46,219 nt of DNA, from positions 1 to 46,219 of the forward strand of contig JAADVB010000153.1 of the NCBI GenBank assembly GCA_023334545.1, written 5' to 3'. The position numbers and the translations under genes are program-made. The notes beneath the pieces were generated by a model. The model did not search any database. It saw only the letters and a program-made list of their open reading frames with translations, and was not told the origin of the DNA. This document shows, in pieces, positions 1 to 46,219 of this stretch (its first letter is position 1; each line of letters starts with the position of its first letter). The DNA comes from Salisapilia sapeloensis. Its lineage: Eukaryota > Oomycota > Peronosporomycetes > Peronosporales > Salisapiliaceae.

Positions 1-534
1 CGGATCTCGGAGCCCACCCGGCAGGTAGATGTCAATGTCAGGGCAGTCCTGTATCGCATCGTACACGTCCACGTCGTTTCGATCCACCAATTTGTAAAGT
101 TCTGCTGATGTCGCATTGCCTTGGTACGCAAAGTCCCATGGAATTATACTATCCTTACGTTCTATGCAAATCTCATGGAGAAGACTTAAATGGAGAATGT
201 CCTGCTTAGAAACCGGATCGCTCCAACTCGATCTCAGGACGCTGGCCGGATAGAATGACTCGTCTTCGTCCGGCAAAGTTCCGAGATATTGCTTTAACAA
301 GATACCCGCTTGCTCATACTTTTCCGCATACTCCACTGGGAAGTTGTAGTCCCAATGGGAAGGTCGATCCTTTGGTCGCATATAGCCATCCTTGATCGGT
401 AGGGAGTTTTGCGTCGGACTTGGTGAAGGAGCTGGCTGTCTTTGTAGATACGACAGATCAAGAAAAAATATCAATGCACCAACTAAGCAAATGCTGATGA
501 GGAAAGCAAGCCGGTTGTTTAGCGTCCTGCTCAT
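1..534 (-). CDS. Type II membrane protein, N-terminal part (truncated by window edge)
   Basis: An open frame of 178 codons starts at the ATG complementary to 532-534 and runs off the left edge with no stop. The N-terminus is a short basic stretch (MSRTLNNR) followed by a hydrophobic segment at about residues 8-25, then a Pro/Ser-rich stem. This is the usual layout of a signal-anchored Golgi or ER type II protein such as a glycosyltransferase. The rest is soluble, rich in Asp and Trp, and includes a DVDVYDAIQDCPDIDIYLPGG stretch that I cannot assign to a family. The catalytic part, if any, lies outside the window. No intron is needed. Function is unknown; a glycosyltransferase is only a guess from topology. 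Confidence 0.6.
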   Translation of the reverse strand, partial: MSRTLNNRLAFLISICLVGALIFFLDLSYLQRQPAPSPSPTQNSLPIKDGYMRPKDRPSHWDYNFPVEYAEKYEQAGILLKQYLGTLPDEDESFYPASVLRSSWSDPVSKQDILHLSLLHEICIERKDSIIPWDFAYQGNATSAELYKLVDRNDVDVYDAIQDCPDIDIYLPGGLRDP

Positions 535-2220
535 ATTCGTCTGAATCGAAGCTATACAGTCGTCTGGACTAAAATACGAGGGTTGGCTTCATGTGTATCG
601 ACACCTGTGGAAGAAATTTCGTTGGCTTAAATTCATACCAGCTGATTATGGCATGTTACGACTTTTGATTTGAAGCTGATGTCGCGATTTGCATTCGTGT
701 AGAAAGCCAATGTTCATGCAGGGTCCATTGCGGCGAAGTATGCTATTAGAGCATAGAAGCAGAATTAATGGATTGATCACCTTGGATATATAATGACAAA
801 AGTAATATCTAGCCCAAAACTCGGTCAAATCTTTGATCTGGTAAGCTGGAAGAGTTTCAATTATACCAACTTGATCGCTGGCAACAAGACTTTAGACCTC
901 TAGAAACTGGATGGCTTGCCGTTTTAATAATGTACCGATAAATTCTATTGATATGCATAGACCTCACAGAAACTAAACTAGTCGGTATTTCTCAGTCCTG
1001 AAGTACTTGTGAGTAAATCAAGGAGAAAAGCAAGGCAAACTAGTCGAGGATGGAGAATACGTCCAAGAGGCTAGCTATAGTGTAATGAGGAATACAAAGT
1101 GGTGTGTGTATTAGGGAGAGTCAAAGTTTAAAGATCGCCCAGAAGTTACCAGTAGTTTACGTCCATGGTTATCTTGACCAGCCTGCAGAATTACAGGACT
1201 TTTCAGATTATCAACACCCAAAGTTTCTGTATCAGCTACCTCCAGAGGTAGCTGATACAGAGTATAGGACGAAAAATATAAGAATCGGACGACCAAAACA
1301 TCAGTGCTTTAGATATGGACTTATAATGCAATTTTTTGACAATTCTGGTACCCCTGATATGTGTGAAGCTGCTCGATTCTATTCTTTAAGCCTCTTTCAT
1401 CTCCCTCATTTTATTTTCTAGTTGATTCCATTTCTACTGAGACTTCTGATTGCCACTAGTTGTTTGCTGTTGTTTTAAATGATGGAGAGTACATGAAGCA
1501 TAACTAAGCAGAAAGCATCCTTATCGCTTGTTACTTTGTGGTGCATTATTTACTAAAATTTCTTACACATTCTCTATATACCAAACTAAATAGATGGCTC
1601 TCTTCTGCAGAAAGTTGTAGAACAATCCCTATGTAGATTGGTGGTTTTAATTGGCTTCCACGAGACCGTTCGAGCTATATACGTGACATCCTAGAGCTAC
1701 TTTTCATCCATCCATAACGATAGTCTTATAACTATTCTTTATATTAGGCCATAGGGCGTAGCCCACGATTGAACCTTCAAGACATGCTAATTGCTTTTAG
1801 TTTCGAAGGCATCACATGGGCAATCCTCCGGATCGCTTATGAGTGATCTCTATCATCATGAATACCGCTCAGTAGGCGTGTCTGTAAGAACTCCAAAGGG
1901 ATAACGTTATGTACTACTCCCTTTGTCATTAAACATATTATCTCTATCGCTTTTGTAATAGGTAAAGCTTTGTCCTTCATTATGCAACGCAAATGGTAGC
2001 AAGGCATGCGTAATTTCTACTATTAGCTCTCTTTGGCTGCAAAAAGAAAATATTTCAGCTTTAGAAGCGTCTTATGCGGACTAATGTATCATGTTTGGTT
2101 CCTCATTAAGGTCAAAATCTTAGATGTATACTTTCGAGACTAAGGTGAGCTATTCTTGTCAAAAAATTTCTCGCGATGAGCAGCGCGTTCGGTCATTCAC
2201 AGTGAAAGTGAAGCTATTCC
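535..2220. other. Gene-poor stretch, 1.7 kb
   Basis: No convincing coding region on either strand. The longest open frames are about 60-105 codons and lack recognisable domains. It is AT-richer than the flanking genes. It holds the 5' flank of the partial gene at the left edge, the 3' flank of the Kre6-like gene, and one near-perfect inverted repeat listed separately. Confidence 0.5.
1226..1261. repeat. Near-perfect inverted repeat (17-bp arms, 2-nt loop)
   Basis: Bases 1226-1242 (core CTGTATCAGCTACCTC) are followed by CA and then the exact reverse complement GAGGTAGCTGATACAG through 1261. The outermost T-A pair makes the stem 17 bp. The next outward pair could be a G-T wobble, after which symmetry is lost. 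It lies in the middle of a gene-poor stretch. It could be a cruciform, an RNA hairpin, or the fused ends of a small inverted-repeat element. Nothing nearby identifies which. Confidence 0.75.
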
Positions 2221-4440
2221 TCATGTCTCACTTTGCTTCCTCCTCAATTGACTAGCGCTGCCTTTGCTGCCAAATTCGATATTCGATCGCGGCATTAGGG
2301 CATTCTCTGTGAATGGACGAGCACCTTTCTTGCTCTCTGGGTTTGTCTTTTGTAGTTCGCGGTCCATTGTCAGCCTTCGTCTTTCCAGAACGATGAGAAG
2401 CGCAACAAAGAGGAGGGCACAGAAAGCTATTCCCCCCACAATGCCCGAAATAATGATGTTGGGTCCGTATTGAGCATCATCATCATCTCCGAAAATAGCA
2501 GTACTGCATCGAGGTCCGCCCCACGTAGCCGGCGAGAAGCAGTAGCATCGATTGTTATCGCCACATCGCCCTGTATTAATGGCAGTGTTTCCAACAGTCC
2601 CTGCAGAGCAATCTCGATCACTACGACACGAGGCTCCACCAGTTACCTCTACCCACTTGTTGTCAATATCCTCGTATTCACTAATGTGCCCATCGATCCA
2701 TTCCTTCGTTGGGTGCGTAGATGGATCGCATCCAATGGACATATCTGAGTCGAAGCTTACGTCTTGGTAGAGTCGAATGTAGTCGACCTGCATGTACATA
2801 GGGAAGGAGTCACAAATCCGATTTGTTTGCTCATCCTTTCGATCTCCCCAACATTCATCACCCGCATTCGGTGGCGTTGCACCCCAGCTCGTGGCAAGCG
2901 CAACATTCAAAATCATATACATCGGTTCCTCAGGGAAAACCTTCTTTGGGTTGCTCTTGTCATGGCCTTCCGGTACATTGATAATGGAGCTTGCAGGTAT
3001 TTCAAAAAGTACTTGGCCATCAGCTTGCCAGCGCACCCATCCGTTGTCACCAGTCACCCACTCGAGCTGGTAATCGATAAATCCTGTGTATGTCTTCAAT
3101 GGAACTTCTGTGTTTGCTGATATAGCGTCCATTTGATAGCTGAACGGTTTCATCGTGCTCGTCGTCGCATTTCCTGTTTTTCTCGGGTCTGAACACCGCT
3201 TATCTGTGTTGTCCGGATCGCAAAGAAAAGCACCCATATAGGCGTTAATCTTGGGCATACAACCGCCGTTGTAATTAATGCCCCAGTGGTGGTCTCCATT
3301 ACCATCAATGAGACCAAGGTCCGAGTTGCCATCGTAGCTACCTGGGCAAGTATTGACGCCTTCGCATGTGTTGCTCACGATACCTCGAGACACACTTTTG
3401 TTTACAGCTTTAAAGTTTTGTTTGATCGATGAGTCAGCAGCGCACCACCCATTCGGTGCATAACGCAGGCCCTGGTACCATGATTTATGTCCTCGAGCTT
3501 CGTATACCTTGGTTGGGACATTTAGGAAGTTTGCTCCTTCTGTGGTACAGTCTCCGCCGTAAATACAATAACTATTTGAGTCGTTTGTGGCTTCTATCAG
3601 TCGATAGTCCTTTGGCATACCAGGAGCTATTTGAATAGAAGTAGAGAGAGCGGTACCTCCGCCTTCCAGTAGATCAATTTCCACTGCTCCTCTCCCTTGG
3701 TTCGGATTTAAGCCGTATCCAGGATTATCATCGCATGCACTGATTCTTTGGTTTGGCGCATACTCGTCATCGCATTCGTTGTAGCTCCATGGCCACATAC
3801 GGTTTGTACTACCGGTGAAAAGAGCTCGACCAAGGTTGCCCATAAGCCAGATGCCAGGCCATGTTGGATAGTAAGCGATTTCTTCGACTCGTGAATACTC
3901 ACTTCCATTCACCACGTCAGGGTTCTTACTAGCACTAGAGACAGCCCCAGGCAGTTTCGCTCGGACTTCCATCCTTCCGCCCTGGAAACAAAACTTGTTC
4001 CAGGATTGGACCATACCACTGCGGTAGTACATGGAATGGGTTTCATAGCCTGGCGGATTAGCGTACCCGTTATAGACATCAAAGGTAATATTCACGTCAT
4101 TGCGAATCTCAATTTGGAAGACGCCGGTTTTGTCGTCGTCATCGAGTGTCACAGTGGAAGTCATGTTCGGCGAGTAGTACTCCAGAGCGGCATTGACACC
4201 ATCCGCCAAGTCCAGCGCAGTCCAAAGGTGATCATCACCAGCAACGAACGATCGATTGGGTGTATTAAATTCGTCGCTCATCACGAGCTCCCAGACGTCA
4301 CCGCGCGACGTCGTTACTGTCTGTCGATCCGCTGGGGTGTCGATGTCGACCCAAGGTCGGACACCAGAAGCGGCTTTAAAGTTCGTGTCTCCGACCACGA
4401 GATGTAGAAATGGCGCAGCGATGAGTGGTGAAAGCCTCAT
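2221..4440 (-). CDS. Kre6/Skn1-like GH16 beta-glucan synthesis-associated protein
   Basis: The protein is 739 residues from the chosen ATG at 4440. An ATG 201 bases further upstream also keeps the frame open. The shorter form starts with a plausible signal peptide (MRLSPLIAAPFLHLVVG) and has an Initiator-like site about 45 bases upstream, so I prefer it. The body is a Kre6/Skn1 (SKN1 family, GH16 fold) domain over roughly residues 50-610, with the GH16 catalytic pattern E-I-D-L-L-E at about 254-259. A Cys-rich EGF-like segment follows at about 608-653, then one transmembrane helix at about 661-684 and a basic tail of some 55 residues. Kre6-family proteins act in beta-1,6-glucan assembly in the secretory pathway; oomycete walls contain such glucan. 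Yeast Kre6/Skn1 are N-terminally anchored, so the C-terminal anchor here is different. Confidence 0.88.
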   Translation of the reverse strand: MRLSPLIAAPFLHLVVGDTNFKAASGVRPWVDIDTPADRQTVTTSRGDVWELVMSDEFNTPNRSFVAGDDHLWTALDLADGVNAALEYYSPNMTSTVTLDDDDKTGVFQIEIRNDVNITFDVYNGYANPPGYETHSMYYRSGMVQSWNKFCFQGGRMEVRAKLPGAVSSASKNPDVVNGSEYSRVEEIAYYPTWPGIWLMGNLGRALFTGSTNRMWPWSYNECDDEYAPNQRISACDDNPGYGLNPNQGRGAVEIDLLEGGGTALSTSIQIAPGMPKDYRLIEATNDSNSYCIYGGDCTTEGANFLNVPTKVYEARGHKSWYQGLRYAPNGWCAADSSIKQNFKAVNKSVSRGIVSNTCEGVNTCPGSYDGNSDLGLIDGNGDHHWGINYNGGCMPKINAYMGAFLCDPDNTDKRCSDPRKTGNATTSTMKPFSYQMDAISANTEVPLKTYTGFIDYQLEWVTGDNGWVRWQADGQVLFEIPASSIINVPEGHDKSNPKKVFPEEPMYMILNVALATSWGATPPNAGDECWGDRKDEQTNRICDSFPMYMQVDYIRLYQDVSFDSDMSIGCDPSTHPTKEWIDGHISEYEDIDNKWVEVTGGASCRSDRDCSAGTVGNTAINTGRCGDNNRCYCFSPATWGGPRCSTAIFGDDDDAQYGPNIIISGIVGGIAFCALLFVALLIVLERRRLTMDRELQKTNPESKKGARPFTENALMPRSNIEFGSKGSASQLRRKQSET

Positions 4441-4482
4441 CCTTTCGTCACGCAGGTACCAGAGACGAAGTGAAGAACTGAA

Positions 4483-4496
4483 AAACTGAAGAATGG
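4483..4496 (-). promoter_or_regulatory. Initiator-like core promoter element of the Kre6-like gene
   Basis: On the minus strand this reads CCATTCTTCAGTTT, 12 of 14 matches to the oomycete Initiator TCATTYYNCAWTTT. It ends 43 bases before the ATG at 4440. That spacing supports transcription starting here and translation at 4440 rather than 4641. The match is seen in the sequence; its function is inferred. Confidence 0.45.
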
Positions 4497-6279
4497 TGTA
4501 GTAAGATTTTGATGGACACCCCGTCAGTGTGATAGACATCTGTTGGTGAGACGGGCAAGATACCAACAGGGCAACCGGACCGATGATAGCGTCAATAAAA
4601 TGCATAGATAGCGAGATCAAAAACCAGGTTCTATCTAACATTGCAGGCCTACTTGATTAAATCTGGCATGCATGGCAAAGAAGGCTAGCAAAGAACGAAT
4701 GCTCTTGCATATAAAAGAGGCTTTGCTGCGTCGAGATCGCCCTACCCATTACACACGAGAGTTTATTGTGATCGTAGTACAATCGTGTGATTTCTCCAAT
4801 CGAAGCGCATACTGAACGGCAGATTATGGTCCTGGGTTCGGTCTTTCTTCTGAAGACATCGCGATAAAGTATCTGTTGGTCGCGAAAGCCTCCAGTATCG
4901 AATAAACCTTCCCTTCTGCTTACACAAGATTAGCAAAGAAGCATGTTTACCAAGATAAGACTGTCTTGACCACTGAAATGAGCGAAGTGTGCATGCAGTT
5001 CCATATAAAATCTATCTTGGAAACTATCCACTGCATATTCCTGTCCAATCTGTCCTACACCTGATAGTACTGGCATCCCCAACGCAAGTTTAAACGCATG
5101 GATGTGTGCCTAGTAAAGATGTAATGTATGGAGAAGTCGAAATTGCTTTAGATTGAATGATTTCAGGATGGAGCCGTCGTGAGTCCAATTTGCTATACCA
5201 AAGTTTCCATAGAGTTATACCGATCGATCGACGATTCCGAACTGATGATATGCTATGCCATGCTAGGGAGATTCCTCTTCAGGATAGCAAATGCATCGTT
5301 CTCGGATGCTCACAAGAAAGCTTTGCCTATATTTTCGAGTTTCTATGCATTTGAACGTCCTTTGCGCAATGTACAAGTACGAAGACGCATGGCAAGGGAA
5401 GAGCTGCATAAAACAAATAAGACCAAACGGGTAACTGCGATGTTTCGTACTCCTCAAGCCAGCTGCTTTGTACCTGCTTGCTGCATGAACAACGTCTACA
5501 TGCACCCACTCTTGGTAGGTAACCCATCGACGACTTGATCAGTAGCTTTGGATTGATGCCACAAATGACAATTAGCATTCACGCATCATCTTCGTTATCG
5601 GAGAACACAGTCAAGCAATATACAGCTATCATTGTCTTCGAGCAGTTCCGCTCATCCAAACTAGTAGATCTGACTTCCAAACCGTTATCGCCTCAATTGG
5701 AGCCACCGATGTGAATAACATAAGCGATGTGTTACTGCCCATGAGACTGATCTGCCATAGGATCTTATACGAGCCGCATGCGAGTATAAAAGTATTGGAT
5801 AAAATCGAAGAGCCGACGCCAATTCATTGCACATCGATTTTGTAATGTAAGATTAGGTACTGCTCACACTAGGCTTCACTCAAATAGAAAAGCAGAGCGA
5901 ATTTACAAGTCACATGCTACCCGCGATAGCTTTAGCAGTCGTCCAAAACAACTCACAAGACACCGCTTTCCATGTACAGCTACACTACGCTAGGTTTCCA
6001 ACGATAGCAACTTCTACGCAATTGTCAAGTTCATTGACTCCAGTCAAAGTGTACCTAAATGCCACCAGCTCCAATCATCCGAACGACTGGACGACCATCT
6101 TCAATGCTCGATTACTTGACCTCTACTCAGACCCGCACGGAAACCGGCTGAAAGGTTCTTTCCGGCCATCATCATTCCGTCAACAGTGAGTTAGGCGGAC
6201 TGAGTGATTTTCCTGCGCACTTAACCATGGCGCCACCAGTCAGCCAGTCAGAGTGATGGTCTTGCACATCCTGTCGTTA
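4497..6279. other. Intergenic region with no supported gene
   Basis: About 1.8 kb between divergently transcribed genes. Open frames of 119 codons (5179-5538, +) and 91 codons (5914-6189, +) show no domain, no signal peptide and no splice partners that make sense. The 3' part must carry the promoter and 5' UTR of the ABC transporter. I see no RNA gene or transposon in it. Confidence 0.5.
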
Positions 6280-6295
6280 GCTCATACTCCAATTA
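6280..6295 (+). promoter_or_regulatory. Initiator-like element of the ABC transporter gene
   Basis: GCTCATACTCCAATTA matches the extended oomycete Initiator GCTCATTYYNCAWTTT at 14 of 16 positions. It ends 15 bases before the ATG at 6311, which would give a very short 5' UTR. Confidence 0.4.
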
Positions 6296-6310
6296 CCTCC
6301 CGACGTCTCA

Positions 6311-9300
6311 ATGGACGGACTCGCGTCTACTCGCCCAGACAAGCGGGACTATGCGACCATTGACCAAGGAGAGGTGCACACAGCTCAGCCGCATCCGGAT
6401 GACGTATCCTGGTTCTCCTTCCTCACCTTTACGTTTGCCAATCCGGTCATGTCTCTCGGGAACAAGCGTCAGTTGGATGACGACGATCTGTTTCCTTTGC
6501 CAGCAAAGTATGAGACCGCTGCTGCCTTTGCGGACTTTGAGCCGAACTTTAAGAAGACCAATGGGTCTATCGTTCGTGCCTCCCTTCGCACGTACGGATG
6601 GACTTTGATGTGGTGTGGACTGGCGGAAGGACTAAAGGCAGCTTGCTCTATCCTATCTCCAGCAGTGCTTCACCACGTTGTCGATGCACTTAGCCATGAA
6701 GAAGTCGACATGGTAGACTTAAGCATTTGGCTCGGTCTGTTCTTTGCTGTACGAATAATCAACGCCATCACGTTTTCTCAAATGCTCTACTACGTCGAGC
6801 TAGTGGCACTGCATCTCATGGTTTCCATCCGTACGTTGCTCATGCGCAAGTCAATGCGTCGTAGCGTCCAGAGCAAGAATGATAAGGAATCGATCGACAC
6901 GGCCAACTTGTTCACGTCCGACGTCGACAACGTCCTCATGGCTGCGTTCACGATCAACAACGCCTGGATCATGCCGATCCAGATCACTGCAGTCATCATC
7001 ATGCTCTACTATGTCATCGACCTCGCTGCCTTTGCTGGGCTAGGAATCATCCTAGTGTCCATGCTGGCTAGCTATCTAATCGCAATGGCGAGTGGATCGA
7101 CCATGGAAGAAGTCATGAAGCGAAAGGATGATCGGATGAGAGTCGTGAAGGAGATCTTTGGCGCCATCCAAATCGTCAAGCTCAACGCATGGGAAGGCAA
7201 GTTCAAAGAAAAACTCATGCAAGCACGTGCAGTGGAGTTGCAACAAGTCGCCAAGTTCATGTACCTCGGCGCTTTGAACATTTTCGTGCTCTGGGGATCT
7301 CCTCTCTTCGTCTCCATTGCCTCCTTCTCCGTCTACTCACTCGTGCTGAACTATACCTTGACTCCAGCGAAAGTCTTCACTGCCATAGCTCTCTTCAGTG
7401 CCATCCAAGAGTCGCTACGTGGCCTCCCGTCGACCATCCAACAGATCATCCAAGCCAAAGTGTCCATCGATCGATTTACGAGGTACTTTAACCTGGACGA
7501 AATCGACATGTCAAACGTCACAAAGGAAGACTCGAGCCAGCCAGAGGACGTGGCGATCTCTGTGGAAGACGCAACTTTCGCCTGGGAAACCGACAAACCG
7601 CTGCTGTCGAATGTGAACATGCAGGTGAAGAAAGGTGATCTAGTCGTCATTCATGGCTCGGTCGGAGCTGGCAAGTCGTCCTTGTGCAGCGCTCTCTTGG
7701 GTGAGATGCACAAACTATCGGGAAAAGTATTTGTTCGAGGCAATGTCGCGTACTACTCCCAAGAAGCTTGGATCCAGAACATGAGTGTCAAGGACAACAT
7801 CCTCTTCGGTCTTCCATTTGATGAAGAAAAATATAACAAGGTCCTAGGTGCTTGCGGTCTCATCGCTGATCTGAATCAACTCCCGGCTGGAGACGCAACT
7901 GAGATCGGACAGAAGGGTGTGAATCTCTCTGGCGGACAGAAAGCCAGAGTCAGTCTCGCGAGAGCTTGCTATGCCGACGCAGACGTCATCATCCTTGACA
8001 CGCCGCTGGCGGCCGTCGATGCCGTCGTCCAACAGCACATCTTCCGGAAATGCATCTGCAACTTGCTGGAGAGCAAGACAGTGGTCCTCGTGACCCACAG
8101 CCAGGACGTCATCGAGTCGAGCGCATCGAACTACAAGATCTTGGTCGATGGGAAAGGAGTGCACGGCGAACGACACGACCGCACGAGCTCTCGTAGGGAG
8201 CTCGCAGGCATATCCAAGGAAGATGCAGTGACATCCAACGTCCCGTCTTCCATCAGTGGGAAGCTTGTGCTAGATGAAGAGCGCGAAGAAGGACGTGTAT
8301 CCGCCAGTGTCTTCAAAAAGTACTTTGACGCGATCGGAGGCATCCGTGTCTGCATCTTCCTCCTCGTCGTCCAAGCTTTATGGCAGGCCTTCAAGATCTC
8401 TAGTGACATTTGGATCAGTTGGTGGACGGATGGAAAGCTACCTCTTGACACGCGAGACAGCGTCGTCTACAACATGCGCGTGTATGCTCTTCTTGGCCTT
8501 GGTAGTGCCGTCATGGTCGGTTTGCGTACAATGACCATCGCCGTCGCAGGTCTGCGTGCATCGAAATACGTCTTCGAAGCCATGACCAGCGCCTTGCTAT
8601 CCTCCCCCTTGCGCTTCTTCGATGCCAACCCCATCGGACGTATCGTGAACAGATACGCAGACGACATCTCCAAGGTCGACTTTGACATCCCCTTTGCCTT
8701 TGGTACGCTCTTGGCAATGTGCTTCATCGTCATCTGCCAACTCAGCACCGCCATATACATGGTCGACTTCCTCGGCTTCTTCATCATCCCGCTCGTCTAC
8801 TTTTACATCAAGATGGCCAACTTTTACCTCGCACCGGCACGAGAGGTCGCTCGACTGTGGCGAACGTCCTTGTCTCCAGCGCTGAACTATACGACGCAGG
8901 CCGAGGAAGGTGTTACGGTCATTCGAGCCTTTGGACAAGACACGATCGAACGTACGGTCCTCGAGGCCAATAGTCGACTGGACAAGACCACACGGGTCTG
9001 GTTTGGCGAAACGGTGCTGCGTTCATGGTTCGCTCTCCGGATGCAGCTTATTGGATGCGCCGTGATCATCGGCATCGTGTCGTCGCTCTTGTACTTGCAC
9101 TCTATGCTGTCGCCTGGTATCGTCGGACTTGCATTCACATACGCGCTGACGGTCGATGGTGAACTTGCCAGTATTGTAGATGTGTGGGTGTGGATGGAGA
9201 CGTCCATGGTCAGTCCAGAGCGTATCCTCGAGTACGCTTCTCTCCCGTCGGAAGGATCGTCCAAGCCACTCGTGCTCGAGCCTTCTCCAGAGTGGCCGAC

Positions 9301-10045
9301 GCAAGGCACGGTCGACTTCGAGGATGTCATGTTCAGCTACAAGGAGGACGGACCGCGTGTCTTGAAAGGATTGTCGTTCAGCATACAGCACAACGAAAAG
9401 ATCGGGATCGTCGGTCGCACAGGAGCTGGTAAGAGCAGTCTCACCATGGCACTCTTCCGTATCAATGAGCTCATCTCTGGCCGCATCGTGATCGACGGCA
9501 AGGACATTTCGACTCTGCCATTACAAACACTTCGGTCCAACATCTCGATCATCCCGCAGAATCCTGTGCTGTTCAAGGGAACTCTCAAGGCCTACATTGA
9601 TCCTTTTGACGAGTACTCGGAAGAAGAGATCTGGTCGGCTATGGACAAGGTCGAGATGGGCGGCAAGATTCGTCAGTTGGAAGGACAGCTAGAGTTCGAG
9701 CTGAGCGAGAATGGCGAGAACTTTAGTGTCGGTGAACGGCAGATGCTGTGTATGGCGAGAGCCTTGTTGACCAAGAGCAAGATCATCGTCATGGACGAAG
9801 CGACGGCGGCTATCGATCGCGAGACGGAGCGCAAGCTACAAGAGATGGTCGAGCGAGACTTTGAAGACGCGACGGTACTGACGATCGCCCATCGTCTTTC
9901 CACGGTGATCGACTGCGACCGTATTCTCGTCATGAGCGACGGTCGGATGCTCGAATTCGACTCGCCGAAGAACTTGGCCAAGGACGAAAGTGGAGCCTTT
10001 TACCAACTAGCCAAGGAAGGTGGTGTGCTAGACAAACTGCTGTAG
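6311..10045 (+). CDS. ABCC/MRP-type ABC transporter, full-size without TMD0
   Basis: A 1244-residue protein in one exon with the order TMD1-NBD1-TMD2-NBD2. TMD1 lies at roughly 90-380. NBD1 has Walker A GSVGAGKSS (K455), signature LSGGQ (539-543) and Walker B ending at D563. TMD2 is at roughly 670-960. NBD2 has Walker A GRTGAGKSS (K1041), signature FSVGERQ (near 1138), Walker B with catalytic E1163, and an H-loop in IAHRLS. The N-terminal LSWFSFLTFTFANP-like start and the NBD2 signature are typical of ABCC proteins, which export glutathione and other organic-anion conjugates. The extra TMD0 of ABCC1 is absent, so this is a short MRP. In NBD1 the residue after the Walker B Asp is Thr564 where a Glu or Asp is expected. 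The substrate cannot be read from sequence. It ends 71 bases from the convergent secreted-protein gene. Confidence 0.95.
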   Translation: MDGLASTRPDKRDYATIDQGEVHTAQPHPDDVSWFSFLTFTFANPVMSLGNKRQLDDDDLFPLPAKYETAAAFADFEPNFKKTNGSIVRASLRTYGWTLMWCGLAEGLKAACSILSPAVLHHVVDALSHEEVDMVDLSIWLGLFFAVRIINAITFSQMLYYVELVALHLMVSIRTLLMRKSMRRSVQSKNDKESIDTANLFTSDVDNVLMAAFTINNAWIMPIQITAVIIMLYYVIDLAAFAGLGIILVSMLASYLIAMASGSTMEEVMKRKDDRMRVVKEIFGAIQIVKLNAWEGKFKEKLMQARAVELQQVAKFMYLGALNIFVLWGSPLFVSIASFSVYSLVLNYTLTPAKVFTAIALFSAIQESLRGLPSTIQQIIQAKVSIDRFTRYFNLDEIDMSNVTKEDSSQPEDVAISVEDATFAWETDKPLLSNVNMQVKKGDLVVIHGSVGAGKSSLCSALLGEMHKLSGKVFVRGNVAYYSQEAWIQNMSVKDNILFGLPFDEEKYNKVLGACGLIADLNQLPAGDATEIGQKGVNLSGGQKARVSLARACYADADVIILDTPLAAVDAVVQQHIFRKCICNLLESKTVVLVTHSQDVIESSASNYKILVDGKGVHGERHDRTSSRRELAGISKEDAVTSNVPSSISGKLVLDEEREEGRVSASVFKKYFDAIGGIRVCIFLLVVQALWQAFKISSDIWISWWTDGKLPLDTRDSVVYNMRVYALLGLGSAVMVGLRTMTIAVAGLRASKYVFEAMTSALLSSPLRFFDANPIGRIVNRYADDISKVDFDIPFAFGTLLAMCFIVICQLSTAIYMVDFLGFFIIPLVYFYIKMANFYLAPAREVARLWRTSLSPALNYTTQAEEGVTVIRAFGQDTIERTVLEANSRLDKTTRVWFGETVLRSWFALRMQLIGCAVIIGIVSSLLYLHSMLSPGIVGLAFTYALTVDGELASIVDVWVWMETSMVSPERILEYASLPSEGSSKPLVLEPSPEWPTQGTVDFEDVMFSYKEDGPRVLKGLSFSIQHNEKIGIVGRTGAGKSSLTMALFRINELISGRIVIDGKDISTLPLQTLRSNISIIPQNPVLFKGTLKAYIDPFDEYSEEEIWSAMDKVEMGGKIRQLEGQLEFELSENGENFSVGERQMLCMARALLTKSKIIVMDEATAAIDRETERKLQEMVERDFEDATVLTIAHRLSTVIDCDRILVMSDGRMLEFDSPKNLAKDESGAFYQLAKEGGVLDKLL

Positions 10046-10116
10046 GACTTGATACGAATAAAACAACTCTCTGCATTAAGACTACTACATGTTACGACGG
10101 AAATGAGCATACTTGG

Positions 10117-10485
10117 TTAGCACGGCGTATGTACTGCTTCCTCCTTTCGCTCTTTACACCCGAAGACGCCGCTTTGAACGATTCCGCAGTAGGAACCGAA
10201 CGGGAGTCCAGGTTGAGGCCCAGGACACTGTCCACCAGGTACTTTGCCAACGCACATAAACTGCTTTGTGACGCAAAAGTTGCCTTTCACTCCTTCCACA
10301 CTAACTTCTCCTTCACCTACGCTGCATGCATGCCGCAAATGCTTTTCAGGATAGTACGTCGCTGGCTTGAAGACACCGGGTAGGATGTCTTCTATCGGAT
10401 GGAAAGGAGGAATCTGGTTCGCTGGAGACAATGCCCATGCTCCCGCATTAAAACGCACGATCAAAAACACTAGCGTGAACGCCAT
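10117..10485 (-). CDS. Small cysteine-rich secreted protein
   Basis: From the ATG at 10485 the product is 122 residues. It begins with a strong signal peptide (MAFTLVFLIVRFNAGAWALS) and has no further membrane segment. An upstream in-frame ATG at 10539 would add 18 residues before the signal peptide and is less likely. The mature part has seven cysteines, the last being the C-terminal residue, and a Gly/Pro-rich block (GGQCPGPQPGLPFGSYCG). No domain is recognised, and neither an RXLR nor a CHXC motif is evident near the N-terminus. It could be an apoplastic or wall-associated protein; any role in host interaction is speculation. An odd number of cysteines leaves at least one unpaired or suggests dimerisation. 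Confidence 0.65.
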   Translation of the reverse strand: MAFTLVFLIVRFNAGAWALSPANQIPPFHPIEDILPGVFKPATYYPEKHLRHACSVGEGEVSVEGVKGNFCVTKQFMCVGKVPGGQCPGPQPGLPFGSYCGIVQSGVFGCKERKEEAVHTPC

Positions 10486-10740
10486 CTTCCATGCCTGACT
10501 GATCATAGCTTTGTCGTATCGTTCGAGTGCGACGTTCAAGGCAAATACGAGACTGAACGAAGCTGTCTAGAACTCGAAATGGAAGTTGATGTCTTGACAC
10601 TACGTCTGCACTTATGTCTGTCTTTCTGCAGAAGAACAGCGTCTCTTACTTTTCAAACGCAAATAGTAGAGACTTGTAGACTTTCGACATAGGTGGCTTT
10701 CAACTCGTCTATTGGTATCGGACATGCATTATACTCAAAG

Positions 10741-11830
10741 CTACAGTCTGCTCATGGCGTAGCTTGTCGCGACGCCAACTGCAGCGATGGAGGCAGCTCC
10801 GACGAGAAACTTTTCTGGACGTTGCGCGACGAGGATTGCCCATCGACCGAGAAATTTTGATTGAAAGCGAGGTTGGATGTCTTTGGTCATTGGCAAGTCC
10901 ATCTTGGATAGAGCGAAGATGTCACTAATGATCCGCATGGTTAGTCCCCACAAAACAAAGTCATGGATAGGTCGAGGGGATGTCATGTCTGCTTCTTGAC
11001 TAGACTCTCCTGGACGAGGCAGATAGATGCATCCGAAGACAATGTTGCCAGCTATGTACTTGATGCAACGGGATAAGCGAGGGTACTTTGCCATCCATCG
11101 CATCATCTCGTCACTTCGCCAAACGAGTTCATGATGTCGACGAGGGTCAAAGAGCTCCTGAACGTTCACCCAGAAAGCATCAGAGATTTCTTGCTCCTGC
11201 ACACGCGGCGCAAATGCCGATTTCTCAGCACATTCATCCATGAAAAACACTGACACAAGGCGCACTTAAGCATGAATAGATCTTTTTCTCTAGCTGATAG
11301 GAATGCATACCATGTGCAATGACCTGAAAGCTCCGCAAGTGCGTCTGGATTGGAGGTAGTGCACCCACCCATCGAACACATCTAGTCCATCAGATTAATC
11401 CTTGGTACACAATACAAGATCGAATTATAGCTACGGTTTTGATAGGTCCAGTCCCACTTCTTCCAATGTCTCTCTCTTGGCAGTATCCAGAGAGCTCTCC
11501 CATACTTCCTGACTCGACCCATCCACGCGCTCCGTCTTCTTGAGCTCCCGTTTACCACCTGGGAACGCAATTTGACCGCTCCAAGTATCACGTTCGTTTA
11601 TGCTACGCCTGACAAGCAACAGCTCTAAGGTCTCTTGACTTTCCTCTCGCCATCGAAAGATTGCCGCGACACAAGCTTTCTAGACAAGGAGATTGAGTGG
11701 TGTGATGGACTGATTGAGACGCATTTCCTACGGCATTAGGTTCCGTGTTTTTCACCAATTTGCGGTCTAGCAACGGGATTATGGACCTCAGCTGGGTGGC
11801 TGAGAGTGCTGAGGGAATGCGTTGCGTCAT
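10741..11830 (-). CDS. Nudix hydrolase, CoA diphosphatase (NUDT7/8)-like, four exons
   Basis: Rebuilt as complement(join(10741..11264,11311..11381,11435..11679,11732..11830)), 312 residues. The three GT-AG introns (46, 53 and 52 nt) agree in phase. Exon 2 carries the family core: LLLVRRSINERDTWSGQIAFPGGK, close to the UPF0035 signature of CoA-type Nudix enzymes, then TAKRETLEEVGL, the Nudix box helix. About ten extra residues lie between GGK and the helix. Exons 3-4 continue the fold (VGALPPIQTHL, then VSVFFMDE and ISDAFWVNVQEL). The C-terminus has a hydrophobic stretch and ends in Ser-Arg-Leu, a possible peroxisomal PTS1. NUDT7-type enzymes split CoA and CoA esters in peroxisomes. The start is uncertain: a GTAAGT at 11849 could mark an upstream exon that replaces the first residues. 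Confidence 0.82.
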
Positions 11831-12656
11831 ACTAGAGTACTTACTTCCCGCCTTTTTGCTGAGATTCCTGCCTCAATCGCACGTTGGGCGCTATCGGATG
11901 TTGAAGAGGACAATCATGAAGAGGTGTATTCCTATTTTAGACGCTCCGTTTGCTCCAAGATGGAAAGGTCCCTCGGATTGTTCACTAGCATGTGCTTTAT
12001 TCTACCTTTAAAACTAGTCTATCGCTGCTTTTGCTTCCTAGTCGCGTCTATTAGCTGTAGATAACTTTTTCACCTGCATCATACAGTTTTATCCCATTCT
12101 CTCCGGCATTCGATGGGTGTTACGTTCGACTATGGACGTCGTCGCAGTCGATTCTCCATTGCATCAGCAATACAAGAGAAAACTAGTCCCTATGTTACTA
12201 TGTACGGCAAAAGATACGCCGCTGACCATTGATATCGCCGTATACGATGCCATGAACGCTCCATTTAAAATCCGGCGCGCTGTACCTATGGTATTGGGTT
12301 CGTAAACCAACCTGTCCGTGCAAAGAGATATCTAGTCTGTCGTTCGGACAGAGAAATTGCGAGAAACGAACTCTGTCGACGCACGTTCGGCCGAACAGAG
12401 GTTGGGACGAGGTGGCATCTTGATTAAAATTTACCTTGCTCACGTTTCTTCCCCACATCGCTTTTTTATCTTGAGCGAAAGCGACAAGGAAGCAATTTCT
12501 CGTGCATCAGAACACTGCGCACCTTTCCTAAATTAGAGACAGCTCCCACGATCGGATTTTTACATCAACTCCAGTCAACACCAACCCAGTGGCATCTCCA
12601 AACCATCTTTTGCTCCCGTCCACGTACAGCCGACAGGTCACACGAGAAGGCTTGCC
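11831..12656. other. Divergent intergenic region (Nudix / poly(A) polymerase)
   Basis: 826 bases between divergent genes. No complete gene is supported. On the minus strand next to the Nudix ATG there is a consensus GTAAGT splice donor preceded by an open frame (SAQRAIEAGISAKRRE), so part of this region may be 5' coding exons of the Nudix gene. The right part must hold the poly(A) polymerase promoter. Confidence 0.45.
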
Positions 12657-14609
12657 ATGGCAAAGCAAAAGTCATGGAGTGCAGTCGTGACAGGAGTGTC
12701 CTGTCAGTCGCCTCGACGATCGTCTTGGGATGAGCTGTCCACGTCTTCTTCGAGCGGACAGGAAGTCGACATGTTCGTGTGCACCAAGTCGAGCTCTCCA
12801 GAGAAGCCTACACATGTTGTCTTCAGCCCGACCTTGACATCGTCCTCGACGAATTCACCTAGGAGAAGCATCGACTCATCAGAAGAGCACGAATGCTTGA
12901 CAGCAAGTATCCAAGCTCTTGTCACCCAGTTGCAAGAAGACTTGCATCGTACAGAAGTGGCTAGAAACAAGCCGTACTGGTCTCTAGCGTCTAGGAAATA
13001 CCCGCATCTGAGCCACCCAGTGGTCCAACCAACGATGAATCCATCGACGACAAATCGAGACTTGGAGTGCTCTAACTCGCTCGTTCGATGGTCCAACGAG
13101 ATCTCTCCGCCCATTCGTAGCTTCGAGTGGGCTAGAAAGAAGAATGTGTTCAAGCATCTACAAGTTATCGTGAACGACTGGGCCTCCGAACTGCAGCGTG
13201 CAACCGATAGAAACGCTCGTTCCAAGCATGTGTGTCTGATGCTTGGAGGTAGCACGGAGCTTCGTGTCGGAGACATACACTCGGATCTGGACGTTGTGGC
13301 CTTGTGTCCATCCTGGATCTCCTCCACCACCTTCTTTTCGTCCTTGCCAAACTACTTGACGTCGTCCGCATCTCGATCTGTTTCCAATCTGGTCGTCATG
13401 GAGAACGCATCCATACCTCTCTTGACCTTTCATTTCCGTAACATTTCGTTCGACCTTCTTTTCGCTAGGTACCCAGCACCATCGGTCATGACGGTCGCTA
13501 GAACGCTTCACAATGACGACATGCTCGCCAATATGGATGCTGCTTCCATTCGATCACTCTCCGTCCCCCGTGTTGCCGAGTTGATCCAAGACCTCGTGCC
13601 AGATCGAGATCTCTTCCGTTCGTGCCTACGAATCGTACGGACATGGGCACATTGCCGAGGGATTTACTCGAATAAAGCAGGTTACTTGGGTGGCATGTCG
13701 TGGGCGATCCTCGTCGCATTTGGATGTCAAATGATTCCGAATGCAACCACGTGCCTCACGATCCTCCGGAACCTCTTCCAAGTGCTATCGACATGGAATT
13801 GGCCGACACCCATCCTCCTCTGTCATCCGTATGAAAATAAGAAGTATGAAATGAAGGACGGACAAGCTAGTCTGCAGTGGTGTCCTGAGAAGAACCGAGC
13901 GGATCAATCCCACTTGATGCCGATCTTGACGCCAGGATGGCCAGTCGCCAATACGGCCACGAACGTCAATTTGTCGACGAGAAACATACTCTTGTTTGAG
14001 TTTGGTCGAGCCTATCGGTTGTTGGTTAATGTAGAGACTGGGTCCTTGGCAGCATCGGTCTGGACCGAGCTGTTCTGCTGCTCAAAGTTTGCGCTCGTCT
14101 ACGACCACTACTTGGTTATTAATATGAACTCGGAGAGCGACTTTGACCTGGAAAAAGACGCTGGGTTTGTCCTAAGTCGATTGCGGAAACTGGTTGAAGC
14201 ATTGGAGGTGACGCCAAACATCCATGCGGTCCACTTGTCTGCTCAACTGGTGAAAACCAACCGCGTCGGACACGGATTCTACTTTCTTGGGTATGCTGTG
14301 GACAACTCGCTTCCACATAAGGAGACGGCGGGCAGCAAAGAGATGTCGAAGTCGACAGCGACAAGCATCGTCGAGTCTCCAGTACGATATTTTCTAGCAA
14401 CCGAGTTGGAGCGGGCGACGACGACGGAGGTATGCATCTCGTACTCGGCATGGCAGGAACTGCCGAGAGAGCTGTTTCCATTTGGAATGGAAGCAGCAAA
14501 AGCTCAGCGTGCACGATGTCTATTGTCGCATCTACATGACCAACATATTGCGAGTCTAGGTTGTGAGGAGTGGGCAAAGAAGAATCGGTACGCACAGCCT
14601 TTGATTTAA
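12657..14609 (+). CDS. Poly(A) polymerase
   Basis: A 650-residue single-exon protein with the canonical nuclear poly(A) polymerase layout. The nucleotidyltransferase core has the GGS helix-turn (LGGSTELRVG) followed by D210 and D212 in HSDLDVV, and the third catalytic Asp D266 in ISFDLLFAR. The central domain follows with RSLSVPRVAELI, FRSCLRIVRTWAHCRGIYSN and GYLGGMSWAILVA. Then come HLMPILTPGWPVANTATNV and NLSTR, which are close to conserved blocks of eukaryotic PAPs. The C-terminal RNA-binding-like part is short. The enzyme adds the poly(A) tail to mRNA 3' ends in the nucleus, together with CPSF. Unusual is the N-terminal extension of about 130 residues, Ser-rich and low in complexity, before the conserved core. 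Confidence 0.93.
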   Translation: MAKQKSWSAVVTGVSCQSPRRSSWDELSTSSSSGQEVDMFVCTKSSSPEKPTHVVFSPTLTSSSTNSPRRSIDSSEEHECLTASIQALVTQLQEDLHRTEVARNKPYWSLASRKYPHLSHPVVQPTMNPSTTNRDLECSNSLVRWSNEISPPIRSFEWARKKNVFKHLQVIVNDWASELQRATDRNARSKHVCLMLGGSTELRVGDIHSDLDVVALCPSWISSTTFFSSLPNYLTSSASRSVSNLVVMENASIPLLTFHFRNISFDLLFARYPAPSVMTVARTLHNDDMLANMDAASIRSLSVPRVAELIQDLVPDRDLFRSCLRIVRTWAHCRGIYSNKAGYLGGMSWAILVAFGCQMIPNATTCLTILRNLFQVLSTWNWPTPILLCHPYENKKYEMKDGQASLQWCPEKNRADQSHLMPILTPGWPVANTATNVNLSTRNILLFEFGRAYRLLVNVETGSLAASVWTELFCCSKFALVYDHYLVINMNSESDFDLEKDAGFVLSRLRKLVEALEVTPNIHAVHLSAQLVKTNRVGHGFYFLGYAVDNSLPHKETAGSKEMSKSTATSIVESPVRYFLATELERATTTEVCISYSAWQELPRELFPFGMEAAKAQRARCLLSHLHDQHIASLGCEEWAKKNRYAQPLI

Positions 14610-15110
14610 ATACACAAGTTCATTTTTATTCATCTGCGGCTTGCATTTATATGATTTAAGTGTTCGACTAGCCCAGTGCAATAGTGCAATTCATAAGAGA
14701 TCTATCTCCTCTTCTTCTAGTGGTGTCCATAATACAGACTTTGGGTTTATAGAAGGCAGATCTTATCAGGTGAAAGAATAGGGAAAAGATGTGTCTGAAG
14801 AATATGACAGAGGTCGAGGTAGGTGTGATAGATAGTATCTACATCATCAAGATGCACTGCCAAGGCAAAAGAAGTATTTATGGATAAAGTAGTCGACATA
14901 TTCTTCTGATATAGATATACGATCAAAGTACAAGATACCAAGTTTCCATATCTTTCTCTTAACCGACCGCCTAATCATATACAACGAGTTTCAGACAGTT
15001 TTGGTACGATGAAAGCCATCGTTTCATGGTTTATTCCTTGCCATTTCCACCGACACGACATCGATGACGACAGAAAGCAAACCTAATAAAAAGAAACAAA
15101 CTGCAAATGT
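14610..15110. other. Convergent 3' intergenic region
   Basis: 501 AT-rich bases between the 3' ends of the poly(A) polymerase gene (+) and the KIX gene (-). Only non-ATG short frames are present. I see nothing beyond the two 3' UTRs. Confidence 0.5.
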
Positions 15111-16813
15111 CTAAAGATCCACTTCCTGACCTACGTTCGATACCGCATTCTCCTTGTCCACGCGCTCATCCGTCTGCAGTTCCGGAATCTCGCCCAACGC
15201 GCCCAACGCGTCCTCCGTCTCTCCTCCCGCTTCCTCACCTTCTTTCGGCGCGTGAGAGGCATATCTATTCGTGTCGCTCGGAGACAACTTGGGAGATGTC
15301 GTCTGTCCTCCTGCCATAGTATTCGGCCTATCCGTCGGTGTCACATGCCCAATGCTGTTCATCGACTCGCGGCCAGTCGCATCCGCACTCGGTTTCGAGG
15401 CTTTTCTAGTCGCATCCGATTCCTGCGACGAAGCTGGTCGCTTCCGGTTATTTCCACTCGGACGGTGCTCTCTCGCACTAGACGCAGAAGCTCCAGCAGC
15501 ATTCAGAGGCATACTAGTCGGATTCGAAGGCATGTTCGTCGCATTCCCGCCATTTGACTTTGCGCGAGCATGCTGTGCCATCGGAACGATCGACTTGTAT
15601 AAGAACTGTTCAATCGCATCGAGAACAGACAGAGGGTGTGGGTTCGTCGGAGGTCGCTCATTCAATACTTGCACCGCCATGCTCAAATTCCGTCTTAATG
15701 CTTCCAACTTCTTCGCCTCGTCGCTACTCTCCATACCTCGTAACTCTTCCAATCTAGTCCGAATCACACTCGTTGCCGTGACAATGTCGGCAGCGTAGAT
15801 ACCTCGCATGGACGCCACGCGCTCCCAGTACACTTGCGCCGGCACTGGTGTCTCCTGTCCTGGTCGTCGACTCTGGTCTGCACTCGGCGTTGTTTGTGGT
15901 CCGTATGCCATCGACCGCATCTGGGCTTGGTACTGCTGGATCTGAGCTTCCAATTGCTGACATCGCGTCTGCCACTGCAAGAGCGAGTGTCGTTGGTTCC
16001 ACAGAAGCTCAATCAAGTTACTCTTCGTCAGTTGCTGGACGTGAGCTGTGAACTCTTGGAGCGATCGAGGCGTAGAGGACGGTGGCGCACCCGTGTTTGC
16101 GACTGGAGGCTGCATCCCACTGGAGTAGCTAGTCGTTCGATTGGCAAATCCGATCTCTTGGTACAAGAGACTATTGATCTGATCCGACAGTGCTTGCGCG
16201 TATTCCTCCTACGCTAGAGCTTAGTAGATGCGTTGGAAGAATGGTAGTGGTTGGGACGTACCTTGGAAGAGGCTTTGAGCCAAATGCTGTACTCGATGTT
16301 GCCAGCGTTGTCTCGAAGGACGGCATCGTCCTGGTCTCGATACGTCTCTCGTAGTTGGGAATATCTATCGATTTTTTATAAGATCATGATGTGGATGGAT
16401 CGGATGTAGGTAGGAAGATGTCGCCATCCATCACATGATGACGATGTCATGCAGGATCACGCCAGTCCAACACTACGACCACGTAGATGGAAAAGAACGT
16501 ACAGGTCATGAAGACATCGTTGTCGTGTTGCATGGTCCACATCGTTCGGCATCTTCTGTGCTGCCGCTGGCGTGCCGGAGGATGCCGAATGGGATGAATT
16601 GGAACTCGGTGCAACCTGTGGTACTTGCTGACTACGTTGGTGGCTAGAACTGTCATGTCTCGTCGTGTCTACCATAAAAGAGCATGCGATAAAGGTGAGT
16701 ACGACTGATGGAGGTAGATGTAGGTGGAAAGTTTATAGCGTACCAGTCATGGGTCGAGATCCAGCTGCGTCGCCAGCAGCTTTAGTAGATTGTAATTGCT
16801 TTGTATGGTCCAT
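15111..16813 (-). CDS. KIX-domain transcription coactivator, Mediator MED15-like
   Basis: Rebuilt as complement(join(15111..16208,16262..16364,16503..16668,16744..16813)), 478 residues. Introns are 53, 138 and 75 nt, all GT-AG, with agreeing phases. Residues about 65-131 form a KIX-like three-helix domain: HATRQRCLHDLYSQLRETY in helix 1 and YSIWLKASSKEEYAQAL near helix 3, split across exons 2-4. The KIX domain of Med15/Gal11 and CBP binds activation domains. After it come Gln-rich and helical segments (LLQWQTRCQQLEAQIQQYQAQ), a helical block ending in PHPLSVLDAIEQFLYKS, and a long Ser/Pro/Asn-rich tail, probably disordered. This layout suggests the Mediator tail subunit. MED15 assignment is inference; another KIX coactivator remains possible. 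Confidence 0.72.
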
Positions 16814-17167
16814 TGATTAGCAACTTGGTTTTGCTCACGCCTCGAGTTGTGTCTCCACCACCAATTGCTACGACAAAACCTCGGATGGTTGAAAAGGAAG
16901 AACGAAAGCACAGGCCAGTGTCTGTAACAAGAGCGTTTCCTTTTTCACTTGTACGTGCGACTTAGACAATATGATCGCCCACTCTTGCCGCTTGCGATGT
17001 GTACCCGCGGCTTCCACGAGATGATAACGAAGGACTTGGTTGACAGGAAAAAGACGATCATTTCGTATCCACCAATTGGAGTCAAGAAGAACGTGTTTCC
17101 GCCAATCGTCTCGATTATGTTGGAGGTTTGTATAGTGGGACATCAAATGGAAACGTACTGGTACTGT
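16814..17167. other. Intergenic region upstream of the KIX gene
   Basis: 354 bases between two minus-strand genes. A 92-codon minus frame (16868-17146) has no recognisable features and overlaps the region where the promoter must be. Nothing else is seen. Confidence 0.45.
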
Positions 17168-18312
17168 CTATTGCTTTAGCGTGTCTTTATTGTCGCGAGG
17201 CAGAACGGAAGGACCTTGGTCCTGCACACCTTGCCACTGCGGCGCCTTGCTGTAAGCGTACACAGCAAAGTTCACGAGCGCTGCACCGATGACGAATTGC
17301 ACCGTCGGCATAGTGTCGAAGATAAAGATGGACATTATGACGCTGAGCACGACAGCAATGGAAGTTGCAAAGCCCTTCAAGATGTTGTCCGCATATTTGA
17401 CCACGACAGCCGTAAGTAGGCCGCCGAATGCGCTCGTACATATTGCTGCCCAGACCACGGGTCGATATCCGTAGAAGAAACCTTGCAGTTGGAGGAAATC
17501 CCAGTCGTTATAGAGCAGCCCGACACCGGCTAATAGGACGCTTGCGACACCCATCTGCGTATTCCGCTCCCACAGCGAGGTAACGTTGCCAGAGTTCTTC
17601 AATATCCGTTCAAAGTAAACACCAGCAAAACCCGAGCAGCAACATGCAGCTAGGACCGCAATCAGTCCGAGGGTTCTGTTTTGACCAGAGGCATTCGGAT
17701 GGTCCAATGGGCTCTCGGTTTTCGGCCCCGTCTCGGTCGCAGAGCTTGGGGATGAAGGGTCGTCCAGCTGTACGAGCGATACGCCAGCCATGAGCACGAC
17801 GATAGCTGTCCATTGCAACGGCAAGATCTTTTTGCCAAGCATCGTCACGGAAAAAAGAGCAGTCGTCAAGATTTTAAGCTGGTAGAAGATCTGGAAGGCA
17901 GCTGCATCCAGATTCGTTGCGGCAACATACTGGAGGTTGTTCTGGATGACGTAGAGGAACGCAGGGACGGACACACGTAGTAATTCTGGGGTGTGGAAGA
18001 TGATCCGGAGAGACTCATCAAAGGAGCGAGGTCCTTTGCCTGCTGATTCCGGTGGATACTACACATGTCAAGTAACGATCAGAAGTGTAATTCGATGCTG
18101 GGAAGACATGTACATACTTGACAAAGCACAAAGATGCACACGATGAGCTTCAAAATCTCGCTAGTGAAGACTGCGGTCGATTTGTTAAACTGGGGAAAGT
18201 CGCCGACGCGAGAGAGGCGCATGAGGATCGCCAAGAGACTGTTCTGAAGGCATAGTATGAGCAGACTGGCGTACTTGAGCGACGTTGCCTTCCGGGCCTC
18301 CGCTGCATCCAT
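17168..18312 (-). CDS. Nucleotide-sugar transporter, UDP-galactose/UDP-GlcNAc type (SLC35A-like)
   Basis: Rebuilt as complement(join(17168..18058,18118..18312)), 361 residues; one 59-nt intron (GTATGT...GTGTAG), phase 0. The start is the ATG at 18312, since the frame further upstream opens only with GTG. The SLC35A hallmarks are clear: LDAAAFQIFYQLKILTTALF (about 115-134), LGKKILPLQW, GFAGVYFERILK, and KYADNILKGFATS near the C-terminus, with about ten hydrophobic helices. The family exchanges UDP-Gal or UDP-GlcNAc for UMP across the Golgi membrane, feeding glycosyltransferases. The exact sugar cannot be told. It is divergent from the methyltransferase gene. Confidence 0.92.
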
Positions 18313-18968
18313 ATCTGCGCTCACAGGAGGATATCAAGTAGTGCACTGACTAGGCTGAAGCTGTCTCAATTTTGCCAATCAATAGCCAAGACCTCAACCA
18401 CGATCAGGCGTTGTCGTGTAACCGCTGTTGTGTAAATGTGAAGTCGTGTACCTGTGGTGTGCCACACCGATGAATGGAGTGATTTCCTTGAGAAGAGCAC
18501 GTTTAGTTTTTGGGCACGCATAGAGAAACTCGAGTGTGAGCCATAGCGTAATACTACGAGATGGTTGTCGATAAAGCTCATCCACGCGCTCCAAAATGTG
18601 TTAATATTGTGGTACTCCCGCTTCGCTATTTTACGTAGTTTGACTTCAGGCCGTATAGAAAATATCCAATAAAGATGGTGCGAACTGTTTTAAAAAGGCT
18701 CGGCACAAGCTAAAATACAGCTGGTAGTAAAATAGTACAACTCACATTGCAGTTAGCTTGAAGCTGCAATAATCGGTTTATTTAAGCTGCCAGAAGTGGA
18801 CTTCCATCTATACAAAATCAGTACTTTAGAATCACAAAGTGGCTAATTGCCCAAGTTCAACAATGCGATTGTTGACTGATGATGGCACGCGATACTCTAC
18901 CACAACAACTCTAGTACACTATTTTCTTATCAAGTTTAGATCACACAGAGCTCTTCAAAGTCTACAGG
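18313..18968. other. Divergent promoter region (sugar transporter / methyltransferase)
   Basis: 656 AT-rich bases with no supported gene. Short minus frames near 18366-18594 overlap in different frames and lack features. It must contain promoters for both flanking genes; no clear Initiator match was found. Confidence 0.45.
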
Positions 18969-19895
18969 ATGCACTCCGTCGTTTCTTCTTCGAATGGGTC
19001 TTCACAAAAGGTCGGGTTTAAGGACCATAGCTTTGACAAGTATGTCGATGTCTACGATAGCGTTCTGACACGACTTACGCATCCATGGGCGCAAGAGTCC
19101 ATTAAAATCATGCAAGACTCCATTCAGACGCAACTGGAAGCAACTATTAATCGTGTTGAACCTTTCACGTTCCTCGACGCTGGTGCAGGCACCGGAACGC
19201 TTACGCTGGAAATGATGCAAGCTCTGCCGATTCAAAGCATTCCATCCGTCAAAATGATCGCTGCAGATACATCCAGTTCAATGTTGGATCGCTTGAAGAC
19301 TCATATGGAAGATATTTTTTCGGAGAAGTTTACTGCTTCAATCGAGTACATGGTGACGGACTGTCAAACGCTGGAGAAAGTAGATGATGCATCCGTCAAT
19401 GTCATCGGATCGAACTTTGCCATGGCCTTCTTTCCTGACGTTCAAACGACGTGGTTGAATGCTTTCCGTGTTCTCAAGAAAGGAGGTATCATCTTTGCCA
19501 CGATCTGGGATAACGAAAGTGCTAACTTCAAATGGAACAACGGTATCGTCGCGAAAGTCAATAAATATCTGCAGCAGGATGAAAAACTTTCAACAGTTCA
19601 TCTCGATTGGTCCATTGCCGCAGACCTGCTAATCGAAGCAGGTTTTCAAGATGTCACGGTTCACCATATGAGCCACACTTTGCATATCAAAGATCGAGAA
19701 GAGCTTGTTTACGCTATAGCAGGTGCAGCGAAGAAAGCAAATGAAGTGCTCGGCGAAGAGGGTGCTAAAAGAGCTGTTCAGGATATCTTTGAAGAGGAAG
19801 CCAAAACGACCATGTACAAGTCCAATGGTGAATATGCCACTGGCGCCATCGACCTGGACATGCGAGCTCATATTATCTGCGGCTCAAAACTCTAG
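18969..19895 (+). CDS. Class I SAM-dependent methyltransferase
   Basis: A 308-residue single-exon protein. Motif I is FLDAGAGTGTLT (about 68-79), followed by an acidic turn KMIAADTSSSMLD, a MVTDCQTL block, and VNVIGSNFAMAFFPD with FRVLKKGGIIFATIWD, the usual motifs II-III. These fit the methyltransf_11/25 type small-molecule methyltransferases related to UbiE. The first 15 residues are Ser-rich. The substrate cannot be assigned; quinone, sterol or other small molecules are possible. No membrane segment or targeting peptide is obvious. Confidence 0.85.
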   Translation: MHSVVSSSNGSSQKVGFKDHSFDKYVDVYDSVLTRLTHPWAQESIKIMQDSIQTQLEATINRVEPFTFLDAGAGTGTLTLEMMQALPIQSIPSVKMIAADTSSSMLDRLKTHMEDIFSEKFTASIEYMVTDCQTLEKVDDASVNVIGSNFAMAFFPDVQTTWLNAFRVLKKGGIIFATIWDNESANFKWNNGIVAKVNKYLQQDEKLSTVHLDWSIAADLLIEAGFQDVTVHHMSHTLHIKDREELVYAIAGAAKKANEVLGEEGAKRAVQDIFEEEAKTTMYKSNGEYATGAIDLDMRAHIICGSKL

Positions 19896-20521
19896 ATGTC
19901 CAGCTTGTCATCTTAAAAAGAAATAGTATGAAGTAGAACGCAGCACTTTGAACGTTTCAAAATTGAAAACAGGTGAAATTTATTACTGTGTCTACAAGCG
20001 ATTCAATCTTCTTTTCGTGATCCTGATTCATACACGCACACAGAAAGGGAACAGTTAGAGCACCTAAACTGGCGTTCAAGGCAAAAAGAATTGAACTGTC
20101 TATGTTTTATCAAGAGTAGAAAACAAGTCCGCAGCAATACACTGTCTAGTACCTCTGGCCAAGGAACAATTCTGTAGAGCTAGTAACGACTGATTGATTA
20201 ATGTATCTTACAATGGTGATAAGACTTCCTTTAAAACAGAGTAAAGTCGTTTACATATCTTAAGTTTTAGTAAGCCGAAGTAGATTCCGTAAGTAGACGT
20301 GTATTTTGTTTAACAAAGGCATCTTGTCCAGGTAGGATGAAGAGTATGAACATGAAGATAGATTATGCACAGCAATCGAGGTCTAGAGATACAGAACACT
20401 GTACATGTAATTGTTCAATCTCAAAAGTGGCTGCAAAACTTGTAGCAGTTACCCATGCTGTTGCCAAATATCTATAAGCTACCAAGCCACAACTTTCCAC
20501 AGATGGACATATTCGTACATA
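19896..20521. other. Convergent intergenic region, no gene seen
   Basis: 626 AT-rich bases between convergent genes with stops in all frames. I see no RNA gene or repeat. Confidence 0.5.
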
Positions 20522-20983
20522 CTATACCAGATCATCTTCATCATCCATGGAAAATGACAAGAGCTTCTTGTTGCTAACAGCAACCGCATCCTTTCGCTTG
20601 CGTTTCTTTCCTGGCTGTTGCTTTTTGTTCTTACTTCCTGCGCCAACACCAGCGACGGCTTGACTCGATTTCTTTTTCTTCTCTGCGTCTTCATTAGCAT
20701 CCTCATCCGCTCCAGCTGCAGTCGCCAAGCGCTCACCCTTTTCTTTTTCTTTCGCCAAGTACTCATCTACAGCCGCTTGCTGCACCTCATCCAGTCCTTC
20801 TTCGTCTTCCTCTTCTTCTTGCTTCGGGATCTTGGCATCAATGGCAGGTGGTTGCTCAAACTTTTGCAAAAACTTTGGTACGATGCGCGTGTACTCAGGA
20901 CCTCCATTTCGGCGAAATTTGCCGCTAGGTGCTTCACGTGTACCTCGAAACGTGCCATCCTGCTTCCATAAATCGTCGTCCAT
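20522..20983 (-). CDS. Small charged protein, DUF4604/KIAA1143-like
   Basis: A 153-residue, highly charged protein from an ATG at 20983. The N-terminal part has EYTRIVPKFLQKFEQPP, resembling the conserved 'P-x-FL-x-x-hydrophobic' block of DUF4604 (human KIAA1143). A poly-acidic run (EEEEDEE), Lys-rich stretches with a basic KKRKRKD cluster that could be a nuclear signal, and a C-terminal LLSFSMDDEDD block follow. This order fits the family. The function of the family is not well known; a nuclear location is likely from composition. Recognition rests on short motifs, so an unrelated charged nuclear protein is possible. Confidence 0.6.
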   Translation of the reverse strand: MDDDLWKQDGTFRGTREAPSGKFRRNGGPEYTRIVPKFLQKFEQPPAIDAKIPKQEEEEDEEGLDEVQQAAVDEYLAKEKEKGERLATAAGADEDANEDAEKKKKSSQAVAGVGAGSKNKKQQPGKKRKRKDAVAVSNKKLLSFSMDDEDDLV

Positions 20984-21505
20984 GGTTTGTTGTCAGTTTT
21001 GGTGTTAGGAATATCGAGTATGAGGGCCTGTGATATCGTATATGACAGGTCTTTTATGAATGGAGCATTTCTACGCTCGAATCTACCCGAGTACTATGTG
21101 GATCTCTATTTTCATGCTGGTGGTAGTAATGTGCAAGCGCCCCATCTCATGAACTCTCGGTTCAATCCATTCGTACGGTGCCTTAGATGCTGTATTCGAA
21201 ATTACTCTATTCCAATCTGAAGTTGGATGTCATAAGGGATGTGGCGTCGCGCATGACGACTTTTCACAGGAAACCCTAGGTGTCCTCGTCTCAACGCTTT
21301 TACAGACAGATTCTCCAACTTCCTACTACCGCTGACAGATTCATTTCGTTGACTGCGCGTTGTCTTACCACTCGTATCGAATCTTTATAACATCCGGTCA
21401 TTTAGTACATGAAAAGCTGCACGGCAATGAACAATGAGCCAGGTCACCTAGTAATTTCGACAGGTCAAAGTCTCGACACAAACCCCGCTTGAAAACTGCA
21501 GCAGT
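20984..21505. other. Divergent promoter region upstream of the phosphate transporter
   Basis: About 520 bases between the divergent small charged protein and the phosphate transporter. A 77-codon plus frame (20987-21220) has no features. No other gene is seen. Confidence 0.45.
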
Positions 21506-21519
21506 TCATTCTGCAATTT
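21506..21519 (+). promoter_or_regulatory. Oomycete Initiator element of the phosphate transporter
   Basis: TCATTCTGCAATTT matches the oomycete Initiator consensus TCATTYYNCAWTTT at all 14 positions. It lies 45 bases before the ATG at 21565, the normal spacing for oomycete genes. It marks the probable transcription start and is the clearest regulatory sign that the organism is an oomycete. Confidence 0.75.
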
Positions 21520-21564
21520 GCACGCACCGACTCACCTGCTCTTCCAAACAAACTCCATCTCACG

Positions 21565-23115
21565 ATGTCTCCAGCCGCCACTGTTGCCTGTGCCATGGGC
21601 GTCGCCGATTGTGCCATTGACCACACCGGAGCTTGCGCTAACTACAATGGCGAGTATACAAACCTGCTTGGCGTCGACTGGCTCATCGTACTTGCCTTCC
21701 TCATCATGGCTGTGTATGCATTCTACATTGGTGCAAACGACGTTGCCAACGCCTGGGGTACGAGCGTCGGATCCAAGGCGATTACCGTCCGATGGGCCTG
21801 CATCATCGCTGGCCTCATGAACTGGTTGGGTGCTGTCACCCTCGGATATGGTGTCTCGACTACCATTGAGAACGGCGTTTCGGACATTAACGATCCTGAA
21901 TGCTGGGCCTGTGGATATTGTGACTCATCGGTCAGTGTGTACGGCATTGCCATGTTCGCAGCTTTGATCGGTGGTGCCATCTTCATGATGCTCGCGACCT
22001 TCACGCGCATGCCAGTATCCACCACACACGCCATTGTCGGTGGTGTGGTTGGTGTAACGATTTGGGGCGCTGGTGGAAACTGCCTCAACTGGGCATGGAA
22101 CGGTGGTCTCGGTGGCATCATCGCCTCATGGGTCATCTCACCCGTACTCTCGGGTATCATTGGCGTCATCATCTACTACATTACCGAGTTCACGATCTTC
22201 CGTGCCAAAACCCCAGATCGTAACGCCATGGTTGCTGTTCCAATCCTATACGGACTCGTCGGCTTCATCCTTGTCTTCCTCATTATTCTCAAGTCCAAGC
22301 ACACGAAGCAATGGAACAAGGGTATCATGGTCGCTATTTCTGCGGCGGTCTTCGTCGTTGCTGCTGCTGCTGCTCAATTTTTCCTCGTTCCTTTCATTCG
22401 CAAGCGACTTCCTTCCAACGGTGGCCAGCTTGATGCCGAAGACCCGAACTCACACAAACTCGTCACCACACCTGCCGCCGATACGAAAGATGCTCTTACA
22501 GAAGAAAATGCCACGGAGAACCGTGTATCGATCGCTGAAAGTGTTATCAGCCAGACTGAAAAGGAGTTCCGCGAAGAAGAAGACTCCAAGTCAATAGAGG
22601 AGAAAGATGCTCTCTTCACCTTCCGCTATCTCATTGTTCTCGTGGCTGCTCTCGAGTCGTACGCACACGGAACCAACGACACTGCCAACGCCACCAGTGC
22701 TCTCAGCGCTGTCTACAATGTATACGACAACGGTCTCGATTCGTGCTCGCCCAAGTCGACCCAAGTGTGGATCATGGCCATTGCTGGCTTCATGGTTTTC
22801 GTTGGTATCAATGTCCAGGGCCATCGTGTGATGAAGACGATCGGTCGTAGCATTTCGATCGTAAACATGCACCGTGGTTTCTGCATGGAGCTCGCATCGA
22901 CCGTGACGGTTATTATCGCCTCGCTGCTTAAGCTTCCGGTGTCAACGACGCACTGCCAAGTGGGTGCCGTCATCTTCATCAGCATGGCTGCTCTTGGACC
23001 AAAGAAGGTTTCGTTCGGTATGGCTGGCAAAATTGCCATCGCTTGGGTTGTCACACTCCCATTCGCTGGTGTCGTCGCTGCTGCCTTCGGTGCGCTCTTC
23101 AAGCTTGCACTGTAA
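21565..23115 (+). CDS. PiT/Pho4 family inorganic phosphate transporter (SLC20-like)
   Basis: A 516-residue single-exon membrane protein. It carries both copies of the PiT signature: GANDVANAWGTSVGSKA (from G56) in the N-terminal half and GTNDTANATSAL (from G369) in the C-terminal half. It also has the paired PVSTTHAIVGGVVG and PVSTTHCQVGAV loops. About ten to twelve transmembrane helices are split by a charged cytosolic loop at about 285-350. The family moves phosphate into the cell with Na+ or H+. It is preceded by a perfect Initiator. The C-terminus ends just after the last helix, as in other PiT proteins. Confidence 0.96.
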   Translation: MSPAATVACAMGVADCAIDHTGACANYNGEYTNLLGVDWLIVLAFLIMAVYAFYIGANDVANAWGTSVGSKAITVRWACIIAGLMNWLGAVTLGYGVSTTIENGVSDINDPECWACGYCDSSVSVYGIAMFAALIGGAIFMMLATFTRMPVSTTHAIVGGVVGVTIWGAGGNCLNWAWNGGLGGIIASWVISPVLSGIIGVIIYYITEFTIFRAKTPDRNAMVAVPILYGLVGFILVFLIILKSKHTKQWNKGIMVAISAAVFVVAAAAAQFFLVPFIRKRLPSNGGQLDAEDPNSHKLVTTPAADTKDALTEENATENRVSIAESVISQTEKEFREEEDSKSIEEKDALFTFRYLIVLVAALESYAHGTNDTANATSALSAVYNVYDNGLDSCSPKSTQVWIMAIAGFMVFVGINVQGHRVMKTIGRSISIVNMHRGFCMELASTVTVIIASLLKLPVSTTHCQVGAVIFISMAALGPKKVSFGMAGKIAIAWVVTLPFAGVVAAAFGALFKLAL

Positions 23116-23354
23116 GCTACTCATTCGCCTTGGTTCCACGATCGATGGAACCAGTCACGTTCCTTCTAGTTTGATATCGAACTTAGAACAGGTTAGCTGT
23201 AGGATATCAGAATACATCTGAACCTGGATTGGCTGTTAAATTATGTAGTTGTCGTCAAGGTTGGATATAGCTTGAATTTCCACAGCTTAGGTTGTCGTGC
23301 GGATATCATGTAAAAGACAACACAACGTTGTCACCACAAAACACGAATTGGAGC
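23116..23354. other. 3' flank of the phosphate transporter
   Basis: AT-rich, stop-rich sequence between the phosphate transporter and the possible microprotein; nothing else seen. Confidence 0.4.
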
Positions 23355-23516
23355 ATGGCAGGCTTTGGTCAATGGATGATGAATAACCGATGGCGTTTGC
23401 TATTTGGTATGCAAGGACTAACGATGTGTGCTATCTATCTTGAGCGTACTCAACAGAGCAAGGACCATACGACTCAGGAAGTACCTTCTAAAGAGTCCTC
23501 GTCAGCGCAGAAATGA
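23355..23516 (+). CDS. Possible 53-residue single-helix membrane microprotein
   Basis: From the ATG at 23355 a 53-residue frame reads MAGFGQWMMNNRWRLLF, then a hydrophobic stretch (LLFGMQGLTMCAIYLE), then a polar Lys/Ser/Glu-rich tail. This is the shape of small single-pass mitochondrial or ER proteins. The frame stays open 21 codons upstream but that part looks non-coding. No family is recognised. It sits between convergent ends of the phosphate transporter and the channel gene. Without homologues or transcripts it is only a candidate. Confidence 0.4.
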   Translation: MAGFGQWMMNNRWRLLFGMQGLTMCAIYLERTQQSKDHTTQEVPSKESSSAQK

Positions 23517-23638
23517 ACCGAGACAAAATAAACATGGAGATAGATGTGCAGCGCTGTCTTTTATGCATTATCTCTAGTTTTGCAATCTACCATGGATATC
23601 TTACAAATGAATACACAATGTATTCATATGTACATGCT

Positions 23639-26600
23639 TTATTCCTTGGTGGTTTTACGAAGTTCTCCGCTACACTGGTCATCCTCTTTGGGAACGTCTA
23701 CTTTCGCTAATTCTTCATCCTCTGAGTACTTTTTTTCTTCAGCATGCTTATCTTTACTGTCTGAGCTAGCCGCCAACTCGGTTGTGCGACTATCTGTAAC
23801 TCCGTTCGGTATCATCTCCGTCGTCGGACCAGCGGATTTGATATCCTCTTCTATCGACTTGGCCTCACTGTGCCTACTAGAATAAATCGAGGCTCTTCGC
23901 AATCTCACTTGTGCAATTGTTGCGTCTACCACACCAAATAGCCTGCGACGAATTATGGCTCTTCGTATCACGGACTGAATTCGTATAGCAGCGATCACTG
24001 AATGTAGTGACCGCTGACTAGCTTTAGGCATACCATTCTTTCCCAGTAGATTCATTCGATTAACTGTGCGTGATGATCTTGAAAAAAAGCTGTCATTGCT
24101 TTTAGGCGGCAAAATAACTTCACCACGTTCGGTTGCAATTCCTCGCATCAAACGTTCAGACGCTGCCACTAAAAACGCATTAAAGCTGACTCCATTCGTA
24201 GATATCACCAGATTCAACTGGCGAATCCATCGATCCACATCTCTTCGAAGTGGGCGTGATAAGAACATCATGTCGTTAGCATTTGTTACTGTTGGGCCAA
24301 TGGGAAGTGGCAGTTCATAAGCAAATTTGACAAAGTCGTGATGAGATAGATATCCCGTCGCAAGGGGGTCAAATTGTTCCCACAACCTCGCAACAATAGA
24401 CAAATCTTCCTTTGTTATTGCTGACGCATTCTTCTCCGTCGTCTCTTCAAAGCCTTCTAAGATGACAGCAACGAACAGATTCAACAAGACATACGATGCA
24501 ATGAGCATGTACGACACAAAGTAAATGTACGTTATGGTGACCCCAGGCGTGCATCCAATGGTTAAATTCGGGTCACCACGCTCTTGTCGCACTACCACGA
24601 GTGTACTGTAATCATAGTCATCAACACATCCTTCTCCCCCCTGAGTCATGTCAAGCTCATCACTATCTGAATCGACCATGAGGTCGTACATGACATCATT
24701 CCATGCTTCTCCTGTCGAAAAGCGAAAGAGCGTGATCATAGCGTAGCTGAAATATTGGAAGTTGGCATGCTCGTTTAATGCCTCTCCGAGTCGTATGCCA
24801 GCAAAAAGCTGAACACCTGTCACTGCGTACACAAACATGAGGAGAAAAAGGAGTGTCGACACATTTATCAGAGCCGGCATGTTGTCCATTATAGTCATCA
24901 AAATGTTCTGCATACTTTGAGCTCCTTTCATAAGTCGTAGAGCAAGACCCATGCGAAAGCCACGCAAAGTGTTTGCGATTGGTGAAACCTCACCTGGCGT
25001 GGTAAGTGTGATAACTAGAGAGATCGTGCTACCACAGACGACAGCAAAGTCGAAACAATTCCACCGGTCTCGAAAGTACCTCTGAATGCCCAACCCAAGA
25101 AATTTGACTACTGCTTCAGCAAGAAATATGAACCAAAAGAACATATTTCCGTAGTGTTGAATTTCTGTCATCATGTTGGACTGCCGAAAATGAGTCATGG
25201 CAAGTAGAATAGTGTTACTTCCGACGCATGCAGCAACAAATGGCTCAAATCGACGGTGCTGTGTAAGTCGAAAGCATTTAAGTCTAAATAGACTCGTCGG
25301 TTCAGGCAACTTTGGTCGAAGTTTTGTATTCCGAATGACTTCCTGGATTTGAAGCCACTCTCGCTGGGTCTCACTTTCATCATCATCTAAAACGATGCTG
25401 TCACGCAAACGATTAAAGTTGTCAATTACAGCACCAACAACCAAGTTGAGCGTGAAGAAGTCACCGATAATGATGAATACTAGGGACAAGTGTCAAGCAG
25501 TCAATAACATGATCGATTGATCGAAGAGCAATTGACGTACCGATAAAGAAGAAGATGTATCCGCGATGCATATTCTCAACTGGATGATAACCAATTTCTG
25601 TTGCGTCAACACCTTGAAACATGACATCTACCCACCCTTCGGTAGTTGCTAACTCAAACATGGTCATCACTGACTGAAAGAGATTGTCGTAGTTCCGGTT
25701 GTACCGCAACCATCTACCACCGTATGCAAGGCAGTCTTCCTTTGAGAACAGTTTCTTAAAGTTAAGAGACGAAAAGCCATACATGTCTTCCAACTCATTC
25801 ATGCGTTCAGCGGAAAAGGAGCTCATATCACAATAGTACATGCGGCCTTTAAATAAATTAACGCCGATGATACCGAAGATAAAGAATATCAGTAGGCACA
25901 CGAGGCACACGTTCGCGATGCATGGGATACTTGATAGTAGCGCATTTACTACGCGTTTCATTCCTGGGACACGACTTATCATTCGCAATGGTCTCTATGA
26001 CATGTAGGTTGGTAACTTAATACACAGATGAGTACAGAGAAGGTATAATACCAGAGCACGCAGCGTACGGAAAGCTCGAAGAGTGCGTAGTGCTTTACTG
26101 GACGTAAATAGTGTCGAGACGGAGCTTATAAGAATAAGAAGATCCAATGCGTTCCACGGATCTCGTATATATGACCGCTTGCCATTTAACAGAAAGCCCA
26201 TATCGACTACCTTTACCACCATTTCAATGGAGAAAGCGCACGTAAACATGATGTCCATTGTCGCTAGAACTTGTGATATTGTGGTCTCAGGGTCGCTAAT
26301 AGGATTGTCGATGGCCAACTGTACGCTACTTGCTGCAATAAAGAAGAGCACAAGACCTTCAAAACATTGATGATTTGCAATAAGCCCACACCACTTTCGA
26401 AGCCGATTTGATCTGGAGAATAGAAATAGAGACCGGTCTTGATAATAGAAAGGTGTTCTGGATGTAGCAACTCGTACATCTGATGCTGAACGTAAAGTGG
26501 TTGATTCTTCGACAGCAAACGAACGGGTATGTAGTGATGTTGTTCCTTTATAAGACTGTAGAACCCCTGCACTCTTGCTAGCTGCTTCTCTGTTCAACTT

Positions 26601-29600
26601 TCTTGCGGAAGCTATATGCTCGTGTATAGGATTGGTATCGTTATAGTCATCTATTCTTCCCTCCGAGGTTACCGAATCTGGATACATTCCCACTCGCGCT
26701 GTCGATCGTCGCTTCCAGCGATTTCGCCGAGGAGGTGCAGCAGCGAGCTGTGCAGTCTTGATATCTTCTAATAATTGTAGTTGAGGAACAATTGCATTGC
26801 GCTTGTAGGACTTTTGATGCAAAAATGGAGCTGGTGGTTGTGGACATTGGCTCCGTTCGTTCAGCTTTTGACTAGACCCTCCGCTTTTTACAGTCGCTTG
26901 CTCAACAACTACGTCTTCTGCCGTACTAAAGTTGCCGAGAAGAATGGCTAGAAACAGGTTGAGCACGATGATATTACCGAATATCATTACACCAATAAAG
27001 TAGAACATTGCGCTCCATCCAACCGCACGAATGCCATCATACATGACAAAATTCCAGCTTTCTTCGGTAAGCAGTTGAAAGACTGTCGTGAAGGATGATA
27101 GAATGTCATCAAAGTTGGATCTCTTAACTGTGTAAGGTTGTTCCGGTGTCCATGGTGCGTGTGGAGGGGATGTGTAGTTGTACACATGTGGTTGCCACTC
27201 TACAAACTCTCCTGCCTCATTGAAGCGATATTTGGCAGCAAAGAATTGCATACCGATTAGTGCAAACACATACATGAGAAGGAGCAATAACAAGCCGAAG
27301 TTTGCCACATCCGCAAGGCTATTGATCATCTGGACAGTGAAAAATATTGAAATAAGTAGATAGGCAAGAAAATTCCAACATATCATCACATACCGTCTGA
27401 ACAAGTTCCCGTAAAGACGTCCAAGATCGAGCGAGCTTCATCACTCGAAAGAGCCGAAAGCTTCGTAGTGCCGATATGCCCGTGGTTGAACCACCTGGAT
27501 GAGCAGCGTCGATGACCATCTCCACGATGCTAATGCATACAATCACCCCATCAAAAAGATTATAGCCGTCCTGCCTATACTCCTGCCATCCGAGCCCGAT
27601 GAGCTTGATAATCATTTCAAAAATGAAGACGAAAGTCAAGCAAGAATTGACGCCTTCCCGAACTTGATCCTCACTTGGCTTTGAAGGGTATTCTTCCAGC
27701 GCCAGACATAGCGTATTGACCAAGATACAGAAGGTGATGAAATATGAAAAGCGATTACTCTAATGTAGTCATGAAAGCACCTTAGTCGTAATTTTTCAAG
27801 AAAATAGAAGAGAACGTCAAAATTACCACAGCGACGGATCGGCACAAATCTCGGAAGCGCTTGAATGCACTATTGTTGTTGACGACAACCATTGTGCTCT
27901 CCAAATTGCTTTTGATAGATAACCCGAACGCATTCTTCTTTTTGACTGACTTGTTTTCCTCGTCGGTTTTTGCCTCCACGCATGACTTGGATCCACCTCG
28001 ATCAAGCCTCGTTTGATTTTCTTCATCTACATGCCAGCCGCTACCTGCCGCATCGCTGACTGCATTAAATCTCTCCCAAATCACAGCGAAGACGAACTGG
28101 AGAAGGAAAAAAGCACCAATAATCGTGAAAACAACAAAGTAGGAGGTCGCAAATATCCAGCTTTGCGCATCTTGATACTATCATTGTCGTACACTTATTA
28201 TTTAAAATCTAGCATAAAATAATTATAAGATACTTACATCGTACATTACTTCCGTCCAACCTTCAAGGGTTATGCACTGGAAGAGAGTGAGAACCGCATG
28301 ACCAATGTGATCGAAGTTGGTGAACGCGTACTCCCAAGTCTCAAACGGTGACAAGTTTTCCAAATCGACCGAGGTTCCTGCTGGAGGGTTGTACACAGAC
28401 CCACAGTATTGTCCACTAGGGCAAGTATATTCACCTCCACAAAGCTTTCCATCACCAGCTAAAGGCCATACTCCATTAACAGGAAATGGTGTCGATCTAC
28501 ATCGATAATGAAGAGCGCCATTCCAAAATAGAACACCTAGGATACCAAAGACAGTGAAGACGAAGCCCAAGATCACTATCACATTAAACAACGCTGGGAT
28601 GGCGGATAAAAGCGCATGCATAAGCATTCTCATGCCTTTTAAGTTGCTCAACGTTCGCAGTGGTCGAAGTATACGAGCTGAGCGCAATATCGAGATTTTA
28701 GGCACGCCTGGTAAGTCACTGATCGCTCCAAAGAGGACGACAACAAAGTCGAGTTGGTTCCAGTGGCTTCGTAGGTATGAACCTCTGCCAAAGACAAGTC
28801 CCATTCCGATAACCTTCAAGATGCATTCAATTGCGAAGATGTACGTGAAGACAAAGTCAAAACCGTCGGCTAATTGGTTGTACATATCCGGATCAATGTT
28901 CCCATTTTCATCTGGAATAATACCTGGGTCAAGGTAATTTCGAAGTGCTAATGAGATAGAGTTGACGATAATGCAGAATAAAATGAACCTGTCGAACCAC
29001 TTCCAATCAATCAACCAAACGACTGCTAGTCGCAACGGGTTCTCGCAATCCAGTACAAATAATGAAAACTCCGCGTATCTTCGCTTGTGCCCATGCACGA
29101 TAAAGTTGTACTCCAACAAGCCCAATTCACGAATTCCATCGTTAAATTCGGCATATGAGATCTTACCACTGTGGTTATCGTCGAACTTGTAGAACATGTA
29201 CTGAAGTACACTTCCTAGTGTGGTTCGCCTACATTATTCAACCATGTGCATTAGTATTTTCGCGATTTATTCAGTTATATCATTTTAACGTACCGCCTGA
29301 GCTCCTTCTTTATGAGATAAATGAACTTCATCTCAAGGGTAGTAATAGTATTTTCGTCCTTCGAAGCTCTCCATGACTTGGCGCGCATCGTATCGCGAAT
29401 TGACCTTGCTCGAAGCTGTGCTCCTTCCTGATTAGCACGCTCCATTAAACTGGAGGCATATCTGCAGAATTCGTGAAAGTCGATAACGCCGTCGCCGTCC
29501 GTATCAAATACATTCCAAAGGCTTTTAACCGGTGCTTCCTCGGGGTCGTGTACTTCAATTCCTACCGTTTTCAGGATGGCTGCTAGACTTTTGCGTACCT

Positions 29601-30186
29601 TTATTGATATTCGTCGATTAGAACTTTTAGATGGTATTTTCACATCGTCCGCTTCATTTAAACTTTCCGAACTGCTGCTAGATATCGAGTGATTTGTCGA
29701 TGATGCCGATTTGTTCGATCCCAAATGACTCTGGCGATGCTCTGGAATGACCATACTTGAAATTGGTTGCCGTACGTCGTGCTCACCGATCATTTCCGCT
29801 TGGACAAGTGGTGGATGGCTGATTTCTTTATTTAAGCCATTATTGTCAGCAACTTCGATTGCTTCGCGCTGCTGGTGGTCTGATTTTGTTTCTAAACGAC
29901 CACCATCAATGCTATTCTTTGCATCACCAATCAAATCGTTTCGATCCAATGCACTCTTAGTTCCTTCCTCATCTCCATAAACTGCTCTTTTATCCTTTTC
30001 GTATACTTTTAAATCTATAAAGAGGCAAATGGATAAGAACTTGTCTTTGTATCGCTAGAGTATCCCAATCATATGAGGATTACATGTAGTACCATCCATA
30101 GTGTTAGCATCTCGTTCTGGATGGAGAGGTGGTAAACGATTTTGCCGTGTAGAAGAAGGACTCACCAATTTCCTTGGGTTGTCCAT
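23639..30186 (-). CDS. Four-domain voltage-gated calcium-channel-like protein with N-terminal EF-hands
   Basis: Rebuilt as complement(join(23639..25479,25541..25994,26052..27329,27394..27759,27827..28177,28238..29228,29294..30014,30093..30186)), 2031 residues. All seven GT-AG introns (57-78 nt) keep frame. Two canonical EF-hand loops precede the channel: DTDGDGVIDFHE (202-213) and DDNHSGKISYAE (288-299). Four 6-TM repeats follow, each with an S4 bearing Arg/Lys every third residue. The pore loops carry Glu in all four domains: TLEGW (E594), TEESW (E931), TTEGW (E1386) and TGEAW (E1676). This EEEE ring is the calcium-selective pattern of CaV channels. After domain IV come an EF-like segment (FDPLATGYLSHHDF, near 1789) and an IQ motif (IQSVIRRAIIRRR, 1919 on), a likely calmodulin site. 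A plasma-membrane or ciliary Ca2+ channel is likely. The first exon (31 codons) is the least certain part. Confidence 0.9.
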
Positions 30187-30497
30187 CTATCATGCTATTC
30201 GGAGTTACAATGTCGTTTCGTTTCTTTCAGTTGCTTGCAAGCTCAAGCGTACTGCCTCTCTTTAAAAGTGTCTTACTTCAGTACAAAAGCGGAAGGAGCA
30301 ATGTATGGGCACTAGCTGCTTAGCTTTCTTGGAAGATGAGCTTCTTTGGAGAAACTGCCCTGAATATTAAAAGGCGGAACCGTAACGTTTACAACTGATC
30401 GTAGTCTTGGGAACTATAAATACCTCGGACACAAATGAGCGTTGATACACTAATTAGCCTTCGAACATCTAGTGCGGCAACCATCTATCGCTAAACA
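30187..30497. promoter_or_regulatory. Shared divergent promoter region (channel / repeat protein)
   Basis: 311 bases separate the two start codons, so both genes must be driven from here. It is AT-rich. No strong Initiator match was found on either strand. Co-regulation is possible but not shown. Confidence 0.4.
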
Positions 30498-33400
30498 ATG
30501 AATCCGGACGGTCAACATCATGAGCGTCACGGCTCCTTGATCACATCTCGTATTGAAACTATCACAGGTAATCGAGTTGGACGAAAACGAAAAGTAAGAT
30601 CGCGGTCACCTGGCAGTTTACAGCTTGAACCTTTGCCATTGTCAGTCAGACTGCTTTCACCGCGACTGAGTAAAGACCAAATGAAGTTGCTTTTACAGCG
30701 GAACCAAGAAATCAACTTGTCAGATTTTCATTTATCAGACAGTCCAGTGATTCCAGCTAGCCGATCGCCTTGTAAACACTTACTCGCTCCGCTCGAGATA
30801 GAGCATTTGTATCGCAAACGAGTTGTTTTTGACGAACATGGCGAGCTTAGTTATGAAGTTGATGAGATTTTATCTTTGAAAGAATTAAATGACACGATGA
30901 AGGAAGCAATATCACCACTAAATTTGGGGATACTCCCTAGAAAATGTACATATCAAGATGAAGTGGCACTCATGCCTTGCCATTCTTTGGCGTATCGGTA
31001 TTTGCCTCTTCGAATTGAGCAGTGGAAAGAGCCTGTACGTGATCGGTACAAAAATTGGAGAGAAGATGAACTTGAAAATATCTTGTCACTTCAAATGGAC
31101 ACCGACGTCTACAAAATGACAAATACTTTCCGACGCTGGACAGGCAAATGGAGACTGTGGGAATCGAAGAAATTACGCTTGAGGGAAGATAAGCTACACA
31201 AAATGGCTTTCCATACCTCTTGTAGATCCCCAGCTAGAAAGGAAGGGCAATCTACTTTAGACAAAGAAGTTCTACTTCATTATCAAGCTGCAATGATCAG
31301 CAAGACGTATGTGATCGCATCAATTTATGGAGTAGGTATATTTGGCCGAGTGTTTACTGATGGTTTGAAGGAGAAGCAGACGCATAGCCGCCAACTACGT
31401 ATTGACGCCTACGATCCTATTACGTGTCGACATTTTGGACTTGAGCTGACACTCGGCGATCTTGAGTTCCTATTTCAGAATCGAATGGAAATGCTCGGTC
31501 CTGGTAAGAAACGAACGCTATTACAAGAGATCATGAAACTTTTGTACTTTAAGTACCCACAGAACGAATGCATTTATCGAAGCGGTGATGATGGAAACGA
31601 AGACGGGAGTGAAATATTAAGTGTGAGGTCAGAACCTTGTACTCAAGAGATCGAATCAAATGCAGGCGAAGACACATTGCCTATCCTATGCATTTCAATT
31701 GAGCCTAGAATGAATGAGGCTCTACTACGTCGACTAGAGAGACAGGAACGACTTCGTCGGGAAGAGGAAGAGCGTTTGCGGCGATTAGCAGCCTTTATGA
31801 GTCTTCCTCGTCGGAAACGAAATCGTATTATATGCCTTCCGCTTAAATTACAAGGCTACAGGTTCTACATATCTGTCTATAACTTTCCGATGCAGGCAAG
31901 AAGCTTTGTAGTGATAGCTTACGATCCACTCACTTCAACCAACTTTCATTTGAATGTTAGTCTTGCAGATGCAGCAAAGTTGGCTTTTGTAAAGACTCCA
32001 TCTCATAAGTGGAACACCGAATTAAAGGCCAGTATTGCAAGCGCATTACTCCCTCATCTTCATCTAAAAGGACAACTGGCTATACAGAATCAAAATGCCA
32101 TATCCAGTGACAGTCAAGATTACCGTGAATATGCAGTCGCTCTGTGCATGAAAAACGAACGGAAAGGAGTCGTTATTCCTTGGGTCCTACCTAGACAACC
32201 AACAAATGAAGTAACCCAACTTTCCCAAATCCGCTTGGTTAGACGCAAAAATGAAGAATGCTCAGCCCGAGATGAATTTGTAAGAAAGGAAAAACGCATC
32301 AAATCGAAGTATTCCAAGATGCGAAGCGATTTAGAGGATCGTCTACGCGAACTAGAAGTTGAAAAGATGGAATTGAAAATTCGAGACTTAGAATTAAAAG
32401 AGATTATTGACGAAATCGACAGTGGGGAGCATATGAAGGAAGTAGGCATGATGAGTCAGCCCATGGCTGATCTGGATACAAAGCGAAAGGGTCAAATGTC
32501 CAGAAAGGCTCACAAACATGAACGCAAAGCAACCAAAGCGACTTTAACGCTGAACAAAACTAAAATATCAGCACTTAAAAAAGAAATAAGTGCTTTGAAT
32601 GAAGAGGAACGAGAAAACATGGAGATGCTTAAGAGTCGATTTGATCGATCAATAGCAGCCGCTTGTGCAACAGTGGATGATAGTACTCAGTCAAATTATT
32701 GTAACGAAGTGGACGCTCGAACGCGATGTACCCGTACGCACGGGTTGAATACAAGGAACCGGTACTTGAGTAAAGCTCACATACGAAATGGACAAAGATT
32801 TATATCAAGTGGAACCTGCAGATTATTTGATAGCTACTATCGATATTCGATCTTTCAAGTCGATTCTATGTATTCTTGTGCTACAATCGTTGATTCGAAT
32901 GTAGATCAAGAGCCATTCGACGAAGGTATCTTGCTTTCAGTTGAATTTTACGAAGGGAGTGAAAGTAGGAGGCTACATATACGTTTGACGTGTTTAGAAT
33001 GGATTCTCTTCTCAAAAAAGTCACATGAGAAGCAGCTTTTGATACCGGAATTTGCTCTTTCAATGTCAGCTGAGATAGAAAAATTGGTAGAGCATAGGCA
33101 TCGCATGGCAGAATGCCAAACCGAATTAAACAAGTTGAAAAGCTTTAGGCCGAAGAAGACGAAGAGCAAACAAGCGCAGATAAAGACGGAAATACAACAA
33201 CACTTACTTGAACAATCTCGTATCTATGCGAAAGCCCCGTGGAAGCAAGTTATACAAGAAATGATCCAACGGCTTAGCATTTGGTCAGATAAAGGCCTGG
33301 ATATAGATCGCACTATATATGAATCACCTTTATCTATTGTTTCAATTGCCGAAGATAATTCAGATAGCACCGAAGGAAACCTAGTTGAGTGCCAAGTTTC

Positions 33401-33614
33401 CGTAAAGTTTGTTTATCCCGAGCTTGTTTTTGTCGTTCAAACCCTTAAAACCAAAGGGATTTGGGAGATCGTACATCCAGATAGCAAAGAACTTGCGCAC
33501 GAATTGTCCAGGGTGACGTATCTCGAACAACAAGTACAGTTGGAGACTGCATGCCTGTCTTTACTCTTCTTTGCCACAGAATCAGGAAGTATTGGAATCC
33601 GCTTTGAGGAATAA
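30498..33614 (+). CDS. Unknown 1038-residue protein with a repeated beta-rich domain and coiled coil
   Basis: A single-exon protein of unknown function. The N-terminal 50 residues are basic and Ser-rich. A module occurs at least twice: around residues 270-345 (LRIDAYDPITCRHFGLELTLGDLEFLF) and around 450-530 (FVVIAYDPLTSTNFHLNVSLADAAKLAF). They share AYDP-x-T, F-x-L and L-x-D-x3-L-x-F, followed by an amphipathic helix. A third, weaker copy is near 770-860. Between copies are an Arg/Glu-rich helix (RRLERQERLRREEEERLRRL) and a long coiled coil at about 590-720. No membrane segment, catalytic motif or known domain is recognised. The layout suggests a structural or scaffold protein. It ends 27 bases from the convergent membrane-protein gene. 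Confidence 0.85.
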   Translation: MNPDGQHHERHGSLITSRIETITGNRVGRKRKVRSRSPGSLQLEPLPLSVRLLSPRLSKDQMKLLLQRNQEINLSDFHLSDSPVIPASRSPCKHLLAPLEIEHLYRKRVVFDEHGELSYEVDEILSLKELNDTMKEAISPLNLGILPRKCTYQDEVALMPCHSLAYRYLPLRIEQWKEPVRDRYKNWREDELENILSLQMDTDVYKMTNTFRRWTGKWRLWESKKLRLREDKLHKMAFHTSCRSPARKEGQSTLDKEVLLHYQAAMISKTYVIASIYGVGIFGRVFTDGLKEKQTHSRQLRIDAYDPITCRHFGLELTLGDLEFLFQNRMEMLGPGKKRTLLQEIMKLLYFKYPQNECIYRSGDDGNEDGSEILSVRSEPCTQEIESNAGEDTLPILCISIEPRMNEALLRRLERQERLRREEEERLRRLAAFMSLPRRKRNRIICLPLKLQGYRFYISVYNFPMQARSFVVIAYDPLTSTNFHLNVSLADAAKLAFVKTPSHKWNTELKASIASALLPHLHLKGQLAIQNQNAISSDSQDYREYAVALCMKNERKGVVIPWVLPRQPTNEVTQLSQIRLVRRKNEECSARDEFVRKEKRIKSKYSKMRSDLEDRLRELEVEKMELKIRDLELKEIIDEIDSGEHMKEVGMMSQPMADLDTKRKGQMSRKAHKHERKATKATLTLNKTKISALKKEISALNEEERENMEMLKSRFDRSIAAACATVDDSTQSNYCNEVDARTRCTRTHGLNTRNRYLSKAHIRNGQRFISSGTCRLFDSYYRYSIFQVDSMYSCATIVDSNVDQEPFDEGILLSVEFYEGSESRRLHIRLTCLEWILFSKKSHEKQLLIPEFALSMSAEIEKLVEHRHRMAECQTELNKLKSFRPKKTKSKQAQIKTEIQQHLLEQSRIYAKAPWKQVIQEMIQRLSIWSDKGLDIDRTIYESPLSIVSIAEDNSDSTEGNLVECQVSVKFVYPELVFVVQTLKTKGIWEIVHPDSKELAHELSRVTYLEQQVQLETACLSLLFFATESGSIGIRFEE

Positions 33615-33641
33615 CATGAGATCATTTATTTTAAAAAATCT

Positions 33642-34793
33642 TCACGATGCAACTTTTACAAGATACTTGTTCTTGCGATGGCGACTAGATCTTCTCGTTG
33701 TCTCAAGCGTGGATGTCTCATTCGCCCGTCTACCTGCTGCTTCAATTGCATTAATGCGGTCTCGTACACCAAAAGATGTTGTCGTAATAGGAATCATTCC
33801 GACTGAAATTAGCCTCGTGATCAAGCTGGATACACCAAGCATGATTTCAGATGAAAATCCATTCATGTACCATGTGAATACCGTCAGTTGGTACAACGAC
33901 GCTGTGCCAAAAGCAAGCAAAAGACAGCATTTTTGCCCACCGGAGAACGTCGACCAGAGAGGAATGAAGTAGATCAAAAGGCCAATGAATGCAACAAAAA
34001 CGCAACTCTACACGCGAATAAGTTATATCACTTTGCATCACTATGTGTAGCGATATAGATCGGCAAAAGTAGAAATATGGCGTACAAGCTCAGCGAAGAT
34101 GACTGATCCGTAGACGCCTGGCGTATCGTTTACCCAAAGTCTCTCGATGTATATCATAAGTTCATCCCATGGAGTACGCTTCCAAGAAATTCATTAGAAA
34201 CATACATTGCCGAGTTTTAGTACTTAAATGGTTTTATATAGAGTTTCGAGATTACCATGAGGCTGGCCATGTTATTGAAAATCATATAAACAAGGTCCTT
34301 GCTATCCGAAGAAGGCACTGGAGCATCTGTTAAGCCACCTCCTTCTTCATCGCTATAATTCTACAAAATTTGCTGCGTCAGACAACACTTACAGTTTAAC
34401 AACCCCTACGACACTTATACGCACTCCCGATTCGAAGATTCCCACGCTTTTAGTTGTGTCTTCATACGAATAGATAGCGGTTGAGCTATACGTTAAACTA
34501 TATGCACGTATTTGTTTCGTCGATTTAGCTCTAGTTGTCAGCCTTGTGATTACTCCACTCTCGTCAGCGTCCAAGACGACGGACTTTGATACTTGGCTAA
34601 ACCGCTTGCAGAAATTGATAGACCGTGCCTTCAGCTTTGCCGAGTAATACTGAGGATAAAGGTTTGAATCGGCATCTTTCAATTCCACGCCATTCGTGCC
34701 CAAAACCAGCCAGTTACCATTCACCTCTGCCGATACTCTGATGACATTGCTATGCAACGCAGTGAATAGACAAAACAAAACCTGAAGCTTCAT
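33642..34793 (-). CDS. Unknown secretory-pathway membrane protein, four exons
   Basis: Rebuilt as complement(join(33642..34007,34086..34178,34256..34352,34393..34793)), 318 residues. Introns of 78, 77 and 40 nt are GT-AG and phase-consistent. The shortest (34353-34392) is the least sure; another AG lies at 34361. The protein starts with a signal peptide (MKLQVLFCLFTALHSNVIRVSA). A beta-rich ectodomain of about 140 residues follows, then a polar linker with an ERLWVNDTPGVYG stretch. About three hydrophobic helices come next (VAFIGLLIYFIPLW; CCLLLAFGTASLYQLTVFTW; IMLGVSSLITRLISVGMIPI). The C-terminal tail is basic. No family is recognised. The gene is divergent from CDT1. Confidence 0.72.
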
Positions 34794-35021
34794 GTATCAA
34801 GATCCTATTGAGCCAATTCAAGGCTTCTAAAGAAGTTTGTGCTTGTCTAACTCGCACGAAACGGAAAGATGTATAGCACGTCCGTTTTGCTTTAGCAAGG
34901 TTCCAGCCGAGACAGTATAATTAGTATAGCTATATCAAGCTATATAGGTCGATCACCGGATATGATACCTTCGAGCAACCTTCACCGACATGCTGGACAA
35001 TAGTTCGCATCACGCCTGGCA
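34794..35021. promoter_or_regulatory. Shared divergent promoter region (membrane protein / CDT1)
   Basis: Only 228 bases separate the two start codons; promoters for both must lie here. No clear Initiator match is visible. Confidence 0.4.
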
Positions 35022-36378
35022 ATGGAATCGGAGGCGTCATCGACTGCTACGACAAATACCAAGGTACTGTACGGACGTCGAGCTTATCGTTACATACCTG
35101 CTCATTCTTGCCACTACTCTATGCGCCAATGTGATAAGCACTTATAGTGAATAAACGTATTTACGCTCGTATTTGTATTGAATAGAATTCAAATGGAGGG
35201 AAATTGCCCACCTTTGAAAACTTGCATCCTTGCATGCCTCCAAAACTGCGTCATTTGTTCTCTCTATTTTCAGCCATGGAATTCGGACTGAGCTCTTTGA
35301 ATTTGTATCAACACTCGCCTGCGTTTGACGCCGTGAAGCGTGCTGTGGAAAGCTCGAGCCAAAGGTATTTCCATGCTACCTTCTTCTTGTCGATCTTAGT
35401 CTAATGCCTGTGTTTTCAGCACCTTTACTTTATCTCATCTCCAATCCATTGCTCATTTGGCGCCCGAACTCTACTATTTCAGTCAAAAGCCACCGCCCAA
35501 GTCATCCAAGAGCCAAGTCCCAATCCTACTTGTTCATCGACGGACAGTATCATCCAAACCAGAATCTATGGAGGATTCATCTAGGCAGACTACTACTCCA
35601 TTATCCCTGTCAGATCGTATCGACTTCTTTGGTACAAAACTCAATGCCGTTATTACGACTGAAATTGAATTGAAAGAGGAGTATCAGGGTCTATCGCGTG
35701 ATGAGATCCAATTGCGACTTGAAAAGGACCTCGAGATACAATCACCAGCTCTACAAATAGTAGAAGAAACTAAAGGGAGTACTTCGCTGAATTCAAAGCG
35801 TCCGAGAAATGCCATGATGGAGAAGGAAATTGATGAAGAAGTGAGTGAAGAAGTAAAGGAGGCTCTTACTGCTCCCATTCCACCAGAATTAGACGATCTA
35901 CCAACATGGCTGATTACAAAAGTACACAAAATTATCTACTAGAGATAAATGACTCCTTACTGATGAAAGCAAACAGGTGCGAAAGCAGGAACAAGCAACG
36001 AAGCGATCGGTACTAAAGCAGAAAAAGTCGGATGCGGTCCGAATGGTGGAAACGTTACCAGAGCTGAGTGCTCAGATCCAATCCTACACCCTCTTTGCAC
36101 GGAAGACGACCTTCCTCTTATCCGATTTAGAAGAACACATTACCCATCCACCTATGAAAGGTACGCTACTCGTTTCTATCTTCCAAAACACTCTTTACAA
36201 GTTGCAAGTAGGCAAAGTCAAGGAGCAAGTGTACATGTTAGAAGAGATAGTACCGTTCTGGCTGCAAGTCCATCTTCAGGACGGCGAAGAATATGTCAAA
36301 TTGACGAAACGATACACTTTTAAAAAGGTCAAAGCAGCTCTCCAAGACCATCTCCGGACGTATACGCTGTCCAGCTAA
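35022..36378 (+). CDS. CDT1: DNA replication licensing factor CDT1-like
   Basis: Rebuilt as join(35022..35063,35186..35364,35420..35921,35977..36378), 374 residues. Introns are 122, 55 and 55 nt with agreeing phases. The N-terminal half fits the CDT1 geminin-binding-type fold: MPPKLRHLFSLFSAMEF, AFDAVKRAVESSSQ and LSHLQSIAHLAPELYYF. The C-terminal half fits the MCM-binding winged helix: WLITKVRKQEQATKR, LPELSAQIQSYTLF, and a final YMLEEIVPFWLQV ... EYVKLTKRYTFKKVKAAL block. CDT1 loads the MCM2-7 helicase onto origins with ORC and CDC6 in G1. At 374 residues it is shorter than the human protein, and no N-terminal PIP-box degron is visible. The 14-codon first exon is the least certain part. Confidence 0.78.
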
Positions 36379-36510
36379 TTTTAAATAAAAGGTAGTTCCG
36401 ACATCCACATGCAACGTCCCCTTCCTCTGATACTTTATACATCAACGACGGTGGAAGATCGCGAAGAGGAAGGCGGAGACGGATGGACTCACTTGAAATG
36501 AGTATGGAGC

Positions 36511-38476
36511 ATGGCGAATCAGACAAGGCACGTCAGATTGATCGGTAGGATATCATCGACATCAGCCAAAGTTCCTACTTCTGCTTCGTACATGCCGGTG
36601 ATTTCATCCACCGCGACGGAACGAGAGCCGCTGCTAGGTGGTGGCCGACAGACTCGTCGATCGAGCATTGCTGCCCACTACAAGACACTGCGGACGGATT
36701 TCAAATTCCGAGAACCAAGTCTGAAGGAAGAGCGGAAGAAGCGCATCTTGAAATGGCCAGATTTGACGAGACGAGATCCGTGGCATCGACACTCGAGCAA
36801 ACGAGATCTGTTGCGACGACAGAAAACGGATGACACGCCCATCCTCACTTGTCTCATTCTGGCCATGCCGTGGGCGGCGCTCTCGATCATCAGTATGTAG
36901 TTCAATTAACGCCAGGATATATTCCTAAATTCACCTTCTGAGTAGATACGTTATTTGATGACGTTCGAGTCACATACATGACGTCCTTGGGGATGTCGGA
37001 CACCGCGCCACGCTTTCTACCAGCACTGACGCAGTTTGTACTGGCGCCGATCTTTGGCGCAGCTTCCGATAGGTCGCTGTCGTCCTGGGGGAGAAGGAGT
37101 ACGTTCATGCTAGTTGCAGCAGGCATGGCGGTCGTGGGAGGTGTCCTTTTCGCATCAGCGAAACACTTTTTCCCACACAACGAAGCAGCTATCAATGCCT
37201 TGTGCGTCCTCCTCAGCGCCAGTCTTCTCCTCATGGACGTACGACTACTTGTTTCTGGTATTCTTCTGACCCTTTCTTATCCTCTGCTACTAGATCGTCA
37301 TCCGAGCGCGTATCATGGACCAAGTCAAGGTAGCGTTCCAAGTTCATGCCCAAGCAGCAGTGACGATGTGGAAAGGAGTTGGTGGCGTTTTAGGCATGCT
37401 GCTCTTCCAGAACTTTACTTCGGACGTGATATTCGCCAGTGAAGTCAGCAGTGAGCACATTCTGACATCCTTTGGCTATGGGCTCATTGGCGTCATCTTC
37501 ACGACTGTCCTGTGTGTCTGGTTACGACCGGAGCGTCAGCAAGACCGACCGATTAGTACGCCATCATTGGCGCCGCTGCTGCAGGAAACCGTGGATCATG
37601 TCGTGTATGCACCCATGATCTTCCGCGTCCTGTGCCTTGTCGACTTTGTCCTCTAGTACGCTTCTTCTCTACACTGTGGTATTGCGTACTAAGTGATGTT
37701 TGGATAGTTTCACATGGTCCACATTCCGAGGACAGACGTTCCACTGGTGGGGTGGACACGTCTATGGCGGGTGCAGAGAAGAAGGTACGCAATGTACACT
37801 CGAGCAGCGAAACTTTAGCGTATAACGATCCGATGCGTAGATGACTGTGCTGCGAGTGGTGTCGCATTGTATAAAGAAGGTCTGAAGACAGCCAACATCA
37901 CGCTGATGGCACAGGTACATCTACTCTTGTACTTTCAGATAGGACGGGTTTGACAGGTTGTGTAGTATGCGTCGGAAGTTGCTGTCTGTTTCCTCCTAAT
38001 CGCTCTTCTCCCGAAAGAGCCGGACGCATGGTTTATTAAACGAGCGTCGGTGTTTGGACTTGCGGTCGGAGGTAGGAACCATGTAGACTTGTGGCAGGTA
38101 CTTGGTACTAATCACATCCATAGCCATCGCACTCGTAGCTTCCGTTATTATTGACTCTCGCTCGATCCCAGTGGCAGCTAGCCTCTTCATCATCACTGGT
38201 ATCTACCACGTCGTCGTCTCTGTCTTCCCCTACTCTGTCGTTGGTATATTGGGTCGAAAGATGCAAGTGACGCCGCGTGGCTTTAATAACAATGGTTTGT
38301 ACGTTGGCATGCTCATGCTCTTTGGAGCTGCGTCAGAACTGACTGTCCAGCTTTATGGGACAGAAGACATGGCACCGCTAGGTACAGATAATGTGATGGC
38401 ATTGCCATGTGTCCTCTTTGTAATTGGACTCGTTTGTACGAGCTGCTTCCAATTGCCAGAGTACGACTTTAACTAA
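36511..38476 (+). CDS. MFS transporter, SUT/SLC45-like, copy 1
   Basis: Rebuilt as join(36511..36892,36946..37238,37294..37655,37708..37784,37841..37914,37966..38071,38124..38476), 548 residues. All six introns are 51-56 nt, GT-AG, in phase; the last has a TACTAAT branch site. A basic N-terminal tail of about 115 residues precedes some twelve helices. FVLAPIFGAASDRSLSSWGRRS is the MFS loop 2-3 motif in the form seen in sucrose/SLC45 transporters (GPH group). The C-terminal half includes FPYSVVGILGRK. It probably moves sugar or glycoside with H+; the substrate is inferred. It has a close paralogue at 42587-44476 with the same exon structure. The N-terminal 127 codons could include an extra intron; an ATG at 36483 stops after 21 codons. 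Confidence 0.85.
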
Positions 38477-39197
38477 TCGACAACAGGACAAGTATAATTT
38501 CTTTCGTGCATTTGTCAATGTATTCCGTTAAACCAAGTGAGTCGGACGCAGGGAGCGACTGGACCACGATGATCTAGTACTTTTGCAGCTCAAGACTTGT
38601 AGCATGAACCAAAACCTATCTCGTCCTCTTTCTCGTCCGTCTACTATACAGGCGTACGCACGTGAGACTAATCAAGCCTCTAGAGAGTAGAGCTGATGAT
38701 GGAAATCCAGGGTACCGACATGGAACCTATCTGCACACGCGATGCTGTCGTCATCTCATCCAACGTTGAAGAATGTACATCCGGTTCATGTCACTGGTCT
38801 ACCTCATCGTGCGCTTCATGCACAAGCGTCGTCGATGGACGAAGCAGATCTTAGCAACGTCATCCTGTTCCCTCCAGATGGCTTCATCTACGCGGTCTAC
38901 ATGGCCCTTTACCCGCTGACGCAGTTCAGGAAGCCTTTTTATGTTCCACCGCGTCACATTCGCTCCATATAAATACCTACAGTTGGATCTTGGTCCAGAT
39001 AAAGATCGGCAAACGCACCGATGGCCGACTAGTGTCATTCCTGCTTTTGCTCCAGACGCCTCGAGCACGTGTCTACCTTCCCCACCGGCTTATCTACTCA
39101 CTTTGCTATCTTCCCAGCTAGCAAAAGCCCCACGAGTTTGCCACCTTTCCCCAAGAGATCGTTCCATCCACACCTACGACACTATCAACTATAAACC
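38477..39197. other. Promoter region of ATP-citrate lyase
   Basis: 721 bases between two plus-strand genes. Short frames (for example 38742-38972) have no features. The right part is pyrimidine-rich before the ATG. No perfect Initiator match is found. Confidence 0.45.
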
Positions 39198-42100
39198 ATG
39201 TCTGCCAAAGCGATTCGCGAATTTGATGGCAAACGCCTCTTGTCGGACAATGTGACTGCGTTCCAGCTTGAGAAGCGATTTGCACAAGTCAGTGCGACCG
39301 AGCTAAAGGACCAGAGCAAGGAAGACTTCTTCCAGCAGATCGAAGCAGCCAACCCGTGGCTGTCGGATCTTGGCGACGAAAAGCTCGTGGTCAAGCCTGA
39401 CCAACTCATCAAGCGTCGTGGTAAGGCCAACCTCTTGTTGCTCAATGCTACGTGGGAGCAGGTGCAAGACTGGATCTGGGAACGTATGAACCAGAACCTC
39501 CAAGTCGAGGCCGTTTCGGGTGTCCTCACGCACTTCATTGTCGAGCCGTTTGTCAAACACGACGGTAAGGACGAGCACTACGTGTGCATCGTTTCCAACC
39601 GTGAAGGCGAAGAGATCCTCTTCCACCACGAAGGTGGTGTCGACGTCGGTGACGTCGACCAGAAAGCCATGCGTCTCCAAGTGCCTATCGAACGGCCTGC
39701 GACGGAAGACGAGATCAAGGGATCCTTGCTGACCCACCTGGAGGAAAGCCGAAAGGAGACCATGGCTGCCTTCCTCGCCTCCATGCTGCGTGCCTTCCGC
39801 GACCTCCACTTTGTCTACATGGAGATCAACCCTCTTGTCTTTGTCGGCGCCACTGGCAAGCTCGCCGTGCTGGACATGGCTGCCAAGCTCGATGAGACGG
39901 CCAACTTCCTCGTCGGTGAAAAGTGGGGAAGCCAATTGGAGTTCCCGCCAGCCTTTGGCCGTGCAGCGTTCCCGGAAGAAGAGTTCATCTCGGACTTGGA
40001 CTCCAAGACGGGAGCTTCGCTTAAACTCACGATCCTCAACCACACTGGTCGAATCTGGACGATGGTTGCTGGTGGCGGAGCGTCCGTCGTGTACGCTGAC
40101 ACGATTGCCGACCTCGGATTCGGCAAAGAGCTTGCAAACTACGGAGAGTACTCTGGTGCACCTAGCGAAGCCCACACGTACCAGTACGCCAAGACGATCT
40201 TGGATCTCATGACGAGGGGAGACGTCGACGAACGTGGCAAGGTGCTTATCATTGGTGGTGGTATCGCCAACTTTACGGACGTTGCCATGACGTTCAAGGG
40301 CATCATTCGTGCAATCACTGAGTACCAGACCCAATTGAAGCAGCACAAGGTCCACATCTGGGTGCGTCGTGGTGGTCCGAACTACCAGGAAGGACTCACG
40401 GTCATGCGTGAAGTCGGTGAAACGACGGGTGTCCCGATCGAAGTCTTTGGCCCAGAGACGCACATCACCGCCGTGGTCCCCATGGCTCTTGGTCTCATGA
40501 CGCCTCCGACGGAAGAAGAGTTGGAGGAAAAGCGTCGTGTGCGTGAAGTGCCGACCAAGAAGGCTACCAAGAAGGCTAAGAAGGAGCAGAAGAAGGAAAA
40601 AGCCAATGACTCCACGGAAGAAGAGGACAAGGAGCCTGCTTCGACCCCCGAAGTCCCGCGTACGCCTATCCAGCAGGATGAAGGTATCGTCCGCATGCAC
40701 GAAGGCTCTCGTTGCATCGTCTACGGTCTCCAGCAGCGTGCCGTGCAAGGAATGCTCGACTTTGACTACCTGTGCAAGCGCGCGACGCCGAGTGTGGCAG
40801 CACTCATCTTCCCGTTCTCGCCGAACCACTACCTCAAGTTCTACTGGGGCACGACGGAGCGTCTCATCCCTGTCTACCAGGACCTGAAGCAGGCGGTGAA
40901 GAAGTTCCCGGACGTCAGCGTCCTCATCAACTTCTCGTCCTTCCGTTCCGTCTACTCGTCGACGATGGAAGCGCTCGAGTGCAGTGAAACGCTCAAGACG
41001 CACGCGATCATTGCTGAAGGTGTTCCGGAGGCCCAGACGCGTCTTATCGTGAAGAAGGCGAGTGAGAAGGGCGTTGGTCTGATCGGACCTGCGACGGTCG
41101 GCGGCATCAAGCCTGGCTGCATGCGTCTTGGTAACACTGGAGGTATGCTCGACAACATTGTCCAGTCGAAGCTCTACCGACCTGGCAGCGTCGCGTACGT
41201 GTCCAAGAGTGGAGGTATGTCGAATGAGCTGAACAACATCATCAGCCAGAGCTCGGATGGTGTGTATGAAGGTGTGGCCATTGGTGGTGACAAGTACCCT
41301 GGCTCGACGTTCATCCAGCACCTCTTGCGTTACGAAGCTAACCCTGAGATCAAGATGATGGTGCTGCTAGGTGAAGTCGGTGGCACGGATGAATTCCAGG
41401 TCTGCCGTGCTATCCAGGAAGGACGCATCACCAAGCCTGTCGTCGCCTGGTGCATCGGTACGTGTGCCAAGATCTTCCCGTTCGAGGTGCAGTTCGGTCA
41501 CGCTGGTGCCTGCGCGACTGGCGAGTCGGAGACTGCCTCTGCCAAGAACGAGGCACTCGGCAAGGCTGGTGCGCACGTCCCATCCACCTTCGATGACTTT
41601 GGCAACAAGATCCGAGAGGTGTACTCGAAGCTTGTGGCGGACGGCACGATCGAAGAGAAGCCAGAGATGCCGGTGCCGAAGGTTCCGATGGACTACTCGT
41701 GGGCGAAGAACCTCGGACTTATCCGTAAGCCTGCCAACTTCATCTCGTCCATCACGGACGACCGTGGAGAGGAGCTGAAGTACTCTGGCATGCCCATCTC
41801 CCGTGTCTTCGAAGAGGACATGGGCATTGGTGGTGTCCTCGGTCTGCTCTGGTTCAAGCGCCGTCTGCCGCCATATGCTTCTAAATTCATCGAGATGGTG
41901 CTGATGGTCACTGCCGACCATGGTCCTGCCGTGTCTGGTGCGCACAACACGATCGTGACGGCGCGTGCCGGCAAGGACCTCATCTCGAGTCTCGTGTCTG
42001 GTCTCTTGACGATTGGACCACGATTCGGTGGTGCGCTCGACAAGGCAGCCGAGATGTTCGCGACGGCATACGACTCTGGTGTCGACGCGGCGGACTTTGT

Positions 42101-42518
42101 CGCTGACATGCGCCGCAAGAATGAGCTTATTATGGGTATCGGTCACCGCATTAAGTCGCTGAACAACCCGGACAAGCGTGTGGAGATCGTCAAGGAGTAC
42201 GCTCAAGCCAATTTCCCAGCGACGGACATTCTCAACTTTGCGCTTGAAGTGGAACAAGTGACGACCAAGAAGCGTAGCAACTTGATTCTCAACGTTGACG
42301 GCTGCATTGCTGTCTGCTTTGTCGATCTGCTGCGTAACTGTGGTGCGTTCACGCGTGAAGAAGCGGACGAGCAGATCGAGCACGGCTGCCTGAACGGCCT
42401 ATTTGTCCTCGGCCGTAGCATGGGTTTCATTGGTCACTACCTGGACCAGAAGAGGCTCAAGCAGCCCTTGTACCGTCACCCGTGGGACGACATTTCGTAC
42501 ATGGAAGAAGACCTTTAA
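39198..42518 (+). CDS. ACLY: ATP-citrate synthase (ATP-citrate lyase), single-chain form
   Basis: A 1106-residue single-exon protein in the animal-type fused form. Residues 1 to about 420 are the ATP-grasp/citrate-binding half. A Lys/Glu-rich linker is at about 452-485, as in human ACLY. The CoA-ligase part follows with the phosphohistidine in FGHAGA (H768) and the downstream [11 protein letters not shown]. The C-terminal citrate-synthase-like domain (about 840-1100) has [14 protein letters not shown] and [18 protein letters not shown]. The enzyme turns cytosolic citrate, CoA and ATP into acetyl-CoA and oxaloacetate for lipid and sterol-precursor synthesis and acetylation. Codon use is strongly GC3-biased, suggesting high expression. 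It is flanked by two inverted MFS paralogues, with a Yhm2-type citrate carrier next door. Confidence 0.98.
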
Positions 42519-42586
42519 GCATTGAAGAAATACAAGAACTGCGTTTAGAAAATGAAAAATGCCTTTGCAAAATTACATGAACTTAA

Positions 42587-44476
42587 CTACCAGTAGCTGT
42601 CGGTGATTTTGAAGACAAACGTAATGATCGTTGCGATCCACATGAGAAGACATGGGAGAGCGAGGACGTTGTCTGTGCCCAATGTCGCTCCGTCCTTTGT
42701 GTTGTATAACGCTACCGTGAGTTGCGAGCCAGAGCTGAAGACCTCCAGCATGCCGATGAAGAGCCCGTTGTGGTTGAAGCCGTGGGCAGACATTTGACGC
42801 TCTTTGCCCATGATGCCGACGAGCGCGTATGGCCAGATCACTGTGACGACGTAAAAAATTCCCGACAGGACAAAGAAGCCGAAGGTGAGAGGGATGAGGT
42901 GAGGACCGACACTGATAGCGACCGTCACACCGATGGCTGTGACACAAACATTAGAAATCAGATCGATGGTATTTGTACAGATGAGTCTTACTTCCGATGA
43001 GAAGACCGATGACCGAAGAGCGTTTGAGGAAATGCATTTCGGGTGGACTTGGAAGGAAGAAGAAGTAAACGATGGAGACACCAACCTCCACGGCGTTCTA
43101 TACGACAAAGTTAGTACAAGATAAGAGCTAGTTCTTATGTGGGAAGCTACCTGCACGATGAGCGCATTGTTTCCCGTAGCTAGACCGTCTCTGAAGTTGT
43201 CCTGATCAGCATCCGAGCAATCGACTGCACAAGCATAAATGCATGTTAGTAAGAGATATTTCCTTTGTACATTGCAAGAACAAACGACATTTGCATCCGT
43301 CGTAGACGCTCTTTCCCCACCAGTCGTACACTTCATCGGCTACAGATGACCAGGCAAAGCTACAAAGCATGCAGGTCTTAGCCTTTCGTCTACTTATGAT
43401 GGATAATAAACTTACAACTGAACGTAATAGACTAGACAGAGGAGTTTGAAGATCATCGGAGCTGTCATGACTTCGTCCACTGTCTCCTTAATCAGTTTCG
43501 ACAGCGGAGGATGAAATTCGACTGGATCATCCTGCTTCTGCTCCGGCCGGAGCCACACGCCAAGCCCGACAGCGAGTATGACGCCACCATGACACGCACC
43601 AAAGATGGTCATAATGTCCGTGTCCGTAATTGCATCTCCAAAGACAATGATGGACGGGTTGTAGAAGAGCACTTGCGCCAACAATCCGCCCAATCCATCC
43701 CATAATGCCACTGCTGTCTGTGCATGAAACTGATGGGATAACGGTACTTCATCCATAATCCGAGCTCGAATGCCAATCTACCACAAGACGAATTGAGGAT
43801 GCGAAATTGAAAGTATAAAAGTTGGATGGTACGTTGATAAGTAAAAGGCCGATTTGGAGGAGCATGACGAGAAAGTTGAGTGCTGGTGTTTTATCTGGAA
43901 ACAGGCCTTGCGCAGATCCGAAGAGCATGCCTGATACTAGAGAAAGCGCGGCTCCAGAAATCAAAAAGATGTTGCGTCGGCCGAAGCGGGAGAGGTTGCG
44001 ATCGGATGCAGCGCCAAGTACTGGACCGAGGAGCATGTTCGTGAGCACTGGTAGGAAATTGGGAAAGAATGGGTCGCTGCCGAGAGAAATCATGTACGCG
44101 TATCGAATACGACGGAAGACCGTGGCTAGATGGACACTTAGTACGGACAAACGATCGAATATGAGTAGAGTGACGAACCAAGCAGCATGTAGGCGACCCA
44201 TGGCATGGACAAAATAAGACAGGTGCGAATAGGCCGTGCTTCTACCAATTGCGCTGGGTTGCGTGCAATGTCGCCACTACTATGCTGATGAAAAGCATGG
44301 CGTCTTTTGTGCTTCTTGTGCCTTGGATGACGGCTGACATTCGGTGTCGATGGACCATGCGTGTAGTGACCATCGTGATTGCCTTCTTCTATAGCGTGAG
44401 GACTATGATCTGCCGGTGCACCGTCCTCAATCATCGCAGTCTCTGCCTTGGTCGACGTTGGTATATAGGAAGCCAT
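42587..44476 (-). CDS. MFS transporter, SUT/SLC45-like, copy 2 (inverted)
   Basis: Rebuilt as complement(join(42587..42936,42992..43097,43151..43224,43289..43359,43416..43777,43833..44125,44179..44476)), 517 residues. Six introns (53-64 nt) are GT-AG and in phase; that at 43098-43150 has a perfect TACTAAC. The ATG at 44476 is used because the frame upstream opens only with TTG. A His-rich N-terminal tail precedes about twelve helices; LLGPVLGAASDRNLSRFGRRN is the MFS motif. Exons 2, 3, 5 and 6 have exactly the lengths of copy 1 (293, 362, 74, 106), proving a duplication that kept gene structure. Likely an H+-coupled sugar transporter. It ends 68 bases from the convergent ATP-citrate lyase stop. 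Confidence 0.87.
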
Positions 44477-44756
44477 CGATGCTGTCAAGAAATTTTAAAA
44501 GGGTCGGATCAGATGTCAGCAACACACTTTTGTGGAGTCTGTACAGTACTTTTTTGTTTTCCAACACGATTTTACGCGAATGACGACACCTTGTCGACGC
44601 TGGTGTACCGACACTTTTGATAAAAAGACGTCAGCGACCGAAATACTTGCTACGATCGGCACGAAACCGGCAGAAAGGGCGTGCGGCCTACGCAAGTGGG
44701 CGTAATTATCCGGACAATGCACTTCAGATCCTGCATTCGATGCTCATAAATCCTTC
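44477..44756. promoter_or_regulatory. Shared divergent promoter region (MFS copy 2 / citrate carrier)
   Basis: 280 bases between the start codons of MFS copy 2 (-) and the mitochondrial carrier (+). Both promoters must lie here, which allows co-regulation. No perfect Initiator is seen. Confidence 0.45.
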
Positions 44757-45620
44757 ATGTCGCCACCTCCGAAGAGTGCCAAGAACGTCGGTCCGAAGGA
44801 CCTTGCTACCGGTGGTCTACTCCAATGCGTCGAGGCTGCGACCTTGGGCATGCCGTTCGAGGTATGGAAAACTCGAATGGGCCGATACCGTCATGAAACG
44901 ACGCTGCAATCCCTGCGGAACGTCGTAAAGGAGGGAAATGGCGTGTCAGCACTATGGGCCGGCACGGGTCCCAAGATGGTTGAATCTGCATCCAAAGGAG
45001 CCATCCTCCTGTTCTCCAAGGAGCTCCTTTCCGACTCGCTGCTTGCTGCTGGTGCGAGTCAAGGACTCACCGGTTTCGTCGCCGGAGCTGGCGGCGGTGT
45101 CTGCCAGGTCACGGTCATGGGTCCCTGTACGTTCCTGGTAACGGCTGCAGTCACTGGAGACAAATCGATCTCCACAAGCCAACGCGTCGCCAACGTCTAC
45201 AAGGCGCATGGTCTAAAGGGATTTTACCCTGGTGGTACTGCCATTGCCTTCCGTCAAGCAACAAACTGGGCATCTCGCCAAGGATTCACGGAAATCGTCC
45301 GTACGAGATTTAAAGTAATGTTCCACGGCGATAAAGACGCCAAGTTGACGGTTGCGCAGGAAGCTAGTGCTGGTATCGTCGGAGGTGCTCTGGCGTGTTG
45401 GAACCATCCGTTCGAAGTCGCTCGTATCCAAATGCAGTCTGCTGCAGACCGCGGAGAGCCCAAACAGAACATGATGCAAGTGTTCAACTCTGTGATCAAG
45501 ACACAGGGTGTTGGTGGACTCTTTAAGGGCATTGTCCCGCGACTCGGATTGGGCATTTGGCAGACGCTGTTCATGGTGACGGGTGCAAAGCTGCTTCGTC
45601 AGGCGATGGAGAAGAAGTGA
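44757..45620 (+). CDS. YHM2: Mitochondrial citrate/oxoglutarate carrier, Yhm2-like
   Basis: A 287-residue single-exon mitochondrial carrier (SLC25 fold, three repeats, six helices). The PX[DE]XX[KR] motif is intact in repeat 1 (MPFEVWKTRM) and repeat 3 (HPFEVARIQMQ). In repeat 2 it is lost (VMGPCTFLVT), as in yeast Yhm2. Other Yhm2-specific blocks agree: ESASKGAILLF, AFRQATNWASRQGF and PRLGLGIWQTLFMV. Yhm2 exchanges matrix citrate for cytosolic 2-oxoglutarate across the inner membrane, supplying citrate for acetyl-CoA and reducing power. Its position 2.2 kb from the ATP-citrate lyase gene places exporter and consumer of citrate side by side. Assignment to the Yhm2 subgroup is firm by motif; the substrate is inferred from the family. 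Confidence 0.85.
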   Translation: MSPPPKSAKNVGPKDLATGGLLQCVEAATLGMPFEVWKTRMGRYRHETTLQSLRNVVKEGNGVSALWAGTGPKMVESASKGAILLFSKELLSDSLLAAGASQGLTGFVAGAGGGVCQVTVMGPCTFLVTAAVTGDKSISTSQRVANVYKAHGLKGFYPGGTAIAFRQATNWASRQGFTEIVRTRFKVMFHGDKDAKLTVAQEASAGIVGGALACWNHPFEVARIQMQSAADRGEPKQNMMQVFNSVIKTQGVGGLFKGIVPRLGLGIWQTLFMVTGAKLLRQAMEKK

Positions 45621-45902
45621 GGTTAGATGGATGGTTCTTTTGTTTTTCTTTTCTAGTGACGAGGCAAATATACATGAAATGGTTTGCCATAAGATATCCA
45701 TGCCTAGTTGTCTCTTTGTATTACTCTTACGTCGATGGACTTTTATACTTTGAGATCGAATGCTTTCGTATTGAGACACCGGTAGCGCTTTCAGTAGGAT
45801 TTTATGGATTTAGTGGACTGTAGATAGGCTTTGCTTTTGTGTTGACGCCGTAAGTCAGGAGCTGGTGTCACGGCCTTTGATGATACTTTCATGACTCGAC
45901 CG
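45621..45902. other. Convergent 3' intergenic region
   Basis: 282 AT-rich bases downstream of the carrier gene. Frames here (for example 45557-45823, +) overlap the carrier in another frame and have no features. Confidence 0.4.
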
Positions 45903-46182
45903 TCACTTCAACCACCTGATTGATAAGTAACAAGTATACAACATGTTGTCCCACGAAAGCAATGGTGGTAAGCCCTGCGATCTATTTTTAAGCTTATCCT
46001 TTAGTGCATCGTACCTTCGTACAACGATAGTGAGTGCAGCTAGTGAAAGTACTGCGCCAATTTCATGAGGGGTGAATGAGAAAGCTGAAGTCTATACGAA
46101 ACTGGAAACCAAAGTGGGAGTTTATTCGTGATGTCGAACTTACGGAGCAAAGTCCATATTCACTGTGGACTTTGTTCTGAGT
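45903..46182 (-). CDS. Probable 3' exons of a minus-strand membrane protein gene (partial)
   Basis: Two exon-like segments on the minus strand, 46182-46144 and 46091-45903, are joined by a 52-nt intron with a GTAAGT donor and a GTATAG acceptor, phase 0. This is typical of introns in the window. The second segment encodes 62 residues with a hydrophobic helix (IGAVLSLAALTIVV) followed by a basic stretch (RRYDALKDKLKNR) and a stop at 45903. The first segment (13 codons) seems to begin at an acceptor at 46183, so the gene must start to the right of the window. No family is recognised. The tail after residue 40 could instead be intron or UTR. Confidence 0.4.
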
Positions 46183-46219
46183 CTACTATCTAGCCAAGCA
46201 GCTAGAACTATCTGTTATC

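What the first reader, a model, noticed from the sequence alone, without database searches (positions are those of the whole stretch)
28238..30186. EF-hand pair placed N-terminal to a four-domain voltage-gated channel
Seen directly: two canonical 12-residue EF-hand loops (residues 202-213 and 288-299) lie on adjacent exons, joined in frame to domain I of a CaV-like channel. Animal and fungal four-domain channels have their EF-hand region after domain IV. This protein has that too (near residue 1789) plus an IQ motif at 1919. A channel with a calcium sensor at both ends would be a distinctive lineage-specific architecture, perhaps giving double feedback by calcium in zoospores or hyphal tips.
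Basis: partly seen in the sequence, partly recalled or inferred. Interest (0 to 1): 0.75.

Follow-up and report, generated by a model that had tools for sequence, protein, structure and literature searches.

The report
Calcium channel with N-terminal EF-hand sensor
This is a gene, likely from an oomycete (water mould), for a four-domain voltage-gated channel predicted to conduct calcium; two EF-hand motifs, predicted to bind calcium, are joined to its front end, the same arrangement occurs in three other oomycetes, and it likely lets calcium inside the cell adjust the channel directly.

Summary
A minus-strand gene (30186-23639, 8 exons, seven GT-AG introns of 57-69 bp) gives one 2034-residue frame: two canonical EF-hand loops (residues 205-216 and 291-302), then four Ion_trans domains with an EEEE filter, a C-terminal EF-like region and an IQ motif. 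EF-hand 2 and channel domain I lie in one exon, so only EF-hand 1 depends on a splice. The order is not a gene-model accident: full-length proteins of Lagenidium giganteum, Pythium oligandrum and Albugo laibachii have it (49-55% identity), as does one unnamed contig fragment with both loops; four more fragments show EF-hand 2 joined to domain I. The four full-length channels form one fully supported clade. Eleven other multi-domain channel loci of the same genome showed no EF-loop pattern. My paper searches found no description. 'Sensor at both ends' is only partly borne out: the C-terminal EF loop lacks canonical ligands, though its profile match is detectable in orthologues, and the IQ motif is kept. 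Most likely the N-terminal pair is a built-in calcium sensor acting on voltage sensor I, where some animal CaV1 channels instead recruit calmodulin. Calcium binding and gating effects are untested.

The parts
23639..30186 (-). whole gene: 8 exons, 2034-residue four-domain channel with N-terminal EF-hands
   Evidence: gene model with seven GT-AG introns, one open frame; Pfam
29294..30014 (-). exon 2: poorly conserved N-terminus and EF-hand 1 (residues 35-274)
29470..29505 (-). EF-hand loop 1, DTDGDGVIDFHE, residues 205-216
   Evidence: conserved in P0001, P0002, P0003, P0121
29229..29293 (-). intron 2 (65 bp, GT-AG) between the two EF-hands
28238..29228 (-). exon 3: EF-hand 2 and channel domain I in one open frame (residues 275-605)
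29147..29182 (-). EF-hand loop 2, DDNHSGKISYAE, residues 291-302
   Evidence: conserved in P0001-P0003, P0121-P0124, P0126
29009..29107 (-). conserved pre-S1 link (residues 316-348, EYNF.VHG.KRR..SLF..) from EF-hand 2 to domain I; also recognisable in a channel without N-terminal EF-hands
   Evidence: alignments; P0006 sequence
24335..24370 (-). degenerate C-terminal EF-like loop DPLATGYLSHHD, residues 1792-1803
   Evidence: AF2 helices either side
23948..23980 (-). IQ motif (IQSVIRRAIIR, residues 1922-1932), seen by eye
   Evidence: predicted helix; no Pfam IQ match listed for the window

Best explanation
The gene encodes a four-domain voltage-gated channel, predicted to conduct calcium, with two EF-hand motifs joined directly in front of domain I, and this pair likely acts as a built-in calcium sensor that adjusts the channel. 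Shown: one open frame; canonical ligand positions filled in both loops; EEEE selectivity filter; charged S4 segments; the same order in orthologues. Inferred: depolarisation opens the channel, calcium enters, binds the EF pair beside the membrane, and the change of shape passes through the short conserved pre-S1 link to voltage sensor I, most likely promoting inactivation. The IQ motif at the other end would add calmodulin-based control. It would work like the two-ended calcium control of animal CaV1.2/1.3, whose N-terminal NSCaTE motif recruits calmodulin, except that here the N-terminal sensor is part of the channel itself. The EF pair appears to have been added in front of a pre-S1 segment that a channel without N-terminal EF-hands also has.
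For: Gene model; Pfam EF-hand and Ion_trans above cut-off; same order in 3 of 3 named full-length orthologues and in P0121, with EF2 plus domain I in P0122, P0123, P0124 and P0126. EF region 39-42% identical to the three orthologues, against 9-24% for the preceding N-terminus: it is kept while its surroundings drift. Loop positions 1, 3 and 5 carry the same residues (D, D, D in loop 1; D, N, S in loop 2) in all five sequences with both loops. AF2 model of P0121: helix-loop-helix at both sites, pLDDT of the 10-residue blocks 60-84. Sequence matches of the EF region in the PDB are calmodulins among the 60 of 323 shown, best a calmodulin-calcineurin fusion, E 1.6e-11. EEEE filter and charged S4 in 4 of 4. 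Precedent for N- plus C-terminal calcium control: abstract of PMC3634016. One clade, SH-aLRT 100.
Against: No binding, transcript or current data exist here. The loops are 86 residues apart in the window (65-67 in the three orthologues), far wider than the usual EF pair (recalled), so they may not fold as one unit. Albugo loop 1 ends in D, not E, which can favour magnesium (recalled). The AF2 model is poor overall (mean pLDDT 51, pTM 0.30), so the EF fold rests on sequence. In P. oligandrum the C-terminal region matches an EF-hand pair profile, so the N-terminal pair may not be the only, or the main, sensor. The sign of regulation is a guess.
Confidence: 0.6

Rival explanations
1. Self-contained calmodulin: the N-terminal EF domain binds the channel's own C-terminal IQ region, so that one channel chain supplies both sensor and target and needs no calmodulin.
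For: EF domain resembles calmodulin best by sequence; IQ motif kept in 4 of 4 by eye.
Against: IQ motifs are widespread in four-domain channels of many clades (PMC5824947 passages), so the IQ needs no such partner; no docking evidence.
Confidence: 0.15
2. The EF pair is a structural, trafficking or partner-binding module that holds calcium or magnesium constantly and does not change gating.
For: Wide loop spacing; D at position 12 of loop 1 in Albugo.
Against: Canonical ligands kept in both loops of five sequences; position next to voltage sensor I.
Confidence: 0.22
3. The EF-hands belong to a separate gene and the fusion is an error of gene prediction.
For: No RNA evidence is at hand.
Against: EF2 and domain I share one exon; the same fusion in three annotated oomycetes and in contig fragments.
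Confidence: 0.03

Closest known systems
P0001-P0003: uncharacterised orthologues in Lagenidium giganteum, Pythium oligandrum, Albugo laibachii
   Same: Same order: two EF loops, four channel domains, C-terminal EF-like region, IQ; 53, 55 and 49% identity, P0002 over a local alignment of 47% of the query region
   Different: Loop spacing 65-67 instead of 86 residues; named only as hypothetical, uncharacterised or EF-hand domain-containing proteins in the listing
Animal CaV1.2/CaV1.3 with NSCaTE plus IQ
   Same: Calcium-linked elements at both ends of a four-domain channel (PMC3634016 abstract)
   Different: NSCaTE is a short calmodulin-binding motif, not an EF-hand; the window is outside the animal branch
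Two-pore channels (plant TPC1)
   Same: EF-hands built into a voltage-gated channel chain
   Different: Two channel domains, EF-hands between them (PMC11085791 passage)
Other protist four-domain channels with EF-hands in linkers (P0006, P0008, P0078, P0081)
   Same: EF-hands inside a four-domain channel chain
   Different: EF-hands lie between domains (I-II or II-III), not before domain I

Membership tests
[quoted passage not shown]
   4 stretches, 736 bits
[quoted passage not shown]
   DI-DIV S4 alignments, DIV with fewer charges
Calcium-type FVCC | E/E/E/E selectivity filter | tested here: met
   E597, E934, E1389, E1679 by alignment
Calcium-type FVCC | calcium-selective current | not testable with these tools
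   needs electrophysiology
Animal HVA CaV | falls in the animal CaV branch of the tree | tested here: not met
   separate clade, SH-aLRT 100; two animal rows in the tree
Animal HVA CaV | AID motif for the beta subunit in linker I-II | tested here: inconclusive
   not seen by eye after DI S6; motif recalled, no profile search made
CaV/NaV C-terminal domain | GPHH/EF-like region after domain IV and IQ motif | tested here: inconclusive
   GPHH, cut-off 26.8 bits: 16.5 in the window, 25.7, 28.9 and 19.7 in P0001, P0002, P0003; IQ by eye, Pfam IQ 13.2 bits in P0002, cut-off 20.3; helices predicted
EF-hand proteins | canonical 12-residue loops, profile score above cut-off | tested here: met
   EF-hand_1 48.6 bits, cut-off 25.4
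EF-hand proteins | calcium binding | not testable with these tools
   needs ITC or similar
NSCaTE-bearing CaV1 | xWxxx(I/L)xxxx motif in the N-terminus | tested here: not met
   W201 and W249 are the only tryptophans in residues 1-318; by eye neither has I or L four residues on
Two-pore channels | two channel domains with EF-hands between | tested here: not met
   four domains, EF-hands before domain I

The most novel reading that the evidence does not exclude
An oomycete channel that carries its own calmodulin: the N-terminal EF module clamps the channel's own IQ tail when calcium enters, giving calcium-dependent inactivation without calmodulin, an architecture that arose once, in an ancestor shared by Albugo and the Pythium-like oomycetes.
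Probability: 0.13. Interest if true: 0.75.

Novelty: new variant of a known kind. Interest (0 to 1): 0.5.

Why it matters
How calcium channels sense their own calcium has been worked out largely with calmodulin as a separate subunit (recalled). A channel family with the sensor fused next to voltage sensor I gives a natural test of whether N-terminal calcium sensing alone can gate a four-domain channel. It also adds a lineage-specific part to oomycete calcium signalling, where verapamil, an inhibitor of voltage-gated calcium channels, is reported to block zoospore release in Phytophthora infestans (PMC5322657 passages). The large survey of protist four-domain channels that I could search mapped filter, S4, inactivation gate, AID and IQ, and its main text has no occurrence of 'EF-hand' or 'EF hand'.

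Tried and rejected
Separate-gene artefact: rejected. General feature of this genome's channels: rejected as far as tested. An EF-loop pattern was looked for on the coding strand of 11 other loci with two or more Ion_trans matches: C433, C311, C68 and C451, C15, C131, C223, C91, C135, C47, C425; 0 of 11 had one. The pattern did work in the same genome: on C113 it found two loops, but after the second of two channel domains, not before the first. The search reads exons unspliced, so a loop split by an intron or a looser loop would be missed. The EF part of the N-terminal query matched only the window in the genome.

First homologue search with residues 150-340 alone found nothing at E <= 0.001 among 392 candidates: too few shared words, not absence. 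One search scored 7,989 candidates, 2,999 passed, and only the best 120 were shown; one search gave 52. EF loops before the first channel domain were seen in 9 of 173 sequences (172 hits plus the window). Many of the 172 are fragments or may lack their N-terminus, so absence in them says little. The 7 rows named Phytophthora in the list and the 2 have no N-terminal EF-hand; loss in Phytophthora is possible but not shown, because split gene models could be missed.

Position of the clade: ciliate channels came out as sister in FastTree (0.90) but the join was open in IQ-TREE; I draw nothing from it. Structure: the model of P0121 is weak outside the EF region. The 50 Foldseek rows shown (of 312) are voltage-gated channels, and the VIA-align rows cover mainly residues 287-449, so the EF part was barely tested by fold. 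C-terminal model (exon 8; mean pLDDT 60): helices on both sides of the degenerate loop and a long helix over the IQ; not searched further. Supplementary files of papers could not be read.

Papers, what I saw: passages of PMC5824947, PMC5322657, PMC11085791, PMC4685582, PMC4820453, PMC2705460, PMC5395580, PMC3194816; abstract and section 5 of PMC3634016. Literature searches; of the other papers there I saw the listing only.

Full report
What is there. The channel gene runs on the minus strand from 30186 to 23639. Eight exons joined over seven GT-AG introns of 57-69 bp give one 2034-residue frame. Pfam finds four Ion_trans domains (736 bits) and EF-hand_1 twice (48.6 bits, cut-off 25.4), with EF-hand models best at residues 198-222 and 286-304; the C-terminal GPHH match is weak (16.5 bits, cut-off 26.8). 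In 20,000 shuffles of residues 1-318, two canonical loops arose once; in 2,000 shuffles of the whole protein, never.

Is it one protein? EF-hand 2 and domain I share exon 3 with no intron between them, so only EF-hand 1 depends on a splice, at 29293-29229. Full-length proteins listed for three other oomycetes have both EF-hands before domain I: Lagenidium giganteum (P0001, 53%), Pythium oligandrum (P0002, 55%, local alignment over 47% of the query region) and Albugo laibachii (P0003, 49%). P0121, an unnamed 588-residue product of a sequence contig, has both loops and domain I in one frame; it has about 28 extra residues at the place of the window's intron 2, which looks like an intron read through (inference). 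P0122, P0123, P0124 and P0126 show loop 2 joined to domain I.

Conservation. Against the three orthologues the EF region is 39-42% identical, the preceding N-terminus 9-24%, domain I 60-67% and the C-terminal region after domain IV 27-38%. Loop 1 is D-x-D-x-D-G in all five sequences that hold both loops; the last ligand is E, in Albugo D. Loop 2 is D-x-N-x-S-G with E at the end in all five. The loops are 86 residues apart in the window and 65-67 in the three orthologues, against about 36 in a usual pair (recalled); a further predicted helix lies between them. Each canonical hand is preceded by a helix that could be a ruined partner hand, as in a calmodulin lobe whose first loop is lost. This is inference, though the sequence matches in the PDB are calmodulins (60 of 323 shown), matched best around their second EF-hand.

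Where it sits in the family. In a 72-sequence FastTree and a 28-sequence IQ-TREE, the window and P0001-P0003 form one clade (support 1.0 and SH-aLRT 100, stem 0.73 and 0.72 changes per site). The three closest relatives in the same genome (C311, C68, C433, each placed by one open stretch of 710-886 residues) fall with other oomycete channels: C311 and C68 with P. insidiosum, C433 with Phytophthora, Lagenidium and P. oligandrum. No EF-loop pattern was found in these three loci or in eight more loci with two or more Ion_trans matches (0 of 11). C113, a locus with two Ion_trans matches, has two EF loops after the second. So the EF pair marks one old oomycete channel line, already present before Albugo and the Pythium-like oomycetes parted, if the gene was inherited vertically. 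That the window comes from an oomycete is itself inferred from these relatives; the genome (19.5 Mb, 452 contigs) is unnamed.

How it likely works. Filter residues E597, E934, E1389 and E1679 and charged S4 segments predict a voltage-gated calcium channel. A review passage says that oomycete channels of this type lack an aspartate in domain II that vertebrate channels need for calcium selectivity (PMC4820453); the window has S after the filter glutamate there (TEESW), so selectivity is uncertain. The EF pair ends about 35 residues before S1. Between them lies a well conserved link (EYNF.VHG.KRR...SLF) that is also recognisable in P0006, a channel without N-terminal EF-hands (NFEAHGKKVRFAARSLYLF). 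I infer that the EF pair was added in front of an existing pre-S1 segment and acts on voltage sensor I through it. At the far end the EF-like loop has L, R, K or Q at ligand position 3 in the four proteins, and the IQ motif is kept; an exon-8 model gives helices around both. In snail and mammalian CaV1 channels, calmodulin on the N-terminal NSCaTE and the C-terminal IQ promotes calcium-dependent inactivation (PMC3634016 abstract). The window's two N-terminal tryptophans do not fit the NSCaTE motif (by eye). By analogy I commit to calcium-dependent inactivation by a fused sensor, at 0.6.

Against it. No binding, transcript or current data; wide loop spacing; a weak overall model (mean pLDDT 51); an EF part that the fold searches barely tested; and a C-terminal EF-like region that in P. 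oligandrum is the best stretch of an EF-hand pair profile (60.5 bits for the whole protein over three stretches), so that end may sense calcium too.

What is known. My literature searches showed no paper that describes N-terminal EF-hands in a four-domain channel, going by listings and by the passages read. The main survey of protist four-domain channels has no occurrence of EF-hand, EF hand, Albugo, Pythium or Lagenidium in its main text; its supplements were not readable. The database entries of P0001 and P0002 are labelled EF-hand domain-containing, so the domain has been annotated. EF-hands also occur between domains in a few unnamed protist channels (P0006, P0008, P0078, P0081), so gaining EF-hands looks like a recurrent move and this is a new variant of a known kind, not a new kind.

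Noticed in passing
P0006 and P0008: Unnamed protist four-domain channels with several EF-hand loops in linker I-II and PDZ plus weak ubiquitin-like matches in linker II-III.
   Followed up: partly
P0078 and P0081: Four-domain channels with EF-hands in linkers I-II and II-III (P0078) or II-III (P0081): EF-hands seem to have been gained at several sites.
   Followed up: partly
L023 (G000:C113:108500-117500): Locus with two Ion_trans matches and an EF-hand loop pair (DLDNSGSVEEAE, DEDGSGQIDVVE) just after the second, in the same open frame as the second; not the arrangement of plant TPC1.
   Followed up: partly
L027 (G000:C451), L028 (G000:C15): Open frames of 1673 and 2813 codons with four Ion_trans matches each and without EF-loop pattern; possibly single-gene tetrameric channels of another type.
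   Followed up: no
window 30186 to 30498: The channel gene and a plus-strand 1039-codon frame (30495-33611, no Pfam match at E 0.001) start back to back about 310 bases apart and may share a promoter region.
   Followed up: no
window 39195-42515 (+) and 39306-41366 (-): ATP-citrate lyase gene on the plus strand with a 687-codon open frame on the opposite strand that has no Pfam match at E 0.001; probably a by-product of codon use.
   Followed up: no
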